NCBI GenBank assembly: GCA_018713255.1
Contig: DVFL01000006.1
Location: 1 to 64,000 of the forward strand
DNA: 64,000 nucleotides
Reading direction: 5' to 3'
Origin: Candidatus Cottocaccamicrobium excrementipullorum
Lineage (GTDB): Bacteria; Bacillota; Clostridia; Lachnospirales; Lachnospiraceae
Shown: positions 1 to 64,000 of the stretch, one piece after another
How the letters are laid out: every line of letters starts with the position of its first letter
Position numbering within the stretch: position 1 is the stretch's first letter
The notes under the pieces: generated by a model
What the model saw: only the letters and a program-made list of their open reading frames with translations
Databases searched by the model: none
Told to the model about the DNA's origin: nothing
Made by a program: the position numbers and the translations under genes

Positions 1-45
1 TGAGGGTACGTGAGAGAGGCGGTGTCGAAGAGACCGTTAGCAAAG

Positions 46-120
46 CGGGGTGTGGCTCAGCTTGGCTAGAGCGCCTGGTTTGGGACCAGGAGGCCGCAGG
101 TTCGAATCCTGTCACCCCGA
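46..120 (+). tRNA. tRNA-Pro(TGG)
   Basis: Folds as a full cloverleaf: acceptor CGGGGTG (46-52) pairs with CACCCCG (113-119), with discriminator A120. The anticodon loop TTTGGGA carries TGG, and the T-arm has GGTTCGAATCC. CCA is not encoded. It decodes CCN proline codons and belongs to a host tRNA cluster just left of the prophage. Confidence 0.95.
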
Positions 121-166
121 TTGAGAGAGACGGGGAAAAGAGGAAAAAGAGAGTAAGAGAAGACAT

Positions 167-238
167 GCGCGAGTGGCTCAGGGGTGGAGCACCACCTTGC
201 CAAGGTGGGGGCCGCGGGTTCGAATCCCGTCTCGCGCT
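167..238 (+). tRNA. tRNA-Gly(GCC), prophage integration target
   Basis: Acceptor GCGCGAG pairs with CTCGCGC; the anticodon loop TTGCCAA gives GCC, and the T-arm GGGTTCGAATCCC is intact. From base 193 onward the gene is the phage-donated copy of the attachment core, so integration restored a complete tRNA. The displaced host 3' part lies at 45165-45210. CCA is not encoded. Confidence 0.95.
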
Positions 239-242
239 TTTT
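193..242. repeat. attL core (50-bp direct repeat, tRNA-Gly 3' end)
   Basis: Fifty bases identical to 45165-45214, running from the anticodon arm of tRNA-Gly through its 3' end into the T-run. Identity stops at both edges. The integrase gene starts about 100 bp inside. This fits site-specific tyrosine-recombinase integration into a tRNA. Excision between the copies would release about 44,970 bp. Confidence 0.95.
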
Positions 243-261
243 ATTTTTTTCTAGTAAAATC

Positions 262-297
262 AAGGGTTTCCGAAGATTTCGGAAGCCCTTTTTATTT
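262..297 (+). terminator. Rho-independent terminator after tRNA-Gly (phage-supplied)
   Basis: Arms 262-274 and 278-290 (13 bp with one G-U pair, loop GAT) are followed by a T-rich tract. The hairpin lies inside the prophage, so the phage gives the rebuilt tRNA gene a new terminator. The original host terminator appears to be the one at 45223-45257. The stem may also stop the convergent integrase transcript. Confidence 0.8.
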
Positions 298-309
298 ACA
301 TAAATAAAA

Positions 310-333
310 TTTGCTAAAGTTTTTTGCTAAAGT
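310..333. repeat. Left pair of direct repeats, candidate integrase arm sites
   Basis: TTTGCTAAAGT at 310-320 is followed at once by TTTTTGCTAAAGT at 321-333. The same motif occurs twice in tandem at the opposite prophage end (45038-45062). Paired direct repeats near both att cores are typical of the arm-type sites bound by the N-terminal domain of tyrosine integrases. The assignment is by position and repetition only. Confidence 0.6.
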
Positions 334-346
334 TTTTCGTGTAAAA

Positions 347-1564
347 TTAATTAATTCCTGATACCTTTTTCCCCATATCCGCCGCCATGTCTGTAATCAG
401 TTCACGCTGCTGGTCCTGATCTGGGTGCGCGTAAAACGTCAACATGGTTTTCACACTGTTTCTCATTACACTGGATATCAGCGCCGCGTCATACCCCTTT
501 GCCAGCGCATTGGTCGCGAATGTGTGCCGCAGGCCATACAATGTTATCTCTGGCAATGGACGCATCAACTTGTTTCCCTCAGCGGCTGTATTGTGCTTGC
601 GAACCAGACGCAGGAACGCCTTGCTGTATTGATCCGGCCGGACTGGATTCCCAGACGGGGAGGAAAACAAATATTCGTGGCAGCCAAATTCCGGATTCTT
701 TAACTGCTGCTCTCTTCGCCAGAGGATATGTCGGCGAATGATCTGGTGCAGATCCGGTGGGATTGGGATGGTTTGGTGGGATTGATCGTTTTTCATCGCT
801 GACCGGTTTCCGTATCGGTTTAATCCCTGATCAAACCTCAGCGTCGGTGGATTATCTTTCAGTGCGTCCGCCGCCAGCCCACATACTTCCCCCGGCCTAG
901 CTCCCAGTGTTAGGGATACACACAGCATCGGATAATAATGGGATGCACGGGCGTCCGGCAGGGAAAGAAAATACTGCACATCTTCCTCAGACCAGACAGC
1001 CCTGGTCTTTTTCGGGACTTTCATTCGCTTAATCCCGCTTACCGGATTTACATTGATCTCTTTCAGCGGATCCACGGCAAACCCGAACAGTCCCGTCAAA
1101 ACGGTGATGCATTTATTTACTGTCTCCGGCGAATATTTATCTTTTATCAGGTTAACATATTTCTGGATGTGCACAGCAGTAACTTTATTTACCGGCTGAT
1201 CTTCAAATACATCTTTGATATACCGCCCATAAAACTCTTTGTAAATGTGCCAGGTGGAATCCGCATAGACCGGAGGCCTGGAGGCTTCCAACCACAACTC
1301 TGCCACCGCACCCACCTTCAGCCCAGACCTCTTTTTCTGGACTTTTCCCTGGTTTATGGCGTCGATCAGCGCCGCTTCGTCCAGCTTCAGTTGCTTTTCC
1401 AGTGATTTCGGTAGCTTATCCACCTCCGGCAGTTTCGGACCTTTCGCTTCCCGATATGGCCCTACAACCAGACGATTGTGGGTGGAATCCCATACCGATG
1501 CATAAAACCGGCGTGTGGTAATCCTCGTCTTTTTTGACGTATAATCTTTAAACTGTATACTCAT
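347..1564 (-). CDS. int: Phage tyrosine integrase
   Basis: A 405-aa site-specific recombinase for integration and excision at the tRNA-Gly site. An N-terminal arm-binding region is followed by a core-binding SAM-like domain (near SGLKVGAVAELWLEA) and a C-terminal catalytic domain. In that domain GARPGEVCGL supplies the first Arg, LYGLRHTFAT the H/R box, and MLTFYAHPD the region of the nucleophile Tyr. The open frame extends upstream to 1846. I chose the ATG at 1564 because it has an AAAGGAA ribosome site and begins MSIQFKDYTSK, giving the usual family length of about 400 aa. It is the outermost phage gene, reading towards attL. Confidence 0.93.
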   Translation of the reverse strand: MSIQFKDYTSKKTRITTRRFYASVWDSTHNRLVVGPYREAKGPKLPEVDKLPKSLEKQLKLDEAALIDAINQGKVQKKRSGLKVGAVAELWLEASRPPVYADSTWHIYKEFYGRYIKDVFEDQPVNKVTAVHIQKYVNLIKDKYSPETVNKCITVLTGLFGFAVDPLKEINVNPVSGIKRMKVPKKTRAVWSEEDVQYFLSLPDARASHYYPMLCVSLTLGARPGEVCGLAADALKDNPPTLRFDQGLNRYGNRSAMKNDQSHQTIPIPPDLHQIIRRHILWRREQQLKNPEFGCHEYLFSSPSGNPVRPDQYSKAFLRLVRKHNTAAEGNKLMRPLPEITLYGLRHTFATNALAKGYDAALISSVMRNSVKTMLTFYAHPDQDQQRELITDMAADMGKKVSGIN

Positions 1565-1580
1565 TTTATCATTCCTTTCT

Positions 1581-1596
1581 ATTGCGACATCGCAAC
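1581..1596. promoter_or_regulatory. Near-palindrome upstream of int, candidate operator
   Basis: ATTGCGACATCGCAAC is an almost perfect palindrome 17 bp upstream of the int start codon. It differs by two bases from GTTGCGACGTCGCAAC, which occurs at 14713-14728 and 30528-30543 inside phage genes. Its position suits control of integrase expression, but no binding protein can be named. Confidence 0.4.
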
Positions 1597-1625
1597 TGAT
1601 TTTTGAGTACAAAAAATACGCCCTC

Positions 1626-1654
1626 TTGCCAGGACGCTTTTGGAATGATATAAT
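1626..1654 (+). promoter_or_regulatory. Sigma-A-type promoter for a small RNA
   Basis: TTGCCA (1626-1631), a 17-bp spacer and TATAAT (1649-1654) form a near-consensus promoter reading plus. It is antisense to the int leader. The expected start is near 1661. Confidence 0.6.
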
Positions 1655-1660
1655 GGTCGT

Positions 1661-1757
1661 GGAATGATTACAACCAGCTATATCTTCCGGGCGCGTCCTG
1701 GGAGAGGTACAAGCAGAAGCCGTTCGGTGTTGGCGCACCGGGCGGTTTTTTGCTATT
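1661..1757 (+). ncRNA. Predicted small RNA of about 95 nt, antisense to the int leader
   Basis: The RNA would be bounded by the promoter at 1626-1654 and by a hairpin (1720-1729 with 1736-1745, two G-U pairs) running into TTTTTT, a good Rho-independent terminator. The one short ORF inside (ATG about 1664, 31 codons, Arg-rich) has no ribosome site, so an RNA product is more likely. It lies upstream of and opposite to the integrase gene and could regulate it by antisense pairing. I do not recognise the RNA family. Confidence 0.5.
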
Positions 1758-1781
1758 AATTGCATTGGATTCTGATAAAAG

Positions 1782-1819
1782 AGAAAAGGTGTTATCAGTA
1801 ACCTGATAACACCTTTTCT
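1782..1819 (-). terminator. Perfect 17-bp inverted repeat, probable terminator of the accessory operon
   Basis: AGAAAAGGTGTTATCAG (1782-1798) and its exact complement (1803-1819) flank a 4-nt loop. Read on the minus strand, the hairpin is followed by CTTTTATC, a short U-rich tail. That suits termination downstream of the minus-strand gene at 1917-2711. The rest of 1565-1916 holds only the small RNA and the candidate operator. Confidence 0.55.
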
Positions 1820-1916
1820 GAAAATCCTCCTAGCGTGATTGCTCACGATCTAATCATACCTAAATTTTAAGGTATAGAATTAAATTTGTCAAGAGGTTAT
1901 TAACAGTATATGTGTA

Positions 1917-2711
1917 TCAGGATGATTTATGACTATTTTCAAAAATGAAAAATCTTTGTATAGCTTCTATAATTTCTTTACGTTTTTCATTGCTGATAAA
2001 GATAAGCTGTTTTTGATCGTCTAAAAGGGGACGTGAAATTCGCTTGATGTTGATCCTTCTCATATCCTCAATGCGAAGATAGCAATTTCGGCCATTTATA
2101 TTTATGGGGACATTCATATAATACTTTTTGCTTTTCCCTTTAGAAGTAATGGGTATTACTATATAAGAAAAATTTGCTTCGTCTGCGCCCTGACAGCGTT
2201 TTTTCCAGATTAAAACAGGACGATTTTTGTTTAACTCTGATCCAACATTAATACCAATGGAAGCCCAATATATCCCATTTTCGTATACAATGGTTTTCTT
2301 TTGATACGGAGCAACGTTAAGCAGTAACTTTTGCCATTTCCATTTAAGAAACTGATAAATGGATTCAAATAAAATCAAAGATTGATTGTAAGTATGGATA
2401 TCTTTTTCAATATTCTCGATAATATTGTTGATAATATAATTTTGTATTATCAATAGATCATTTTTATTAATTTTAGCTGCTCGTGAATTTAAATACAATG
2501 GAGCAACAATAGTAGAGGTGTTAACCTCCTTATAATTTTTTAAGTCTGCATATTGGTTGGTTACAGATATTTTATAAACATCATTTCCATTATGTGGAGT
2601 CAAAGGGACAATCAGAATACGCCCTTTGGTTTGGGTATCACAGATATAAATACATAAAGGTGTATTCCCGTGTTCTTTGTAACGATAAATAAATGCTTTT
2701 TTGAGCTCCAT
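1917..2711 (-). CDS. MazF/PemK-like protein with possible duplicated domain
   Basis: 264 aa, AT-rich. The C-terminal half (about residues 145-255) matches the MazF/PemK endoribonuclease fold: GIYWASIGINVGSE, then NRPVLIW, then a VIPITSKGKSKKYY strand and an EDMRRINIKRIS segment like the RTIDKSRL motif of MazF. The N-terminal half has a similar strand pattern (RILIVPLTPHNG and later IVAPLYLNSRAAKIN), which suggests a degenerate tandem copy. No antitoxin gene adjoins it. It sits between integrase and repressor, a common place for lysogenic accessory genes. The role is inferred: growth control or phage defence. Confidence 0.65.
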   Translation of the reverse strand: MELKKAFIYRYKEHGNTPLCIYICDTQTKGRILIVPLTPHNGNDVYKISVTNQYADLKNYKEVNTSTIVAPLYLNSRAAKINKNDLLIIQNYIINNIIENIEKDIHTYNQSLILFESIYQFLKWKWQKLLLNVAPYQKKTIVYENGIYWASIGINVGSELNKNRPVLIWKKRCQGADEANFSYIVIPITSKGKSKKYYMNVPININGRNCYLRIEDMRRINIKRISRPLLDDQKQLIFISNEKRKEIIEAIQRFFIFENSHKSS

Positions 2712-2797
2712 TTTTAATCCTCTTTTGTTATTTTATATTTTGCTAAAAGCGTACGCTGTGGGAGGTGTTATAGTTATTTAGAAAGCAATTATTAAGG

Positions 2798-3148
2798 CTA
2801 AAATAGTGATTTTATCAAAGCTTTATAAATTTTGTCATCGATCTCTATAAGACTTCTTTTTCCATCTTTGAATTGTAACACTACTTGATAAATCCCCTTA
2901 TTCTTTGCGGACAATCCCCCGGCAAGCAATCCTACAGGGCCTAACAGAGCACCGCCTACCAGCCCTCTTGCAACCCCTGAGGCGGCGCTTTTTCTGTGCT
3001 CATCTGTAATTAATTCATACGATTCCACAACATCTTTTGTAAGGTAATAATTTTTACCAAAACCTATAACAATAGATACTCTCCCCATTACTGCAATTAC
3101 CCCACGTCCTTCATAATCTCCAGCAATAACTTTATTTTTTGCTCCCAT
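2798..3148 (-). CDS. Hypothetical protein with glycine-zipper segment
   Basis: 116 aa, no family recognised. A glycine-rich hydrophobic stretch (GLVGGALLGPVGLLAGG, about residues 65-81) resembles a glycine-zipper membrane-inserting motif. It is flanked by strand-rich parts, ending in a basic strand with KDGKRSLIEID. I chose the ATG at 3148 (MGAKNKV) because GGAGG at 3157-3161 sits 8 nt upstream; the ATG at 3163 has no such site. It follows the ImmA-like gene and is probably expressed in the lysogen. Confidence 0.7.
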   Translation of the reverse strand: MGAKNKVIAGDYEGRGVIAVMGRVSIVIGFGKNYYLTKDVVESYELITDEHRKSAASGVARGLVGGALLGPVGLLAGGLSAKNKGIYQVVLQFKDGKRSLIEIDDKIYKALIKSLF

Positions 3149-3166
3149 ATGAATATCCTCCAATGT

Positions 3167-3628
3167 CTATATTTTCTCCATTACCGCCAACGTAGGCTCG
3201 AAAAATATCATATATCCGTCAAGCTCTACCATTCTGCCATATTTCTGGCGGTAGCAATCTATTGCTTCTTGCAAAAACTCTTCGGTCACTCCCAGGCATT
3301 CTGCCAATTCGTACCGGCTGTGACAATGCTGCCGGTATCCCTGGATAATCCCGGAAAGGCCCACACGTTTGTTGTATGCCCACATCCGGGCTGTGCGTTC
3401 CTGCTTCCTGGCCTGATCTGTGTCCTGTTCTACAATCCTGCCAACCGTTGTATAGTAATGCCCCAGCTCTTCCGCCAGTACATCGGCTCTTTTTGCGGCA
3501 GTATGTATCCCTCTTCGGATAGCGATCCGGTTTCCCTTAATCCGTCCATCGCTTTCCTCCAGAGGTTTTTCTCTTACAATGATATTTTGCTGGTCAGCTT
3601 CCAACAATAGTTCTTCGTATCCCAACAA
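3167..3628 (-). CDS. immA: ImmA/IrrE-family metallopeptidase
   Basis: 153 aa. The segment VLAEELGHYYTTVG carries the ELGH zinc-binding and catalytic core of phage ImmA-type proteases; the second half looks helical and DNA-binding-like (YELAECLGVTEEFLQEAI). In ICEBs1 and many phages such proteases cleave the adjacent XRE repressor to allow induction. The repressor gene ends one base away on the same strand, which supports that role here. The specific substrate is inferred from position. Confidence 0.85.
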   Translation of the reverse strand: MLGYEELLLEADQQNIIVREKPLEESDGRIKGNRIAIRRGIHTAAKRADVLAEELGHYYTTVGRIVEQDTDQARKQERTARMWAYNKRVGLSGIIQGYRQHCHSRYELAECLGVTEEFLQEAIDCYRQKYGRMVELDGYMIFFEPTLAVMEKI

Positions 3629-3629
3629 A

Positions 3630-4097
3630 TCACTCCCACTCTGAATCGTCGTTCATGATGTCATCATCATGCTGTTTCCCTTCTTGCGTGTGGGAAACAT
3701 CTGTTCTTCCGTGCGCTGCTTCTGGCTCCAGGTATGACCGATCTGGCTCTTTCAGCTGGATGATATCGGCAGGCTTTTGTTCCTGGCAGCGTTCGTATTC
3801 CTTATCCAGAACCAAATCGACAAGCTCTTGGCCATAATGGTCGAGCGCGCGGTATTTATTAATGAGGATTTTCTCTGTAGCATTGTATCCTACATCATCA
3901 GCTCTGAGTAAATAATTGGGTGTAATATCCAATACTCCGCATATCAATTCAATGGTATCTGGGTCTGGTTTGTTTTTGTTGTTTTCCCAGTCACTAACTG
4001 AATTATGTTTTGCGCCGATTTTATCGGCAAGCTGCCTTTGCGTCATCCCCTTGGCTTTTCTAGCATCTTTAATTTTTTCTCCAAACGATAGGTCCAA
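3630..4097 (-). CDS. CI-like XRE-family repressor
   Basis: 155 aa with a TTG start at 4097, chosen for GGAGG 7 nt upstream; the frame further up has no ribosome site. An N-terminal helix-turn-helix occupies residues 4-60 (KGMTQRQLADKIGAKHNSVSDWE). A linker and an acidic C-terminus follow, with no peptidase domain, so inactivation probably needs the neighbouring ImmA-like protease. It faces a Cro-like gene across an operator region. It is expected to hold the prophage silent and regulate itself. Confidence 0.88.
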   Translation of the reverse strand: MDLSFGEKIKDARKAKGMTQRQLADKIGAKHNSVSDWENNKNKPDPDTIELICGVLDITPNYLLRADDVGYNATEKILINKYRALDHYGQELVDLVLDKEYERCQEQKPADIIQLKEPDRSYLEPEAAHGRTDVSHTQEGKQHDDDIMNDDSEWE

Positions 4098-4119
4098 ACA
4101 ATCACCTCCCTGTGCCATA

Positions 4120-4148
4120 AGTATAGCACGGCATTTCGAATATGTAAA
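4120..4148 (-). promoter_or_regulatory. Repressor promoter
   Basis: On the minus strand, TTTACA (4143-4148), 17 bp, TATACT (4120-4125). A TTCGAA element (about 4136-4141) lies in the spacer, so the repressor can control its own promoter. Confidence 0.75.
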
Positions 4149-4180
4149 TAAAATAATTTCGAAAAAACCGAAAAAACATA

Positions 4181-4209
4181 TTGACATTTCGAAATTATCG
4201 ACGTATCAT
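4181..4209 (+). promoter_or_regulatory. Early lytic promoter with ATTTCGA operators
   Basis: TTGACA (4181-4186), 17 bp, TATCAT (4204-4209). ATTTCGA-type half-sites recur at about 4134, 4156, 4186 and, inverted, near 4218-4236. Three overlap the two divergent promoters, a layout typical of CI/Cro switches. Confidence 0.75.
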
Positions 4210-4247
4210 AAAATCAGTTCCGAAATAATCGAAATGAGGTGATATGA

Positions 4248-4469
4248 ATGGAGGTAGGACTGAGGATTAAAGAATACCTTGAACGGAACGGAATATCCCA
4301 GGCACACATCGGAAGGGAAGCAAGAATCGACTTAGTTAAGTTGAATCTGGGATTAAATGGTAACAGAAGGCTCACCTTCGATGAATATGCCAGAATATGC
4401 TTTGTTCTCGGGGTGAATACGGATTTCTTCTTAAAGCCGAGAAATCCTGCCGACAAAGAAACGGCATAG
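4248..4469 (+). CDS. Cro-like XRE-family regulator
   Basis: 73 aa. Its helix-turn-helix (IKEYLERNGISQAHIGREARID) fills most of the protein. The ATG at 4248 follows GAGGTGATATGA. It is the first gene from the early promoter, divergent from the repressor, and is expected to bind the same ATTTCGA operators to favour lytic growth. The role is inferred from size, fold and position. Confidence 0.8.
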   Translation: MEVGLRIKEYLERNGISQAHIGREARIDLVKLNLGLNGNRRLTFDEYARICFVLGVNTDFFLKPRNPADKETA

Positions 4470-4484
4470 GAGGTGATGTTAATA

Positions 4485-4871
4485 ATGCGCAATCTAAGAA
4501 ATGAGATTTTTGAGATAAGACGCGATATATATCAAATTCGCGTTCTTTTAATCACGCAAGCAATGGGGCGTTCGCCAATGCTAAGCGAGAAAGATATTGC
4601 TCTTGGAAAAATGTGGTCTACTGATACGCACAGCGATTTTGGCCAGAAGGAAGAGGCGATGGACACAAAAGATGTTCGCTCATATCGAAATATTGCCGAT
4701 AAGGGCTATTTAAAAAGCGGACCATATGTTTATGCCTCGGAGTTCGAAAAATGGGAAGAACTCACACATCGCAGAATTGATAGCTTATACAAATGGCAAG
4801 ACGTGCTTTTTGTTTGGATGACTGTGATTACAGTACTGATTGCGCTTGTTGCGTTTGCTTCTATTCAGTAG
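4485..4871 (+). CDS. Hypothetical tail-anchored membrane protein
   Basis: 128 aa, no family recognised. It is mostly charged and helical, with a C-terminal coil (EELTHRRIDSLYKWQ) leading into one membrane helix (VLFVWMTVITVLIALVAF, about residues 107-124). The layout resembles XhlA-type small membrane proteins, though it lies in the early region rather than with lysis genes. The start at 4485 is set by GGAGG at 4469-4473. Confidence 0.7.
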   Translation: MRNLRNEIFEIRRDIYQIRVLLITQAMGRSPMLSEKDIALGKMWSTDTHSDFGQKEEAMDTKDVRSYRNIADKGYLKSGPYVYASEFEKWEELTHRRIDSLYKWQDVLFVWMTVITVLIALVAFASIQ

Positions 4872-4882
4872 GAGGTGGAAAG

Positions 4883-5161
4883 TTGATTTTATCAGCCGCG
4901 ATCAAAGAATGCGCCGATATCGCAATATTGCGTTATCCAGAAGCTAAAAGCGCCTACGAGATTTTCTGGGACGAATTTAAAAATAGAATAGGCCAGATCC
5001 CATCAACAGAGCTGGCAGCTTGCATGAGAGCTGGCCTATTCAACATGAATAAGAACTGTTTCGAGTTAACCCTTCTTATCCCGTTCCCTCAGGAAATGCT
5101 GGATTCCGGCATCAGAGATGAAGTAGCGGAATACGGGAGGCAAGCTGATAATGGGGGCTAA
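4883..5161 (+). CDS. Hypothetical early phage protein
   Basis: 92 aa, not recognised. The TTG at 4883 is preceded by GGAGGTGGAAAG. The sequence is mixed helix and strand, with no motif seen. Its last 32 codons are overlapped on the opposite strand by another open frame (5066-5320), an unusual arrangement. One of the two may be shorter than drawn or not expressed. Confidence 0.6.
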   Translation: MILSAAIKECADIAILRYPEAKSAYEIFWDEFKNRIGQIPSTELAACMRAGLFNMNKNCFELTLLIPFPQEMLDSGIRDEVAEYGRQADNGG

Positions 5162-5320
5162 AAAGTCACTCTCGGCTGGTTTAATGTAACCAAGCGTTAT
5201 AAGAGCATTAGCCGCTTCCCGGTATCCGATCAGATCAGCGGATTTCCGGACTACAAACTCGCAGCATTCTGGGGCGCTGCTATAAGCAGCAGCAAGTAAA
5301 TCATAATCGTACTTGTGTAT
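5066..5320 (-). CDS. Possible small antisense gene with ATA start
   Basis: 84 codons on the minus strand giving a very protein-like sequence (LIGYREAANALITLGYIKP, then FISDAGIQHFLRERDKKG, winged-helix-like). The frame has no ATG, GTG or TTG near its beginning. An ATA at 5320 lies 8 nt after AGGAG and directly after an in-frame TGA, the same layout as the DGR target at 18707. If the phage initiates at AUA this could be real; otherwise it is a remnant with a damaged start. It overlaps 4883-5161. Confidence 0.4.
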   Translation of the reverse strand: MHKYDYDLLAAAYSSAPECCEFVVRKSADLIGYREAANALITLGYIKPAESDFLAPIISLPPVFRYFISDAGIQHFLRERDKKG

Positions 5321-5379
5321 GCATCATTCTCCTTTCGTTCATACTCGGCGCTGCAACGCCTGTAAGGGAAGTATATCAC

Positions 5380-5785
5380 AATGAAACGGAGAGTGCCAGT
5401 TGGCAACGGCGGAGCGAGGCGGTGAAAACCATTGCCCTGCCTGGTAACGGAAATGCATAGAGAAGCCATGGAAGAGCACAGGAAAGCACATAGACGCAAA
5501 GCAAAGGCACCGCGAAGCTAAGCAGAGTAAAGCAAAGCAAAGGCGTAGCGAGACATTGGGATGATAAGCGAAGGAATAGCTTGGCATGGAAATGCGAGAA
5601 CAACGCAAGGCGTGGAGAAGCACTGGAATGATAAGCAACAGCAAGGCGAGGGGAAGAAAAGAGAGCTGTGCATAGGCAAAGCACTGAACAGCTACGGCGA
5701 CGCGCGGCATGGCACTGATCAGCCTTGAGGTGCTATGGCAAAGCCAAGAAGAGCCGTGCAAAGGCATTGCATTGATGCGCAGGGT
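5380..5785. repeat. Noncoding purine-rich quasi-repeat tract
   Basis: About 400 bp built from irregular units such as AAAGCA, AAGGC, ATAGC and GGAATG, with an RGC step about every 5-6 bases. It has no credible gene on the plus strand. The long frames on the minus strand are low-complexity Leu/Cys/Ser/Phe strings, an artefact of the repeat. It ends just before the ribosome site of the gene at 5816. The function is unknown; a structured RNA, packaging, replication or recombination site are possible. Confidence 0.7.
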
Positions 5786-5815
5786 CAAGAAAACAAAATA
5801 GGAGGATAAGGAAGA

Positions 5816-6409
5816 ATGAAAGAACTTAAGGTAAGACTGACATTTACAGAATCAATTTTAGGGACCGCAAGCGCAAACCCGGAAATCCATGCGGAGTATA
5901 TCGCATCCAATGCGCCGGACGCTCCCAGCCGCGAGGAAGAAGTTGCGGCACTGGGTGCGGAGGAAGTGTTTGAAAAGGGAATGACGGTATTCCCTAAGGA
6001 TGCGGACGGCGTTCCATTCCTCTGGGATTACCAGATTAAGGGTTTTTTCAAGGACGCCTGCGGGATGCTGCGGAAGGTCAAGGACACTAAGTCCAAGGAA
6101 ATCAAAGCCTACAAAAAGGAAATTGATGGCCTGATCTTTGTAAAAGAAAGAAAAATCCCCATCCACAGTGACGGGCAGATCACAATCTGCCAGCGACCGC
6201 TAAGAGCATCCACAGCGCAGGGAGAGCGGATCGCATTGTCCAGCAGCGAGGAGATTCAGGCCGGCGCATTCATCGAATTCACGGTGCAGTGCCTGGTGGA
6301 TAGCCAGGTGGGCCTGGTAAAAGAATGGCTGGATTACGGCGCGCTAAGGGGAATTGGACAGTGGCGGAACGCATCTCACGGGCGATTTACCTGGGAGGAG
6401 GTGAAATAA
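5816..6409 (+). CDS. Conserved phage protein, possibly RAMP-like fold
   Basis: 197 aa. It opens with LKVRLTFTESILGTAS and ends with DYGALRGIGQWRNASHGRF, a glycine-rich loop reminiscent of RAMP/Cas-type RNA-binding folds. The middle has FLWDYQIKGFFKDACGMLR. The similarity is my reading of motif shape, not a family assignment. It is the first gene after the repeat tract, followed without a gap by a helix-turn-helix gene, so it probably starts an early operon. Confidence 0.75.
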   Translation: MKELKVRLTFTESILGTASANPEIHAEYIASNAPDAPSREEEVAALGAEEVFEKGMTVFPKDADGVPFLWDYQIKGFFKDACGMLRKVKDTKSKEIKAYKKEIDGLIFVKERKIPIHSDGQITICQRPLRASTAQGERIALSSSEEIQAGAFIEFTVQCLVDSQVGLVKEWLDYGALRGIGQWRNASHGRFTWEEVK

Positions 6410-6715
6410 ATGTATCTGGAAGAACGACTGGATAAACTGGAGGCCGAAAACGCTGAACTCCGGCAGCGGGTTGAGTCACTGGAAAAGCATGGGGCGGACC
6501 GATTTCTTACTGTCACAGAGGCGGCTCAGAAACTGAACTGTTCCGCCAGTGCCATCTATTCCAAGGTTAAAAGCGGGGAAATTTATGCTACCCGGAAAGC
6601 TGGTGGGATCAAAATTCCGATGGCGCAGTTTTTTGAGCAGGAAAAGAAAGTTGTTAAGCTGCCAGAGAAGAAAAAGAAAGCACCACAGACACTGAAAGAA
6701 CAGGTCTTTGGTTAA
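6410..6715 (+). CDS. Excisionase-like helix-turn-helix protein
   Basis: 101 aa: an N-terminal coiled coil (LEERLDKLEAENAELRQRVE), then a MerR/excisionase-type helix-turn-helix (FLTVTEAAQKLNCSASAIYSK, residues about 32-52) with its wing, then a basic tail. It begins right after the stop of the preceding gene, with GGAGG in that gene's last codons. It could act as the excisionase or as an early DNA-binding factor. Confidence 0.75.
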   Translation: MYLEERLDKLEAENAELRQRVESLEKHGADRFLTVTEAAQKLNCSASAIYSKVKSGEIYATRKAGGIKIPMAQFFEQEKKVVKLPEKKKKAPQTLKEQVFG

Positions 6716-6726
6716 GGAGGATAAGG

Positions 6727-7053
6727 ATGAATAAGAGGGCAAAGAAAAAGGTGGAGAAGCGCCGCAGGGCGCTGGTACATCAGATTTTGGATGTGGTTTT
6801 GGATATCAATGGGACAGGATGCCGGAAGAAGGAGTACACCGGCAACATGCCAACAGCATTTTTCGAGTTTTCCGGCCATACATCAGGGGTTCGCATCGAA
6901 ATCTATGGGGACGGCTGGGGAGACGACGATCAGTCGGAAGAGGAAAAGTTTTCTAGCGATGGGTATCTATGCAGGGAATGGAGCGTTGAGTATGTGTTGG
7001 CGAAAGCAAGGGCTGAAGCTGCAGCGCTTAGAGAAAAGGGGGTGATTTTGTGA
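6727..7053 (+). CDS. Hypothetical early phage protein
   Basis: 108 aa, not recognised. A strongly basic N-terminus (KRAKKKVEKRRR) is followed by a strand-rich, acidic middle (RIEIYGDGWGDDDQSEEEKF) and a C-terminal helix. AAGGAGG precedes the ATG. The stop overlaps the start of the next small gene by 4 nt, so the two are probably translationally coupled. Confidence 0.7.
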   Translation: MNKRAKKKVEKRRRALVHQILDVVLDINGTGCRKKEYTGNMPTAFFEFSGHTSGVRIEIYGDGWGDDDQSEEEKFSSDGYLCREWSVEYVLAKARAEAAALREKGVIL

Positions 7054-7220
7054 AGAAAGAAAAGCAGATCGTTCGGGTCCTTCCCTACGATGGCAAGACC
7101 GTTCGCCAGCAGAGGCGGTACATCAAATTTTTGGAAAACGCATTTGTGGTATCCACTATCCTGCTGATCTTCACGGTAGCGATTGTGATTGCCCAGGCAG
7201 CCGTATTGATCGGCGTATAA
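7050..7220 (+). CDS. Small single-pass membrane protein
   Basis: 56 aa from GTG at 7050, overlapping the previous stop as GTGA. The basic cytoplasmic N-terminus (KKEKQIVRVLPYDGK) leads into one membrane helix (FVVSTILLIFTVAIVIAQAA, residues 32-51). No family recognised. Coupling to the gene before it and a hairpin right after it support a real gene at the end of a short operon. Confidence 0.65.
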   Translation: MKKEKQIVRVLPYDGKTVRQQRRYIKFLENAFVVSTILLIFTVAIVIAQAAVLIGV

Positions 7221-7223
7221 AAA

Positions 7224-7250
7224 GGCCTGGCATAAAGCCAAGGCCCCATA
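7224..7250 (-). terminator. Hairpin with U-tail on the minus side
   Basis: GGCCTGGC and GCCAAGGCC (one bulge) form a hairpin directly after the small membrane-protein gene. The T-run (TTTTT) lies on the minus-strand side, so it is best as a minus-strand terminator. It may also weaken plus-strand reading. Confidence 0.4.
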
Positions 7251-7296
7251 AGTAAAAGACCAAGTATATTTTAGCAAAATTAAGGAGGATAAGTCA

Positions 7297-7626
7297 ATGA
7301 AAACCGAAAACAAAGTATGCGCACATATCGTCTCCCCAACGTATGACAAGCAGATGGAATGTGATGTATTAATCGCGTTTGGGATCTCAGAAATCGAGAG
7401 CGGAATTGGAGTTCAGCTTGCCGGCACAGGCGAAGGTATCGCTTCATCAAAAGTTACGACAATGCTTGCACATAGCGTTGTCGAGGTAGTTAATTCTATT
7501 GCAAAAGACCGAGTGCACGCAATTTTACTCCGCAGACTGCTTTATAGCGTAATTCAGGATGATTTGCGGCCCTTAAATGACGATGAGGATATCCTCAAGG
7601 CAATTTTCGAGGGAGAAATCAAATGA
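7297..7626 (+). CDS. Hypothetical early phage protein
   Basis: 109 aa, not recognised. The ATG follows TAAGGAGGATAAGTCA, a canonical site. Mixed strands and helices with an acidic end (DDEDILKAIFEGEIK). It begins the gene run leading to the recombination proteins. Confidence 0.7.
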   Translation: MKTENKVCAHIVSPTYDKQMECDVLIAFGISEIESGIGVQLAGTGEGIASSKVTTMLAHSVVEVVNSIAKDRVHAILLRRLLYSVIQDDLRPLNDDEDILKAIFEGEIK

Positions 7627-7674
7627 CACGGCAGATTATTTTTGACAGCCGGGAAGATTAGAAGGGTGAAATTA

Positions 7675-7878
7675 ATGGCAGGATGTGCAGTATATCGAGG
7701 AATAGGCCCGGAAGACGGACACATCGTAGAAGAAAAAGAAGCATTTCAGTACGCTCTGGACCGCTGCCTGCATGGAACGGCAGAAGATCAAAGAGATTTC
7801 AGAAATTTATTGATTGAATGGTTTTATTCCGGAAATTGGATTAAGGAGGATATACATGGAAGTACCGAATATTTATGA
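7675..7878 (+). CDS. Hypothetical small early phage protein
   Basis: 67 aa. The ATG at 7675 (MAGCAVYRGIG) follows GAAGGGTG, better than the in-frame upstream codon at 7642. It contains EEKEAFQYALDRCLHGT and RNLLIEWFYSGNW, suggesting a small helical protein. Its last codons overlap the ribosome site and start of the annealase-like gene at 7856. Confidence 0.65.
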   Translation: MAGCAVYRGIGPEDGHIVEEKEAFQYALDRCLHGTAEDQRDFRNLLIEWFYSGNWIKEDIHGSTEYL

Positions 7879-8803
7879 AAGCAGCGCATCGGTTCCAGCA
7901 GAAAGAAGCGCCACAACAGAAATGATGGTCAGCCGACAGGCTCAGGAAGTACAGGCCGCAATGGTAATTGCTAAGCGTTTCCCTCGCAATGAAGTAGAGA
8001 GCTACGGAAGAATTATGAGAGCCTGCAAGCGCATGAGCCTGGCAGAGCAGGCAATGTACGAATACCCCAGAGGAGGACAGAAGGTAACTGGCCCATCTAT
8101 TCGGCTTGCGGAAGCGATGGCACAGAACTGGGGAAATATTGATTATGGCATTATCGAACTTGAGCAGCGGCATGGAGAAAGCCAAGTAATGGCATATGCA
8201 TGGGATCTTGAGACCAATACCCGTCAATCAAAAATTTTCACAGTCCCCCATATTCGCTCAACAAAGCACGGGAATATTCCCTTGACAGACCCGAGGGACA
8301 TTTACGAGATGGTCGCAAATCAAGGGGCACGTCGGATGCGAGCATGTATTCTTGGGGTTATTCCTGGCGATGTAATTGATTCAGCTATTGCCCAGTGCAA
8401 TGCCACTTTACAGGGGAAGACAAATGGGCCACTGATTGATAATATCAGAAAAATTGTGAATACATTTCAGGAGGAATTTGGCGTAGACAGCCGAATGCTT
8501 GAAAAGTTTATCGGATGCAAGACGGAAAGCTTTTCCATGAATGATCTGATCCGATTGAAGAAGGTTTATCGATCTCTTAAGGACGGTATGGCTAAGCGTG
8601 AAGATTACTTTGAGGTCATGCCAGACACGGTCAGCGATCAAATTATCAACCCATTTGAGGGGGAAGAGAAAAACGGAGGAGAACGAAAAAAAGGAGGCAG
8701 AAAATCTACGGAAAATCAAGAAACTCCGCAAACTCCAGACTCACAAACGGAATTAAATCCTGATTTTATTCCAAAGGATGACGAAGACTTGCCGTTTGCT
8801 TAA
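7856..8803 (+). CDS. Phage recombination protein, annealase-like with SSB-type tail
   Basis: 315 aa. The ATG at 7856 follows GGAGGATATAC. The core (residues 30-200) contains GPSIRLAEAMAQNWGNI and QGARRMRACILGVIP and belongs to a phage protein family found beside exonucleases. A role as a RecT/Erf-type single-strand annealing protein is inferred from position. The linker after residue 270 is charged and disordered. The extreme C-terminus, DDEDLPFA, resembles the acidic tip with which bacterial SSB proteins recruit partners. It is followed by a PD-(D/E)XK nuclease, the usual exonuclease partner. Confidence 0.7.
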   Translation: MEVPNIYESSASVPAERSATTEMMVSRQAQEVQAAMVIAKRFPRNEVESYGRIMRACKRMSLAEQAMYEYPRGGQKVTGPSIRLAEAMAQNWGNIDYGIIELEQRHGESQVMAYAWDLETNTRQSKIFTVPHIRSTKHGNIPLTDPRDIYEMVANQGARRMRACILGVIPGDVIDSAIAQCNATLQGKTNGPLIDNIRKIVNTFQEEFGVDSRMLEKFIGCKTESFSMNDLIRLKKVYRSLKDGMAKREDYFEVMPDTVSDQIINPFEGEEKNGGERKKGGRKSTENQETPQTPDSQTELNPDFIPKDDEDLPFA

Positions 8804-8816
8804 TGGAGGTGAGATG

Positions 8817-9578
8817 ATGCAGTTAACAGACAGTAATTATTACTCCGCATCAGCTGATCAGTATTATTTTTCCGTATCGCAGTATAAATCATTCTGCAAG
8901 TGTGAAGCTGCCGCAATGGCACAAATCTATGGTAAATATGAGCGTCCTATGACTAGGGCGCTCCTGGTTGGAAGTTTTGTAGATGCATACTTTGAGGGAA
9001 CACTAGAGGAATTTATGGAGAAAAATCCCTCAGTATTTACGCGAAAAAATGAACTGAGAAGTGAGTTCAAAAAGGCTAATGAGATCATAGGTCGAATTAA
9101 GGGAGATCCTCTTTTTATGCAATTTTTGAGCGGAGAAAAGCAGCATATCATGACATTTGATGCTTTTGGGACGCACTGGAAAATGAAAATGGATAGCTAT
9201 ATTCCAGGTATTTGTATTACAGATCTTAAAGTGGTGGCAAATTTTAGAAATCTTCCGTTATGGCGTTATGACATACAAGGTGCCATTTACCAACTGGGAG
9301 TTCACATCAATACCGGAAATCAGATTCCATTTTATCTGGCGGCAGCCACAAAAGAACGTGTGGTTGATCTGGATATTTTTCAAATTCCGCAGGATACGTT
9401 GAATTTGGCGCTTTCTGAAATTGAGATATGTATGCCTCGTTTCCTGGATGTAAAATCCGGAATTGAGCCGCCGAAATTTTGTGGAAAATGCGATTACTGT
9501 AAAAGCATAAAAAAAGCCGGAATTCGCAATTATAACGAATTAATCGATCAACTGGAGAAGGGGGAAAGGAAGATTTGA
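8817..9578 (+). CDS. PD-(D/E)XK exonuclease with probable Fe-S cluster
   Basis: 253 aa. It resembles RecE/AddB-type and DUF3799 nucleases. LLVGSFVDAYFEG sits where the G-H-x-x-E helix lies, and catalytic KMDSYIPG and ITDLKVV give the D...DxK pair. Cysteines at the N-terminus (SFCKCEA) and near the end (CGKCDYC) match the four-cysteine cluster of Fe-S nucleases. It probably resects DNA ends for the annealase-like protein encoded before it. The second ATG (8817) has the better spacing from GGAGG. It ends overlapping the HerA-like gene. Confidence 0.85.
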   Translation: MQLTDSNYYSASADQYYFSVSQYKSFCKCEAAAMAQIYGKYERPMTRALLVGSFVDAYFEGTLEEFMEKNPSVFTRKNELRSEFKKANEIIGRIKGDPLFMQFLSGEKQHIMTFDAFGTHWKMKMDSYIPGICITDLKVVANFRNLPLWRYDIQGAIYQLGVHINTGNQIPFYLAAATKERVVDLDIFQIPQDTLNLALSEIEICMPRFLDVKSGIEPPKFCGKCDYCKSIKKAGIRNYNELIDQLEKGERKI

Positions 9579-11137
9579 AACTTGTAAAAATCGATAGTAG
9601 CAGTATTCAGATACGTACCGATCTGGAAGCTTTTCGAAACATTAAAATTAATGACCTATTATTGGTGTCCGACTCCAGCATCAGTCTTGTAACAATAGTA
9701 ACCAGCTTAATGGATAGTGATGCAGAGGAACGGATTGGAGACGAGGATTTTCTCGGAGAGATAACCGGGATAAAGACGATCACATGTTCCATCATGGGAA
9801 GTTTAAAGGATGGAAAGTTCGTGAAGGCGATTGATCAGTACCCTACTACATCCGTTTCCATAAGCCGAATTAGGAACCAGGAATTTTCACAGATGATTGC
9901 CCCGGACGGGGAACGGAAAAGTTATTTTCACATCGGAAAGTATGCAGCATATGATTGCCCTGCATATGTAGATGGGAATAAGTTTTTCCAACGTCATGCC
10001 TGCATTGTTGGAAATACAGGATCAGGTAAATCAGAAACCGTGGCCAAAATTATGCAGGAGGCGGCAAAGCTTCCCGCTGCAAACTTGGTAGTATTTGATA
10101 TTCACGGAGAATACAGCAATTTGTCTTATGCATCCACAATAAAAATCGGTGAGGATTTCGATTTTCCTATCTGGATGTTTGGATTTTATGATATTGCCAC
10201 AAATATTTTGAGAATTAAAGAGGAAACGGCAACGTCTATCATGGCAGGCCTCCGGAAAGCCTACTATCGTGTTTGCCCTAATGGCAAAGAAAATAAACCC
10301 GTATTTTTTTCTTATTTTGATCTCATCAAAGAAGTTAAAGCAATGAACGAGCAGACAATCGGAACTGGGGAATATTACAAATCCGGTGAAAAAGCAGGTA
10401 TGGAAAAACGGTCCAAAGGAGAATACAATGGAAAGCTTCATGGGGTAATCAATCTTCTTGAGGATCGAATGCGAGACAGCCGATATGCTTTCCTGTTTAA
10501 AGACAATCCTCCGGAATATTTGTACAAAATTATGGGGACCGTGCTGGGCAATCAAAAGCCAGTTAAGGTAATTGATCTGTCAGCAATTCCGCATGATGTT
10601 GTTATCCCGATTATCGGAGTTATTACTCGAATTATTTTTGACTTGCAGCGTCAGCAGAATGCAGATCGCATAAGACCGGTTACCATTATCTGCGACGAAG
10701 CCCATGTGTATATACCCAACAATTTCGATCTCTCTTCCAGCCAGCGAAGAATGGTAGAAGTGTTTGAGGATATTGCAAAGGAAGGACGCAAATTTGGGAT
10801 TACGCTCTTTACGGCCACGCAAAGGCCGTCGGAACTTAACCGGACAATAGTGGCCCAATGTGCAAATCTGATAGTAGGAAAGCTCAATAATGACAACGAT
10901 AAGCAGTTAATTAAAGGTATGCTTCCAGATGGGGATAGTACGGTAATTGATTCAGTATCTATGTTTAATCCTGGAGATGTTTTGATTATTGGAGATGCCG
11001 TCCCGGTCCCATTAAAAATAAAGGCCCAGCTTGCAAAAGAAAGGCCGGTATCCCGGACTATTGATTTCTGGAGTATATGGTCAAATGCACAAGAATACGA
11101 CCTAGAAGAAATGATTGATTCTTATATGAGGAGGTGA
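9575..11137 (+). CDS. HerA/DUF87-type ATPase
   Basis: 520 aa with a TTG start that overlaps the nuclease stop (TTGA). An N-terminal beta-barrel region is followed by a RecA/FtsK-like ATPase: Walker A IVGNTGSGKSETV near residue 150, Walker B VTIICDEAHVYIP near 370, then TATQRPSEL with sensor and arginine-finger-like residues. HerA proteins form hexamers that pump DNA and partner with nucleases such as NurA. Tight coupling to the nuclease gene suggests a phage DNA-end-processing machine, which is inference. Confidence 0.88.
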   Translation: MKLVKIDSSSIQIRTDLEAFRNIKINDLLLVSDSSISLVTIVTSLMDSDAEERIGDEDFLGEITGIKTITCSIMGSLKDGKFVKAIDQYPTTSVSISRIRNQEFSQMIAPDGERKSYFHIGKYAAYDCPAYVDGNKFFQRHACIVGNTGSGKSETVAKIMQEAAKLPAANLVVFDIHGEYSNLSYASTIKIGEDFDFPIWMFGFYDIATNILRIKEETATSIMAGLRKAYYRVCPNGKENKPVFFSYFDLIKEVKAMNEQTIGTGEYYKSGEKAGMEKRSKGEYNGKLHGVINLLEDRMRDSRYAFLFKDNPPEYLYKIMGTVLGNQKPVKVIDLSAIPHDVVIPIIGVITRIIFDLQRQQNADRIRPVTIICDEAHVYIPNNFDLSSSQRRMVEVFEDIAKEGRKFGITLFTATQRPSELNRTIVAQCANLIVGKLNNDNDKQLIKGMLPDGDSTVIDSVSMFNPGDVLIIGDAVPVPLKIKAQLAKERPVSRTIDFWSIWSNAQEYDLEEMIDSYMRR

Positions 11138-11142
11138 TAACC

Positions 11143-11532
11143 GTGGCAATCTCATTTGACAGCATTGGGGGCGGCAGCCTGGCAGAAAAGTTCCGAATTG
11201 CCCTAGCGCAGATCGGTCGCAACATCCTGGACCCGAATATGGATCCGGATGCAGACCGGGGAATGACAATTACCCTTAAGTTCAAGCCTAAGCCCACCGG
11301 AGCTATTGATGTGCATTATGAGGTTAAAACAAAGCTGGCGGGATTTAAAAAATCAGAAACAACGTTCCTGATCGGACAGGACCTGCGCACCGGCCGCATT
11401 GAAATAAGCGAATATGGCAACAATCAGCCGCAGGCCACCGCCGTAGCAACGTCCCAGGTGGATTCCCCGCTGGAATATGACACCAGAAACCAGCAGACTG
11501 GCCCGATTGATTTACGCCGGGCCGCAAACTAA
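11143..11532 (+). CDS. Phage replication-associated protein ('replication terminator' family)
   Basis: 129 aa, GTG at 11143 after GAGGAGGTGATAACC. The N-terminal motif LAEKFRIALAQIGRNILDPN and the strand GMTITLKFKPK match a phage protein family often labelled replication terminator protein; I do not know of experimental proof of that role. The C-terminal linker contains VATSQ, a pentapeptide that recurs in two other phage genes as a DNA palindrome. Confidence 0.7.
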   Translation: MAISFDSIGGGSLAEKFRIALAQIGRNILDPNMDPDADRGMTITLKFKPKPTGAIDVHYEVKTKLAGFKKSETTFLIGQDLRTGRIEISEYGNNQPQATAVATSQVDSPLEYDTRNQQTGPIDLRRAAN

Positions 11533-11553
11533 AAAAGAAAAGGAGAAATGAAG

Positions 11554-12303
11554 ATGCAAGGATTACAGGAAGCATTAGAGTATGTAGCCGATTTGGCAAG
11601 AGCAAACGAGAAGACCGAGGTTATTGAGATCTGCGGAAAGACCTATGCAAACCGCCGTCTGGAGCGTTATGACCTGAAACAAAAGGCGCAGCCGATGAAG
11701 GCAGCTTCTCTTTCCGCCCTGGTGGACTACATAGCGAATTGTTCCGGGGAATTTCCGGAAGACCGTGACATGATTATTCACATTGAAAGCCCGAAGAACG
11801 TTCTCCTTACTTCCACCCTGGACAATGAACGGGGACGAGAATGCCTTTTCTATGTTGAAGCGAATGTATCGGAATTCCGATTCGGTAAATGGTACAACCA
11901 GGAAGCATTTATGATCGAGGCGCAGGCCAATTTCCAGAGAAACGAGGACATGAACCTGTTGCTTAAGGTGGCTGGAAACGTGGAAAAGAAAAACAGCACC
12001 GCATTTTCAGATGACGGCGTGGCGCAGGTCGCTACTATGACGGTGGGTGTCGCGTCTAAGGCAGATGTGATTGTTCCGAATCCGGTGCGGCTGATCCCGT
12101 ACCGGACATTCCAGGAAGTTGAACAGCCGGCCAGCAATTTCGTATTCCGGATTAGTGATGATGATGAACCTACATTCATGATTGTGGAGGCCCAGAACCA
12201 GATCTGGAAGAACGAAGCAGTAAAGAACATTAAACTTTACCTGCAGTCAGCTTTGGCGGAGATGCCGGAGGAGATCCGCAACAGGATCACAATTATTGGA
12301 TAA
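11554..12303 (+). CDS. Conserved phage protein, DUF2303/YfdQ-like
   Basis: 249 aa. It opens with LQEALEYVADLARANEKTE and contains SLSALVDYIANCSGEFPE, a pattern seen in YfdQ/DUF2303-type phage proteins; the assignment is tentative. No catalytic motif is visible. The ATG at 11554 has better ribosome-site spacing than the one at 11548. It lies between DNA-processing and replication genes, so a DNA-metabolism role is likely. Confidence 0.65.
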   Translation: MQGLQEALEYVADLARANEKTEVIEICGKTYANRRLERYDLKQKAQPMKAASLSALVDYIANCSGEFPEDRDMIIHIESPKNVLLTSTLDNERGRECLFYVEANVSEFRFGKWYNQEAFMIEAQANFQRNEDMNLLLKVAGNVEKKNSTAFSDDGVAQVATMTVGVASKADVIVPNPVRLIPYRTFQEVEQPASNFVFRISDDDEPTFMIVEAQNQIWKNEAVKNIKLYLQSALAEMPEEIRNRITIIG

Positions 12304-12374
12304 ATAACCAAGCTGGTTCCACCCTTCCGGCCAAATTAATATGTCACGATATTGTATGCCGGAGGTGTGTTACA

Positions 12375-12405
12375 CCCCATGGGAGATTGACCGTCACCCA
12401 TGGGG
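12375..12405. other. Hairpin in a short intergenic gap
   Basis: CCCCATGGG (12375-12383) and CCCATGGGG (12397-12405) form a 9-bp stem with a 13-nt loop in the 125-bp gap before the endonuclease gene. There is no T-run, so it is not a classical terminator. It may be a processing or regulatory hairpin. Nothing else was seen in the gap. Confidence 0.4.
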
Positions 12406-12428
12406 ACCTCTAAAAGGATAATAAAAAA

Positions 12429-12770
12429 ATGGGTAAAATGCAGCGAGAAAAGGGAAAGCGCGGGGAACGTGAACTTTCCCGGAAGTTAAGAGAATACGGC
12501 TATGAATGCCGAAGAAGTCAACAATTTTGCGGCGCCGATGGGGACGCGGATGTAATTGGTCTCCCTGGCGTACACATTGAGTGCAAACGAGTTGAAAAGT
12601 TAAACCTGTACGACGCACTGGCACAGGCCACATCAGACGCAAGGGAAGAAGAGATGCCGACCGTTATGCACCGTAAAAATAATCATGAATGGCTGGTAAC
12701 TATGGCCCTGGAAGATTGGATTAAATTATTCCGGGAATGGGATGCAGCCAACAGCATCTCCGAAAGGTAG
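12429..12770 (+). CDS. Holliday-junction-resolvase-like / PD-(D/E)XK endonuclease
   Basis: 113 aa. RGERELSRKLREYGYECRRSQQ followed by GDADVIGLPGVHIECKR gives the E...D...ExK metal site of Hjc-type resolvases. These small enzymes act on branched DNA; here it probably resolves recombination or replication intermediates before packaging. AAGGATAA precedes the ATG. The next gene starts 12 bp after its stop. Confidence 0.8.
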   Translation: MGKMQREKGKRGERELSRKLREYGYECRRSQQFCGADGDADVIGLPGVHIECKRVEKLNLYDALAQATSDAREEEMPTVMHRKNNHEWLVTMALEDWIKLFREWDAANSISER

Positions 12771-12781
12771 GTGAATCCTAC

Positions 12782-13492
12782 ATGGAAATCAGTTATCTGG
12801 CAGAAATCAACGCCTTTGAACGATGGCTCGAATCTAACTACTTACCGATCTCATCGCAGTTGTTATGGTATAAAATGATGAACCTGTTCAACAGAAGTGG
12901 GTGGAGCGAGTGGGTTGTAGTAGATAACCTGAGATTGATGGCAACCATGTCAATGGGTCGAGAAGCCACATTAATTAAGGCGAGGGACGAACTCATAAAG
13001 GCTGGCCGGATTGTCTACCAGAAGGGGAGGAAAGGAAGTCCGAACCGGTATAAGATGATATATTTCACTTGCAAAAGCGCAGTAAAAAGCGAAGTATATC
13101 CAGTAGTAGAAAGCGCAGACATATATAGACAAAGACTAGACAAAGACAATAAAAATAAAAACTCTAAAGAGTCAAAAGAAAAGCGCTTTGTACCTCCATC
13201 CATGGAAGAGGTGGCATCGTACTGCCAGGAACGTAGTAACGGGATTGATGCCCAGGAGTTTGTGGACTTCTATGCGTCAAAAAACTGGATGGTTGGGAAA
13301 AACAAGATGGTTGACTGGCGTGCGTGCGTCCGCACCTGGGAGCGCCGCCGGAAGGAACAGGGCGCAAATCCACCACACTCCTCTCCCGCTCCTAACCGTT
13401 TTCACAATTTTGACCAATCAAAAACGGATTACGATGCGCTGATGATGGAAAAACTGCAAAGAAGAATGGAGGGCGGCGATGGAAGAAATTAA
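12782..13492 (+). CDS. Phage replisome organizer / DnaD-like protein
   Basis: 236 aa. The N-terminal winged-helix part (residues 1-90: FERWLESNYLPISSQLLWYKMM, then GREATLIKARDELIKAGRIVYQKG) is typical of phage replication-initiation proteins. The C-terminal segment EFVDFYASKNWMVGKNKMVD with a W-rich end matches the tail of DnaD/replisome-organizer proteins. It is expected to bind the phage origin and recruit the host helicase. The ATG at 12782 was chosen for the preceding AAGGTAGGTG. Confidence 0.8.
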   Translation: MEISYLAEINAFERWLESNYLPISSQLLWYKMMNLFNRSGWSEWVVVDNLRLMATMSMGREATLIKARDELIKAGRIVYQKGRKGSPNRYKMIYFTCKSAVKSEVYPVVESADIYRQRLDKDNKNKNSKESKEKRFVPPSMEEVASYCQERSNGIDAQEFVDFYASKNWMVGKNKMVDWRACVRTWERRRKEQGANPPHSSPAPNRFHNFDQSKTDYDALMMEKLQRRMEGGDGRN

Positions 13493-13721
13493 GCTTGCTG
13501 CCTTCCGGGTGAAGGCAGAGGGGCAGCCGCCTGGATTTAAGTCGCTGGAAATGACCAGGGAAGAGCGGGCGGCCAGGCGGGCGTTCATTCGCGGGTTGCT
13601 GAAAGGAACACGTTGGGAGCATCTGAAAAACGAACAGCTGGATCAAATCAGAATGATACAATGCGGGGATACCTGGATTATTGAGGACGCTGAAATGTAC
13701 CATTACACACTGAGAGGGTGA
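13479..13721 (+). CDS. Hypothetical early phage protein
   Basis: 80 aa, not recognised. The ATG at 13479 follows GGAGGGCGGCG inside the end of the replication gene (14-nt overlap). Charged and helical, with a short aromatic C-terminus (DTWIIEDAEMYHYTLRG). The overlap implies co-translation with the replisome organizer. Confidence 0.7.
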   Translation: MEEIKLAAFRVKAEGQPPGFKSLEMTREERAARRAFIRGLLKGTRWEHLKNEQLDQIRMIQCGDTWIIEDAEMYHYTLRG

Positions 13722-13725
13722 GAAA

Positions 13726-14136
13726 ATGAAGCTGAAAACAAACATGGAAAGCATGGTCAATCGCCTGAAGGATCAGGGAATGACGTATTCCGGCATTGCG
13801 GAAAAACTGGGATTGACGTACACGGAGGTGCAAAATCTTGCGGCCAAAAACAGGAAGCCGAAAGAAAAATATTCCGTGGGGAAATATCCGGATATTACCC
13901 CGAGATTTTTAGATAATTACAAGCGGAAGTTAAAAATCGGGAAAAAAGTGACGGTGAAAAACCATTTGTATGAGGTTGAGCGTGGAGGTGATAATAAAAC
14001 CCGGAAAAAAATGTGGGTAAAGTCCAGGATTGTGGCCAAATATCCGCACATTGTGCTGCTGGATAACGGTCATTCCGTGACATACCAGGAATTAATCCAT
14101 TCCGACCGGTATGGGAGAACGAAGGAGGAGAATTAA
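13726..14136 (+). CDS. Helix-turn-helix early protein
   Basis: 136 aa. A sigma-like helix-turn-helix occupies residues 7-40 (MVNRLKDQGMTYSGIAEKLG, then YTEVQNLAAKNRK). A strand-rich part resembling an SH3-like fold (GKKVTVKNHLYEVE, then SRIVAKYPHIVLLDNGHS) follows. It is probably a DNA-binding regulator; the target is unknown. It is packed between genes with no gap. Confidence 0.7.
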   Translation: MKLKTNMESMVNRLKDQGMTYSGIAEKLGLTYTEVQNLAAKNRKPKEKYSVGKYPDITPRFLDNYKRKLKIGKKVTVKNHLYEVERGGDNKTRKKMWVKSRIVAKYPHIVLLDNGHSVTYQELIHSDRYGRTKEEN

Positions 14137-15333
14137 ATGGACGAGGAGGAAGTAAGAGCTGCACAACCAGACTCGATGCCGGCGTGGTACGAAAATATCA
14201 CTCTGGATGAGGCTGAACGGTTTATCACGTCCAATCTGCAGGCGGCGGTGCGGAATGTGATCGCTATCGGATATTATCTCAAGAATATCCGGGACAATGG
14301 ACTTTTCCGTGAGGCTGGGTGCGAAAATATTTGGGACTATGCCTGGGAACGATTTGGATTTAGTAAATCAACGGCATCCCGGTATATGACACGCAATGAC
14401 CGGTTCTCCCGGGGAGGAAACAGCCCGATCCTGGATGAGAAATACCGGGATTTTAATAAATCCCAGCTGCAGGAAATGCTGTCATTGACGGACAGCGAGT
14501 TGGAAGAGGTTACGCCGGATATGACGGTGCGCCAGATCCGGAAAATGCATCGGCCGGCAGAGAAACCAGTGCCGTATGTTGCGCTTCCCGGACAGATCGA
14601 ACTGGAGGATCTTCTGGCTGGTGAGGCCTTAGCAACACTTCCGGCGACCGAATCGCAGACGCCGGCAGCGGCGTATACGGTGAGCGTCGAGGACATGCTG
14701 GACGAAGAAGTTGTTGCGACGTCGCAACAGATGCCGGAAGTCATTTGCGAAAACAGCAGCGAACCAGAAGAAACCGATGCGGAAATAGCGGCTGAGCCAT
14801 TATCTGCATATGGAACATCGAAACGGGTATACCCGCCGGATAGCCTGATCGCTGAGGCTGGCTGCGAGGGTGGGCATGACTGCTTCAGATGTGCTATGGA
14901 TTGCCAGATTCGCCAGAAAGACCGGTACTGCAGGGAGGCACCGCTGGGGAATCCATTCCCTTGTGAGATCGCAAAGAGCGGTTTTACAGAGCTGCCGGAG
15001 GGATGCCAGTTTGTGGATCATGATTTGGCGTATCACCGCATGGGAGACAGAGAACCGGATCCATGCTGCAAGAAGTGTCAGGAACCGTGCGAGTACATAT
15101 GCGGCAGGGCTATGAAGGCATTGGATCGGGAACGGGAAAAACATAGATGGATTCCGGTAGTGGAACGGCTGCCAATAAATAGGGGGAACTACCTGTGTAC
15201 GCTGGAATACGAAGACATGAGATTTACCATCGTAGGTCATTACAATAATCCGAGATGGACGGAAGATTATGCTGGGCAGGAAGTAATCGCCTGGATGCCG
15301 CTTCCAGAGCCATACCGGTCAAGGAAGGAGTAA
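14137..15333 (+). CDS. Multidomain phage protein with Cys-rich middle and DUF551 C-terminus
   Basis: 398 aa. The N-terminal third (LDEAERFITSNLQAAVRNVI, then GFSKSTASRYM and an IRKMHR end) looks like a DUF3102/ParB-like DNA-binding region. A variable acidic linker (residues about 150-230) contains VATSQ, encoded by a perfect 16-bp palindrome. Residues about 245-325 are rich in cysteine (DCFRCAMDC, DPCCKKCQEPCEYIC), probably zinc-binding. The C-terminus (WIPVVERLPINRGNYLCTLE to VIAWMPLPEPY) matches DUF551. Function unknown. Confidence 0.75.
   Translation: MDEEEVRAAQPDSMPAWYENITLDEAERFITSNLQAAVRNVIAIGYYLKNIRDNGLFREAGCENIWDYAWERFGFSKSTASRYMTRNDRFSRGGNSPILDEKYRDFNKSQLQEMLSLTDSELEEVTPDMTVRQIRKMHRPAEKPVPYVALPGQIELEDLLAGEALATLPATESQTPAAAYTVSVEDMLDEEVVATSQQMPEVICENSSEPEETDAEIAAEPLSAYGTSKRVYPPDSLIAEAGCEGGHDCFRCAMDCQIRQKDRYCREAPLGNPFPCEIAKSGFTELPEGCQFVDHDLAYHRMGDREPDPCCKKCQEPCEYICGRAMKALDREREKHRWIPVVERLPINRGNYLCTLEYEDMRFTIVGHYNNPRWTEDYAGQEVIAWMPLPEPYRSRKE
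14713..14728. repeat. 16-bp perfect palindrome inside a gene (copy 1)
   Basis: GTTGCGACGTCGCAAC is a perfect palindrome, encoding V-A-T-S-Q in a disordered linker. An identical copy lies at 30528-30543 in the same reading frame, and a two-mismatch copy lies upstream of int at 1581-1596. Confidence 0.8.
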
Positions 15334-15347
15334 GGGAGAACGAAACA

Positions 15348-15437
15348 ATATATTTTGAAAGAATAATTGTACTGAGCATTGACCACTACTGCAGCCAATG
15401 CGGAAGAAACCTGGAGGAATGCGATGAAGAAAAGTGA
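15348..15437 (+). CDS. Possible mini zinc-binding protein with ATA start
   Basis: 29 codons ending in HYCSQCGRNLEECDEEK, a compact CxxC...C pattern common in tiny phage zinc-ribbon proteins. No canonical start lies at the right place. ATA at 15348 is 9 nt after GGGAG. Its last codons contain the GGAGG for the next gene. It is acceptable only if AUA initiation occurs in this phage. Confidence 0.35.
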   Translation: MYFERIIVLSIDHYCSQCGRNLEECDEEK

Positions 15438-15624
15438 TACATATCGTAACGCTGAAAAATACCACGATCCTACCGCTGGGAAGGCCATTGATAACGCCAG
15501 CCAGCAGCCGGAAGCGGTTACCTGGTACATAAAGACCATAAAAGCACTGGCTGATATTATGGATTTAGAGATTGTTGGACGCGTGGTAGTCAAGGACAAG
15601 AAAACGAAAACAATCTGGCACTAA
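15424..15624 (+). CDS. Hypothetical small phage protein
   Basis: 66 aa. The ATG at 15424 (MKKSDTYRNAEKYHDPTAG) follows CTGGAGGAATGCG. An N-terminal charged part precedes helices ending in GRVVVKDKKTKTIWH. This kind of small protein often precedes the late regulator in Firmicute phages. Function unknown. Confidence 0.7.
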   Translation: MKKSDTYRNAEKYHDPTAGKAIDNASQQPEAVTWYIKTIKALADIMDLEIVGRVVVKDKKTKTIWH

Positions 15625-15647
15625 TTAAATAAAGGGGAGAGATAAGC

Positions 15648-16073
15648 ATGGACAAGAGCATCCTTGAGCAATACATTGATGCTTGCGCTTTATGGGAAAT
15701 GGCTGAAGCAGAGCTAAGAGAGATTAGAAAACGAAAACAATCGATTGTGCAGGACTCCGTTAAGGGGTCCATGCACGATTTTCCATATTCAGGGAAAACA
15801 TTTCATATCGAGGGGATTTCTCCTGATGCCGAAGAGGCCAGTAAAGAAGAGGACTACCAGGAAAAACTGGCAAACCGGCGGAAGGAGTCGGCACAGGATA
15901 TAAAGAAACAGGTGGACGAGTGGCTGCTTACCGTATCCCCAAGAATGCAGCGCATCATCAGATATAAGATATTTGATAAAATGACGTGGGGAGAGGTGGC
16001 TGTCAAGATGGGTAGAAAAGCCACGGCAGACGGAATACGCATGGAGTTTCAGCGGTTCATGGAGGATACGTGA
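15648..16073 (+). CDS. ArpU/RinA-like late transcription regulator
   Basis: 141 aa. A long N-terminal helix region leads to a sigma-region-4-like helix-turn-helix at the end (SPRMQRIIRYKIFDKMTWGE, then VAVKMGRKATADGIRMEFQRF). Proteins of this type activate late operons of Firmicute phages. It is the last early gene, directly before three 9-bp direct repeats and a -10 box (16078-16120), the expected target. It would therefore switch on the transcript carrying the unusual tRNA and the virion genes. Confidence 0.8.
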   Translation: MDKSILEQYIDACALWEMAEAELREIRKRKQSIVQDSVKGSMHDFPYSGKTFHIEGISPDAEEASKEEDYQEKLANRRKESAQDIKKQVDEWLLTVSPRMQRIIRYKIFDKMTWGEVAVKMGRKATADGIRMEFQRFMEDT

Positions 16074-16077
16074 AAGT

Positions 16078-16120
16078 TTGTTCGTTTTGTTCGCTCTGTT
16101 CGTTTTCCGTGTGCTATATT
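16078..16120 (+). promoter_or_regulatory. Predicted late promoter with triple direct repeat
   Basis: GTTCG recurs at 16080, 16089 and 16098 with an exact 9-bp period (units like TTTGTTCGT). A -10 box TATATT follows at 16115-16120, with no consensus -35 at the expected place. This is the layout of an activator-dependent promoter. The late regulator gene ends 5 bp upstream. The transcript would start near 16127. Confidence 0.65.
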
Positions 16121-16179
16121 GTATCCTGCAAGCATCGATGAGATGCAAGCTCTTACTTATCCTCTTTGTTTTTTTCGCC

Positions 16180-16279
16180 TGCCGGATGCCACAGTCTGGC
16201 GGGTGATTCGGGCCATAAGCGACGCGGCCCGATCTGCAAGCCGGGTGCAGATAGTCGCCCTTATACCCCATTCCCGGCA
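16180..16279 (+). ncRNA. Structured leader RNA between late promoter and tRNA
   Basis: An outer stem TGCCGG (16180-16185) with CCGGCA (16274-16279) encloses two clear hairpins: CGGGCC/GGCCCG (209-214 with 226-231, in 16 kb coordinates) and ATCTGCA/TGCAGAT (232-238 with 246-252). A weaker GGCG/CGCC closing helix is also present. It is about 100 nt with no ORF and no T-loop, so it is not a normal tRNA. It ends 4 nt before the tRNA and may guide tRNA processing or regulate the late transcript. No family recognised. Confidence 0.5.
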
Positions 16280-16283
16280 TTAT

Positions 16284-16357
16284 CGCAGGGTGGAGCAGTT
16301 TGGTAGCTCGCCGGGTTTATGCCCCGGAGGTCGCAGGCTCGAATCCTGCCCCTGCAA
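16284..16357 (+). tRNA. Initiator-type tRNA with anticodon UAU (reads AUA)
   Basis: A cloverleaf of 74 nt. Acceptor GCAGGG pairs with CCCTGC, while C1 (16284) faces A72 (16356) unpaired, the mismatch that marks bacterial initiator tRNAs for formylation. The anticodon stem has GGG (16313-16315) opposite CCC (16323-16325), the initiator P-site signature. The D-arm GAGCAGTTTGGTAGCTC and variable loop AGGTC match tRNA-fMet. The loop TTTATGC gives anticodon TAT where fMet has CAT. The T-loop is CTCGAAT, with C at position 54 instead of T. CCA is not encoded. It lies just upstream of late genes that start with ATA. Charging with Ile or Met cannot be told from sequence. Confidence 0.9.
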
Positions 16358-16390
16358 TTTTACTGTCATAATTTCATAATTTTCTCCTGC

Positions 16391-16427
16391 AAAGGACGTC
16401 TAGGAATTGGCCTGGACGTCCTTTTTT
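16391..16427 (+). terminator. Strong terminator between the tRNA and the terminase genes
   Basis: AAAGGACGTC (16391-16400) and GACGTCCTTT (16415-16424) form a perfect 10-bp stem followed by a T-run. No promoter is visible in the 35 bp before the terminase gene, so late mRNA should arise by readthrough. The tRNA would then be made in excess over late mRNA. Confidence 0.8.
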
Positions 16428-16462
16428 GTGTGGAAATCCCCTAAGAACGGAAGGTGAGGTGA

Positions 16463-16978
16463 TTGGCAAACAATGAAAACTTAATCCCGTTTAGCAAACG
16501 AAGCAAGAACGAAGCGAGGGAAAGTGGAAGAAAAGGCGGAAAAGCATCCGGCGAGACCAGACGCAAAAAGGCTAATTTCCGGAAAGCCCTAAATTCCCTA
16601 TTGACTGCAAAGATTGACCATCCGGATTGGACGCCATTCCTGGAATCTTTAGGCTTGGACAGCACTGTGGAGGCGGCTGTGAATGCCGCTATGATCCGCG
16701 AAGCGCTGAACGGAAACGTTAAGGCCTATGAAGCGATAGCCAGATACTCTGGTCAGTCTGATCGAACAGAAGCGGATCAGGAGGAGCAGAAGGCTAGGAC
16801 AGAGGCCGCCAAGGCACAGACGGCAGCGGCAAAAGCAAAATCCGGCCAGGACGAGGAAGAAGAAGCCCCGGATGATGGATTTCTGGAAGCCTTAAAGGGG
16901 TCGGCGGCCGAGGACTGGGAAGGCGCAGAACCGCCAGCTGAAGAGGAGGATGGGCTGGAAGATGATAAAGAAACGTAG
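16463..16978 (+). CDS. terS: Terminase small subunit
   Basis: 171 aa from TTG at 16463 (ANNENLIPFSKRS) after GGAAGGTGAGGTGAT. The basic N-terminus with a GRKGGKASGETRRKKAN segment and a helical middle (VEAAVNAAMIREALNGNVKAYEAIARYSG) suit DNA recognition by the small terminase. The C-terminus is strongly acidic. It overlaps the large-subunit gene by 17 bp, the usual pairing. Confidence 0.8.
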   Translation: MANNENLIPFSKRSKNEARESGRKGGKASGETRRKKANFRKALNSLLTAKIDHPDWTPFLESLGLDSTVEAAVNAAMIREALNGNVKAYEAIARYSGQSDRTEADQEEQKARTEAAKAQTAAAKAKSGQDEEEEAPDDGFLEALKGSAAEDWEGAEPPAEEEDGLEDDKET

Positions 16979-18260
16979 GCCAATATTTAAGTTTAAGCCG
17001 TTTTCGAGAAAGCAGAGGATGGTCCTGAACTGGTGGACGGAAAACAGCCCGGTCAAGGACTATGATGGAGTTATCGCGGACGGCGCAATCCGATCTGGAA
17101 AGACCGTTTCCATGTCACTTTCCTTTGTGTTTTGGGCAATGGAAAACTTCAATGGGGAAAATTTTATCATGGCCGGAAAGACGATCAGCTCCTTTCAGAG
17201 GAACGTGCTTACGAACCTGAAGACTATGCTGCGGAGCCGAGGATATCATTGTATCCATCACATATCTGGCGAGACGCCAAACATGATGGAAGTGTCCCGA
17301 AAAGGCGTGACCAATTATTTCTACATCTTTGGCGGGAAAGATGAGGGATCCCAGGATCTGGTGCAAGGTATTACGGCCGCCGGCGCTTTTTTTGACGAGG
17401 TAGCGCTGATGCCAGAATCATTTGTAAACCAGGCTACTGGTCGATGCTCCGTGGAAGGCGCGAAGTGGTGGTTTAACTGCAACCCGGGCGGGCCATTACA
17501 CTGGTTTAAGGTCAACTGGATCGATAAATGCAGGCAGAAAAAGCTGCTGTACCTGCATTTTACAATGGATGACAACCTGAGCCTGTCAGAAAAGATCAAA
17601 GCCAAGTACCGGAGCATGTATGCCGGGGTATTCTTCTTGCGATACATCAAGGGGCTGTGGAAAACCGCTGAGGGCCTGATTTACACCATGTTTACGGATG
17701 CCAATCTGTATGATCAGCTGGACGATCGTACCCGGCACATATCCAACAAGGTCATTGCGGTGGACTACGGCACCACAAACCCATGTGTATTTTTGGAAAC
17801 CTGGGATGACGGGGAAACAATCTGGGTGGAGCGGGAATACCGGTGGGACAGCCGATCAGAAGAAGCCCGGCGATCCCCTAATCCGCAGAAAACAGATGCC
17901 CAGTATGCAGATGATATGGCTGAATTCATGGGAAGCCGACCGGCAGATCAGTGCCTGATCATTGTGGACCCTTCCGCTGCATCATTTATTCAGGAGCTTC
18001 GGAGCCGCGGATGGGTGGTCAAGGAAGCGGACAATGAGGTACTGGACGGCATCCGGAAGGTGGGCGCATTATACGCGAAACGTCAGATCAGGATAAACCG
18101 GAACAACTGCAAGGGCCTGATTTCTGAAACACAGTCCTATGTATGGGATGATAAAGCTGCTGAGCGCGGCGAAGAGAAACCAGTAAAACAGTTGGATCAC
18201 GGGCCGGATGCATTACGGTATCGAGTAAATGCACTGCCGGCGTGGAGAATTGGAATATAA
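16962..18260 (+). CDS. terL: Terminase large subunit
   Basis: 432 aa packaging motor and nuclease. ATPase: Walker A GAIRSGKTVS near residue 40, Walker B GAFFDEVAL near 145. RNase-H-like nuclease: VIAVDYGTTNPCVFLE, LIIVDPSAASF and LDHGPDALRY supply the three acidic sites. The ATG at 16962 (MIKKRRPIFKFKPFS) is preferred over 16950, which lies right against GGAGG. It starts with ATG, not ATA, unlike many later genes. Confidence 0.95.
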   Translation: MIKKRRPIFKFKPFSRKQRMVLNWWTENSPVKDYDGVIADGAIRSGKTVSMSLSFVFWAMENFNGENFIMAGKTISSFQRNVLTNLKTMLRSRGYHCIHHISGETPNMMEVSRKGVTNYFYIFGGKDEGSQDLVQGITAAGAFFDEVALMPESFVNQATGRCSVEGAKWWFNCNPGGPLHWFKVNWIDKCRQKKLLYLHFTMDDNLSLSEKIKAKYRSMYAGVFFLRYIKGLWKTAEGLIYTMFTDANLYDQLDDRTRHISNKVIAVDYGTTNPCVFLETWDDGETIWVEREYRWDSRSEEARRSPNPQKTDAQYADDMAEFMGSRPADQCLIIVDPSAASFIQELRSRGWVVKEADNEVLDGIRKVGALYAKRQIRINRNNCKGLISETQSYVWDDKAAERGEEKPVKQLDHGPDALRYRVNALPAWRIGI

Positions 18261-18265
18261 ATGAC

Positions 18266-18382
18266 ATGGCAAATTTAATCAGTTTTATTTTTGCGGTCGC
18301 TATGGCCGTTTATTATTGGCGTAATCATCGCCCGGTGCTAAGCATGATATTTTTAGCATCAGGCATTATAGCAACTATGTAA
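18266..18382 (+). CDS. Small membrane protein after terminase
   Basis: 38 aa: two hydrophobic stretches (MANLISFIFAVAMAVYYW and LSMIFLASGIIATM) joined by RNHRP. The ribosome site is weak (GGAATATAA). It fills the gap between terminase and the next gene. No family recognised; coding is likely but not certain. Confidence 0.5.
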   Translation: MANLISFIFAVAMAVYYWRNHRPVLSMIFLASGIIATM

Positions 18383-18395
18383 AGGAGGGAATTGA

Positions 18396-18692
18396 ATGGC
18401 GTGGTTAGGAATACAGACGGTTTCGACTACCGGGGATACTCCAGTGCAGGTTGAGCTTGGGGTGCGGTGCCAGCAGACGCTTGTCAAGAATTTCGGAGAA
18501 AACGATATCTGGGTGGGTGTGGAATCTGACGCAACCAAGACCGAAGGCATGGCGCGGATCCCGGCAGGCACAGCGCAGGTGGTTGGCGGAAATGTTAATG
18601 GGCCGTGGCCCTATGAGGCATTTGACACATTGTATATCATTTCTGACGCATCAGAAACGGATTCCGTCGAGGTGCAGCCAGTGCAGTATTGA
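18396..18692 (+). CDS. Small beta-rich virion-associated protein (hypothetical)
   Basis: 98 aa from ATG after AAAGGAGGGAATTGA. Strand-rich (VQVELGVRCQQTLVKNFG, then DTLYIISDASETDSVEVQ), like small phage structural proteins. It sits directly before the DGR target, whose ribosome site overlaps its stop. It may be a base or partner for that variable protein, which is inference. Confidence 0.65.
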   Translation: MAWLGIQTVSTTGDTPVQVELGVRCQQTLVKNFGENDIWVGVESDATKTEGMARIPAGTAQVVGGNVNGPWPYEAFDTLYIISDASETDSVEVQPVQY

Positions 18693-18706
18693 TGGAGGTA
18701 TGATGC

Positions 18707-20410
18707 ATAAACGTTATCGGAAATAGGCCGGGAGGAATCTATCCGCTAAGGAATACTGGCGGAGGAGGCGGGACCGGAACTACAAACTACAATAATCTGA
18801 CCAATAAGCCGTCCATAAACGGCGTGACGCTGCAGGGTGATCTGAGTGCCGAGGATTTGGGATTGATGCCGGCGGATTCGCAAAGCAGCCTAGAACAGGC
18901 CATTGAAACCTACTACGCTCTCCGCCGCACCGGAAAAGTCTACCAGACAAAGTTATGGAAGTTTTTAGACAACCCATCCAGTGCTGGAGAAAAGCTGTTG
19001 GATAATACAGGGCTGGCGTTTGCCCCGTCCACAGATGTGTCTGAAGCTGAGGACGATTACCTGAACGGCCAGAACCACCTGTTTGACTGGGTACATGTAA
19101 ACTACATCCGGGACAGTGATAGTACACCCCGTCCAACCGCAATCGAGGGTATGGACAGCTACAAAACAACCGGAGCGGTGGATGTTGGGGCCATGCAGAT
19201 GAGCTGGTGGTTTAAATGGGACGCCAGCAATCCAGATTATGACCTGATTACCATTTCTGACCTGCCGCACCCAGAATTGGGATTACAGCCTTGGACTGAA
19301 TGCAAAAAGGCAGACGACACGGTTGCGCCCTGGTGCATTGGCAGCGCTTATTTTTCCGGCATTGCATCTGATGGCCTGCCGCGGTCACAGCCGGGGTTAA
19401 AGCCAGAACGTGCCCAATCGCATAATAACATGATCACCAATTACCAGAAAAAGGGAGAGGGATATTGGGGCGCGGGCTCTGAAGCGAATACGTTCCAATT
19501 TATCATGAACGCCATCAAGGGCGCAACCAAAAACAGCCAGACGCTGTATGCCGGATGTACATCCTACAATTATCAGTACGAGGCGGCTGTGCAGTCCGAA
19601 ACCGCCCACACCTATTTCCCGGTCACGAATGCCCAGGCTGGCAATCTGGTGGTAGGCAGCTATGTATCCGTGGGATATGGCAGCAACAATGATGGCGCGG
19701 TTAATCAGGACAGGGGACAATCATCGGTACATGCCTATGCAGATGATGTAAAAATTCTATCCATTGAAACCCTGGATGGCAGCAATATGGCGGTGTATCT
19801 TGATATCCCAGAAGAGTCGGCATTTAACACGATGCCGCATGTCCACACCGAAACACTATCAGCCCCCATCATCCTGTCAACAATGCACTGGTGGTCTGGG
19901 GCTACGGATGCGGTCAAAGGACGGCATGATGGTTCACCGGGCAGCAACACTAACGGCAAGTATCCGTACCGAGTACAGGGCCGCGAGTATGCAGTGGGCG
20001 GATATATGGTTGCATCGGATACGGTCATGGATTTGCAGGCCGATTTTACCAAAAAAGTGCTGGTGGCGCCAAAGGGCGTAGCGCACTCTTCGTCTGACAC
20101 AACAATCCGCAGTACATACACAGAGATTGGCACAATCCCGGCGGCGGCCGCAGGCAACAACGCAGATTGGTGGGTTGGGGACGTAACCCTGGACAATGAC
20201 ACCGGCGCATGGTTTCCATCCGTTGAGGGTTCTGGCTCTTCCCAGGGTACTGGTGACAGGGTTTATGCTGGCGGCGCAACAGCAACATCTGGTCTCCGCG
20301 AGTATTTACAGGGCGGGGACCTCAGGGCCGGCTCGAATGCCGGCGCTTCCTACCTGTACTGCTGGTACTGGCTGGGCGGGTCGAACTGGTACTACCTGTC
20401 GCGCGATTAA
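18707..20410 (+). CDS. DGR target: variable receptor-binding-type protein (ATA start)
   Basis: 567 aa. The N-terminus carries the tail-collar/fibre motif YNNLTNKPSINGVTLQGD (residues about 29-46), which precedes the first canonical in-frame start (GTG 18824) and so must be translated. ATA at 18707 is 8 nt after GGAGG and follows an in-frame TGA, so no ATG start is possible. The body is strand-rich. The C-terminal 32 residues (VR, 536-567) form a C-type-lectin-like surface with SYLYCWYWLGGSNWYYL, diversified by the retroelement. It sits between terminase and portal, an unusual place for a fibre gene. Adhesion function is inferred. Confidence 0.9.
   Translation: MNVIGNRPGGIYPLRNTGGGGGTGTTNYNNLTNKPSINGVTLQGDLSAEDLGLMPADSQSSLEQAIETYYALRRTGKVYQTKLWKFLDNPSSAGEKLLDNTGLAFAPSTDVSEAEDDYLNGQNHLFDWVHVNYIRDSDSTPRPTAIEGMDSYKTTGAVDVGAMQMSWWFKWDASNPDYDLITISDLPHPELGLQPWTECKKADDTVAPWCIGSAYFSGIASDGLPRSQPGLKPERAQSHNNMITNYQKKGEGYWGAGSEANTFQFIMNAIKGATKNSQTLYAGCTSYNYQYEAAVQSETAHTYFPVTNAQAGNLVVGSYVSVGYGSNNDGAVNQDRGQSSVHAYADDVKILSIETLDGSNMAVYLDIPEESAFNTMPHVHTETLSAPIILSTMHWWSGATDAVKGRHDGSPGSNTNGKYPYRVQGREYAVGGYMVASDTVMDLQADFTKKVLVAPKGVAHSSSDTTIRSTYTEIGTIPAAAAGNNADWWVGDVTLDNDTGAWFPSVEGSGSSQGTGDRVYAGGATATSGLREYLQGGDLRAGSNAGASYLYCWYWLGGSNWYYLSRD
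20312..20409 (+). repeat. DGR variable repeat (VR)
   Basis: 98 bp at the 3' end of the target gene, aligned without gaps to TR at 20487-20584. Twelve positions differ and every one is an adenine in TR (A to T seven times, A to G four times, A to C once). This is the signature of adenine-specific mutagenic retrohoming. Confidence 0.97.
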
Positions 20411-20416
20411 CGGCCT

Positions 20417-20460
20417 TCCGGGGGTGAATTTCCCCGGAGGGGAAAGAGGGGATCTCCCCT
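20417..20460 (+). other. Hairpins downstream of VR (DGR recognition element)
   Basis: TCCGGGG (20417-20423) pairs with CCCCGGA (20432-20438), 7 bp below the VR end. AGGGGATCTCCCCT (20447-20460) is a perfect 14-bp palindrome. Inverted repeats just after VR are known to help target recognition in other DGRs. The gap 20411-20765 holds only these, the TR and the RT leader. Confidence 0.65.
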
Positions 20461-20486
20461 TAATAAATAAGGACTCACGGCGCAAA

Positions 20487-20584
20487 GGCGGGGACCTCAG
20501 GAACGGCTCGAATGCCGGCGCATCCTACCTGAACTGCAGGAACAGGCTGAGCAGGACGAACTGGAACTACCTGTCGCGCAATTA
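20487..20584 (+). repeat. DGR template repeat (TR)
   Basis: Donor copy of the VR, 77 bp downstream of the target gene and 181 bp before the RT gene. Read in the VR frame it is rich in AAC and AGG codons exactly at the variable residues (NGSN, YLNCRNRLSRTNWNYL). It would be transcribed as part of a TR RNA continuing towards RT. Confidence 0.97.
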
Positions 20585-20765
20585 CACAATAATATTTTGC
20601 GTCGTGTTTCGCAGCTGAAGCTGTAGCCTAAAGGCTCTTTGGGTTGAAATAACCCTAAAATAAGTAAGAAAGGCCAGCCGAAATCCCGGCGGGGAAAGTA
20701 GGGGTGTGCATGGAGTTGCACACCGGGGCTAGTAGAAAAACCGAAAACCCTCTTTAAAATAATCG

Positions 20766-21911
20766 ATGAAAAGATTATGCAAGGACGTTGACATAACGGA
20801 CAGGGGCCTGATTAGTCGGGCAGTATACGCCTGCCTGCGAAAAAAGTACAAGCGTAATGATACTATTAAATTCCTGTCGGGATTCACAGTTCTGACAGGC
20901 AACCAAATCAGATACATCCTCCACCGCGGAGAGAAGGTAGCTCTGCGGTGGATTGTGGAGCGGGTGATTGATTCCGTCCGAGAAGAGATCATCACCTGGA
21001 ACATATCCTTCCCGGCCATCTGGTACCGCATTAAAGTTGACGGGTCGAGTGGGAAACTGAGAAGAATCGGCATCCAGAACATTAAACAGCAGCTATACGA
21101 TTACATCGCTGTTGAGGCCCTGGAACCGTTCTGGCGGCGCTTTGGGGAATATCAATATGCATCGATTAAGGGCCGTGGAACCACAAAAGGAAAGAACGTG
21201 ATCCAGCGGTGGATGCGGAACCCTAACATGCGGTACTTTGTAAAACTGGATGTTCGTAAGTGCTTTGAGAGCATCGACCACGATAAGTTGACGAACTTCC
21301 TTCGGCGGCACATTAAAAATGATCTCCTTCTTAGGCTGGTTGAACTTTTGGTTGACAGCTTTGAACAGGGATTAAGTATTGGCTCTTACCTGAGCCAGTA
21401 TCTATGCAATGCCTACATGAGCATCATCTACCACCAGATCAAAGAGCACATGTATAAAATCAGGCGCGGAACTAGGACAAACCTGGTGCATCGGTGCCTG
21501 ATTTACATGGATGACATCCTGATGATCGGAAGCCGCAAACGTGACCTGGAAAAGGCAATTAAGCTGGTATCCGTCACGGCAAAAGACATGGGCCTGACGA
21601 TTAAACCTAATTACCAGGTTTACCCCGTTGACAGATATTGCGTTGATATGCTGGGGTATAGGGTTTACCGGACGCACACGGAGATTCGTAAGGCAATATT
21701 TATCCGCGCCCGCCGGGCATACAAAAAGTTCCGAAAGAACCCGACCACCAAGGCGGCTCGGAAATGTATATCGTACTATGGCTATTTCAAACATAGCAAT
21801 AGTCGCAGAATTGAGAAACGTTGGAAAGTAAAGAGCACCATTAAAAACTGTAAAGGAGTGATACGGTATGGCTATGAAAGCACGGTTTTCCAGTCAGCAA
21901 CAACCGGTTAA
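20766..21911 (+). CDS. DGR-type reverse transcriptase
   Basis: 381 aa. RT motifs in order: FVKLDVRKCFESID (about 158-171), the DGR hallmark LSIGSYLSQYLCN (203-215) with SQ, and the catalytic YMDDILMIG (247-255). The C-terminal thumb is basic. It copies TR RNA with adenine errors into cDNA that replaces VR. The ATG at 20766 is preceded by an in-frame stop; its ribosome site is weak, suggesting low expression. No Avd-like accessory gene is evident nearby. The end overlaps the next gene by 44 bp. Confidence 0.96.
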   Translation: MKRLCKDVDITDRGLISRAVYACLRKKYKRNDTIKFLSGFTVLTGNQIRYILHRGEKVALRWIVERVIDSVREEIITWNISFPAIWYRIKVDGSSGKLRRIGIQNIKQQLYDYIAVEALEPFWRRFGEYQYASIKGRGTTKGKNVIQRWMRNPNMRYFVKLDVRKCFESIDHDKLTNFLRRHIKNDLLLRLVELLVDSFEQGLSIGSYLSQYLCNAYMSIIYHQIKEHMYKIRRGTRTNLVHRCLIYMDDILMIGSRKRDLEKAIKLVSVTAKDMGLTIKPNYQVYPVDRYCVDMLGYRVYRTHTEIRKAIFIRARRAYKKFRKNPTTKAARKCISYYGYFKHSNSRRIEKRWKVKSTIKNCKGVIRYGYESTVFQSATTG

Positions 21912-22191
21912 GGTTGTGGAGGCGGACGGAGCGGCGTATGTATTTATTTGCCTAAACGGGGAGGAAAAGACGGAAACCTACCCAGATATGGGAGAAGGCC
22001 AGACGCAAGAAACATACTACGAATATGACTACAATGAGATTGTTTGCCCAATAGATAGAAATCTGCTGCAGAATATCCAGGATAACCCAGAGGAGTATTT
22101 GGATTACGAATATCAGCCGTATGGGTTAAGCATCGAAGAACGAGTATCGGCCCTGGAAGAATCTGTGTTTTCCGAAACTAAGGCGAAATAA
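21868..22191 (+). CDS. Hypothetical acidic phage protein after the RT
   Basis: 107 aa. The ATG at 21868 follows AAAGGAGTGATACGGT. Strand-rich first half, then tyrosine- and acid-rich (YYEYDYNEIVCPID, DYEYQPYGLSIEERV). Its acidity and length do not fit the basic four-helix Avd protein of other DGRs, so I do not call it Avd. It may be a small virion or chaperone protein. Confidence 0.65.
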   Translation: MAMKARFSSQQQPVKVVEADGAAYVFICLNGEEKTETYPDMGEGQTQETYYEYDYNEIVCPIDRNLLQNIQDNPEEYLDYEYQPYGLSIEERVSALEESVFSETKAK

Positions 22192-22241
22192 AGGATGGGC
22201 ACCGGCACCATTGCAATCATGTGATAGGAGGATAATAGAGC

Positions 22242-22442
22242 ATGACCAGTTTTTTAAATTCCGAGATGATACTGTCTGTAATACAGCTGACGGAAATACA
22301 GTACAAAGCCTATCAGAAGTTCATGGAATTGTCTGGCGGTGACCGAACAGAAGCGGCCAGACAGACGGGGATTTTTATATCTGCGATAATGCATAGACCA
22401 GAGGGAGGTGGGAGCAATAGCAAAGAACAGGGCCCGACCTAA
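22242..22442 (+). CDS. Hypothetical small phage protein before portal
   Basis: 66 aa from ATG at 22242 after GGAGGATAATAGAGC. It contains VIQLTEIQYKAYQKFMELSG and a glycine-rich end. The last 26 bp overlap the portal gene, so the portal's GGAGG lies within its codons. Not recognised. Confidence 0.6.
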   Translation: MTSFLNSEMILSVIQLTEIQYKAYQKFMELSGGDRTEAARQTGIFISAIMHRPEGGGSNSKEQGPT

Positions 22443-23874
22443 AAAGAAACCGAAGCAGGCGCCTGTGGCCACTATGGACGCCTTTTCCAATCCGGCGGCC
22501 CGCCTGGGATTTGGCACAATGGACCTGACACAGGCCACCACATACCCCATGACCAGGCTGACACAGAACTATGAGCTATTGACTAGCCTGTACCGGGATA
22601 ACTGGATCGTGCAAAACATTGTTGCCACCATCCCTAATGACATGATCCGAAAGTGGTATGAGATAAAAAGCGGCATCGCCCCGGACTATATCGACCAGAT
22701 GGCCAAACTGGAGCGCCGAACACAGCTAAGAAAAAAGCTTCTCCTGGGGATGTACTGGGGGCGGTTATATGGTGGCGCAGTCGGCGTGATCCTGATCAAA
22801 GGCCAGAACGATATGAGCCAGCCTCTGGACCTGGACATGGTGCTGCCGGGATCCTTCTTGGGGCTGCAGATCCTGGATCGCTGGTCTGGTGTGTACCCGG
22901 AAGGTGAACTGGTGACAGACCCATCTGATCCTGATTTTGGATTGCCTGCCTATTACACGATCCGGGACGATACCACCGGCTACATGGTGGCAAGAGTACA
23001 CCACAGCCGGATCATCCGGTTCATCGGCCGGGAACTCCCCTGGCTGGAACAGGTGACTGAGGTTTACTGGGGCGAGTCAGAACTGGAAGCCATCTATAAC
23101 GAAATAGTCCGCCGAGACAATGTGGCAGCCAATATTGCAGCGCTGACCTTCCGGGCAAACGTAAATTACATTGAGGCAGACGGGCTGGATCAGCTTCTGG
23201 GAACAGCAAACACAGAAATGCAGAGGCGTTTCTGGAACACGCTTGCAGCCCAATCTATGATGGAGAGCAATTTTGGTACTAGGGTGATCAACAAGGGAGA
23301 TGCAATCCACAATACCCAGTACACATTTACTGGTTTGCCTGAGGTGTATGACCGGGTAATGATGGATGTGGCCGGTGCGGCCAGAACACCGGTAACAAAA
23401 CTCTTCGGCCGCTCTCCTGCCGGCCTGAACGCCACCGGAGAAGCAGATATGCAGAATTATTATGACTACATAGACGGACTGCGGGAAAACGATCTGCGGC
23501 CAATCATTGAACGCCTGCTGCCGATTATGGCGTTATCTGCCTGGGGCATGATTCCGGATGATCTGGATATCAAATTCCCCACCATGCAGACCGCAGATGC
23601 TAAGGAACAGGCGGAAATCACGGAGCGGAACACGGCAACCATCCTGTCTGTCTACCAGAATGATTTAATGGATGCGGCTACGGCTATGCAGGAACTGCAG
23701 GCGATAGGCGAGGAAACTGGAATATTCAGTAAAATTTCTGATGAATCCATTGAAGCGGCCCGCGGGCAGACGTACACCAATCAACGGCTGATGGCCGACC
23801 CGCTGGCAGGCCTGGAAATGACCGGAAACCAGCCGCGGGAGCCGAATGAGGAGGAACAAAATGGGAATTTTTGA
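22417..23874 (+). CDS. Portal protein, DUF1073-like (ATA start)
   Basis: 485 aa, forming the dodecameric DNA gate at the capsid vertex. The region from LTQNYELLTSLYRDNWIVQN through the DRVMMDVAGAARTPVTKLFG core matches DUF1073-type portals. The frame has a GTG at 22408, but that codon overlaps the GGAGG itself. ATA at 22417, 8 nt after GGAGG and followed by GCA AAG AAC, gives the natural N-terminus AKNRARPKKKPKQ. This is one of the clearest ATA starts. Confidence 0.92.
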   Translation: MAKNRARPKKKPKQAPVATMDAFSNPAARLGFGTMDLTQATTYPMTRLTQNYELLTSLYRDNWIVQNIVATIPNDMIRKWYEIKSGIAPDYIDQMAKLERRTQLRKKLLLGMYWGRLYGGAVGVILIKGQNDMSQPLDLDMVLPGSFLGLQILDRWSGVYPEGELVTDPSDPDFGLPAYYTIRDDTTGYMVARVHHSRIIRFIGRELPWLEQVTEVYWGESELEAIYNEIVRRDNVAANIAALTFRANVNYIEADGLDQLLGTANTEMQRRFWNTLAAQSMMESNFGTRVINKGDAIHNTQYTFTGLPEVYDRVMMDVAGAARTPVTKLFGRSPAGLNATGEADMQNYYDYIDGLRENDLRPIIERLLPIMALSAWGMIPDDLDIKFPTMQTADAKEQAEITERNTATILSVYQNDLMDAATAMQELQAIGEETGIFSKISDESIEAARGQTYTNQRLMADPLAGLEMTGNQPREPNEEEQNGNF

Positions 23875-23989
23875 GAGAATCAGACAAAAGAGATGCAAAC
23901 ACCGTTTTGTGAAACACTATGATCCGAAATACAAAGGATATGTATGGCGGTGTTCTACTTGCGGGAAGGTGATGGAACGTGCCCGTTAA
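23861..23989 (+). CDS. Small zinc-ribbon-like phage protein
   Basis: 42 aa: basic with RCKHRFVKHYDPKYKGYVWR and CSTCGK, a probable zinc-binding pair of C/H clusters. GAGGAGGAACAAA precedes the ATG inside the portal's final codons. Its end overlaps the minor capsid gene. Tiny proteins of this type are frequent in phage head operons; function unknown. Confidence 0.65.
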   Translation: MGIFERIRQKRCKHRFVKHYDPKYKGYVWRCSTCGKVMERAR

Positions 23990-25121
23990 GCTGATCCGTC
24001 CTCCAAATACAAAGGACGTTACCCTATTTCTCCGCCAGCTTTTTCTCCGGGCAGAGCGTCAGATCATCGACGAGATTACCCGCAAGCGCGCCGCCGGATA
24101 TGTGGACTATGCAGAAATCGCTGCCCTGGAACGAGTGCAGGAAATACTGCAGAACATGCAGGATGAGTGCTGGGAGTACGTTCCAGAAATGATCGAGAAG
24201 ATCTTCTACCGGTCGGATAAGGATGCCGCTGGTTATCGCAATGCCAGGGTACTCACAGCGACGCAGACGGCCGCAGTAAATCAGATTGCCTACAATTTGC
24301 TGGGAGAAATCGCAGAAGCATCGGAAACTGCGTACAAAACGGTACAGGGATTTTACACCATCGCCCGTCTTGAATCTGATCCATATCGCACAGCAGAAAT
24401 CAATCAAGTGGCCGCCCAGGAGGCTGCTGGGTATGGATGGACTAAAAGCAGCGCAAAAATGGCGCAGGAGCTAAAGAATCAGGGCATTACCGCATTTGTT
24501 GACAAGGCCGGACGCAAATGGACGCTTTCGGACTACTGCAATATGTGCGCCAGAACTACTGCCCGGCAGGCGGAAGTGGCCGCAATCCTGACTTCGGATG
24601 ACCATGACTTATGGCAGATCAGCCGGATCGGAAGCACCTGCCCGGTATGTGCCCCGCTGGAAGGCCGTGTATATAGCAAAAGCGGCACAAACCCGGATTA
24701 TCCTCCGCTCTCCTTGGCATTTGACAAGGTGGACCCGAATGGGCCAGATAGCCTGGACAATACCTATCTCAACATCCATCCCAACTGCTTGCACAGCTTG
24801 GTCAAATACACAACCATTGGGAAAACGGAAAAACAGATTCAGCGAGATAAGGAATTTTCCAGCCCTGTCGCCAATCCCCTTTCACGCGATCCGCGAACTA
24901 AAAAGCAAATCGAAGCGTACCGGACGAAAGAACAAAACCGACGCAAGCTCATGGCTGATATACGTCAGTGGCGCCGCTATCGGGCGGTATTAGGGGATAA
25001 AGCCTATAGGACATTCGCAACATTCCAGAAGCATAAGCGGGCCAATGATTACGCATACAAAAAACTTCAGGATGCATACCGGAAACAAAATCGGGAAATC
25101 AAGGAGGTGCTGGATGAGTGA
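23979..25121 (+). CDS. Minor capsid protein (phage minor head protein 2 / MuF-like)
   Basis: 380 aa, GTG at 23979. A helical N-terminal half is followed by a segment with KWTLSDYCNMCARTTARQAE, STCPVCAPLEGRVYS and HPNCLHSL, the Cys/His pattern of the phage minor capsid protein 2 / MuF family. These proteins enter the procapsid with the portal. The C-terminus is basic and coiled. It follows the portal as expected. Confidence 0.88.
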   Translation: MPVKLIRPPNTKDVTLFLRQLFLRAERQIIDEITRKRAAGYVDYAEIAALERVQEILQNMQDECWEYVPEMIEKIFYRSDKDAAGYRNARVLTATQTAAVNQIAYNLLGEIAEASETAYKTVQGFYTIARLESDPYRTAEINQVAAQEAAGYGWTKSSAKMAQELKNQGITAFVDKAGRKWTLSDYCNMCARTTARQAEVAAILTSDDHDLWQISRIGSTCPVCAPLEGRVYSKSGTNPDYPPLSLAFDKVDPNGPDSLDNTYLNIHPNCLHSLVKYTTIGKTEKQIQRDKEFSSPVANPLSRDPRTKKQIEAYRTKEQNRRKLMADIRQWRRYRAVLGDKAYRTFATFQKHKRANDYAYKKLQDAYRKQNREIKEVLDE

Positions 25122-25264
25122 GTTTTGAATCATACGGAAACTATTTTTACGATGGCACGTCCTGGTATAAAATGGTTGACCATAATGGGACGAAGGTACT
25201 GGAAAAAGCAGACTACGAGGAAGTGCTGGAGGGAATGGCAAAGGAGGCAGAAGAAAGTGGATGA
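25118..25264 (+). CDS. Hypothetical small head-module protein
   Basis: 48 aa from GTG at 25118, overlapping the previous stop as GTGA, with GGAGG upstream. SFESYGNYFYDGTSWYKMV, then DHNGTKVLEKADYEEVLE. Not recognised. Coupled to both neighbours by overlaps. Confidence 0.65.
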   Translation: MSFESYGNYFYDGTSWYKMVDHNGTKVLEKADYEEVLEGMAKEAEESG

Positions 25265-25481
25265 GTTTTTAAATATTCTGGAAAAGGCCGCTGCCGAGGA
25301 GGCCCAGGCTCAACGTCTATATGCAGCGATGATTCTTCTGGCACCGGATGAGGATAAGCCTCAGCTTTTGGAAATTTTTAAAGATGAGAGCGACCACGCA
25401 GTAATCATCCAAGATATGTTAGTGAAATATACTACTGGCCAGACGGGGAAGGTGGCCGAAGAGACGGGAGGGGTTGATTAA
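25257..25481 (+). CDS. Ferritin-like small phage protein
   Basis: 74 aa from GTG at 25257 after AAAGGAGG. ILEKAAAEEAQAQRLYAAMI and FKDESDHAVIIQDML form two helices carrying E and E...H like half of a rubrerythrin/ferritin-like bundle. A function in a phage head operon is not clear. The longer upstream frame in this phase is only the out-of-frame sequence of the previous gene. Confidence 0.65.
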   Translation: MDEFLNILEKAAAEEAQAQRLYAAMILLAPDEDKPQLLEIFKDESDHAVIIQDMLVKYTTGQTGKVAEETGGVD

Positions 25482-25483
25482 GC

Positions 25484-26746
25484 ATAATTCAATACTACGG
25501 TTACACTATCAGCCCTAACCAAATCGAGACCAATGACGGGTTCTTGATCTGCCGCAATGTCCCGATTGCCAGGATAGGTGACCAGGATTACCTTGGGGCC
25601 GAAATTGGCCTGGATGGTGCTGACGCAGGGAAAGTTATCCCTGTGCATCGCAGTCCGGAAGAGGTTTTTTCCCAGGCCACAATGGCGAGTTTTGAAGGAA
25701 AGCCAGTAACCAATAATCACCCACCTGGAATCATCGGGCCGGATGATGTGGCAATATACGAAAAGGGACATGCCCAGAACATCCGGAGGGGATCTGGCGA
25801 ATGGGCAGATTACATCCTTGCAGACCTTCATATTCATGACCGGGAACTGATTGACGCAATCCAGGGTGGAAAGCGCGAGATCAGTTGCGGCTACGAATGC
25901 GATTATGCCCAGGATGAGGATGGCAGCTACAGTCAAAAAAATATCAGAGGGAATCACATAGCAGTCGTGGACCGGGGAAGAGCCGGGAAACGGGCTGCTA
26001 TTTTAGATTCAAATACAATTCAGAAACCGGCGGATAAACCGCCAGAAAGGAAGGGAAGCATAAAAGGTAAGTTTTTAGAATGGTTTGGTCTGGCGGTGAA
26101 AGACAAAAGCCCGGACGAAATCGCGAAAATGGCGCAAGATGCAGCCGCTGTAATGGATGAAGACACGCCTTCTCCTACCCCTCAGGAAAAGGAGGAGGAA
26201 AAGAAGGAAGAGTCAGTCAAAGACGAAGGATGCGGAGGAAAAGGACTGTTTGATTCCGTGGATGATGAAGCCCTGGATGGCCTGCTGAAAAAGCTGATGG
26301 CCCGTAAGGCGGCAAAAGAAGCTGCTGAGAAAGCTGCTGAAGGGGACGGAGATCCACTGGAGAAGACCATTGCAACGTTGACCGGCGGAGCTGCAGGGGA
26401 TCCTGAAGAGGCCCATGTTGTACCTGCTGAGGAAATGGACAAAGGATGCGGAGACTGTGGCTCTGGTGCATTGGATAAAGCCCTGGCTGCAGGGATTTTA
26501 AAGGCGATGCGTCCGGTGGTTGCTGGAATCAAAGACGAAAAGCAGCGAACTGCTGTAGCTGATGCCCTGATCAAATGCGTTACTGTGCAGGACGGTGCGT
26601 CAGACATTGCCAAAATCATGCAGGCAGCGCAAAAAAATGCGCAGAAGACCGCAGACAGTCGGCCGGATCAGCAGAAAGTGTACGACCAGGTGCAGGCAAT
26701 GTATGATGCGCGTAATCCCCACAAAACCAAGAAGGAGGACAAATAA
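25484..26746 (+). CDS. DUF2213 head-module protein (ATA start)
   Basis: 420 aa. The N-terminus YYGYTISPNQIETNDGFL, then ICRNVPIARIG, is the conserved opening of DUF2213 proteins. It lies upstream of the first canonical start (TTG 25544). ATA at 25484 follows GGGAGGGG by 10 nt, and a TGA is in frame just before. Residues 30-170 form the conserved domain, possibly protease- or scaffold-like. The remainder is acidic and helical (KEEEKKEESVKDEG) as in scaffolding regions. It precedes the cement and capsid genes. Confidence 0.85.
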   Translation: MIQYYGYTISPNQIETNDGFLICRNVPIARIGDQDYLGAEIGLDGADAGKVIPVHRSPEEVFSQATMASFEGKPVTNNHPPGIIGPDDVAIYEKGHAQNIRRGSGEWADYILADLHIHDRELIDAIQGGKREISCGYECDYAQDEDGSYSQKNIRGNHIAVVDRGRAGKRAAILDSNTIQKPADKPPERKGSIKGKFLEWFGLAVKDKSPDEIAKMAQDAAAVMDEDTPSPTPQEKEEEKKEESVKDEGCGGKGLFDSVDDEALDGLLKKLMARKAAKEAAEKAAEGDGDPLEKTIATLTGGAAGDPEEAHVVPAEEMDKGCGDCGSGALDKALAAGILKAMRPVVAGIKDEKQRTAVADALIKCVTVQDGASDIAKIMQAAQKNAQKTADSRPDQQKVYDQVQAMYDARNPHKTKKEDK

Positions 26747-26748
26747 CA

Positions 26749-27264
26749 ATGAGAGGACAGACGATTGGAAAGACAATGCCTCATGGCTATGCCGGATCCT
26801 ATTCCAGGCAGCCTGATTCCGTGATTGATACCCACCCGCTGGAAGGAACTGCCAATGTGCCGTTTGGCTTGGCCGTGGTAAGAGACTCCACCAATACAAA
26901 TGCGGTAACTCTTCCGGCAACCGGAACCACAGCGGCCCAGTTTTTAGGTGTGGCGGTCAGAGAAATTAAATCGGCCGTAGATTACCTGAACCAGAACCAG
27001 GGCCAGTATTTCCCCGGAGAAGCTGTGCCAGTAATGAAACGTGGCTGCGTAAATGTGCATTGTCAGAAAGGCACCCCTGCTGTAGGAGGCGCAGTTTACC
27101 TGAGAATTTCTGCTAATTCCAGTTACGAGGACGCCGTTGTTGGTGGATTTGAAGCTGAGGCTGACAGCACTCACACTGTGCAGCTGACTAACTGCCAGTG
27201 GAAGGGTGGGGCAGACGCTAACGGAATCGCAGAGATGCGGATCATGACAATTATTAACGCCTAA
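26749..27264 (+). CDS. Head decoration / structural cement protein
   Basis: 171 aa from ATG after AAGGAGGACAAATAACA. Beta-rich with FLGVAVREIKSAVDYLNQN and YFPGEAVPVMKRGCVNVHC, a pattern of phage cement proteins that lie just before the major capsid gene. It probably stabilises the expanded capsid. It uses an ordinary ATG although its neighbours on both sides use ATA. Confidence 0.75.
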   Translation: MRGQTIGKTMPHGYAGSYSRQPDSVIDTHPLEGTANVPFGLAVVRDSTNTNAVTLPATGTTAAQFLGVAVREIKSAVDYLNQNQGQYFPGEAVPVMKRGCVNVHCQKGTPAVGGAVYLRISANSSYEDAVVGGFEAEADSTHTVQLTNCQWKGGADANGIAEMRIMTIINA

Positions 27265-27293
27265 GAGTTAAGAGAAAGGAAGGTATCTAACGC

Positions 27294-28319
27294 ATAGCAT
27301 TTAAAAACGTCGGAACGTTTGATTTGGGTCAGAATGCATCCGGCCCGGTAAGACCATTTGCAATGGATGCCGCCGGCATCGCGTCCGGACAGGCATTTTT
27401 GACTTCTGAGCTGGAAAAGCGGGACATGATGGTACGGACCCCGCTTACCAGTTTTACTTATAACCGCGATCTGCCAATCCGCGTGGGCGGCGGATGGGCT
27501 GAATTTGCATCTGCCATGCAGGTAGGCTATGGCATCACTGGTGGATCTGGGGATGGAATTATGACTGCCGCATCTGCTAATGGAATCCCGATGATTCAGG
27601 CAGATTTCTCCAAGGGCCTGTTCAAGACCCACATGATTGCCGCTGGAACCCGTGTACAGTGGATTGATATGCAGCGCGGCAATATGACTGGGAGGAACCT
27701 GGACAGCCTGCTGCGGGACGGTCTGAGAATGACCTACGACAAGCACATGGACGAGAATGCATATGTAGGCTTTGCGGCCTATGGCACTACCGGCCTGTTA
27801 AATAATCCTGACGCTCTAGTTACCGATGCAGCAGCCACTGGCTCCTCTTCCGGCACTACGTTTAAATCTAAAACACCTGACCAGATCCTGCAGGACGTTA
27901 ACGATGCAATCCTGACCGCGTGGGAGCAGGCTGAATGGGATCTGGATGCGGTGCCGAACCACATCCTGATGCCCTACGAGCAGTACAACTACCTTGCCAC
28001 CACCCGGGTTTCCGAACTGGCAGAAAAAACCATCCTTACCTTCCTGCTGGAAAACAACGTGGCCAAGCAGAATGGATCTGATCTGTTTATTGGCGCTACG
28101 GCATGGTGCAAGGGTGCTGCCGCAGATGGATCTGATGATCGGATGGTGGTTTACTGCAACAAGGAGCGGTATATTGCTATGGATGAGCTGGTTCCGCTGA
28201 CTAGAGCCATGACCAGCCCTAATACCCAGTATTTCTGCTATGATACGGCCTATGCCGGCAATGTGTCCGAGGTCGAAGTGTTCTACGATCAGACCATCGT
28301 GTATGTAGATGGAATCTAA
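27294..28319 (+). CDS. Major capsid protein, DUF2184-like (ATA start)
   Basis: 341 aa. The N-terminus AFKNVGTFDLGQNASG and the body with QGARTRVQW-like strands, LMPYEQYNYLATTRVSE and DRMVVYCNKERY fit the DUF2184 major capsid family. The first canonical in-frame codon is a TTG at residue 11 without a ribosome site. ATA at 27294, 10 nt after GGAAGG and followed by GCA TTT, is the expected start. This should be the most abundant phage protein, so its start is a good test case. Confidence 0.9.
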   Translation: MAFKNVGTFDLGQNASGPVRPFAMDAAGIASGQAFLTSELEKRDMMVRTPLTSFTYNRDLPIRVGGGWAEFASAMQVGYGITGGSGDGIMTAASANGIPMIQADFSKGLFKTHMIAAGTRVQWIDMQRGNMTGRNLDSLLRDGLRMTYDKHMDENAYVGFAAYGTTGLLNNPDALVTDAAATGSSSGTTFKSKTPDQILQDVNDAILTAWEQAEWDLDAVPNHILMPYEQYNYLATTRVSELAEKTILTFLLENNVAKQNGSDLFIGATAWCKGAAADGSDDRMVVYCNKERYIAMDELVPLTRAMTSPNTQYFCYDTAYAGNVSEVEVFYDQTIVYVDGI

Positions 28320-28330
28320 GGAGGATATGC

Positions 28331-28648
28331 ATGTTTATTGTATCTAAACGTAACTTTAAGGTAAGGCGCGCCAATGGCGCGTCCTACCTGGTAAAAAAGG
28401 ATTTTGCCGGCGACATCCCCGAAGATGTATTTAACAGTCGTCTGATCCAGGGAGCCATCCGGGGCGGATTAATTTACGCGCCGGAAACGTCCAAAGATAA
28501 GGATGTTTACAAGGCAGAAGCGGCGGCAAAAGAAAAGGAGGAGGCGGCGGATATCCGTCCGGATGCTGATCCTGAAAAGCCTTCCGAAGAACCGAAAGAG
28601 CCAGTTCAGGAAGGGGTAAAGGTCGGAAGAGCGAAATCAAAAAAGTAA
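28331..28648 (+). CDS. Hypothetical head-completion protein
   Basis: 105 aa from ATG after AAGGAGGATATGC. A compact N-terminal domain (FIVSKRNFKVRRANGASYLV to RGGLIYAPE) is followed by a lysine- and glutamate-rich tail (AAAKEKEEAADIRPDADPEK). Placed directly after the capsid gene. Not recognised beyond that. Confidence 0.65.
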   Translation: MFIVSKRNFKVRRANGASYLVKKDFAGDIPEDVFNSRLIQGAIRGGLIYAPETSKDKDVYKAEAAAKEKEEAADIRPDADPEKPSEEPKEPVQEGVKVGRAKSKK

Positions 28649-28661
28649 GGAGTGATGCGGC

Positions 28662-29177
28662 ATGTGGCCCTATGATTACATAAACCCCATGATCCCCTAT
28701 TTCAGGGGCGCGAAAGCGGTAGCGGCCAATGTGCCGCAGCCAGGAGAACGGGGAAATTACACTGCGGAAATGTTCCAGACGGATTTTCCGCAGTTTTACA
28801 GCTCTGGTGATTCGCCGGCGCCGCTCCTGCCGGAAGCTATGCTTCAGGCATTCATTGACCAGGCAAATGACAGCGTACTTCCTTCCCGCTGGGGTTCCAT
28901 GTGGCGGTATGCTGCCGGCCTGTACGTTGCTCATTTTTCGGCGATGTACCTGAAAACCTATACGGATGGCTCTTCTTCTCCAGCTCAGGCTGCAAACAAT
29001 GCGGCCCAGGTGGGTGTTGTGAAAACGGCATCAATGGGGGACACATCCATCAGCTACGACAACAGCGCCATCACTGCCGGCACTGAAAAATGGGGAACAT
29101 GGAATGCCACACAGTATGGGGCGCAGCTGGTGACGATGGCCCGCATGGTAGGAATGGGAGGAATGTATGCAATATGA
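28662..29177 (+). CDS. Head-tail connector, DUF4054-like
   Basis: 171 aa. [36 protein letters not shown] and [12 protein letters not shown] match the DUF4054 adaptor family that sits below the portal. ATG at 28662 after AAGGAGTGATGCGGC. Its stop overlaps the next start as ATGA. Confidence 0.8.
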
Positions 29178-29572
29178 TTTTTGATAATCCCATTTTTTCT
29201 TCCTGGTACACCGATACTGTAGATGTGTATCGGGTAGTCAATTCCGCTGCAGGCAATATCGACACCCAAGAACGTCAGCAAGTAGGTAGCGCAATTCCCT
29301 GCCGGATCTATAACAGCCAAAAAAACGGCCCATCCATGCAGGACGGGGCCGCTAGGGTAAATAGTACGGACAAACTGTCCTGTGATGTTAACACCGACAT
29401 CCGGGAGGGGGACGAGCTGCTGGTGACTCGGGGCGGCGCCCTGGGGATTCAAAACCAGCCGGAACGGTATTTTGCTGGAAATCCGCAGAAATATTATGAT
29501 CCGGTGGGCGGAGCGCTGACTGGCCTGGTGCACATGGAGGTTGGATTGCTGCTGCAGGAGATTGTGAGGTGA
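29174..29572 (+). CDS. Head closure protein (hypothetical)
   Basis: 132 aa. [18 protein letters not shown], then [20 protein letters not shown] and DELLVTRGG suit a small beta-barrel head-closure or stopper protein. The start ATG at 29174 overlaps the previous stop, and GGAGG lies 12 nt upstream. Confidence 0.7.
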
Positions 29573-29576
29573 TTAC

Positions 29577-30074
29577 ATATCGAGTTTCGGAAGCCAAATG
29601 CGGAAAAGATTCGCTGAACTACGGAAGGCCGGGCAGGATGTGCCTAAAATCATGATGGAAGTAGCCGAGGCGGCAACTACCGAAGCGGTGCATACCGCAG
29701 CCAATAACACCCCACCCAACGGGGCGAATATTGCCGGCACGAATACCCGAAGCGGTCAAATGGCGCAGCATTGGGAGCTGGACAGTCAAACAAAGCCAGC
29801 GTATTCGGGCGGCAGTGTCCGGACAGCGCTGGCCAACAATATGCAGTATGCGTCCTATGTAAATGACGGGCACCGGATGGATCAGCACTATGTTCCTGGA
29901 CTGATTAAAAATGGAGGACTGCTGGAAAGAGTTGACCCGGATGTAGGCGGCATTACCGTAGGAACAAAGACTACCTACGTCAAGGGGCTATACATGAAGG
30001 AGAAGGCCATTGGAAAATACCGGGATACCGTTCGAAAAGAACTGGACCGGCGGGTAAGGGAGGCGTTTAAGTGA
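29577..30074 (+). CDS. HK97-gp10-like tail completion protein (ATA start)
   Basis: 165 aa. The helix RKRFAELRKAGQDVPKIMME, then the GTNTRSGQMAQHW region and NMQYASYVNDGHRM are typical of gp10-like proteins. The ATG at 29598 has no good ribosome site. ATA at 29577 lies 7 nt after GAGG in GAGGTGATTAC and gives SSFGSQMRKRF, the likely true N-terminus. It ends by overlapping the tail terminator gene. Confidence 0.82.
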   Translation: MSSFGSQMRKRFAELRKAGQDVPKIMMEVAEAATTEAVHTAANNTPPNGANIAGTNTRSGQMAQHWELDSQTKPAYSGGSVRTALANNMQYASYVNDGHRMDQHYVPGLIKNGGLLERVDPDVGGITVGTKTTYVKGLYMKEKAIGKYRDTVRKELDRRVREAFK

Positions 30075-30523
30075 TTTTTACCATCCCTAACCTAATCAAC
30101 AGTCTGGCAGGCGTTTTGAAGGCACAATACCCGGACTATCCTGTATATACTGGCCCAAACCAACAGGGGACCAATTACCCCTGCTTCTTTATTTTTTTGA
30201 TGCCATCCACTACTACGGACGAGGTAGACAGTCGCTGGTATCGCGATCTGGGAATCGATATTGTATTTGTGCAGCAGCGCAACGTGGTAAACGGGAATGC
30301 CCAACTGCAGGAGGTGCAGGAATATTTGGACGAGAATCTGGCACTGTTTGATTATTCAGACGGGGCCGGCACTGTGCCGTTCCATACATATGAGCGGGAG
30401 GCCAGCACAGAGGACCAGGAACTGCACTACAAGTTCCACATCCGGCAGCGGGTGTGTATCCCCAGAACCCCGAACCCCATGAGAGTATTGGAGGAAAATA
30501 ATGTCAGAGTCGAAGAAAACTAA
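30071..30523 (+). CDS. Tail terminator protein
   Basis: 150 aa from GTG at 30071, GGAGG 8 nt upstream. Contains LINSLAGVLKAQYPDYPVYT, then RWYRDLGIDIVFVQQ, a pattern of tail-completion proteins in contractile-tail phages. Located between gp10-like and sheath genes, as in PBSX-type order. Confidence 0.72.
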   Translation: MIFTIPNLINSLAGVLKAQYPDYPVYTGPNQQGTNYPCFFIFLMPSTTTDEVDSRWYRDLGIDIVFVQQRNVVNGNAQLQEVQEYLDENLALFDYSDGAGTVPFHTYEREASTEDQELHYKFHIRQRVCIPRTPNPMRVLEENNVRVEEN

Positions 30524-30746
30524 GGCTGTTGCGACGTCGCAACGGGAGAAAAAGAAATATCCAGCCTCGAAATTGCTGAAAAGCGAAACGTTTTCCGGGT
30601 ACCAGCAGGATTTTGCTAAGGTTATACTGGGGAACCAGGAATATACTGTTCCGGATGCGAAGGATAAGCTGGATAAAATGCTGAAAAAGCAGGAAGTGAA
30701 AAAAGCTGAAGGCGAAGAGAAAGAAGGAGGTAATGCCGACGCATAG
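30501..30746 (+). CDS. Hypothetical small basic tail-module protein
   Basis: 81 aa from ATG after GGAGGAAAATA. Highly charged: KKYPASKLLKSETFSGYQQD and AKDKLDKMLKKQEVKK. Residues 10-14 (VATSQ) are encoded by a perfect palindrome also found at 14713. The stop TAG overlaps the ATA start of the sheath gene (ATAG). Resembles small proteins preceding sheath genes in this phage type. Confidence 0.7.
   Translation: MSESKKTKAVATSQREKKKYPASKLLKSETFSGYQQDFAKVILGNQEYTVPDAKDKLDKMLKKQEVKKAEGEEKEGGNADA
30528..30543. repeat. 16-bp perfect palindrome inside a gene (copy 2)
   Basis: GTTGCGACGTCGCAAC, identical to 14713-14728 and again in the frame that reads V-A-T-S-Q, near the disordered N-terminus of a small tail-module protein. 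Confidence 0.8.
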
Positions 30747-32107
30747 CAGGTGGAGTTTGGACAAGCCAAAACAAGGTCCTTCCTGGCGTGTATATCAATG
30801 TCAAAAGCCAGGGAAGTGTTAACGCAAACGTAGGCAGCCGGGGGACGGTAGCAATCGCTGAACCGTTATCCTGGGGGCCGACTGGGGTGGTACAAACGAT
30901 TACTCCGGGGGAAGATCTGCGGCCGTATATCGGATATGATATCACGAACGCAAAAGCAATGTTTTTGCGGGAAATGATGAAGGGAAGCGATACGACCGCA
31001 GGCCCAAGCAGAATCCTGCTTTACCGGCCAGAGGGAACAAGCGGGGTAAAGGCCACAGCAAGTATCGGAGAGTTAACGGCAACCGCTCTCTATGAGGGCG
31101 TGAGGGGAAACGATATCGCTATCATTGTCCAGGAGCAGGTTGATTCCAGCAATATTTATGATGTTTCCACAGTGGTAGACGGTAGCGTTGTAGATGAACA
31201 GTCCATTACCGATCTTTCACAGTTGGAAGATAATGCATGGGTAACATTTACTGGAACCGGTACCACTATCCAGGAAACTGCAGGAACACAGTTATCCTCA
31301 GGAGTCGACCCAGCTGTAGCAACTGCAGATTACGCAGATTTCCTGACGGCCATTGAACCCTATCAGTTTGATGTGATTGTGTATGATGGCACAGACGCTT
31401 CCACCATTCAGGCAATCGCCCAGTTTGCGGAGCGGGTATCTAACAGCGTGGGGAAGAAATGCCAGGCAGTAATGGCTGGCACAACAGCAGCCGGATGCAA
31501 CAGCGAATTTGTGATTGCGGTTAATAATGGCGTGATTCTGGATGACGGAACGGAGCTGACGGCACAGCAGGCTACCTGGTGGGTAGGCGGCGCAGAGGCG
31601 GGCGCACTGTATTACCAGTCCCTGACCTATGCCCAGTATCCCAATGCGGCGGAGGGGAATCCAAAGCTTACGGATGCGGAAGCTGAGGCTGCGATTTCTG
31701 CGGGATATCTGTGCTTTATTGATAATTTCGGAAGCGTAAAGGTATGCCAGGATATCAACAGCCTTACCACCTTTACGGTGGATAAGGGCCAGGAATTTTC
31801 CAAAAACCGTGTAATGCGGGTACTGATGCAGTTCTGCAACGATGTCTACGAGTATTTCAGCAACTACTTTATCGGTAAGGTAGATAACAACCCTACCGGG
31901 AGAAACCTGCTGAGAGGCTGGATTGTCGGATACCTGAATGAGATGCAGGCAAACAATGGCATACAGGATTTTGCGGCCGAAGATGTTACAGTGGAAGCTG
32001 GAAATAGCGTGGATGCCGTGCTGATTAACGTAGTGCTGCATCCGGTGGACAGTATTGAGAAGATCTATATGACTGTCACCGTATCCGTCAGCACAACGGC
32101 AGAATAA
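30743..32107 (+). CDS. Tail sheath protein, XkdK-like (ATA start)
   Basis: 454 aa. The N-terminus AGGVWTSQNKVLPGVYINVK is the standard opening of Firmicute phage sheath proteins. It precedes the first canonical codon (GTG 30788). ATA at 30743 follows GGAGG by 12 nt, is followed by GCA GGT, and shares bases with the previous stop. The C-terminal part (LRGWIVGYLNEMQANNGIQDF to MTVTVSVSTTAE) is the conserved sheath core. It shows the phage is a myovirus with a contractile tail. Confidence 0.95.
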   Translation: MAGGVWTSQNKVLPGVYINVKSQGSVNANVGSRGTVAIAEPLSWGPTGVVQTITPGEDLRPYIGYDITNAKAMFLREMMKGSDTTAGPSRILLYRPEGTSGVKATASIGELTATALYEGVRGNDIAIIVQEQVDSSNIYDVSTVVDGSVVDEQSITDLSQLEDNAWVTFTGTGTTIQETAGTQLSSGVDPAVATADYADFLTAIEPYQFDVIVYDGTDASTIQAIAQFAERVSNSVGKKCQAVMAGTTAAGCNSEFVIAVNNGVILDDGTELTAQQATWWVGGAEAGALYYQSLTYAQYPNAAEGNPKLTDAEAEAAISAGYLCFIDNFGSVKVCQDINSLTTFTVDKGQEFSKNRVMRVLMQFCNDVYEYFSNYFIGKVDNNPTGRNLLRGWIVGYLNEMQANNGIQDFAAEDVTVEAGNSVDAVLINVVLHPVDSIEKIYMTVTVSVSTTAE

Positions 32108-32125
32108 GAAAGGAGGGCATAACAC

Positions 32126-32599
32126 ATATCATTTTTGCTGGAACGTGACGCTCTGAATGGCAAAAGCGGCAGCGCGTTTATGACCATTGATGGTCAGAAC
32201 ATCGAAATGTTTGGTATGAAAAAGTTTCAGTCCGATGCAGAATTCCAGGAGGCGGATTTCAAGGTAGTCGGCACCACGCTGGTACAGAAAAAAACTACCG
32301 GAGTTTCGCTTACCGGCTCTATGACGATTTATTATGGCACTCCGCATTTCTTAAGAATTCTGCAGGATTATTTAAAAACCGGTCGCCTGCCATATTTTAC
32401 ATTGCAGATTACAAATGATGATCCCAGCGTTAGCGTTGGCACACAAACGGTTGTTCTGTATAACGTCAAACTGCAGAAGATGCCAGTAGCAATGCTGGAT
32501 GCAGACGCGGATTTTCTGGAGATGGAGGTAAGCTTCTCTTACACCAATCTGGAAGTTTTAAATTATTTCAATGACCAGCCAGAACAGCTGGGCAATTAA
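32126..32599 (+). CDS. Tail tube protein, XkdM-like (ATA start)
   Basis: 157 aa. SFLLERDALNGKSGSAFMTI, then QNIEMFGMKKFQSDAEF match XkdM-type tube proteins. ATA at 32126 lies 9 nt after GGAGG; the only alternative is a TTG three codons later without proper spacing. Directly after the sheath gene as in PBSX. Confidence 0.92.
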   Translation: MSFLLERDALNGKSGSAFMTIDGQNIEMFGMKKFQSDAEFQEADFKVVGTTLVQKKTTGVSLTGSMTIYYGTPHFLRILQDYLKTGRLPYFTLQITNDDPSVSVGTQTVVLYNVKLQKMPVAMLDADADFLEMEVSFSYTNLEVLNYFNDQPEQLGN

Positions 32600-32612
32600 G
32601 GAGGTAAAACAC

Positions 32613-33038
32613 ATGGGAGATATTAAGGCATTTTTACTCCCTCCGGTTATGGAGGAAACGAAAGAGATAATTGTTACCAAAAGAGCAAAAGGGCCGGACG
32701 GAAAGCCGGTTCCTTTTGTTATTCGGGCAATTGATCAAGAAACGAATAACCGTCTGATCCGCCAGGCGGTAAAAAAGCGTAAAGAAAATGGCGTAATCAT
32801 CCGTGACCTGGACGACGAAAAATATAACAAACTTCTGGTTCAGGCCGCAGTGATTGAGCCCGATCTTAAAAATGCAGAGCTATGCGCGCATTACAAAACC
32901 ATCGACCCGCTGGATGTTCCTGTTCGTATGTTATCCGCTGGGGAATTCCAGAGTCTTTGCAAGGCTATTCGAGAATTAAGCGGTTTTGTAGGAAATGATC
33001 TGGAACTGGAAGAAGCAGAGGAAGAATTAAAAAACTGA
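32613..33038 (+). CDS. Tail assembly chaperone, XkdN-like (short product)
   Basis: 141 aa from ATG after AAGGAGGTAAAACAC. GDIKAFLLPPVMEETKEI and RAKGPDGKPVPFVIRAID match XkdN-type proteins. The gene ends at a slippery sequence (33029-33035) whose -1 shift joins the next frame, giving the longer chaperone, as in lambda G/GT. Located just before the tape measure, as expected for this role. Confidence 0.85.
   Translation: MGDIKAFLLPPVMEETKEIIVTKRAKGPDGKPVPFVIRAIDQETNNRLIRQAVKKRKENGVIIRDLDDEKYNKLLVQAAVIEPDLKNAELCAHYKTIDPLDVPVRMLSAGEFQSLCKAIRELSGFVGNDLELEEAEEELKN
33029..33035 (+). other. Programmed -1 ribosomal frameshift site
   Basis: AAAAAAC is the canonical A-AAA-AAC slippery heptamer, in phase with the chaperone frame (TTA AAA AAC TGA) and one codon before its stop. 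After a -1 slip reading continues CTG ATT GAG GAG into the frame at 33053-33208. Confidence 0.85.
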
Positions 33039-33208
33039 TTGAGGAGAATTCCATGGATGTGCAGCTGTGCCAGCGCATGCTGTGCGACCATGGAATTTTC
33101 CCGCTTGATGTAGTTACTCGTCCGTTGAGGGAACGGTTGCTAATGTCGAAACTTTTCGAGAAAGAAAAAAAGGAATTAGAGGAGGCAAAGAGAAATAGGA
33201 ACAATTAA
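33035..33208 (+). CDS. Frameshifted C-terminal part of the tail assembly chaperone
   Basis: 57 codons read only after the -1 shift at 33029-33035. The fused protein is 198 aa from 32613. It contains VQLCQRMLCDHGIFPLDVV and a charged coil KLFEKEKKELEEAKRN. An internal ATG (33053, after GAGGAGAATTCC) could also make the 51-aa part alone. The layout equals the GT protein of many phages, which loads the tape measure. Confidence 0.8.
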   Translation: MIEENSMDVQLCQRMLCDHGIFPLDVVTRPLRERLLMSKLFEKEKKELEEAKRNRNN

Positions 33209-35240
33209 TGAAACATTGATGTTGACAGATAGCTTTTCGGCTTCTTTTTATTCTTTTATCGACCTCGGGCAACGGGCAATTCAAACAGCTGAACGGCTTG
33301 ACCAAAATTTGACAGATGTAATGACGGTTTCTTCTGGGAATATCCTAACAGAGCTACGAAATATGGGAAACCAGCTGGAATCTCAAAATCAGCAGCTCGT
33401 TGAGCTGATTCAGAACCAGCAGCAGTATACCGAAGAAGTAAACCATTCGAATCGTTCCGCGGGGAGTTTAGTATCGACCCTACGAAATGCGGCTGCAGCA
33501 ATCGGCGCAACTGCATTGACTAGGGAATTTTTGCAAACTTCCGATGAAATGTCACAGATCACCGCAAAAATGAATTTAATCAACGATGGTCAGCAAAGCA
33601 CTGCAGAATTGCAAAATCTGGTCTATCAATCTGCACAGAGAACTCGGACGAGTTATGAGGCAACTGCCAACACTGTAGCACGGCTTGGCCAGAACGCAAA
33701 GGATGCCTTTAACAGTAACGCGGAAATGATACAATTCGCGGAAAATCTGAATAAAACATTTATTATCGCAGGGTCATCACAGGAAGAAATAGCTTCTGCG
33801 TCCTTGCAGTTGACGCAAGCTCTTGGATCTGGTGTTTTACGCGGCGAAGAATTGAATTCAGTGTTCGAATCTGCACCGGGATTAATCCAGAACATTGCTG
33901 ATTACATCGAAAATAATAACGCTCTTCTTTCTCAGACGGCCAAAATCCTGGATATGAATCCGGATGACCTGGCAGGAAACGTAAAGAAATATATTCGTGA
34001 TATAGCATCAGAAGGCGTACTTTCAGCTGATATCGTTAAAGGAGCGATTCTTTCTGCTACAGACGAAATAAATAGTCAATTTGAGGAAATTCCAATGACG
34101 TTATCCCAGGCATTTACTATGGGAGTAAACGCAATCCAGAAAGACTTGGAAGAAAGTTTTGCGAATTGGAACACATTCCTGAATACCGATGAGGGTCAGC
34201 GCACTCTCGGCCAGTTAGTAAGTTTATTTACTATTTTGGCTCAGGTTGGTGTTGGCGCGTTGTCTGTTGTCGGTCAAGGTGCTTTATGGGTATCACAGAA
34301 TTTGGACTTCATTCTCCCAATTTTGGCAGCCATTGGGGCAGCACTCTTAGTTGTTCACGGACAAGCTATATTAACTGCCGCAGCAAATGTTGCTGGCGGG
34401 TTGGCAACTGCATCGGCATGGGCACTTGCCCATCTTCCACTCATCTTATTGGCCGCTGCTTTTGCTTCTGGGTTAATTGCTGCCCAGCAATTCGGCCTTG
34501 GCATGGAAGAAGTTGGCGGATGGGTCGGGCAGGTGCTGGGAATGCTGTATGCCGTTGGCTATAACGTATTCGCCAGCCTGTGGAATGTGATTGCAGCCTT
34601 TGCGGAATTTTTTGCTAATGTCTGGAATGATCCGCTAGGGGCGACCGCACGCCTGTTTTTTGATGTATTCGACACAATTCTGGGAATCGTTGAGACGGTA
34701 GCAGGTGCCATTGATTCGCTTTTAGGAAGCAATTTAAGCAGCGCTGTTTCAGGATTCCGCAGCCAGTTATCCGGCTGGGTGGACGAAACGTTCGGAGAAA
34801 ATGCTATTCAGATCAAACGTATGGCCAATTTGGACGTAGCTGCTACCTCTCAGCAGTGGGGAACCGTCGGTTCTAATATTGGATCAAAATTGGATAACAT
34901 GAATATCAGTCTATCCGATATCGCTGGCGGAATTGGAGGGTTAAGTGATTTAGCGATTCCTTCTGCCGGAGATTTGGATGTTGGAGATGTCGGAACAGTC
35001 GGAAAGGTCAAGAGCATTGATGGAGATGTAAATCTATCGGATGAAGATATTAAGATGTACCGTGATCTGGCGGAACGCCGGTACATGACCAACCTTGAGC
35101 TTCAGACACTGGCCCCGCAAATTACCATTAATATTCCCAAGGGCGCCGGCGATAACATCAGCGAGCAAGACCTGGCAAACCGCTTAAAGACGATTCTGAT
35201 CCAGCAGCAGGCGGCGCATACCGCTATTGCACACGGGTAG
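33195..35240 (+). CDS. Tape measure protein (ATA start)
   Basis: 681 aa. GTINETLMLTDSFSASFYSF is the usual N-terminal opening; ATA at 33195 follows GGAGG by 9 nt and overlaps the chaperone frame. The only canonical alternatives are TTG/ATG codons at residues 8-9 with no site. Residues 30-270 carry the tape-measure N-terminal domain (LTQALGSGVLRGEELNSVFE). Residues about 350-460 are hydrophobic, membrane-inserting segments. It sets tail length. Confidence 0.93.
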   Translation: MGTINETLMLTDSFSASFYSFIDLGQRAIQTAERLDQNLTDVMTVSSGNILTELRNMGNQLESQNQQLVELIQNQQQYTEEVNHSNRSAGSLVSTLRNAAAAIGATALTREFLQTSDEMSQITAKMNLINDGQQSTAELQNLVYQSAQRTRTSYEATANTVARLGQNAKDAFNSNAEMIQFAENLNKTFIIAGSSQEEIASASLQLTQALGSGVLRGEELNSVFESAPGLIQNIADYIENNNALLSQTAKILDMNPDDLAGNVKKYIRDIASEGVLSADIVKGAILSATDEINSQFEEIPMTLSQAFTMGVNAIQKDLEESFANWNTFLNTDEGQRTLGQLVSLFTILAQVGVGALSVVGQGALWVSQNLDFILPILAAIGAALLVVHGQAILTAAANVAGGLATASAWALAHLPLILLAAAFASGLIAAQQFGLGMEEVGGWVGQVLGMLYAVGYNVFASLWNVIAAFAEFFANVWNDPLGATARLFFDVFDTILGIVETVAGAIDSLLGSNLSSAVSGFRSQLSGWVDETFGENAIQIKRMANLDVAATSQQWGTVGSNIGSKLDNMNISLSDIAGGIGGLSDLAIPSAGDLDVGDVGTVGKVKSIDGDVNLSDEDIKMYRDLAERRYMTNLELQTLAPQITINIPKGAGDNISEQDLANRLKTILIQQQAAHTAIAHG

Positions 35241-35254
35241 GAGGTGGGAAACGC

Positions 35255-35968
35255 ATACGGAGACTAAGCTCATCCGCAAAAATTTACGTCCGGTTTAGCG
35301 GCACGCGGGTAGTTATTCCGGTCAACCCGGAAGAAATCAGTATCAAGTACCCATCCAACAACAAGGATTATGACGTAATCGGAATTGGCCAGGTGGTTGT
35401 TCCAAGAAAGCCGGCTCTCAAAGAGATCAGCTGGGAAAGCTTCTTTCCTGCCTCCCGCCAGGCCCCATATGTTGATCCTGATGCCTATGATCCGGAAGAA
35501 TATGTGGATTGGTTTGAGCAGGCAATGAAAAAGAACCAAAAAGTCCGCCTGATCATCACCAGGGATGATCTATACAACACCAATATGCGTTGTATTGTGT
35601 CTGATTTTGAGACCACGGACAAAGGCGGCGAACCCGGAGACATGTACTATAGTGTCACATTTCGGGAATATCGGGATTACTCGCCTGAGGCGGTAAATAT
35701 TATTACTCCTGCCGCCGAACAGCCGGAACAGCAGCCTGTGGACGCCACGTCTGAGACTGAACGGCCCATTGAAACCCCGGTGTTGCGTGTGGGGGCTTCA
35801 GTCATTGCCAACGGTCAGTATTGGTATGACAGCTATGGCGCAAGGCCCTTCGGGACCGCAAATAATATCAGCACTACCGTAACCCGCATTGTGGAAGGAA
35901 ATCCCTATCCCGTGCATATTGGTTCTTACGGCTGGCTCCGGGCGGATCAGCTGCAGATTGTGGGGTGA
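35255..35968 (+). CDS. LysM/SH3-type baseplate protein, XkdP-like (ATA start)
   Basis: 237 aa. The N-terminal part (IYVRFSGTRVVIPVNPEEIS to VIGIGQVVVPRKPALKEI) is the conserved XkdP opening; 46 residues lie before the first canonical codon (GTG 35393). ATA at 35255 lies 10 nt after GGAGG. The C-terminus (VLRVGASVIANGQYWYDSYG) is SH3-like rather than LysM. It links tube and baseplate or binds the wall. Confidence 0.9.
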   Translation: MRRLSSSAKIYVRFSGTRVVIPVNPEEISIKYPSNNKDYDVIGIGQVVVPRKPALKEISWESFFPASRQAPYVDPDAYDPEEYVDWFEQAMKKNQKVRLIITRDDLYNTNMRCIVSDFETTDKGGEPGDMYYSVTFREYRDYSPEAVNIITPAAEQPEQQPVDATSETERPIETPVLRVGASVIANGQYWYDSYGARPFGTANNISTTVTRIVEGNPYPVHIGSYGWLRADQLQIVG

Positions 35969-35974
35969 TGATAC

Positions 35975-36997
35975 ATGGATTCATTTTCCCTGCAGGTGCA
36001 GATTGCCGGAACAGCGGCAGATGGAAGCACGCAAACAACAATTATGAATTATTCCAGTTCGGCCACTAAAGCAGAACTGACCACAAACCGGTTTGATTCG
36101 CCGGCAAAATTGACATTTACAATTTTGGAACAGAATCAAATTTCCATCCCTGAGGGAAGCAGCGTGGAGCTGGCCGTGGACGGCGTTAACATGTTTAAGG
36201 GCTATGTATTTACGGCATCACAGAACCGGGATGGAGAGGTAGAATATACGGCATACGACCAGCTGCGGTACTTGAAAGCAAATGCGTCCTATGTGTTTGA
36301 AGCCATGACATTGCCGCAAATCATTCAGCAAATTGCGGCAGACTTTGGCCTAACGTGTGGAACGCTGGTTGATACCGGGTATGCATTCCCTTGCCTGATC
36401 AAGGAAAACACCAGTTGCCTGGACATTATTTTTGATGCCTTGGCAGAAACCATCTATATGACTGGTAAGATTTTCGTGTTTTACGATAATGCGGGTGCTC
36501 TTACCCTGGCCGAGGCGAAGGACATGTATTCTAGCACGCTGATCGGTGACAAGAGCCTTGCAACGGATTTTACCTATAAACGTGATATTGACAGCGAGAC
36601 CTATAACCGGATCAAGCTGGTGCGCCCAAATTCCGAAACTGGCATGGCAGACACCTATATTGTTGAGGATACGGATACGCAGGCAATGTGGGGATTGCTG
36701 CAGTATTATGACCAAGTGGACGAAAACATGAACGCCGCGCAGATAGAGCAGATGTGCACGCAATACCTGCAGTATTACAACCGGGTTGTGCAGGAATTAA
36801 CCATTGACGCTCTTGGAATCCCTGGGCTGCGGGCGGGGATGATTGTCCCTGTCCGGCTGTCTGCCGTGGATTCTCTTTCGGTTTCCCGCCTGATGCTGGC
36901 GGAAAAGGTAACGCATACCTTTGACGGTGATGACCATACCATGTCCATTGAGGTTAAAAATTTTGATAATCTGGGAGGTGATCTGTCCATTGGCTGA
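35975..36997 (+). CDS. Baseplate hub protein, XkdQ-like
   Basis: 340 aa from ATG at 35975. LTTNRFDSPAKLTFTILEQN and VFTASQNRDGEVEYTAYDQL fit gp27/XkdQ-type hubs. LPQIIQQIAADFGL and the late strands complete the fold. Ordinary ATG start. It overlaps the next gene by 8 bp. Confidence 0.85.
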   Translation: MDSFSLQVQIAGTAADGSTQTTIMNYSSSATKAELTTNRFDSPAKLTFTILEQNQISIPEGSSVELAVDGVNMFKGYVFTASQNRDGEVEYTAYDQLRYLKANASYVFEAMTLPQIIQQIAADFGLTCGTLVDTGYAFPCLIKENTSCLDIIFDALAETIYMTGKIFVFYDNAGALTLAEAKDMYSSTLIGDKSLATDFTYKRDIDSETYNRIKLVRPNSETGMADTYIVEDTDTQAMWGLLQYYDQVDENMNAAQIEQMCTQYLQYYNRVVQELTIDALGIPGLRAGMIVPVRLSAVDSLSVSRLMLAEKVTHTFDGDDHTMSIEVKNFDNLGGDLSIG

Positions 36998-37310
36998 TTT
37001 GATCGAAGTGATTCACGGAATCATACAGGAAACTAATGATGCGCAAAAGCCAGCAGATATCGCCTATGGAACCGTGATTGCTATATCCCCGTTGGCCATC
37101 CAAGTCCAGAGTACGATGCAGACGATTCCTGCTGCCGGGCTGATCCTAACATCGGGGGTGGTTGCCAAAACCGCGCAGGTCCAGGGTGGCCAAGGCGGCA
37201 CTGTGTCAATTAACGAGGGATTGGCAGCGGGTGATAAGGTCATTATGATCCGGGTGTCAAAGGGGAATCGCTACATTGTATTATCTAAGGTTCAGGAGGT
37301 GGGAACATAG
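36990..37310 (+). CDS. Baseplate protein, XkdR/DUF2577-like
   Basis: 106 aa from TTG at 36990 (ADLIEVIHGIIQETND), GGAGG 11 nt upstream. AYGTVIAISPLAIQVQST and DKVIMIRVSKGNRYIVLSK match the small OB-fold DUF2577 proteins. The final TAG overlaps the ATA of the next gene. Confidence 0.85.
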   Translation: MADLIEVIHGIIQETNDAQKPADIAYGTVIAISPLAIQVQSTMQTIPAAGLILTSGVVAKTAQVQGGQGGTVSINEGLAAGDKVIMIRVSKGNRYIVLSKVQEVGT

Positions 37311-37738
37311 CAACATTACCGCAAAACGTGGGGATTAACGCCCCGCTGACCTATGTAGACCTGCCGACCGATACATTTATTATTGACTGGTCCACCAATC
37401 AGATTGCTGGCACAGGTACTGGGCTGGCAGCCATGCGGCAGACCGTGGAAATCATTCTAAATGTTGAGCGGTTCCGCTGGCAGATTTATGACAGCAATTT
37501 CGGGTCAGAACTTCAGGATTTGATCGGAGACGAGCTGGACTACATTCAGTCTGAACTGCCCCGGAGAATCGAGGATGCGTTTTCGGTGGATAGCCGGATT
37601 TTATCTGTGGATAACTATGTGTTTAATACTGACGGCCGGGGGAATCTGACCGTCAGCTTTGACGTTCAGACAGCATACGGGACAATCTCAGAGGAGGTGA
37701 CGGTAAACAATGATCGATTTGAGCGGATACACAACTAA
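37307..37738 (+). CDS. Baseplate wedge protein, XkdS/DUF2634-like (ATA start)
   Basis: 143 aa. ATLPQNVGINAPLTYVDLP and QTVEIILNVERFRWQIYDSN match DUF2634 (gp25-like wedge). ATA at 37307 lies 7 nt after GGAGG and is followed by GCA ACA; it shares bases with the previous stop (ATAG). The canonical alternative is a GTG at codon 8 with no site. Confidence 0.9.
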   Translation: MATLPQNVGINAPLTYVDLPTDTFIIDWSTNQIAGTGTGLAAMRQTVEIILNVERFRWQIYDSNFGSELQDLIGDELDYIQSELPRRIEDAFSVDSRILSVDNYVFNTDGRGNLTVSFDVQTAYGTISEEVTVNNDRFERIHN

Positions 37739-38864
37739 AGCAATTTTGGCAGCCATGCTGGAACAAGTGGATCCGGGGCTGGACACCCGGCAGGGCAGCA
37801 TTATCCAGACCGCCTTGGGGCCGGTGGCCTGGTATCTGGAAGGAGTTTACATGACCCTGAGCCAGATCCAGGAAAACAGTAATCCCCAGACGGCGGTTGG
37901 AGAATCATTGGATTTAATCACCATCACCAGAGGAATTGCCCGAAATGCGGCCAGAGCTGCCGTGAGAAAGGGAACGTTTAATGTAGAGATCCCATCCGGA
38001 AGCACATTTAAGACTATCAACGGCGCAGACTCGCTGATCTTCGTCTCAGGCGATGAAATTACAGATGAATCAAGCGGAGAGAATTACGTCTATCAGCTGA
38101 CCTGTACCACGCCTGGCACTGCCGGAAATAGCTATACCGGGGCGATTCTCCCGATCACAGCGATTTCCGGGCTAACATCTGCCAACATTGGGGAAATCAT
38201 TACCGCCGGAACGGACGAGGAAACAGATGCTTCTCTCCGTTCCCGATTTTTTGCCAGTTTCGATGTGGCGGCCTTTGGTGGAAATATTTCTGCTTACCGT
38301 AACGCTATCCTGGCGATTGATGGCGTGGGCGCTGTCCAGGTCTACCCTGCCTGGAATGGCGGCGGCACAGTGTTGTGCAGCATCCTAGGATCAGACCTTA
38401 AGCCGGCCATTCCGGCCACGGTCGAGGAGGTCCAGGGGATCATCTGCCCATCAGAAGACGGTGGAAGCACTCCATCTCCGAACGGCTACGGAATGGCGCC
38501 GATCGGCGCGGCGGTGACGATTACCACGGGCACAGAGCTGGTGTTAAATATCACTTGTGATATTCAGTTTCAGAATGGAATCCAGAACGGGCCGGAAATG
38601 TATCAATCACAAATCGAGGAGCGCATCCAGGACTACATTAATGAGGTGGTGGCTGAGTGGGGTGCACCGATTAAGTCACAGACTATAAGTTATTCTGTGG
38701 TAATTTACATTTCGCGGATTATCTACTCTATTTTGCAGATTTCGGAAATCGTCAATGTGTCCAATGTACGAATTAATGGATCTGGGAATGACCTGACGCT
38801 GACAGAGACACCTACGCTTCAGCAAGTGCCGGTTTTGGGGGAGGTAGTGATCAATGGCGAATAG
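37710..38864 (+). CDS. Baseplate J protein, XkdT-like
   Basis: 384 aa from ATG after GAGGAGGTGACGGTAAACA. DPGLDTRQGSIIQTALGPVA, then VGESLDLITITRGIAR and DASLRSRFFASFDVAAFGGN are hallmarks of the baseplate J family. It builds the wedge ring that triggers sheath contraction. Confidence 0.93.
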   Translation: MIDLSGYTTKAILAAMLEQVDPGLDTRQGSIIQTALGPVAWYLEGVYMTLSQIQENSNPQTAVGESLDLITITRGIARNAARAAVRKGTFNVEIPSGSTFKTINGADSLIFVSGDEITDESSGENYVYQLTCTTPGTAGNSYTGAILPITAISGLTSANIGEIITAGTDEETDASLRSRFFASFDVAAFGGNISAYRNAILAIDGVGAVQVYPAWNGGGTVLCSILGSDLKPAIPATVEEVQGIICPSEDGGSTPSPNGYGMAPIGAAVTITTGTELVLNITCDIQFQNGIQNGPEMYQSQIEERIQDYINEVVAEWGAPIKSQTISYSVVIYISRIIYSILQISEIVNVSNVRINGSGNDLTLTETPTLQQVPVLGEVVINGE

Positions 38865-39402
38865 TTATGATGTGTTAAACAACCAGCTTCCGTATTACTT
38901 CCGACCGATTCGGGAATTCCAAGCTATTTTGGCAGCACATGGTTACGCGCTGGATAGCCTGGATGCGAATGTATCGCAGATCGCAGCGAATAATTACATC
39001 AGCACATGCGACGAGGGTACCATCGCATTCTGGGAAAATCTGCTGGGAATCACCTATCAGTTCGGCGATACCCTGGATTACCGGCGTCAACGGGTGCTGC
39101 AGAAATTTAACACAGTTGTACCATACTCCATCGGATTCCTGAATGACCGCCTAACGAGCCTGTTTGGCTCAGATGGATATACCCTAACGATTGATTATGA
39201 AGAGCAAACGCTAAGTGCGCGGGTAAGTTCCGACCGGTATGGGGCAGTTGATCTGCTGTATGATTTGCTGTGGGATGTAATACCAGCTCATCTGCAGGTC
39301 ATCGCCAACCAGGAAACAACAAACAATATCGGCGGTACCAGACTCCGGGTGGGAGGAATTGTAGCTAATACCAGGATCCAGACTATTCCGCCGGGAGAAT
39401 GA
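38854..39402 (+). CDS. Baseplate/tail protein, XkdU/DUF2313-like
   Basis: 182 aa from ATG overlapping the end of the baseplate J gene. SYDVLNNQLPYYFRPIREFQ and DTLDYRRQRVLQKFNTVVPY match DUF2313 (Mu gp48-like). Links wedge and fibres. Confidence 0.88.
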   Translation: MANSYDVLNNQLPYYFRPIREFQAILAAHGYALDSLDANVSQIAANNYISTCDEGTIAFWENLLGITYQFGDTLDYRRQRVLQKFNTVVPYSIGFLNDRLTSLFGSDGYTLTIDYEEQTLSARVSSDRYGAVDLLYDLLWDVIPAHLQVIANQETTNNIGGTRLRVGGIVANTRIQTIPPGE

Positions 39403-39420
39403 GAAGGGAGGAACTAATAC

Positions 39421-40176
39421 ATAGGGCAGTATAATTCTGCAGTGATTACCAATGCCGGGCAGCAGCTGATTGCGAATGCAATCGCTGGGAGCGGAGAAAT
39501 CGCTATTACAGCAGTTAAAACATCCAGCCATACCTACTCTGCGTCAAATATTCCCAATCTGACAGATTTGGAAGACATTGAGCAGACCGTGCAGAATCCG
39601 TCTGCTGGAGTATTTAACAATACGATGGTGCAAGTATCCGCACGGTTTGATAATCAGGATGTTTCCAGCCCCTATCTGATTCAGACGCTGGGGATTTACG
39701 CACAGATCGGAAGCGGTTCCGAAACGTTGCTGGCTGTTTCTTTAGCAACCAGCCCAGACCAGATGCCAGCGGAAAGTGACGCATCATTATCAGCGTTTAT
39801 TTATAACATTCAGATGACCATTCAGCAAGCATCCCAACTGACTTTTACTGTTAATCCGGCTGGGACTGCCACTCTTCAGGATCTCCAGGACATGCTGGCA
39901 CTAATCCGCCGCGTGATCCTGGTTCCCTTTCCTGCATCCGGATGGTCTAGTTCCCCGCCATACACCCAGACGGCGCAGGCATCGGGCATTGAGTCCATCG
40001 ATACGCCGACGGTGGGGCTTTATGTGCCTGTGGGGACAGGCGATGACGAGGAAGCAGCATTAAAAGCGGCCTATGGGTGCGTGACATATGTAGATACCGG
40101 AAAAGGGACAATTACAGCTACTTGTGTTGGCAAAAAACCTGAGGACGAATTTACCATGGCAGTTAAGGGGGTGTAA
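39421..40176 (+). CDS. Tail fibre / collar protein (ATA start)
   Basis: 251 aa. GQYNSAVITNAGQQLIANAI with SGEIAITAVKTSSHTYSASN is the common N-terminal baseplate-attachment domain of Firmicute fibre proteins. ATA at 39421 lies 9 nt after GGAGG; the canonical alternative (GTG, codon 8) has no site. The C-terminal 70 residues are strand-rich. Confidence 0.88.
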   Translation: MGQYNSAVITNAGQQLIANAIAGSGEIAITAVKTSSHTYSASNIPNLTDLEDIEQTVQNPSAGVFNNTMVQVSARFDNQDVSSPYLIQTLGIYAQIGSGSETLLAVSLATSPDQMPAESDASLSAFIYNIQMTIQQASQLTFTVNPAGTATLQDLQDMLALIRRVILVPFPASGWSSSPPYTQTAQASGIESIDTPTVGLYVPVGTGDDEEAALKAAYGCVTYVDTGKGTITATCVGKKPEDEFTMAVKGV

Positions 40177-40179
40177 TCG

Positions 40180-41529
40180 GTGGCAAGAGCAATTTTACTT
40201 TCGGTTGGCGGCGCTGCTGATCTTAGGCAGGTTACTGCGCTTGCTTCCGATGTACTGGAGGGGAAGGTCATTGTGGATGCAAACGGCAACCCGTTAACCG
40301 GAACAATGCCAGATCAATCCGGGTGGGAATACAATAACCTTCCAGCAGGGCAATCCGTTAACATCCCCAAAGGCTATCATGATGGGAGCGAGTATGTAAG
40401 AGCGCAGCCGTTATCCTCCCAAACATTCGGCACGGGCACGGCTGAAGATGTTCTCGAAGGCGAGACAGTATGGGTAAATGGAGAACAGATCAACGGTGAA
40501 ATGGCGAATAATGGTGCGTTCAATTATACCCTTAGTGCCGGAGGATCTGTATTGATCCCAGCGGGATATCATAACGGTCAGGGCCGTGTTGCGGCACGCT
40601 CCTTGGCTAACCAGACAGATGGAACTGCGACTGCCAATGACATACTGGACGGCGAAACCGCTTGGGTAGATGGAGTGCAGATCGAAGGTGCTATGGCAAA
40701 TAGGGGCGCAATTAGCCAATCCTTGAATGCAGGGGGAAGCTACACAATTCCTGAAGGCTATCACAACGGGTCCGGCGTTGTGAGGGCGAATAGCTTGGCG
40801 TCGCAGACGCCGGGCACAGCAGACAACACAATGATATTGGACGGAGAAACTGCCTGGGTGGATGGGGAACTGGTGGAAGGCACTATGCCGAACCAGAACA
40901 TATACAGCGTCACAGACGTAGCGGATGAAGCAGCATCCAGCTGGATCAATGTGTATATTTACCGCGGGGCTTATTTGCAATCTATTGCATCTCATAATAA
41001 TAGGCATCTTTTGCATATTAGCTATCCAACGCTAAGAAACGTGTTAGGGATTACCACAGATAAAATTCTTTGGGGACAAAGCATAGCCGGATCAACAGGC
41101 AGCGCCCAGGGATGGTATGACAGCAACACTGATATCTTCAGAAACGGCGTATTTGGCGGATGGGGGCTGGAAATCGTATCTGGCTCAGGAGTCAACCTTT
41201 CGGCTAATACTGATAACGGGGGAATTCAGGGGCCAACCCCATCCATTGAAACTACTAGGCAGATTGACTTTACAGACATATCCCAAATCAATCTACATAC
41301 TACACATATCACCGGAAACGCAGGAACTCCATATTATGCGCGGGTCACCCTCTTGGACACGGGGCAGGTTTACAACGCATCATCGCAGTCTCCAGGAATT
41401 GGTGCAACGGCATCATTTTATATCCCAGTTTCTGCGCAAGTCAAATCCCGCATCCGAGTGGAGATTGTTTGTCCGTCCTCGTCAACGCAGGGGATCAGGA
41501 TTACTGTAATCTGGATGTCAAAACGATAG
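40180..41529 (+). CDS. Repeat-containing tail fibre / receptor-binding protein
   Basis: 449 aa from GTG at 40180. Three and a half repeats of about 58 residues (each near DILDGETAWVDGVQIEG, then IPEGYHNGSGVV) fill residues 15-240; such IPxGYHxGxG repeats are common in phage tail proteins. The C-terminal 200 residues form a unique strand-rich part, probably receptor-binding. Follows the collar protein by 3 bp. Confidence 0.82.
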   Translation: MARAILLSVGGAADLRQVTALASDVLEGKVIVDANGNPLTGTMPDQSGWEYNNLPAGQSVNIPKGYHDGSEYVRAQPLSSQTFGTGTAEDVLEGETVWVNGEQINGEMANNGAFNYTLSAGGSVLIPAGYHNGQGRVAARSLANQTDGTATANDILDGETAWVDGVQIEGAMANRGAISQSLNAGGSYTIPEGYHNGSGVVRANSLASQTPGTADNTMILDGETAWVDGELVEGTMPNQNIYSVTDVADEAASSWINVYIYRGAYLQSIASHNNRHLLHISYPTLRNVLGITTDKILWGQSIAGSTGSAQGWYDSNTDIFRNGVFGGWGLEIVSGSGVNLSANTDNGGIQGPTPSIETTRQIDFTDISQINLHTTHITGNAGTPYYARVTLLDTGQVYNASSQSPGIGATASFYIPVSAQVKSRIRVEIVCPSSSTQGIRITVIWMSKR

Positions 41530-41546
41530 GAAAGAGAGGGAACAGA

Positions 41547-42041
41547 ATAAAATTTTTAGACAGATGCAATGCCATTTATGGCGCTGTTATCACTGTGCTG
41601 ACAGCGGTATTTGGTGTTTACTGGTACGTTTTTGCGGCATATCTGTTATGCAATGTGTGCGATTATATTACAGGATGGTGGAAAGCAAGAAAGCTAAAGC
41701 AAGAATCGAGCCGCGTAGGATTAAATGGGATCCTGAAAAAATGCGGCTACTGGCTGATCGTCCTGGTGGCATTCTTAATCCCAGAGGTATTTGTACACCT
41801 GGGGAATGATCTGCTGGGCATTGACCTGGCTTTTTTAATGCTGTTAGGCTGGTTTACCCTGGCCACACTATTGATCAACGAAATCCGCAGCATCCTGGAA
41901 AATCTGGTGGAATGCGGCTGTGAGGTCCCAGAATTTTTAATTGCGGGGCTTGCTGTTACCGAAAAGTTACTTGATGCTGAGATTAAAATTCCCGGAATGA
42001 CCGGAGAAAGTGAGGAATATAAAAATGATGAACAGAAATGA
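41547..42041 (+). CDS. Holin, phage holin 4-1 type (ATA start)
   Basis: 164 aa membrane protein: KFLDRCNAIYGAVITVLTAV, LCNVCDYITGWWKARK and later WLIVLVAFLIPEVFVHLGND give three to four membrane helices of the toxin-secretion/phage lysis holin family. ATA at 41547 lies 6 nt after AGAGGG. The upstream TTG in frame lies deep within the fibre gene. An AUA start on the holin would tie lysis to the special initiator tRNA. Confidence 0.88.
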   Translation: MKFLDRCNAIYGAVITVLTAVFGVYWYVFAAYLLCNVCDYITGWWKARKLKQESSRVGLNGILKKCGYWLIVLVAFLIPEVFVHLGNDLLGIDLAFLMLLGWFTLATLLINEIRSILENLVECGCEVPEFLIAGLAVTEKLLDAEIKIPGMTGESEEYKNDEQK

Positions 42042-42297
42042 AATCCCTGCAGCAGAAGCTAAAATTAAGGCAGAAATTGCAAAGAGAGGCACGCCTGAGT
42101 GCAAAGACGTGGAAGCACTGATCGATACCTATACCGGACCAGCGACTGGTCTTGTGTGGGACGAGGGCGCCGAGAAGCTGGAACTGGCAGAAGGTTACAT
42201 CTTCGACAATGATGGAAACGTTGTTCTGCTGGATGATGTTACCGGCCCCGGAACCGGCATGATTTACAAAGACGGCAAACTGGTGCCGGCGGAGTAA
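42025..42297 (+). CDS. Hypothetical lysis-module protein
   Basis: 90 aa from ATG at 42025, GAGG 9 nt upstream, overlapping the holin end. IPAAEAKIKAEIAKRGTPEC, then two GPxTGLVWD/GPGTGMIYK repeats. Small proteins like this often lie between holin and endolysin. Function unknown. Confidence 0.65.
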   Translation: MMNRNEIPAAEAKIKAEIAKRGTPECKDVEALIDTYTGPATGLVWDEGAEKLELAEGYIFDNDGNVVLLDDVTGPGTGMIYKDGKLVPAE

Positions 42298-42342
42298 TTG
42301 CACCGGTGCAACTGGCCCTGGGGATAACCTGGGGCCTTTTTT
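42298..42342 (+). terminator. Palindrome and terminator hairpin before the endolysin
   Basis: TTGCACCGGTGCAA (42298-42311) is a 14-bp palindrome. A GGCCC...GGGCC hairpin with a TTTTTT tail (42314-42342) follows. It would end much of the late transcript before the amidase gene, lowering endolysin expression. Confidence 0.65.
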
Positions 42343-42359
42343 AAATTGGAGGATGAATC

Positions 42360-43142
42360 ATGAACATTGAAAAGCAGTATCTAACAATTAGCAATTATAA
42401 CCGCCCGGGGACCAAGCGGGCCAGAACCACAGCCGTAGCCTGCCACTATATCGGCAATCCCGGCACCAGCGCCCAGGCCAACCGGAATTATTTCGAAAAC
42501 CTGAAGGATACCCACACTACCAAGGCCAGCTGCCACTACATCATTGGCCTGGACGGCGAAATCCTGCAGCTGATCCCGGAGGATGAAATCAGCTGGTGCA
42601 CCAACCAGGCCAATAGCTACACGATCAGCATCGAGGCCTGCCATCCGGACAGCACCGGGCAATTTACAGATGCCACCTATAAATCCTATGTGGCACTCTG
42701 CGCCGATATCTGCCAGCGCTGGGGCCTGGATCCGCAGAACGGTGGCCTGATCCGGCATTATGACGTCACCAAAAAGGTCTGCCCCAAATGGTTTGTTGAC
42801 CACCCGGAGGCATGGACACAGTTTAAACGTGATGTTCAGGCAGCTATGGCCGTAGCACAGCAGGAACCCGGATGGCAGCATACCGATATTGGCTGGTGGT
42901 ACATGTATGATGACGGCACCTACCCGGCCAACAAGTGGGAGTTGATCAATCATCACTGGTATTTATTCAACAAAGACGGTTACATGGTAACCGGCTGGCA
43001 CCGCTGGGACGGCCAGACCTGTGATCCGGCTGACGGCAGCGGCGACTGGTACTTCCTGGACAATACTGCCGGCGGGCCATATGAGGGAGCCTGCTGGCAT
43101 ACCCGAGAAAATGGCGCTCAGGAAATCTGGTATGTGGAATAG
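42360..43142 (+). CDS. Endolysin: N-acetylmuramoyl-L-alanine amidase with wall-binding repeats
   Basis: 260 aa. The N-terminal Amidase_2 domain (residues 1-160) has zinc ligands in AVACHYIGNPG and LIRHYDVTKKVCPKW and a glutamate in ISIEACHP. The C-terminus contains Trp-rich choline-binding-type repeats (GWWYMYDDGTYPANKW, HHWYLFNKDGYMVTGW). It cleaves the wall during lysis once the holin opens the membrane. ATG after GGAGGATGAATC. Confidence 0.93.
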   Translation: MNIEKQYLTISNYNRPGTKRARTTAVACHYIGNPGTSAQANRNYFENLKDTHTTKASCHYIIGLDGEILQLIPEDEISWCTNQANSYTISIEACHPDSTGQFTDATYKSYVALCADICQRWGLDPQNGGLIRHYDVTKKVCPKWFVDHPEAWTQFKRDVQAAMAVAQQEPGWQHTDIGWWYMYDDGTYPANKWELINHHWYLFNKDGYMVTGWHRWDGQTCDPADGSGDWYFLDNTAGGPYEGACWHTRENGAQEIWYVE

Positions 43143-43170
43143 AGTGGGCGGGAGGGTTATCCTCCCACTC
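43142..43170. terminator. Hairpin between convergent genes
   Basis: GAGTGGG..GGAGG pairs with CCTCCCACTC, with one bulge. It lies between the end of the endolysin gene and the stop of the minus-strand gene, a suitable bidirectional terminator, though T-runs are weak. Confidence 0.45.
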
Positions 43171-43372
43171 ATTTCTCCCCGATCTCCTGCACAATTCCAC
43201 TGTAACCGTAACTTGTTTCAAACTCAGCCCACGACTTTCTATTGCTTTTGGTGTACCAATGATTTTTATATGTAAAATTCCCATCCGGGTCGACAAGAAT
43301 CAAAAGAGCTTGTTTCATGCTAGCTGCTTCAATTATTTCTGTGGTGCCTTTAATTCTGAATCTTCTTCTCAT
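43169..43372 (-). CDS. Hypothetical small protein, right-end cassette
   Basis: 67 aa: RRRFRIKGTTEIIEAASMKQ followed by an aromatic strand region (NFTYKNHWYTKSNRKSWAEF). GGAGAAAAGG precedes the ATG. Not recognised. Downstream of, and probably co-transcribed with, the gene at 43421-43882. Confidence 0.65.
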   Translation of the reverse strand: MRRRFRIKGTTEIIEAASMKQALLILVDPDGNFTYKNHWYTKSNRKSWAEFETSYGYSGIVQEIGEK

Positions 43373-43420
43373 TTTATTTCCTTTTCTCCCGGCTTTACCC
43401 GGCCGGGACGGGGTAGAATA

Positions 43421-43882
43421 CTACCCAACAAATGAATAGGTTGCTTTTCCAGATGCATGGATATTACGGGAATAAAATCCGTCCCATCTGTTAACCAGTT
43501 CCTTGCGAACAATCACATCTTCTGCAAACGCTTCCTGGGCGTCTTCACTTACGATGTACTTCTTGTAGTAATCGGCGCATCCGGTCAATTCTGCCCTAAG
43601 TTCTTCAGCGCTGGCAATCCACTTCTTTTCGCTGGGATTCCATTTCGCATTAAAATTTCTTTTGATCCAATCCTTTGCGTTGTAGGTCTTTCCAGAAATT
43701 TCTCCGGTAATTGTATTGACTTCGATGATCTCGTCACCAACAACGTTCATTTTGATAATTTCATTCATATTGGATTTTGCCTCCTCCCATGCCTTCTTCA
43801 GTCCGGAGGAAATGGTCATTCCGGCCTTCTTAACTAACTCCCATGCTCTCTTCATGATCTTGCTTAAATCGTATTTCTTCAT
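43421..43882 (-). CDS. Hypothetical protein under a palindrome-controlled promoter
   Basis: 153 aa. Two helical segments at the N-terminus (MKRAWELVKKAGMTISSGLK) are followed by YNAKDWIKRNFNAKWNPSEK, a pattern seen in uncharacterised phage and plasmid proteins. GGAGGAAATAAAG precedes the ATG. Its promoter (43917-43945) carries the same 18-bp operator as the one at 44262, so it is probably controlled by the regulator at 44026. Confidence 0.65.
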   Translation of the reverse strand: MKKYDLSKIMKRAWELVKKAGMTISSGLKKAWEEAKSNMNEIIKMNVVGDEIIEVNTITGEISGKTYNAKDWIKRNFNAKWNPSEKKWIASAEELRAELTGCADYYKKYIVSEDAQEAFAEDVIVRKELVNRWDGFYSRNIHASGKATYSFVG

Positions 43883-43916
43883 CTTTATTTCCTCCGTTCC
43901 TTTATCTTATGGTTAT

Positions 43917-43945
43917 ATTATATACTAATATTAGTATAATGTCAA
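43917..43945 (-). promoter_or_regulatory. Consensus promoter with palindromic operator (left)
   Basis: On the minus strand TTGACA (43940-43945), 17 bp, TATAAT (43917-43922). The spacer and -10 are covered by TATACTAATATTAGTATA (43921-43938), a perfect 18-bp palindrome. It drives the minus-strand cassette. Confidence 0.85.
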
Positions 43946-44025
43946 TGGGTTTTTAGACTAATTTTAGGATATTTCATATTGACAATCTAACCCGGGAATG
44001 TTAATTTACTTATAGGAGGTGCTAT

Positions 44026-44253
44026 ATGATTAGATATAAAATTGATGTATTTGCCGAATTAAGCAAGCATGGATTTAACCAGACACGCATACAAAAAGAG
44101 AATTTGTTGCCCCGTCAAACAATGACGAATATCAAAGCAGGGAAAAGCATTACCCTGGAGACGCTGAATAAGATTTGCCTTATGTGCCGGATGCAGCCGG
44201 GGGATATAATTGAAATGATCCCAACGGACGAAGAAAAGATAAAGTATTATTGA
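44026..44253 (+). CDS. Small XRE-family regulator (YozG-like)
   Basis: 75 aa, a helix-turn-helix over residues 10-60 (FNQTRIQKENLLPRQTMTNI, then ITLETLNKICLMCRMQPGDI). ATAGGAGGTGCTAT precedes the ATG. It lies between two promoters with identical 18-bp palindromes, which makes it the natural candidate repressor for both. Confidence 0.78.
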   Translation: MIRYKIDVFAELSKHGFNQTRIQKENLLPRQTMTNIKAGKSITLETLNKICLMCRMQPGDIIEMIPTDEEKIKYY

Positions 44254-44261
44254 TTCTATGC

Positions 44262-44290
44262 TTGACAATATACTAATATTAGTATATAAT
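44262..44290 (+). promoter_or_regulatory. Consensus promoter with palindromic operator (right)
   Basis: TTGACA (44262-44267), 17 bp, TATAAT (44285-44290). TATACTAATATTAGTATA lies at 44269-44286. It has the same architecture as the left promoter, pointing the other way, and drives the genes at 44348 and 44581. Confidence 0.88.
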
Positions 44291-44347
44291 ATAATTGTCA
44301 GGAGGGAAACCAAATGACAATAACCCGAAAGGGAGAAAGGAGAACAT

Positions 44348-44488
44348 ATGGCAGTGAACATGAGTGAAACGGCAAGACTGATCCTTGGACTCCGGGCTGC
44401 AGGATGGGACGAAAAATCTATTAATGATTTCATCCTGTATATTGAGACCGGCGAGGAACAGTATAAGCCAAAAGAAAAGGCCGACTAA
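44348..44488 (+). CDS. Small hypothetical protein of Lachnospiraceae elements
   Basis: 46 aa: MSETARLILGLRAAGWDEKS followed by INDFILYIETGEEQYK. Helical and acidic, resembling small proteins found beside mobile-element regulators. GGAGAACAT precedes the ATG. Function unknown. Confidence 0.7.
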   Translation: MAVNMSETARLILGLRAAGWDEKSINDFILYIETGEEQYKPKEKAD

Positions 44489-44510
44489 AAAGCCGGCCAA
44501 CACACACAAC

Positions 44511-44531
44511 GGGGCGGAGCAAATCCGCCCC
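44511..44531. other. Intergenic hairpin
   Basis: GGGGCGGA (44511-44518) and TCCGCCCC (44524-44531) form an 8-bp stem with a 5-nt loop, followed by A-rich rather than T-rich sequence. It may stabilise or process the two-gene transcript rather than end it. Confidence 0.4.
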
Positions 44532-44580
44532 ACACAAAAAAGATACCATAAGCCTAAAATAAAAACAAGAGGTTAAAATT

Positions 44581-44871
44581 ATGAAGATTAATGGAATTGG
44601 AATAATAAAAAAAGAGCAGGCAATGTCTATATTAACAAAAGAAGGAAGACAAGCCGTACAGAGCGGAGATATCACTCTTGATGAGCTGGGACAGATGTAT
44701 AAACTCGAAATGGTCAAACGGTCTTCCAAAATTGGAGATATGCCGGATACATTTCGGCAATGTTATAAATGGATACCAGACAAGTTAAAAGATGAACTAA
44801 CACCAGCGGATTTGGCAAATCTTACAGATCAATTTTACGATTGCTACAGCAACGGAAAAGCGGGGAAGTAA
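44581..44871 (+). CDS. Hypothetical protein, right-end cassette
   Basis: 96 aa, helical: EQAMSILTKEGRQAVQSGDI, then TFRQCYKWIPDKLKDELTPA and LANLTDQFYDCYSNG. AAGAGG precedes the ATG. No family recognised. It is the last prophage gene before attR. Confidence 0.7.
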   Translation: MKINGIGIIKKEQAMSILTKEGRQAVQSGDITLDELGQMYKLEMVKRSSKIGDMPDTFRQCYKWIPDKLKDELTPADLANLTDQFYDCYSNGKAGK

Positions 44872-44887
44872 ACCCTCCCCGCTTTCT
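44859..44887 (+). terminator. Terminator of the right-end cassette
   Basis: AGCGGGGA (44859-44866) and TCCCCGCT (44876-44883), followed by TTCTG. The remaining 280 bp to attR contain only the integrase-type repeats. Confidence 0.6.
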
Positions 44888-45037
44888 GCAATGTGGCTGA
44901 CCGCATCACATTAAATATTGTTATTTCAATCCGCGTTTGCCGGATAGCTGGCAAAACCACAGCAGGAAGCATCCATCCTGGGTGACTGATTAAATCATAT
45001 CCTTTAATGGTTCAAAAGTCAAGATACACTACAGGAC

Positions 45038-45086
45038 TTTTTGCTAAAGTTTTTGCTAAAGTCAATCCGTGTAAACTGTAGCAAAA
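45038..45086. repeat. Right arm-type repeats for integrase
   Basis: TTTTTGCTAAAGT at 45038-45050 and again at 45050-45062. An inverted, diverged copy (TGTAGCAAAA, 45077-45086) follows. They match the pair at 310-333 near attL. They lie about 100 bp inside attR. Confidence 0.6.
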
Positions 45087-45164
45087 TCAATGGTTTTTGG
45101 GAGCGCACAATGCGTAAAAATGCTGTATTTTATTGATTTTTACTGGTTATTAGTATTAGGTATT

Positions 45165-45214
45165 CACCTTGCCAAGGTGGGGGCCGCGGGTTCGAATCCC
45201 GTCTCGCGCTTTTT
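45165..45214. repeat. attR core (displaced tRNA-Gly 3' fragment)
   Basis: Fifty bases identical to attL at 193-242. It is not a functional tRNA: the acceptor 5' strand and D-arm are missing. It marks the right boundary of the prophage. Confidence 0.95.
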
Positions 45215-45222
45215 TTATTTTG

Positions 45223-45257
45223 CCGGAAACCTTAGTTTATTAGGTTTCCGGTTTTTT
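45223..45257 (+). terminator. Original host terminator of tRNA-Gly
   Basis: CCGGAAACCT (45223-45232) pairs with AGGTTTCCGG (45242-45251) and is followed by TTTTTT. It lies right after attR and was separated from its tRNA by prophage insertion. Confidence 0.85.
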
Positions 45258-45316
45258 GTTTGATTTTATAAGATTTTGTCAGGGGCAGAGCAGGAGAGAT
45301 CTTGCTGGGATTTGTT

Positions 45317-46180
45317 TCACTTCATGCTGCTGCCCGGCAGCTTGTTTTTATTTCGCCATTCCCGAGGAGAGATCCCGTAAGTATGCTTGAAGGCCCGGGA
45401 GAAGTGAAGCTGATTGGGATACCCCACGGCGTTTCCGATATCGCCGATGCTCAGGTCTGTGAGCTTAAGCAGCTCCGCCGCCTTTACCATACGGTAGCTC
45501 ATAATAAATTCTTGCGGTGATTTTCCGATAGTGTCTTTAAAAATCCTGCCGAAATAGCTGCGGTTTAGTCCGCAGGATTTTGCCAGACTTTCCACAGAGA
45601 TATCATTTTGGAAGTTCTGCTCAATGTAGGTTAAGGCTTCTTTGATATAAAAATCCCGCACCCGTCCTTCACTGGAGAATCGCATCGATACAGAGGAGCG
45701 GGACATATAGTCAATAAACAGATAGAGGTGTCCGATCAGGTGGAAAGGGGATTCATCCCCGTGTTCTGCCATGTAGAGCATCTCTTTTTTCATTTCTTCC
45801 CGCAGTTCTTTAGAATGGGCGTGGTAAACTGGGTTATCTGGACTTAATCCGGTCATTTCTACGATTTCTTTTGCCCGCAGTCCGTCAAATTCTACCCATA
45901 CATATTCCCAGGGAAGATTCTGGTCCGCCACATAGGTGGTAATTTGACGTGGAAAGATCATGAATCCCTGGCCGCTTTTGATTTGATAAGTTTTGGTCTC
46001 GCCTTTGGAATTGTCTGCCATCAGCGTTCCTGTGCCGGAGATAACGAAGTGAAACAAATAGTGATTCCTGGAAGCTGGTCCAAAAGAATGGGCTGGCTCG
46101 CATTGTTCTTTGCCAAACTGGTACAGTCCAAGGTCTACAAAGTTCTCATTGGGGAACACGTAGAATAAAATATCGCTCAT
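45317..46180 (-). CDS. AraC-family regulator of alpha-galactoside use (MsmR/RafR-like)
   Basis: 287 aa. The N-terminal cupin-type sugar-binding domain (residues 15-130, with HFVISGTGTLMADN) is followed by two helix-turn-helix motifs (VESLAKSCGLNRSYFGRIF and IGDIGNAVGYPNQLHFSRAF). GGAGG precedes the ATG. It is divergent from the sugar ABC transporter operon and is expected to activate it in the presence of an alpha-galactoside such as melibiose or raffinose, as for MsmR. Confidence 0.88.
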   Translation of the reverse strand: MSDILFYVFPNENFVDLGLYQFGKEQCEPAHSFGPASRNHYLFHFVISGTGTLMADNSKGETKTYQIKSGQGFMIFPRQITTYVADQNLPWEYVWVEFDGLRAKEIVEMTGLSPDNPVYHAHSKELREEMKKEMLYMAEHGDESPFHLIGHLYLFIDYMSRSSVSMRFSSEGRVRDFYIKEALTYIEQNFQNDISVESLAKSCGLNRSYFGRIFKDTIGKSPQEFIMSYRMVKAAELLKLTDLSIGDIGNAVGYPNQLHFSRAFKHTYGISPREWRNKNKLPGSSMK

Positions 46181-46305
46181 AGTTGAGTCCTCCTGATGTG
46201 AGCGCAGTTTGAATTCTGCTATCTATAATATACCAAAATGATACCCGACTTGGCAATATCCTGATAAAAGCAACATAAAGACATAAAATGCCAAATATAA
46301 GGGTA

Positions 46306-46334
46306 TTCATAAGCGTATTTTGGAATGTTATAAT
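46306..46334 (+). promoter_or_regulatory. Promoter of the sugar transport operon
   Basis: TTCATA (46306-46311), 17 bp, TATAAT (46329-46334). The weak -35 suits activation by the divergent AraC-type regulator. The 200-bp gap otherwise shows no clear operator. Confidence 0.55.
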
Positions 46335-46380
46335 CATTTTAGCAGTAAAGAAATACTAAAAGGAGGGAGCAAAAACGATT

Positions 46381-47664
46381 ATGAGAAGGAAAAAGGGGAT
46401 CTATGCAGTCCTGGCAGTCAGCGCCTTGGCGGCTGTTGTTCTTCCGGGGTGCAGCTCAGGGGGGAAGGATGGAGTTACAGAGATCGAGATTCTGCAGTAC
46501 AAGCCGGAGGCTGCCGCGTATTTCGATCAGGTAGAAGAGCAGTTCAATGCTACCCATGATGACATTCATCTGACGATCAGTTCACCGGATGATGCCAGCA
46601 CCATTATGAGAACCAGATTTGTCAGAGAGGATTATCCGGATATTATTGGAATCGGCGGAGACATAAACTATTCTTATTATGTAGATGCCGATATTCTGGC
46701 GGATGTTTCTGACTATCCAGGACTGGCGGATATTAATGAGGCTTATCTGGATATTCTGGAGGCGCTGGAGATCGTGCCCACAGAGGGAACCTACGGCGTT
46801 CCTTATGTAGCCAATGCCGCCGGTATTTTGTATAACCGGGATATGTTTGAAGAGAATGGATGGGAGATTCCGGAAACTTGGGATGAACTGATCAGCCTTT
46901 GCGGTGAAATTCAAGAGAAGGGTATTCTGCCTTTCTATTTTGGATTCCGGGATACTTGGACATGTCTTGCACCGTGGAATGCCCTGGCAGTATGCCTTGC
47001 TCCGGCAGATACTTGTAAGCAGGTGAACGCCGGCGCGACTACTTTTACGGAGCAGTATCGGGAGACTGCGGAAAAGTGTCTTGAACTGGTAAGCTATGGG
47101 CCGGACGATCCGTTTGCTTACGGCTATAATGATGCATGTACCGCTTTTGCCAATGGCGAAGCAGCCATGTATCCCATCGGAAGTTATGCAGTGCCTCAGG
47201 TTCTGCAGGTTAATCCGGAAATGAATATTGATTCATTCCCCCTTCCGGCAAGCAACGATGTTTCCAAGAACACGCTTAACTCTGGCGTGGATTTAATGTT
47301 CTGTGTAACGGCAGCCTGCGAGCATAAAGAGGCGGCTTATGAAGTTCTTGATTTCCTTTTGGAAGACGAGAATCTTCAGGCCTACATTGATGCGCAGAAT
47401 GCAGTGCCCTGTAAAACGGGAGACTTCAAATTGGCGCCTCAGTTGGACGGCATGCTTTCGTTTATCGAAGCCGGCAATATGACAGATTACCAGGATCATT
47501 ATTATCCGTCGGAGATGGCGGCAGATGCACTGATTCAGACATTCTTAATCAACAAGGATGTGGATCAATTCCTTACTACCTTTGATACCAGTTGGCAGAG
47601 ATACAACCGGGATATCATTCGTGAAGTTCAGGAATATGAAGAAGCCAACGGCACTGCTGAATAG
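46381..47664 (+). CDS. Extracellular sugar-binding lipoprotein (MsmE/RafE-like)
   Basis: 427 aa. A signal peptide ends in the lipobox LPGC (Cys22). The mature part is a family-1 solute-binding protein (TEIEILQYKPEAAAYF, GVPYVANAAGILYNRDMFEE, FANGEAAMYPIGSYAV). It captures alpha-galacto-oligosaccharides for the two permeases encoded next. GGAGGG lies upstream. No ATPase gene is in the cluster, so a shared MsmK-type ATPase elsewhere is likely. Confidence 0.9.
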   Translation: MRRKKGIYAVLAVSALAAVVLPGCSSGGKDGVTEIEILQYKPEAAAYFDQVEEQFNATHDDIHLTISSPDDASTIMRTRFVREDYPDIIGIGGDINYSYYVDADILADVSDYPGLADINEAYLDILEALEIVPTEGTYGVPYVANAAGILYNRDMFEENGWEIPETWDELISLCGEIQEKGILPFYFGFRDTWTCLAPWNALAVCLAPADTCKQVNAGATTFTEQYRETAEKCLELVSYGPDDPFAYGYNDACTAFANGEAAMYPIGSYAVPQVLQVNPEMNIDSFPLPASNDVSKNTLNSGVDLMFCVTAACEHKEAAYEVLDFLLEDENLQAYIDAQNAVPCKTGDFKLAPQLDGMLSFIEAGNMTDYQDHYYPSEMAADALIQTFLINKDVDQFLTTFDTSWQRYNRDIIREVQEYEEANGTAE

Positions 47665-47681
47665 GAAAGGAGCAGGGGGAA

Positions 47682-48554
47682 ATGAAAAAATTAAATGACA
47701 GCAAACGGACGTACATGCTGATTACCATACCGATTCTGGCGCTGTTTGTATGCTTTAACACGGTACCGTTAATCCGCGGTGTTATTTACAGCTTTACTAA
47801 TTTTAAAGGGTTTGGAACGTATGAGTGGGTTGGATTAAGAAACTATATGGATCTGTTTACCGACCCTAGAATCGGCGGTTCTTACTTGTTTACCATTAAA
47901 CTGGCAATTATGGCAACGATTATCACCAATGTAATCAGCTTGATTCTTGCTCTTGGCCTGAACAGCAGTATAAAAGGAAAAACTTTCCTTCGTGCGGCAT
48001 ATTTTGTGCCGAATGTATTAGGCGCCCTTGTGGTAGGTTACATTTTCCAGTATTTCTTTACTTACATTCTTCCGGGGATTGGAAGAGCCCTGGGAATTGA
48101 AGCTCTCAGCTCCAGCATGCTTTCCAGCAGCAGCACTGCATGGTTTGCAATTGTAATTGTATGTGCATGGCAGTCGATTGCCATGAACACAATTATTTAT
48201 ATTTCCGGTATCCAGACGGTTCCGGAGGATGTATATGAAGCTGGCGACCTTGACGGAGCCACCGGCTGGAAGAAATTCCGGTATTTGACATTTCCGCTGA
48301 TCATTCCTTTCTTTACCATCAATATGGTTTTGTGCGTAAAGAATTTCCTGATGGTATTTGATCAGATCGTAGCCATGACAAGCGGAGGTCCTGCACAGAG
48401 TACAGAGTCTATCTCTTATCTGATTTACAACAACGGTTTGTCAGGCGGAAGTTTCGGATATCAGAGCGCTAATGCCGTTGTATTCTTTATCGTAATTGTG
48501 GCAATTTCTGTAGCACAGATGACCATTTCAGGAAAGAAGGAGGAACAGTTATAA
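47682..48554 (+). CDS. Sugar ABC transporter permease (MsmF-like)
   Basis: 290 aa, six predicted membrane helices, with the permease signature EAGDLDGATGWKKFRYLTFP (the EAA loop). First of two permeases; its stop overlaps the start of the second by one base (TAATG), indicating coupling. Confidence 0.92.
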   Translation: MKKLNDSKRTYMLITIPILALFVCFNTVPLIRGVIYSFTNFKGFGTYEWVGLRNYMDLFTDPRIGGSYLFTIKLAIMATIITNVISLILALGLNSSIKGKTFLRAAYFVPNVLGALVVGYIFQYFFTYILPGIGRALGIEALSSSMLSSSSTAWFAIVIVCAWQSIAMNTIIYISGIQTVPEDVYEAGDLDGATGWKKFRYLTFPLIIPFFTINMVLCVKNFLMVFDQIVAMTSGGPAQSTESISYLIYNNGLSGGSFGYQSANAVVFFIVIVAISVAQMTISGKKEEQL

Positions 48555-49396
48555 TGTACGAGAAAGCAAAAGCAAAGATAAACTGGCCTGTTACAATCCT
48601 GTTGTTTATTGGTCTGATTACCGTGGCCTTTCCACTGTATATGACCATTGTAATCGCATTTAAACAGCCTTCCGAAATGACCAACAGCATTTCCGGAATT
48701 CTTTCTCTCCCCAAATCCTGGAGCTTGAGCAACTTTTCTCAGGCGATGGAACTGACTGATTTCTGGCGGTCTCTGGGAACCAGCCTTATGGTGACCAGCG
48801 TTACCTTGATTCTCAGCATACTTCTCCATTCCATGATGGGATATGCAGTGGGAAGAAATAAAGCCCACAGCAAATGGTATAATTTTGTTTATCTGTTTAT
48901 TGTAAGCGGTATGTTCGTTCCTTTTGCAATTCTGATGATGCCTTTGGCAAAACAGACGGCGGAAATGCATCTGGATAACTGGTTCGGCGTTATTCTTCTT
49001 TATGTGGTATTTTATATGCCGATGAATTTGCTGCTGTATACCGGTTATCTTGTAAACATTCCCATTGCCCTTGAGGAGGCAGCAAGGGTGGACGGCGCAA
49101 CTACCTGGCGGACATTCTGGAGTATTATTTTCCCCATTATGAAGCCTATGCATGCAACTGTGGCGGTAATTACCGCATTGGCTGTGTGGAACGATGTGAT
49201 GACGCCGTTGATCATTATGTCAGGAAAAGGAACTAATACCCTGCCGCTGGCACAGCTTACGTTCCAGACTCAGTTCGGAACAAACTACAATTTGGCGTTT
49301 GCATCTTATTTACTGGCATTGATTCCGATTATTATTTTCTATGTTCTTTGCCAGAAACAAATTATTAACGGCGTAGTAAACGGCGCAGTAAAATAA
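48554..49396 (+). CDS. Sugar ABC transporter permease (MsmG-like)
   Basis: 280 aa, six membrane helices, with EAA loop EEAARVDGATTWRTFWSIIF. Pairs with the MsmF-like protein to form the channel for alpha-galactosides taken up with the lipoprotein. GGAGG lies in the end of the preceding gene. Confidence 0.92.
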   Translation: MYEKAKAKINWPVTILLFIGLITVAFPLYMTIVIAFKQPSEMTNSISGILSLPKSWSLSNFSQAMELTDFWRSLGTSLMVTSVTLILSILLHSMMGYAVGRNKAHSKWYNFVYLFIVSGMFVPFAILMMPLAKQTAEMHLDNWFGVILLYVVFYMPMNLLLYTGYLVNIPIALEEAARVDGATTWRTFWSIIFPIMKPMHATVAVITALAVWNDVMTPLIIMSGKGTNTLPLAQLTFQTQFGTNYNLAFASYLLALIPIIIFYVLCQKQIINGVVNGAVK

Positions 49397-49440
49397 TATG
49401 GCAGATGCCTTGACAGCTTAAAGATCAGGAGGAAATAAAT

Positions 49441-51636
49441 ATGGGCATAGTATACGATGAAAAAAATAGGACAATTTCTCTACACACGGAAAACACCACA
49501 TATCAGATGCAGGTGGACCGCTACGGTTTTCTGCTTCATCTGTATTACGGAAAGCGTGCAGAAGGTTGTATGGATTATTTGCTGACTTACTATGACCGGG
49601 GATTTTCCGGCAACCCATATGACGCAGGGACAGACAAGACCTATTCTATGGATGCACTTCCCCAGGAATTCCCATCTCTGGGAACTGGAGATTATCGGAC
49701 GCCTGCCTGCATTATTAAGAATACGGACAGAACTTACTGCAGTGATTTTCGATATGAGAGCCATTGCATCAAAGAAGGAAAATATGCGCTGAAGGGGCTT
49801 CCGGCAGTTTATGCCGAAGCCCATGAGGCTCAGACTCTGGAGGTAATTCTTTCTGACCGGGTTACAGGAGTAAAAGCTAAACTGCTTTATGGCGTTCTTC
49901 CAGAATATGACATCATTACAAGAAGCGTAAAGATTATCAACGCAAGCAGCGGTCACATTTCTGTGAAAAAGCTTGCTCCCGCCTGCCTTGATATTGTGGG
50001 CGGAAAGTACGATTTTATTACTTTTTATGGCCGTCATGCCATGGAACGAAATTATCAGAGAATGCCGATCGGACATGGAGTTTCTAAGATTGGCAGTCTC
50101 CGGGGAACTTCCAGCCATCAGTATAATCCTGCAGTGATTGTGGCAGATCACGAGACCACGGAAGATGCAGGGGCATGCTATGCCATGGCCTTTGTTTACA
50201 GCGGAGGTTTTCAGTGCGAGGCAGGAAGAGATCAGTACTATCAGACCAGGGTGCTCATGGGCTTCAGCGAAGAGCAGTTTGCCTATCCCTTAAATCCAGG
50301 AGAAGAATTCCAATCTCCCGAGGTGATTTTAAGCTATTCTTCAGAAGGATTGGGAAAACTTTCCCAGAATCTTCACCGCTGTATACGGACTCATTTGTGC
50401 CGGGGCAAATACAAAGAAGCGGTGCGCCCGATTTTGTTAAACAGCTGGGAAGCATCGTATTTTGACTTTACCGGCGAATCTCTTTTAACGCTGGCAAAGC
50501 AGGCGGCGGATTTGGGAATAGAAATGTTTGTAATGGATGACGGATGGTTCGGAAACCGGGACAGTGAATTAAGGGGACTTGGGGACTGGAAGGTTAACGA
50601 GGAAAAGCTGGGCTGTACCTTGGGAGAGCTGATCCGCCAGATCAATGAGCTGGGGCTGAAATTCGGCATTTGGATCGAGCCGGAAATGGTGAATGAAGAC
50701 AGTGAGCTTTATCGGGCGCATCCAGACTGGGCGTTTGTTATTCCAGGAAGACGGCCGAACCGTTCCCGTCATCAGCTTGTTCTGGATTTTTCCCGGAAAG
50801 AGGTTGTGGATTATATTTATGAGAAGATTTGCAGCGTTCTGGATCAGGGCAATGTGGAATACATTAAATGGGATATGAACCGGAGCATTGCAGATGTTTA
50901 TTCTGCCACGGCAGACAGCCAGGGAAGAGTGCTTCATGATTATGTGCTGGGGCTTTATGATTTCCTGGAGCGGATAGTAGAGCGATATCCCAATATGCTG
51001 ATTGAGGGATGCAGCGGCGGCGGCGGACGTTTTGATGCCGGAATGCTTTATTATACCCCGCAGATCTGGTGCAGCGACAATACAGATCCTATTGACCGTC
51101 TGGAGATTCAGTATGGAACCTCTTTTATCTATCCGGCTTCAGCAGTAGGCGCTCATGTATCGGCTTCTCCAAATCATCAGACGGGACGGTGTACTTCCCT
51201 AAAGACCAGGGGAGTGGTGGCAATGGCCGGAACCTTTGGCTATGAACTGAATCTAGGCAAAATCAGTGAAGAAGAGAAAGAGGAAATTCGGGTTCAGATT
51301 GGAGAATATAAGAAATTTGCTTCTCTGGTACAAGGAGGACTTTATTATCGTCTGACGAATCCTCAGACAGAAACGGCAGGGGCTTGGGAATTTGTATCTC
51401 AGGATCAAAGAGAAGCTCTTGTACAGGTGGTGACCATTAAGCAGCATGCAAATATGCCTGTGGATTACATCAAGGTCAAGGGACTGAAAGAAAACGCCTT
51501 ATACCGGGAGGAGGAAAGCGGACGGCTGTACAACAGCACGGCCTTGAAAGAGGTTGGATTGCCGGTGCCAGTTGAGTTTGGCGAGTACCGGGCTTACCAA
51601 TGGCATTTTATATTGGAAGAAGAGATGGCGGATTAA
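49441..51636 (+). CDS. Alpha-galactosidase, GH36
   Basis: 731 aa, no signal peptide, so cytoplasmic. The family order is clear: VMDDGWFGNRDSELRGLGDW, then the nucleophile Asp in YIKWDMNRS (about residue 479), EGCSGGGGRFD, and the acid/base Asp in QIWCSDNTDPIDR (about residue 541). Hydrolyses terminal alpha-galactose from imported melibiose, raffinose or stachyose. Last gene of the Msm-type operon; AGGAGG precedes the ATG. Confidence 0.95.
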   Translation: MGIVYDEKNRTISLHTENTTYQMQVDRYGFLLHLYYGKRAEGCMDYLLTYYDRGFSGNPYDAGTDKTYSMDALPQEFPSLGTGDYRTPACIIKNTDRTYCSDFRYESHCIKEGKYALKGLPAVYAEAHEAQTLEVILSDRVTGVKAKLLYGVLPEYDIITRSVKIINASSGHISVKKLAPACLDIVGGKYDFITFYGRHAMERNYQRMPIGHGVSKIGSLRGTSSHQYNPAVIVADHETTEDAGACYAMAFVYSGGFQCEAGRDQYYQTRVLMGFSEEQFAYPLNPGEEFQSPEVILSYSSEGLGKLSQNLHRCIRTHLCRGKYKEAVRPILLNSWEASYFDFTGESLLTLAKQAADLGIEMFVMDDGWFGNRDSELRGLGDWKVNEEKLGCTLGELIRQINELGLKFGIWIEPEMVNEDSELYRAHPDWAFVIPGRRPNRSRHQLVLDFSRKEVVDYIYEKICSVLDQGNVEYIKWDMNRSIADVYSATADSQGRVLHDYVLGLYDFLERIVERYPNMLIEGCSGGGGRFDAGMLYYTPQIWCSDNTDPIDRLEIQYGTSFIYPASAVGAHVSASPNHQTGRCTSLKTRGVVAMAGTFGYELNLGKISEEEKEEIRVQIGEYKKFASLVQGGLYYRLTNPQTETAGAWEFVSQDQREALVQVVTIKQHANMPVDYIKVKGLKENALYREEESGRLYNSTALKEVGLPVPVEFGEYRAYQWHFILEEEMAD

Positions 51637-51654
51637 ACGCTGAAGTTACAGAAT

Positions 51655-51700
51655 AAAATCCCGATGAAGCTTAAGAGATTAAGGTTCATCGGGATTTTTG
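51655..51700. terminator. Bidirectional terminator
   Basis: AAAATCCCGATGAA (51655-51668) and TTCATCGGGATTTT (51685-51698) form a perfect 14-bp stem with A- and T-runs on both sides. It serves both the alpha-galactosidase operon and the convergent MATE gene. Confidence 0.88.
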
Positions 51701-51757
51701 CTGTGCAAAGAAGGATGGGGCAGGGGCCGCTGGAAATCAATGGAAGCCGGCCCCAAA

Positions 51758-53110
51758 TCAGTCAGAGCGGTCTTTGGAGGGGTAACCGGCTTTGCGTAAA
51801 AAGTAGAAGCAGTAAGGAACTTCCACCAGAAGCATTACGCTCCAGCCTACGGCACAGGCGATGGCTACGCCGTTCATTCCGATCCGGGGAACTAAAAGAT
51901 AAACGAAAATTACCCGGAGCGAGGTTTGAATAAAAGTTCCCAACAAGGTTATGCTCATGTTTCCCATTCCCCGGAAAAAACCTTGGAATCCGTTTGTGAA
52001 ACCAGGGAAGAGATAAAAAACAGCCATGAGACTTAAATAGCTGCATCCTAAGGCGACTACCTGCTGATCTCCCTCTGTGACGAAAAGCTGCATGAAAGGG
52101 CGTTTAAACAGCCAGGTGACAACACAAATAAGTATCCAGTAGCAGAATTCCAGAGTCAGTCCGGTGCGGAAGCCTTTTAAGATCCGCTCTCTTTTTCCGG
52201 CTCCCCGGTTTTGGGCGGTGAAGGTGGTAATGCCGTTGGAAATGCTCTGTTCTGGGAGACAGGCGTAATCATCAATCCGATTTACTGCGTTAAAGCTGGC
52301 AATGGCGTCAATTCCCATGGTATTGACAGCCCCTTGAATCAGAAGTTTGCCCACCGGCTGGCAGGCCTGCTGCAGAGCGGTGATGCTTCCATACTGGATG
52401 GTTCTTCCCAGGAGCCTGCGGTCCAGGGTAAATTCCCGGGGCTTTAACTGAAGAAGGGGAATTTTGCGGTACACATAGGCGATACACAGCAGGGCAGAGG
52501 TAGCTTCCGCAATTACGGTGGTGACGGCAGAGCAGACAATGCCCAGTCCCAGTCCGCCGATAAAGATAAGATCAAGAACACCATTTAATATGGAAGAAAA
52601 CATTAAAAAGGTTAAAGGTGTTTTCGAATCTCCTATGCTTTTTAATGCGGCTGATACGGCATTATAGAAATAGGTAAAGGGCGCTCCGATGAAAATAATC
52701 CGCAGGTACAGGCAGGTAATGCCCAGAATTTCTTCTGGCACCTGAAGCGCCCGCAGAAGAGCCGGGGAGAACAAAATGCCCAGCAGCACCACAAAGATAG
52801 AAAAGAAAAGTCCGAAGATCGCGGTGGTAGACATTTCTTTTTTCAGCAGATCATACTGTTTGCCGCCAAAAAATTCACTCATGATCACAGAAGCGCCGAT
52901 GCAGATTCCGGAGATTCCAAGAACAATAATGTTCATCACCGGACTGGCGGTACCGACTGCTGCCAGGGCTTCCTTTCCGATAAAACGGCCTACAATGATG
53001 GAATCTACTGCATTGTAGGTAAGCTGAAACAAATTTCCCAGGATCAATGGAACAGAATACGCGATAATATGCCTGGAAATACTTCCTTCTGTCATATGTA
53101 CTGCAGCCAT
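51758..53110 (-). CDS. MATE-family efflux transporter
   Basis: 450 aa, twelve predicted membrane helices. Residues 14-37 (VPLILGNLFQLTYNAVDSII) and the matching PVGKLLIQGAVNTMGIDAIA segment show the two-fold MATE repeat. Exports drugs or metabolites in exchange for cations; the substrate is unknown. Start ATG at 53110 after GGAGGCTCATC. Confidence 0.92.
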   Translation of the reverse strand: MAAVHMTEGSISRHIIAYSVPLILGNLFQLTYNAVDSIIVGRFIGKEALAAVGTASPVMNIIVLGISGICIGASVIMSEFFGGKQYDLLKKEMSTTAIFGLFFSIFVVLLGILFSPALLRALQVPEEILGITCLYLRIIFIGAPFTYFYNAVSAALKSIGDSKTPLTFLMFSSILNGVLDLIFIGGLGLGIVCSAVTTVIAEATSALLCIAYVYRKIPLLQLKPREFTLDRRLLGRTIQYGSITALQQACQPVGKLLIQGAVNTMGIDAIASFNAVNRIDDYACLPEQSISNGITTFTAQNRGAGKRERILKGFRTGLTLEFCYWILICVVTWLFKRPFMQLFVTEGDQQVVALGCSYLSLMAVFYLFPGFTNGFQGFFRGMGNMSITLLGTFIQTSLRVIFVYLLVPRIGMNGVAIACAVGWSVMLLVEVPYCFYFLRKAGYPSKDRSD

Positions 53111-53223
53111 GATGAGCCTCCCTCTGGTTATTCATAAAATGTAAGGGCTTACAACCGTTGCTTTCATTATAATACAGAAGAAGAAACTGCACAATATTCT
53201 TAATTAGGGAAAAAGAAATTCTC

Positions 53224-53252
53224 TTGACAAAGCGCTTTATTGTGTGTAATGT
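53224..53252 (+). promoter_or_regulatory. Promoter of the flavodiiron gene
   Basis: TTGACA (53224-53229), 17 bp, TAATGT (53247-53252). It lies between the divergent MATE and flavodiiron genes. Confidence 0.55.
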
Positions 53253-53317
53253 ATTCATGGCGGAAGCTAGATAATGCTTACATATGGAAAATACAGATAA
53301 AAGAAGGAGAGAGAAGA

Positions 53318-54484
53318 ATGGCAGAGATGAAGGTTACGGATTCAATTCGCTACATTGGAGCAGACGACACCACCATAGATTTATTTGAAAGCCAGTATCC
53401 GGTGCCAAAGGGCGTATCATACAACTCTTACGTGATTCTCGATGAGAAAATTGCCGTAATGGACACAGTGGACCCCCGGGCCACTGATGAATGGCTGGAG
53501 AATCTTAAGAGAGAACTGGGAGAAAGAACTCCTGACTACCTGGTTGTATCTCATATGGAGCCAGACCACGGCGGAAGCATTCAGGTTCTGGCGAACAAGT
53601 ATCCTGAAATGAAGATCGTGGGAAATGCAAAAACATTTAACATGATCAGCCAGTTTTTTGTTCTGGAAAATTTGGACAGCCGCAAGGTGGTAGTGAAAGA
53701 AGGAGACAGCTTAAACCTGGGCAGCCATACGCTGCAGTTTTATATGGCTCCTATGGTGCATTGGCCGGAAGTGATGGTAACTTATGAGACTTCGGAAAAG
53801 GTGCTGTTTTCCGCCGATGGATTTGGTACCTTCGGCGCTATTTCCGAAAATGAAGAATGGATTGCTGAGGCCAGACGGTATTATATCAATATTGTTGGAA
53901 AGTATGGAGCTCCGGTGCAGACCTTGTTAAAGAAGGCTTCCGGTCTGGATATTGCCATGATTTGTCCTCTTCATGGACCGGTTCTGAAAGAGAATCTGGG
54001 CTACTATCTGGAGAAATATGATATCTGGAGCAGCTATCGTCCTGAGGAGAAAGGCATCGTAATTGCCTGCGCTTCTATCCACGGCCATACTGCTGAGGCG
54101 GCCCGCCGCCTGGAGGAAATTCTTAAGGCTAAGGGACAGAAAGTTGTGTATATTGATCTTTGCCGCACCCATGTATCAAATGCGGTGGAGGCTGCATTCC
54201 AGTACGACAGAATGGTTCTGGCTGCTTCTTCTTACGATGCAGGCGTGTTCCTGCCCATGGAGGATTTCCTGCATCATCTGAAGGCAAAAACCTACCAGAA
54301 CAGAACAGTGGCGCTGATGGAGAATGGTTCCTGGGCTCCTTCGGCGATTAAGACCATGAAGTCCATTTTAGAGGGAATGAAGAACATAAAAATTTGTGAA
54401 AAGACCGTTACCATTAAATCTTCAATGAATGAAGATACGGTTTCTGCAATGGAAGCAATGGCAGAGGAGTTATGCCAGGAATAA
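53318..54484 (+). CDS. fprA: Flavodiiron protein (FprA-like A-type flavoprotein)
   Basis: 388 aa. The N-terminal metallo-beta-lactamase domain has diiron ligands in SHMEPDHGGS, with further ligands in the MVHWPEVM, FSADGFGTFG and PLHGPVL regions. The C-terminal flavodoxin domain (ACASIHGHTAEAARR) binds FMN. Reduces O2 or NO to protect this anaerobe. The ATG at 53318 (MAEMKVTDSIRYIG) after GAAGGAGAGAGAAGA is preferred over the longer frame. Confidence 0.93.
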   Translation: MAEMKVTDSIRYIGADDTTIDLFESQYPVPKGVSYNSYVILDEKIAVMDTVDPRATDEWLENLKRELGERTPDYLVVSHMEPDHGGSIQVLANKYPEMKIVGNAKTFNMISQFFVLENLDSRKVVVKEGDSLNLGSHTLQFYMAPMVHWPEVMVTYETSEKVLFSADGFGTFGAISENEEWIAEARRYYINIVGKYGAPVQTLLKKASGLDIAMICPLHGPVLKENLGYYLEKYDIWSSYRPEEKGIVIACASIHGHTAEAARRLEEILKAKGQKVVYIDLCRTHVSNAVEAAFQYDRMVLAASSYDAGVFLPMEDFLHHLKAKTYQNRTVALMENGSWAPSAIKTMKSILEGMKNIKICEKTVTIKSSMNEDTVSAMEAMAEELCQE

Positions 54485-54503
54485 ACCTGCGGAGGAAAAA
54501 TAT

Positions 54504-54559
54504 AAAATCCCGGTGAGAATTAAGGAAGAAAACGCCTTAATCCTTGCCGGGATTTTTTT
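54504..54559. terminator. Terminator of the flavodiiron gene
   Basis: AAAATCCCGG (54504-54513) pairs with CCGGGATTTT (54547-54556), and an inner AATTAAGG/CCTTAATC stem extends the hairpin. A T-run follows. It overlaps the end of the convergent small gene. Confidence 0.82.
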
Positions 54560-54773
54560 CTGCATCTTCAGAACGTTTTGGAGTATAGCGGATAATATCT
54601 TCTGGTCCACAGTCCAGCAGTTCACAGAGATAATCAAGGGTGCTGATGTTAATATTTCTGCCTTGTTTTAAACTGTCCAGAGTTCCTTTGGAGAAGCCGC
54701 ACTTGTTGACCAGATAGTAGGTGGTAATATGTTTCCGCTTCAGCGTATCGAAGAATGGTTCATAAGTAATCAC
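54537..54773 (-). CDS. Small XRE-family regulator
   Basis: 78 aa from GTG at 54773, set by GGAGG about 13 nt upstream. Helix-turn-helix: TYYLVNKCGFSKGTLDSLKQ, then NISTLDYLCELLDCGPEDII. Similar in kind to YozG-like regulators. Convergent with the flavodiiron gene; the target is unknown. Confidence 0.75.
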   Translation of the reverse strand: MITYEPFFDTLKRKHITTYYLVNKCGFSKGTLDSLKQGRNINISTLDYLCELLDCGPEDIIRYTPKRSEDAEKNPGKD

Positions 54774-54935
54774 CTGCTGCTGCTCCTCCTTTTCTTTTGT
54801 TTCTTTGGTATTAGCATAACAAGGAGAAACGTCTGGGAACAATCCCCAGTTACCGGGTATAAAAAACAGGGATTTATACTCTCCTAAGCCGCTGGGAAAA
54901 CCGGCGAAATCCCTGGAGAATAGAGGGAATTTGCC

Positions 54936-54964
54936 TTGTCATCCAGGCTTATTTGTACTATAAT
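54936..54964 (+). promoter_or_regulatory. Promoter of the aminotransferase operon
   Basis: TTGTCA (54936-54941), 17 bp, TATAAT (54959-54964), 56 bp before the start codon. No operator seen. Confidence 0.75.
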
Positions 54965-55019
54965 GGGAAAGATAAACAAAAAAGCCGGATAAAAAACTGG
55001 CTTTACGGAGGATACAAGA

Positions 55020-56189
55020 ATGAAATTTGCAAAGCGGATGGATCAGTTTGGGGAAGGTATTTTTTCTCGGCTGCTGGAAATAAAAAAGAGCCGGCTGGAA
55101 AAGGGGCTGCCGGTTATTGATTTAAGTGTGGGAACACCGAATATTCCCCCGGCGAAGCATATTATTCAGGCTCTTCTTGATGCGGCAGCTGATGAGAAAA
55201 ATTATGTTTATGCCATCAGCGACCGCAGGGAGCTTCTGGAGGCGGCGGCAGCCTGGTATAAGAGACGGTATGGAGTGGAGCTGGATCCGCAAAGAGAAAT
55301 TTGTTCTCTGCTGGGATCTCAGGAGGGACTGGCGCACATTGCTCTGTCTATTGTGGATGAGGGAGATATTGTGCTGGTTCCAGATCCTTGTTATCCCGTT
55401 TTTGGAGACGGACCTATGCTGGCGGGAGGAAAACTGGTATATATGCCCCAGAAAAAAGAAAATGGGTATTTAATTCAGCTGAAGGATATACCGGAAGAGA
55501 CGGCGAGAAAGGCTAAGTTCATGGTAGTGTCCTATCCCAATAACCCCACCACAGTGATGGCGCCGGACAGTTTTTATGAAGAGCTGATTGCCTTTGCTAA
55601 AAAATACGATATTATTGTGCTTCACGATAATGCCTACAGCGAGCTGGTATTTGACGGAAGGAAAGGAGGAAGCTTCCTTCGTTATCCAGGCGCCAAAGAA
55701 GTAGGAGTGGAGTTTAACTCACTCTCCAAGACTTACGGCCTGGCAGGAGCAAGAATCGGCTTCTGCCTGGGAAATGAAGAGGTGGTATCCCATTTAAAGA
55801 CGTTGAAATCCAACATGGATTACGGTATGTTTCTTCCGATTCAGAAGGCGGCGGTGGCGGCCATTACAGGAGATCAGTCTTGTGTGGCGGCTAACCGGCA
55901 GGCTTATGAGAAAAGAAGAGATGTCCTCTGCGAAGGGTTTACCTCGATTGGGTGGCAGATGGACAAGCCTCAGGCAACCATGTTCGTTTGGGCCAGAATT
56001 CCGGAGCATTATTCTTCTTCAGAACAGTTTGCCATGGATATGGTGGAGAAGGCCGGCGTGATGGTGACGCCGGGAAGTGCTTTCGGTCCGTCTGGAGAAG
56101 GCCACGTAAGACTGGCGTTGGTTCAGGACGAGGATGTTCTTAATCAGGCTGTGAAGGCAGTGAAGGAGAGTGGAATTCTGGAAAGATAG
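55020..56189 (+). CDS. PLP-dependent aminotransferase, class I/II
   Basis: 389 aa. YVYAISDRRELLEAAAAWYK, then VSYPNNPTTVMAPDSFYEEL, the schiff-base region FNSLSKTYGLAGARIGFCLG with the catalytic Lys, and a C-terminal Arg segment (GHVRLALVQDEDV). Resembles DapL/AspC-like enzymes; the exact amino acid cannot be set. First gene of a run with VanZ-like and TruA. Confidence 0.88.
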   Translation: MKFAKRMDQFGEGIFSRLLEIKKSRLEKGLPVIDLSVGTPNIPPAKHIIQALLDAAADEKNYVYAISDRRELLEAAAAWYKRRYGVELDPQREICSLLGSQEGLAHIALSIVDEGDIVLVPDPCYPVFGDGPMLAGGKLVYMPQKKENGYLIQLKDIPEETARKAKFMVVSYPNNPTTVMAPDSFYEELIAFAKKYDIIVLHDNAYSELVFDGRKGGSFLRYPGAKEVGVEFNSLSKTYGLAGARIGFCLGNEEVVSHLKTLKSNMDYGMFLPIQKAAVAAITGDQSCVAANRQAYEKRRDVLCEGFTSIGWQMDKPQATMFVWARIPEHYSSSEQFAMDMVEKAGVMVTPGSAFGPSGEGHVRLALVQDEDVLNQAVKAVKESGILER

Positions 56190-56200
56190 GAGGCCTGATG

Positions 56201-56728
56201 ATGGGGAAAAAAGTCTGGGGAGTTTTGATGAACCTGGAACCAGAAACCTTGTGGATCGTTCTTTTGGGGATATGGATTGTAGTGATGTACGGTCATTCTC
56301 TGACTCCGGCGGAGGTTTCTTCCCAGGAAAGCGGATGGGCCCTGGCACGGGCGAAGGAACTGGCGGAAGCTTTGCTGGGAGACAGTTCCTGGCTGACAGA
56401 GCATTTGATTCGGAAAACTGCCCATTTTTGTGAATACACGGTGTTTGGTCTTCTTTTGATGCAGAATGTATCGCTGCGATTGGGAAAAGGCAGCCGGAGA
56501 CGGCGGGAAAGCCGGGGCGGATGGATAATTCTGGCTTTGGCCGTTCTGGGAGTTCCTTTCCTGGATGAAACGCTGCAGCTGTTTTCCGCCGGCCGATCCG
56601 CTCAGATCAGCGATGTGTGGCTGGATATGGCTGGAGCCTGCTTCGGCCTGGCCATTTGGATGGGAATGAAGCACTTGATGGAAAACAAGAGAAGACGAAG
56701 GAGGCGGAGAAATTGGAGCATTCGGTAA
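56201..56728 (+). CDS. VanZ-like membrane protein
   Basis: 175 aa. Four membrane helices with the VanZ pattern LIRKTAHFCEYTVFGLLL and FLDETLQLFSAGRSAQISDV, then WLDMAGACFG. Conserved in Firmicutes; vanZ homologues affect glycopeptide tolerance, but the general role is unclear. The second ATG (56201) has better spacing. Overlaps truA. Confidence 0.85.
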   Translation: MGKKVWGVLMNLEPETLWIVLLGIWIVVMYGHSLTPAEVSSQESGWALARAKELAEALLGDSSWLTEHLIRKTAHFCEYTVFGLLLMQNVSLRLGKGSRRRRESRGGWIILALAVLGVPFLDETLQLFSAGRSAQISDVWLDMAGACFGLAIWMGMKHLMENKRRRRRRRNWSIR

Positions 56729-57459
56729 ATTATCTGCTTCGTCTTCAGTATGATGGAAGCCGGTATGAGGGCTGGCAGAAGCAGAAGAATACAGATCGGA
56801 CAATACAGGGGAAGCTGGAAAGCGTTTTGGGACAGCTGGCCGGCTGCCCGGTACAGGTTAACGGCTCCGGCAGGACGGATGCCGGCGTCCATGCATTGGG
56901 CCAGGCAGCCAGTGTATGTCTTCCTGGGGACATTCCAAAAGAAGAGATTTTGGCTTATGCCAATCGTTATCTCCCGGAGGATATTAAAGTGCTTTCTGTC
57001 TCGGCAGTAGACCAGCGTTTCCACGCAAGGCTGTGGGCCAAAGAGAAGACCTATTGTTACCGCATTGATACTGGGAGTAAAAAGGATGTATTTGAGAGAA
57101 AATACGTGTATGGATTTCCATTTTCTCTGGATATTGCAGCCATGGAACAGGCTGCCAGGTTCCTGGAAGGAACCCATGATTACAAGAGTTTCTGCGGAAA
57201 TAAAAAAATGAAAAAATCTACGGTGCGCACGGTGCGCAGCATTTCCCTTTGTCAGCAGGAGGGAAAAATTTCTCTTTATTTTACAGGAGATGGGTTTCTG
57301 CAGCATATGGTACGGATTATGACGGGTACCTTAATTGAAGTAGGCCTGGGAAAGCGAAGCCCGGAATCCATGAAGGAGATTCTGGAGGCCGGGGACCGAA
57401 GGGCCGCAGGCTTTACGGCTCCTCCAGAAGGGCTGTTTTTGGTATCGGTAGAATATTAA
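56713..57459 (+). CDS. truA: tRNA pseudouridine synthase A
   Basis: 248 aa. Modifies positions 38-40 of tRNA. LRLQYDGSRYEGWQKQ, then the catalytic Asp in GSGRTDAGVHALGQ, and FTGDGFLQHMVRIMTGTLIE are family motifs. TTG at 56713 is set by GGAGG 8 nt upstream and gives the normal length. Overlaps the VanZ-like gene by 16 bp. Confidence 0.95.
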   Translation: MEHSVNYLLRLQYDGSRYEGWQKQKNTDRTIQGKLESVLGQLAGCPVQVNGSGRTDAGVHALGQAASVCLPGDIPKEEILAYANRYLPEDIKVLSVSAVDQRFHARLWAKEKTYCYRIDTGSKKDVFERKYVYGFPFSLDIAAMEQAARFLEGTHDYKSFCGNKKMKKSTVRTVRSISLCQQEGKISLYFTGDGFLQHMVRIMTGTLIEVGLGKRSPESMKEILEAGDRRAAGFTAPPEGLFLVSVEY

Positions 57460-57504
57460 CTTAACGGAACCGACGATAGGCGAAAAGAAGGGCAGGAGAA
57501 AATT

Positions 57505-58680
57505 ATGACCAATATGCTAGTAAGGCTGTTTGTGCCTAATTACCAAGACACAGAAGATCCTAAGGTCCGCACCCGGTACGGGATGCTCTCCGGAGTTGTG
57601 GGGATCATCTGCAATTTAATTTTATTTCTTTCTAAAATGCTCATCGGCCTTTTGACGAACAGTATTTCTGTCATGGCAGATGCTTTTAATAATCTTTCTG
57701 ACGCGGCCTCCTCCATTATTGGCTTTGTGGGAGCGAAAATGGCAGGAAAACCAGCTGATGAAGATCATCCTTTCGGGCATGGGCGGATTGAATATATTTC
57801 CGCTTTTATTGTGGCCTTCCTGGTGATCCAGGTAGGCTTTTCCTTGTTTAAAACCTCTGTGGGGAAAATTATCCATCCAGAGGAGATGGTTTTTCAGCCA
57901 GTCTCAGTGGTAATCCTTTTGCTGTCTGTGGCAGTTAAGTTATGGATGGGGTTGTTTAACAAAAAGCTGGGGAAGCAGATTAATTCTTCAGTAATGCTGG
58001 CTACTTCTGCAGATTCCCTGGGAGATGTGCTTGCCACCTCTGCCACCATTGTTTCTATATTAGTTTATGGCATTTTAGGGTGGAATATAGATGGAATTGT
58101 GGGATTATGTGTGTCGGCAGTGGTATTGCTGGCTGGAGTTAACATTGCGAAAGACACTCTGGAGCCTTTAATCGGTGCGCCCATTGACCATCAGCTCTAT
58201 ACGGAAATCAGCAATTATGTGGAAAGCTTTGACGGAATTGTAGGCACCCATGATTTGATTATTCACAATTACGGTCCTTCCAGAAGTATGGCTTCGATTC
58301 ACGCAGAGGTGCCTAATGATGTGGATATTCAGATTTCTCATGAGATTGTTGACCGAATTGAGCAGGAAGCTTATAAACGGTTTCATATCTCTTTGGTGAT
58401 CCATATGGACCCGGTGGAGACGAAAAACGAACAGTATCTTAAGCTTCGCCAGATGCTGAACGAGGTGCTGGATGAAGTGGATTCCCGTCTCCAATTTCAT
58501 GATTTTCGCATGGTCAATGGAAAGGAACGGATTAATCTGATTTTTGATCTGGTGGTTCCAAGGGACTATAAGTACAGCCAGTACGACCAGCTGAGAGATC
58601 GTATTACCCGAATGGTCCAGGAACGGGATAAACGATGCAAGTGCGTCATTAATGTGGAAAACAGCTACTGCGCAGAGTAA
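57505..58680 (+). CDS. Cation diffusion facilitator transporter
   Basis: 391 aa, six membrane helices and a C-terminal cytoplasmic domain. SVMADAFNNLSDAASSIIGF and DEDHPFGHGRIEYISAF carry the metal-site D and H residues; the second site is ATSADSLGDVLATSATI. Exports divalent metals such as Zn or Mn by proton exchange. An extended C-terminus of about 90 residues follows the usual dimer domain. Confidence 0.92.
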   Translation: MTNMLVRLFVPNYQDTEDPKVRTRYGMLSGVVGIICNLILFLSKMLIGLLTNSISVMADAFNNLSDAASSIIGFVGAKMAGKPADEDHPFGHGRIEYISAFIVAFLVIQVGFSLFKTSVGKIIHPEEMVFQPVSVVILLLSVAVKLWMGLFNKKLGKQINSSVMLATSADSLGDVLATSATIVSILVYGILGWNIDGIVGLCVSAVVLLAGVNIAKDTLEPLIGAPIDHQLYTEISNYVESFDGIVGTHDLIIHNYGPSRSMASIHAEVPNDVDIQISHEIVDRIEQEAYKRFHISLVIHMDPVETKNEQYLKLRQMLNEVLDEVDSRLQFHDFRMVNGKERINLIFDLVVPRDYKYSQYDQLRDRITRMVQERDKRCKCVINVENSYCAE

Positions 58681-58775
58681 CTGGAGAAGCAAAGAGACGA
58701 AGAAATATTTTGATGGGAAATGCAATAACTTTTTCGTTTCCTGCATTAATTAAGTAGGGAAAGGAATTCCAATCC

Positions 58776-59348
58776 ATGTTGATTTTGGATACCTTAAGTT
58801 TTCCGGAGCTTCCAGAACAGGCAGTCAATGAGGACCTGTTAAAACAAGTTGGGGAAGGAAGTCAGGAAGCATTTAAGAAATTATATGAGAATACGGATAA
58901 AGCCTTATATGGGTTCATTCTGTCCATTTTACGGAATTCCTATGATGCTGAAGAAGTGATGCAGGAAACGTACATGAAGATTTGGACTTCGGCTTCTGGC
59001 TATCAGGCGCAGGGAAAACCCTTGGCCTGGATGTTTACCATTGCCAGAAATCTCTGCTATATGAAATTTCGGGAGCAGAAATATCAGGCGGACGTGGGGC
59101 TTGAGGAGTTAAACCAGGGAGAGAACGGGGAGTTCTGTCCTCAGATTGAAAACGCGGCGGATAAACTGGTTCTCCAGGCAGCTTTGAGGGCTCTTAAGGA
59201 GGAAGAACGGCAGATTGTACTGCTTAAGAATTCTTCGGGGCTTAAGCACAGGGAGATTGCTCAGATTATGGGAATGCCTCTGGCTACCGTATTATCAAAA
59301 TACAACCGGGCGATGAAAAAGCTGGAACATTATTTAAGAGAGGAGTGA
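58776..59348 (+). CDS. ECF-type sigma factor
   Basis: 190 aa. Region 2 (EAFKKLYENTDKALYGFILS, then YDAEEVMQETYMKIW) and region 4 (LKHREIAQIMGMPLATVLSK) are clear; no region 3. Directs transcription of a stress or envelope regulon. Its stop overlaps the start region of the RsgI-like gene, a classical sigma/anti-sigma pair. No ECF-type promoter could be assigned in the 95-bp gap upstream. Confidence 0.88.
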   Translation: MLILDTLSFPELPEQAVNEDLLKQVGEGSQEAFKKLYENTDKALYGFILSILRNSYDAEEVMQETYMKIWTSASGYQAQGKPLAWMFTIARNLCYMKFREQKYQADVGLEELNQGENGEFCPQIENAADKLVLQAALRALKEEERQIVLLKNSSGLKHREIAQIMGMPLATVLSKYNRAMKKLEHYLREE

Positions 59349-59353
59349 GACAG

Positions 59354-61396
59354 GTGGAGAGCAGGAAAAAAGCCAATACAGAATATAACCGGAAAAATAT
59401 CGAACAGCATCTGGCGTCTGCTCTGAACGCTGCCACTCCTGATGTGTGGTCAAAACTTGATTTGACAGTTCCTCAGGATAAACCGGAAAAAGGCCAGGAA
59501 AAACAAAGGCCAAAAGCCTCTGTGCTGTGGATGCGGCGTCATATGGGAGGAGCAGCGGCAGCAGCCTGTATCTGCCTTCTGGCGGTTGGCGGAAAGGCTT
59601 ATCATTACGAATGTGTTCAGGTGGTTTCTCAGGTGGGAATTGATGTGAATCCCAGTGTGAAGCTGTCCTTAAACCGCAGAGACCGGGTGGTCCAGGCGGA
59701 GGGGCTTAATGAGGACGGGGCCGCCTTGCTGGAAATGGAACAGATGAAGGGCTGGCCGGTGGAAGCGGCGGTGAACCAGGTGGTAGATGCTCTGGCAGCC
59801 CGGGGATATTTCGATGAGGCTGAGCAGGAGCATGCAGTGCTGGTGTCTGTTGCCGGAAGCACGGCGAAACGAGCGGAAGCGGTAAAATCCACAGTATCAT
59901 CTCAGGTAGAAACTGCCCTGGCGGAAAAGCAGGTTAAGGCTGTGGTCTATGATCAAACCGTCGAAGTGACGCCGGAGCTGGAAGAGCTGGCGGATACCTA
60001 CGCCGTTTCTTTGGGTAAAGCAGAATTTATAGGACAGCTGGTGAGTCAGAATCCATCTTTAAGTCAGGATGCCCAGGGGACTTTTGACCGGATGATGGAC
60101 CAGACTATGGAGGAGCTGAATCAGGAGATCAATGAGTATTCTTATTCTACGAATGCCAACGTAACGATCATCGCGGCAGAACCGGCTGAGGATTCTTCTC
60201 AGGAGAATATGCCGGAGGTTCTTACGAGAGAGGAACGGAGAGACCGGAGAAAAGAGCGGGCAAAAGACCGGGAAGAAGTCAGAGAAGAAGCCGGTCAGGA
60301 GGAAGGTTTGGCTGAAGAGGAAGATCAGATTCGCCAGTCGGAGGAACTTCAGAAGCTGCCTCAGGATACAGAAGAGCTGCCGGAAGAATCATCCGCCTCA
60401 CAGCCAGAGAGTTCCGTTTCTCAGAATGAGAAATGGGAGCCGGAGTCAGAGCCTGAATTAGAATCTGCAGCAGAGGATCAGGAAGAAGCTGAATCAGAAA
60501 CTTCAGATGACGCTGATGCTGTATGGCCTCTTCCAGAAGAGTCTCTTCCAGAAGAAGAATCTCAGCCGGAAGAAGAGGAAGAGCTGGCCTCTCCTTCTTC
60601 AGTTGAACAGATCCAGGAAGAGGAAGAATCAGGAGGCTCACCTGATTTGAAAGAAGGGGAGACTATTAAAGAGGGTGCTCCTGAAGAAGAAAATCCAGAA
60701 GAAGTAAATTCGGAAGAAGCTGATTCAGAAGAAGTCGATTCAGAAGAGGCGGATTCGGAAGCATCCAGTTCAGAAGAATCCGATACCGATGAAGTAAATT
60801 CGGAAGAGGCGGATTCTCAGGATAAGGAGGAGCAGGCGGTTCCTTCAGATCTGGAGACGGAAGAGTCTAAAGCCTCCCAGGAACCAGAAGATACGGAAAC
60901 AGCAGAAGCCTCAGAAGAAGAATCCTCAGAAGAAGAATCCTCAGAAGAAGAGAAGTCAACGGTCAAGAAAGAATCTTTGGCGGAAACAGCTGATCAGGAG
61001 AGGAACAATAAAGAGGAAATTCATCAGGAGGAACTCTTGGCGGAGGAGTCTCAGACAGAGGAGGAGCAGACAGCCTTTGAAGAAGAGGAGTTGGTACAAG
61101 AAGAGGGCGGGAGCCGGATTATTCACAGCTCGCAGGGGCAGTTTGACGGAGAAGGTCCGGGCGATATGATTACCGAGCCGCTGACGGGAACGATGATTAC
61201 CAGCAATGGTACCCAGATTATCTTCGAGACGATAGAGGAAGAAGAAAAAGAGCCGGAATATGCTTCACAGTTCCTCAGCGAGCTGGAACGCCAGCTTTTG
61301 GAGAAGGGGCCGGGAGCCTTTATCAGCAATGAACCAGTCTATTTTGCTGATCCTCGCCGGGTGTTTGGCACTGTGATTTGGGTGGGTGACAGGTAG
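59354..61396 (+). CDS. RsgI-like membrane anti-sigma factor with acidic stalk
   Basis: 680 aa from GTG at 59354, AGGAG 8 nt upstream. The N-terminal 60 residues lie in the cytoplasm, a membrane helix (GGAAAAACICLLAVGGKAY) follows, then the RsgI-type outer domain (VGIDVNPSVKLSLNRRDRVV). Residues about 280-560 are a low-complexity Glu/Ser stalk (SEEADSEEVDSEE), probably spanning the cell wall. The last 80 residues fold again. It should hold the sigma factor inactive until an outside signal arrives. Confidence 0.85.
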   Translation: MESRKKANTEYNRKNIEQHLASALNAATPDVWSKLDLTVPQDKPEKGQEKQRPKASVLWMRRHMGGAAAAACICLLAVGGKAYHYECVQVVSQVGIDVNPSVKLSLNRRDRVVQAEGLNEDGAALLEMEQMKGWPVEAAVNQVVDALAARGYFDEAEQEHAVLVSVAGSTAKRAEAVKSTVSSQVETALAEKQVKAVVYDQTVEVTPELEELADTYAVSLGKAEFIGQLVSQNPSLSQDAQGTFDRMMDQTMEELNQEINEYSYSTNANVTIIAAEPAEDSSQENMPEVLTREERRDRRKERAKDREEVREEAGQEEGLAEEEDQIRQSEELQKLPQDTEELPEESSASQPESSVSQNEKWEPESEPELESAAEDQEEAESETSDDADAVWPLPEESLPEEESQPEEEEELASPSSVEQIQEEEESGGSPDLKEGETIKEGAPEEENPEEVNSEEADSEEVDSEEADSEASSSEESDTDEVNSEEADSQDKEEQAVPSDLETEESKASQEPEDTETAEASEEESSEEESSEEEKSTVKKESLAETADQERNNKEEIHQEELLAEESQTEEEQTAFEEEELVQEEGGSRIIHSSQGQFDGEGPGDMITEPLTGTMITSNGTQIIFETIEEEEKEPEYASQFLSELERQLLEKGPGAFISNEPVYFADPRRVFGTVIWVGDR

Positions 61397-61446
61397 AAGG
61401 CCGCCTGAGAAGGTTTCGGCGGTACAACTTGAATGGAAAGAAAAAT

Positions 61447-61482
61447 ACAGCCATGTCTTGCAGAAAAGATGTGGCTGTTTTT
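61447..61482 (+). terminator. Terminator of the sigma/anti-sigma operon
   Basis: ACAGCCA (61447-61453) and TGGCTGT (61472-61478), extended inside by CAT/ATG-type pairs, followed by TTTTT. It lies before the second alpha-galactosidase, separating the two units. Confidence 0.7.
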
Positions 61483-61519
61483 CTGCGATAGAAAAGAGAA
61501 AGACAAGGAGTGCAATCGT

Positions 61520-63721
61520 ATGGCAATTCTTTTTAATCAAAACACAAAGGTGTTTACCCTGCAGACTAAAAACTCCGCCTATCAGATGAAGATGATTGAC
61601 TATGGAGTGCTGATCCATCTCTATTATGGAAAGAGGCTGGAGGACTGCGATTTATCTTATTTGATTCAGAGATCTGACCGGGGCTTCTGCGGCAATCCTT
61701 ATGAAATGCAGCATGACAGAACCTTTTCTCTGGATTATTTTCCTCAGGAGTATTCCTGCTTCGGCATAGGAGATTATCGGAGCGATGCGGTGCGGGTGAT
61801 CAATGGGGATGGAAGCAATGCAGTGGATTATCGGTTTTCTTCATACCGGATTGAACCGGGGAAATACCGTTTAGAAGGAATGCCTTCCATGTATGGAGAG
61901 GAAGGAGAAACTCTGGTGATTACCATGAAGGATCAGAGTACCGGCATGGAGCTGGAACTTTATTACGGCGTGTTTGAACAGGATGATGTGATTACCAGAG
62001 CCGCTCGTATTGTAAACGGTACGGGAGATAAGGTGTATGTAGACCGGGCCATGTCTCTGTGCCTGGATTTTATGAGAGCAGATCTGGATTGGATTCATTT
62101 TTATGGAAAGCATGCTATGGAGAGAGAATTTGAACGCAGTCCCCTCCAGCACGGCAGACAGGCAATCGGATCGGTGAGAGGAGCCTCCAGCCATCAGCAC
62201 AATCCATTTGTGATTCTCTGCGGAAAAGAAACGGGAGAAGATTGGGGAGAATGCTGGGGAATCAGTCTGGTTTACAGCGGCGGATTTTATGCAGAGGCGG
62301 AGGTAGACCAGTTTAATCAGACCCGGCTGATAATGGGAATCTCTCCGGACAACTTTTTATGGCAGCTGGAACCAGGAGAAGCGTTTCAGACGCCTGAGTG
62401 CCTGATGATTTATACGGATAAAGGATTAACCCAGCTGTCTCATCAATACCATCGTGCCGTGTTTAATCACATTATCCGGGGAAAATGGAAAGAAGAGCCA
62501 AGACCTGTGCTGATTAACAACTGGGAGGCTACGTATTTCCAGTTTACCGGAGATAAACTGCTGTCGATCGCCCGGGAAGCCAAGGAGCTGGGCATTGACA
62601 TGCTGGTGCTGGATGACGGCTGGTTCGGAAAGCGCAACAGCGACAATTCTGGTCTGGGAGATTGGCAGGTAAATGAAAAGAAGCTTGGCGGCTCTCTGCG
62701 GGAGCTGGCGGAAAAGATCAATGGAATGGGATTGAAATTTGGCCTGTGGTTTGAACCGGAAATGATTTCAGAGGACAGTATTTTGTATGCGAAACATCCG
62801 GACTGGGCAATCCGTATTCCCGGCCGTCCGGCCAATATAGGACGCAGTCAGCTGGTGCTGGATTTTTCCCGGGAAGAGGTAGTGGACGGCATCCAGGAGA
62901 TGGTGTTCTCCGTTTTGGATGAAGCGAATATTGAATATGTGAAGTGGGATTTCAACCGAAGCATTACTAATCTGTATTCCAGCGCCCTGCCGCCAGAACG
63001 CCAGGGAGAAGTGGCGCACCGGTACGTGCTGGGGCTTTACCGGTTCTTGGAGAATTTTGTAAACCGCTATCCCAATATCCTTCTGGAAGGATGCAGCGGA
63101 GGGGGAGGACGATTCGACCTGGGAATGCTGTATTACAGCCCGCAGATTTGGTGCAGTGATGATACAGACGCAGTAGAGCGGCTGAAGATCCAGTATGGAA
63201 CTTCCTTCGGCTATCCCATTTCTGCCGTAGGTTCCCATGTTTCTGCCTGCCCCAATCACCAGACTTTCCGGAAAACTCCTTTTGAAACCAGGGCGACAGT
63301 GGCTATGGCAGGAAGCTTTGGTTATGAGCTGGATCTAAACGCTCTCACCCCAGAGGAAAAAGAGGCGGTTAAGCGCCAGGTAAAGGAATACAAGGCTCAT
63401 TATCAGCTGATCCAGAGAGGCGATTATTACCGCCTTACTAGTCCTTATGGAAAATGCCGGGCAGCGGCCTGGTCTTTTGTTTCTCCTGACAGAAGGGAAT
63501 GTCTCTTCTGCGCGGTAATCACGCAGCTTCAGGCCAATCCAGACGGAGTGATCGTAAAGCTGAAAGGACTTAATCCTCAGGGCCGCTACCGGCTTGAAGG
63601 AACTGAGGAGATCTACAGCGGCAGCGCTTTGATGTACGGCGGTGTGCTGCTTCCAATTCCAAGAGAAGAATATGAATCTTACCGGTACTATTTTAAGGAA
63701 GAGGAACAGCCAGAGGCATAA
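61520..63721 (+). CDS. Alpha-galactosidase, GH36 (second copy)
   Basis: 733 aa, cytoplasmic. VLDDGWFGKRNSDNSGLGDW, nucleophile Asp in YVKWDFNRS, EGCSGGGGRFD, and acid/base Asp in QIWCSDDTDAVERL. Closely related to the enzyme at 49441-51636 but alone, with no transporter. The ATG at 61520 follows AAGGAGTGCAATCGT. Perhaps specialised for other chain lengths. Confidence 0.94.
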   Translation: MAILFNQNTKVFTLQTKNSAYQMKMIDYGVLIHLYYGKRLEDCDLSYLIQRSDRGFCGNPYEMQHDRTFSLDYFPQEYSCFGIGDYRSDAVRVINGDGSNAVDYRFSSYRIEPGKYRLEGMPSMYGEEGETLVITMKDQSTGMELELYYGVFEQDDVITRAARIVNGTGDKVYVDRAMSLCLDFMRADLDWIHFYGKHAMEREFERSPLQHGRQAIGSVRGASSHQHNPFVILCGKETGEDWGECWGISLVYSGGFYAEAEVDQFNQTRLIMGISPDNFLWQLEPGEAFQTPECLMIYTDKGLTQLSHQYHRAVFNHIIRGKWKEEPRPVLINNWEATYFQFTGDKLLSIAREAKELGIDMLVLDDGWFGKRNSDNSGLGDWQVNEKKLGGSLRELAEKINGMGLKFGLWFEPEMISEDSILYAKHPDWAIRIPGRPANIGRSQLVLDFSREEVVDGIQEMVFSVLDEANIEYVKWDFNRSITNLYSSALPPERQGEVAHRYVLGLYRFLENFVNRYPNILLEGCSGGGGRFDLGMLYYSPQIWCSDDTDAVERLKIQYGTSFGYPISAVGSHVSACPNHQTFRKTPFETRATVAMAGSFGYELDLNALTPEEKEAVKRQVKEYKAHYQLIQRGDYYRLTSPYGKCRAAAWSFVSPDRRECLFCAVITQLQANPDGVIVKLKGLNPQGRYRLEGTEEIYSGSALMYGGVLLPIPREEYESYRYYFKEEEQPEA

Positions 63722-63733
63722 TCAGAAAAACCG

Positions 63734-63774
63734 CGTCCCTGTCCGGCTTATCTGCAGGAAGAAGGACAGGGACG
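63734..63774. terminator. Inverted repeat after the second alpha-galactosidase
   Basis: CGTCCCTGTCC (63734-63744) and its complement (63764-63774), 11 bp. The T-rich side faces minus (CGGTTTTTC), so it may act mainly on minus-strand transcription, though position suggests it ends the GH36 gene. Confidence 0.5.
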
Positions 63775-63868
63775 GGCGGAATCTGAGCAGACAGGAAAAA
63801 TGTGAAAAATAAGAAATGAATCCCGGGAAAAGTCAGAAAATACATAAAAAAAACGAAAATAATAATAC

Positions 63869-63898
63869 TTGACGAAAGGGCATTCTTCGTGGTAGAAT
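63869..63898 (+). promoter_or_regulatory. Promoter of tRNA-Gln
   Basis: TTGACG (63869-63874), 18 bp, TAGAAT (63893-63898), 46 bp before the tRNA. Confidence 0.65.
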
Positions 63899-63944
63899 AA
63901 TGCTCGCAGTTGAGAAAACGCTGTATCAATTAATCAAATTGTAT

Positions 63945-64000
63945 TGGGCTATCGCCAAAGGGTAAGGCAACGGACTCTGACTCCGTCATTTTCAAGGTTC
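63945..64000 (+). tRNA. tRNA-Gln(CTG), cut by the window end
   Basis: Begins TGGGCTA; D-arm, anticodon stem ACGGA/TCCGT with loop CTCTGAC (anticodon CTG), variable loop and the first half of the T-arm (AAGGTTC) are present. The 3' part lies beyond the window. Confidence 0.88.

Follow-up and report, generated by a model that had tools for sequence, protein, structure and literature searches.

The start codon generally counts as a highly fixed element of the genetic code, with one initiator identity per bacterium. Phages can reassign stop codons with the help of suppressor tRNAs, and in these cases a phage tRNA goes together with recoded codons in late genes. Natural AUA starts are described in Staphylococcus aureus for infC, ccpN, and citZ, of which ccpN and citZ were tested with reporters according to the available text (PMC13009471). 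In a reconstituted system, an initiator with the anticodon UAU gives 39.1% full-length product at AUA, above that of AUG with CAU in the same assay, and the G/U wobble of AUG with UAU is tolerated in initiation (PMC10158994).

The window analysed here is the whole stretch of 64,000 nucleotides of contig DVFL01000006.1. It contains a prophage with an initiator-type tRNA gene whose anticodon is UAU. The best explanation is that start codons of late genes have been recoded from AUG to AUA by this dedicated phage initiator tRNA, and we give this reading a probability of about 0.86. It is built on what can be read from the DNA: the tRNA gene and its conservation, ATA as the start-site codon of 11 late genes, and the co-occurrence of the tRNA with AUA (or GUA) start sites.

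Prophage Setting of the tRNA Gene

The prophage is about 45 kb long. Its ends are an exact 50-base repeat at tRNA-Gly, and both copies are present. The features at the ends and around the tRNA gene are as follows.

193–242, + strand: left attachment repeat, 50 bases identical to 45165–45214, at the tRNA-Gly 3' end
347–1846, − strand: phage integrase
15648–16073, + strand: phage transcription regulator, matching PHROG transcription-regulation families, one of them an Alt-like activator; last gene 5' of the tRNA
16077–16124, + strand: putative late promoter, three TTTGTTCG-like repeats at 9-nt intervals and then a −10-like GTGCTATATTGTAT, by inspection
16284–16357, + strand: initiator-type tRNA gene with the anticodon UAU, from ARAGORN, Rfam, direct reading, and copies in related phages
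16391–16424, + strand: terminator-like hairpin of 14 pairs, 3' of the tRNA and before the small terminase gene
45165–45214, + strand: right attachment repeat, exact 50-base repeat

The tRNA gene is placed between the transcription regulator and the terminase genes. The TTTGTTCG-like repeats and GTGCTATATTGTAT are read as a putative late promoter. A comparable layout is seen in the related phages L043, An14, and L046, the last of which has no tRNA, and a sigma-70 scan made no call at 16077–16124. The tRNA region has two terminator-like sites, and shuffles have 1.6 on average. At the prophage end, the region 1917–2711 (− strand) adjoining the integrase shows a weak match to MazF-like growth inhibitors.

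Identity of the tRNA

From the sequence alone, this gene had been proposed to be an initiator tRNA with a changed anticodon, and ARAGORN, Rfam, and direct reading confirm a well-formed initiator-type tRNA with UAU at 16284–16357. ARAGORN reports tRNA-Ile(TAT) at 16283–16358. Rfam RF00005 matches 16284–16357 with 59.5 bits (E = 2.5e-10), and the 1–72 pair is marked as non-standard. By direct reading, the tRNA has C1×A72, A11:U24, the anticodon stem CCGGG/CCCGG, and A73, and CCA is not encoded. The anticodon loop is TTTATGC, corresponding to U33, the anticodon UAU, and G37. Small departures are G37 and C54 in the T-loop; C54 is also present in the L043 copy.

The host genome contains two ordinary CAT initiators, to which the window tRNA shows 82% and 79% identity. 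It also contains genes which we take to be the elongator tRNA-Met and a tRNA-Ile2(CAU)-like tRNA for AUA. No UAU anticodon is found among the host tRNA genes read. tRNA-Ile(GAT) is not seen in the host draft, from which some tRNA genes are missing.

Three related phages (L043, An14, and L045) carry the same tRNA, and together with the window copy they represent three distinct sequences. The 1–72 mismatch of tRNA-fMet is present as C1×A72 in the window, L043, and L045, and as C1×U72 in An14; these nucleotides, paired in elongator tRNA-Ile(UAU), are thus unpaired in 3/3 distinct copies. Purine 11 and pyrimidine 24 are A:U in all three, and the three G:C pairs beside the anticodon loop are invariant (3/3). 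Of the elongator tRNA-Ile(UAU) traits, the anticodon UAU and A73 are present in the window tRNA, while A37, which would serve as the t6A37 determinant, is replaced by G37 in all three distinct copies. The trait of tRNA-fMet that is lost is the anticodon CAU, which is UAU in the window, L043, An14, and L045.

It could be considered that the gene encodes an elongator tRNA-Ile reading internal AUA codons, as the anticodon, A73, and the ARAGORN label suggest; some related rumen phages do have elongator-like tRNA-Ile(TAT). However, C1×A72, A11:U24, the GGG:CCC pairs, and G37 are either initiator-like or contrary to tRNA-Ile, the share of ATA among Ile codons is 9% in late genes and the same in the genes at 46–64 kb, and the host presumably already reads AUA with its tRNA-Ile2(CAU)-like gene. 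An elongator role is extremely improbable.

The tRNA in Related Phages

The large terminase served to collect 51 relatives, 22 of them in viral contigs and the other 29 in genome contigs. An initiator-like tRNA is called by ARAGORN at four of these loci, which represent three phages: L043, An14 (L021, identical in sequence to L044), and L045. A CAT anticodon in related phages had been set beforehand as the outcome speaking against the original prediction. The search for the same tRNA in other phages instead recovers it in three of them, in the corresponding position 5' of the terminase genes, and all three copies found by ARAGORN are TAT.

The L043 tRNA is identical to the window tRNA (74/74), and the aligned identities of the diverged copies are 62/74 for An14 and 58/74 for L045. 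Comparison of the three sequences reveals double-sided changes at the pairs 4–69, 13–22, and 51–63. No change affects the anticodon stem, and C33 in L045 is the sole change in the loop. One relative (L016, 5078–5150; L017, 2450–2522; also L235, 5767–5839) has a decayed relic of an initiator-like tRNA in this position before the terminase genes.

The clear relic in L016/L017 and C54 in the window copy could indicate that the window gene is itself a decaying phage tRNA whose anticodon has drifted. The paired changes in three stems, the maintenance of the anticodon and the anticodon stem in two diverged copies, and the match of AUA starts with the anticodon all argue against decay, which has a very slight probability.

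The search was extended to 69 portal relatives with a covariance model, including matches up to E = 1. The eight matches include the L016 relic, a second weak one on the same contig, and L212, L246, and L213. These last three were rejected as UAU initiators: they are elongator-like tRNA-Ile(TAT) genes (L212, 2953–3024; L246, 2870–2941; L213, 1231–1302) with paired 1–72, and no Shine-Dalgarno-preceded ATA starts were counted with them. Weak matches in L250 and L205 have no ARAGORN call. The covariance model gives no match in 46 sheath relatives, where the DNA of up to 10 kb on each side may miss the tRNA site, as the An14 locus there does.

Pattern searches for UAU initiators detect two in the family (397 genomes), in G000 and in G369, the latter on a contig with the An14 sequence; one in the class (391 genomes), in G000 itself; and one viral contig (An14). 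A viral pattern search using the D-arm of the window tRNA finds nothing. Patterns for initiator bodies with other anticodons give 5 and 8 matches in viral contigs, and these were discarded, as ARAGORN finds no tRNA in the 13 loci. A possible parallel case in MT835577.1 (L012/L163, 2871–2944), a human faecal phage record, is initiator-like with the anticodon CAA, which would read UUG, and has an encoded CCA and an imperfect T-arm. It was not accepted. In a coarse Shine-Dalgarno scan of this record, TTG is not among the top codons, but ATG is also rare. The phage initiator of MT837596.1 (L015, 1090–1162) has the anticodon CAT and a short D-loop, and its loop ends in the same unusual way (G37 and C38); it is possibly akin to the ancestor of the UAU tRNA.

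AUA Start Sites in the Late Genes

If the tRNA functions as an initiator, AUA starts are expected, and they had been predicted from the tRNA alone. ATA at the start site of 11 late genes, with ATG in relatives, supports this prediction. The start codons of 28 late genes up to 42041, where counting stops, were curated by hand, and they are 11 ATA, 10 ATG, 4 GTG, and 3 TTG. Gene-by-gene comparison of the window with An14 revealed many window genes with ATA in this position, and all 11 ATA start sites sit behind a Shine-Dalgarno motif. The AUA starts found are all in late genes.

18707–20410, + strand: diversity-generating retroelement target protein; L043 and L045 also ATA
22417–23874, + strand: portal protein; in-frame GTG 3 codons upstream, within the Shine-Dalgarno motif
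25484–26746, + strand: head maturation protease; long Shine-Dalgarno spacing of 12
27294–28319, + strand: major head protein (capsid); long Shine-Dalgarno spacing of 11
29577–30074, + strand: neck/tail completion protein; start aligned with homologues
30743–32107, + strand: tail sheath; An14 also ATA; long Shine-Dalgarno spacing of 12
32126–32599, + strand: tail protein adjoining the sheath, PHROG 365, probably the tail tube; start aligned with homologues
33195–35240, + strand: tape measure; GTA in An14
35255–35968, + strand: endolysin-family gene among the tail genes, PHROG 380; An14 also ATA
37307–37738, + strand: baseplate wedge subunit; start aligned with homologues
39421–40176, + strand: tail fibre; start aligned with homologues

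In ten of the 11 genes, no in-frame ATG, GTG, or TTG is present between the previous stop codon and the ATA; the exception is the portal gene with its GTG. The next canonical codon is 3–46 codons downstream of the ATA, and in the tube gene it is a TTG 3 codons in. The three long Shine-Dalgarno spacings (11–12) and the alternative starts at the portal (GTG) and tube (TTG) count against recoding.

The diversity-generating retroelement lies between the terminase and the portal (18707–20410, 20487–20590, and 20766–21911). The end of the 18707 gene (20312–20404) differs from the template copy 175 bases further at 11 positions, all of which are A in the template, and a reverse transcriptase follows the template copy. 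In An14, the portal is directly after the terminase.

Start Codons in Homologues and in Phages without the tRNA

The codons aligned with the ATA starts were counted among distinct homologues, omitting the An14 duplicates (L021, L044, L079, and L181) and collapsing identical start regions. Of 43 sheath homologues, 42 have ATG as the aligned codon, and the exception is An14, which has ATA and carries the tRNA. ATG is also the aligned codon for the tube (39/41), the neck protein (33/39, plus 2 GTG), the protease (41/54), the baseplate gene (21/29), the tape measure (19/28, plus 4 GTG), and the tail fibre (17/22, plus 2 GTG). For the capsid it is seen in 36 of 45, and all 45 have ATG within 6 codons. 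The alignments of the 35255 gene are offset, and a canonical codon is no more than 6 codons away in 29/30 homologues, An14 (ATA) being the exception. The 18707 gene has two homologues, L043 and L045; both have ATA, and both contigs carry the tRNA.

In the sheath, tape measure, and 35255 genes, the sole homologue without a canonical codon within 6 codons is An14 each time (ATA, GTA, and ATA). An14 is the one other tRNA-bearing phage whose contig covers these three genes, and these 2 ATA and 1 GTA are the only ones among the 25 genes compared. As the tRNA is rare, its correlation with AUA rests on few phages, and most genes lie beyond what the short L043 and L045 contigs cover.

The portal alignments are offset, which makes the aligned codon uninformative. 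Among its 62 homologues, the nearest canonical codon is ATG in 37, and 10 have none within 6 codons; the ATA aligned in 3 of the 62 is, on inspection, beside ATG or upstream of the motif. The near relative L046, whose portal is 88% identical, has ATG at the portal start and no tRNA within 6 kb before the terminase.

The covariance model detects no UAU initiator in fifteen hand-listed contigs that contain the sheath gene together with 4 kb or more of DNA before the portal; one of these contigs has the relic, and two have an elongator-like tRNA. The start codon is ATG in 15/15 for the sheath and in all 14 tube genes present. There is no ATA or GTA among the starts scored in these contigs at eight of the AUA-start genes. 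Start codons matching the new anticodon go with the presence of the tRNA: genomes that have it show them and genomes that lack it do not, with one ambiguous exception: in L019/L050/L085 (the same contig or phage, no tRNA detected), ATA aligns with the protease start, and an in-frame GTG is 3 codons upstream.

These distributions bear on another explanation, in which the AUA starts are real and are read weakly by the host CAU initiator to hold expression low, as in staphylococci, and the phage tRNA is incidental. Natural AUA starts in S. aureus reporters give approximately 10–30% of AUG, with no special tRNA mentioned in the available text (PMC13009471). On the other hand, AUA or GUA start sites are seen in the tRNA-bearing phages and the 15 contigs checked have none, apart from the one ambiguous case elsewhere, and the tRNA has retained UAU through divergence. 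Weak reading also sits poorly with capsid, sheath, and tube proteins, which are needed in large amounts. This explanation is quite improbable.

Statistical Controls

ATA occupies 46 of 7864 codons inside late genes. At that rate, 11 of 28 starts have p ~5e-18, with genes treated as independent and the list curated. In a scan of individual ORFs, the late region has 8 ORFs with a Shine-Dalgarno motif and ATA in place of any Shine-Dalgarno-preceded canonical start, against 14 with canonical starts, and the next non-canonical codons score 2. The relatives have 29 against 778 (Fisher p = 1.5e-6), and p is 3.4e-5 when An14 is added. The significance is lost under a stricter filter, which drops ATA if a canonical codon is within 10 codons downstream or upstream in the ORF: one ATA is left in the window (p = 0.096). 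The controls for the ORF scan and the strict filter were L080–L124, L182–L250, and 38 terminase relatives; L016, L017, L019, L020, L033, L035, L049, L050, and L052 were omitted, some of these contigs being present under other numbers.

Among ORFs without a canonical Shine-Dalgarno start, the motif followed by ATA is seen in 11/191 at 36 chosen control loci and in 10/19 in the late region of the window. Of these ten, 20793 was removed from the final list as it is inside a gene with ATG at 20766, and 25484 and 30743 were added from alignments. No + strand ORF in the early region, at 46–64 kb, or at 64–98 kb has such an ATA replacing a canonical start. In two looser scans for the motif and codon, a few ATA also occur outside the late region; in one of them, ATA is seen twice in the early region (4482 and 6731, each beside ATG), once at 46–64 kb, in L077 (1), and in L078 (1 on each strand). 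The controls of the other loose scan were 32 relatives and two host stretches, again chosen loci.

Proposed Decoding and Charging, and Possible Benefit

The proposed recoding would work as follows. The UAU initiator is encoded by the prophage at the head of the late region, and many late virion genes would have switched from AUG to AUA to match it. During lytic growth, the tRNA would be transcribed, receive its CCA end, and be charged by a host enzyme. It would then be formylated because of the 1–72 mismatch, be placed in the P site because of the GGG:CCC stem, and start translation at AUA by Watson–Crick pairing. AUG should also be read through wobble at U34, and GUA through first-position wobble. 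The latter could explain the GTA of the An14 tape measure, in the way that CAU reads GUG. The in vitro initiation with AUA and UAU makes the decoding plausible (PMC10158994). Expression, charging, and formylation of the tRNA, and the dependence of late translation on it, are what we infer.

Charging is the weak step, because G37 cannot carry t6A and the loss of C34 should bar MetRS, which needs C34. Ile seems more likely than Met as the amino acid on the UAU initiator. For bacterial IleRS, t6A37 is a strong determinant, and the window tRNA also lacks the minor Ile determinant pairs listed in the available text of the same paper (PMC9976931). The second residue is A, S, or G in 8 of the 11 AUA-start proteins, which does not separate Ile from Met.

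With the tRNA gene leading the late region and the AUA starts found confined to late genes, late translation may need a phage RNA. The likely benefit would be that translation of the late genes requires a phage factor and continues when the host initiator tRNA is attacked, and the changed loop might spare the UAU initiator from nucleases cutting the host initiator.

It can also be speculated that the tRNA chiefly serves to escape host nucleases cutting the initiator anticodon loop: the changed loop and U34 would avoid cutting, AUG would still be read by wobble, and AUA starts would have arisen by later drift. Phage tRNAs with anticodon-loop changes evading host nucleases are reported (PMC10264068), and the tolerance of AUG/UAU pairing in initiation is in agreement (PMC10158994). 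Yet nuclease escape alone does not account for ATA in 11 of 28 late genes, and according to the available text phages generally avoid encoding a target tRNA when the anticodon itself is the target, as with tRNA-fMet and VapC (PMC10264068). Escape as the chief function is unlikely.

A stronger form of start-codon recoding is a private start channel. Late virion proteins would begin at AUA (and GUA) with a non-Met residue, most likely formyl-Ile, and would be poorly made without the phage initiator; a phage RNA would control late translation, which would be unaffected if the host initiator were destroyed. This form is tentative, and we consider it somewhat doubtful.

Comparison with Known Systems

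If the recoding is true, gene finders restricted to ATG, GTG, and TTG place the starts of genes such as those for capsid and sheath wrongly in phages of this type, and the UAU initiator system is a testable case for the evolution of initiator identity.

The phage tRNA resembles bacterial tRNA-fMet in the 1–72 mismatch, A11:U24, the GGG:CCC anticodon stem, and the overall sequence. It differs in UAU in place of CAU, in G37, in being carried by a phage, and in having a matching set of AUA starts. Nuclease-evading phage tRNAs likewise have a changed anticodon loop, but as we understand the available text they keep their decoding identity (PMC10264068). Changes that spare the anticodon, which we read as the trait of that family, are not what is seen in the window tRNA: C34 has become U34, the anticodon is changed, and the genes match it.

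The S. aureus genes infC, ccpN, and citZ share the AUA start, and an extended Shine-Dalgarno motif precedes infC and ccpN. Unlike the phage set, they are single host genes with lowered expression, and no dedicated tRNA is mentioned in the available text (PMC13009471). Engineered initiators with changed anticodons also combine an initiator body with another anticodon and start at the matching codon, both in the in vitro set (PMC10158994) and in orthogonal initiation (PMC13232202); the phage tRNA differs from what is described there in being natural and in having its own recoded genes.

In the open-access literature searched, changed anticodons were found on engineered initiators, and on no initiator tRNA native to a phage. 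A natural second initiator with its own start codons would constitute viral start-codon recoding, a natural counterpart of engineered orthogonal initiation. In our assessment, recoding of start codons through a dedicated viral initiator tRNA represents a new kind of system. Its nearest analogue is the reassignment of stop codons in phages, from which it differs in that the UAU initiator would alter the start signal and not a stop codon.
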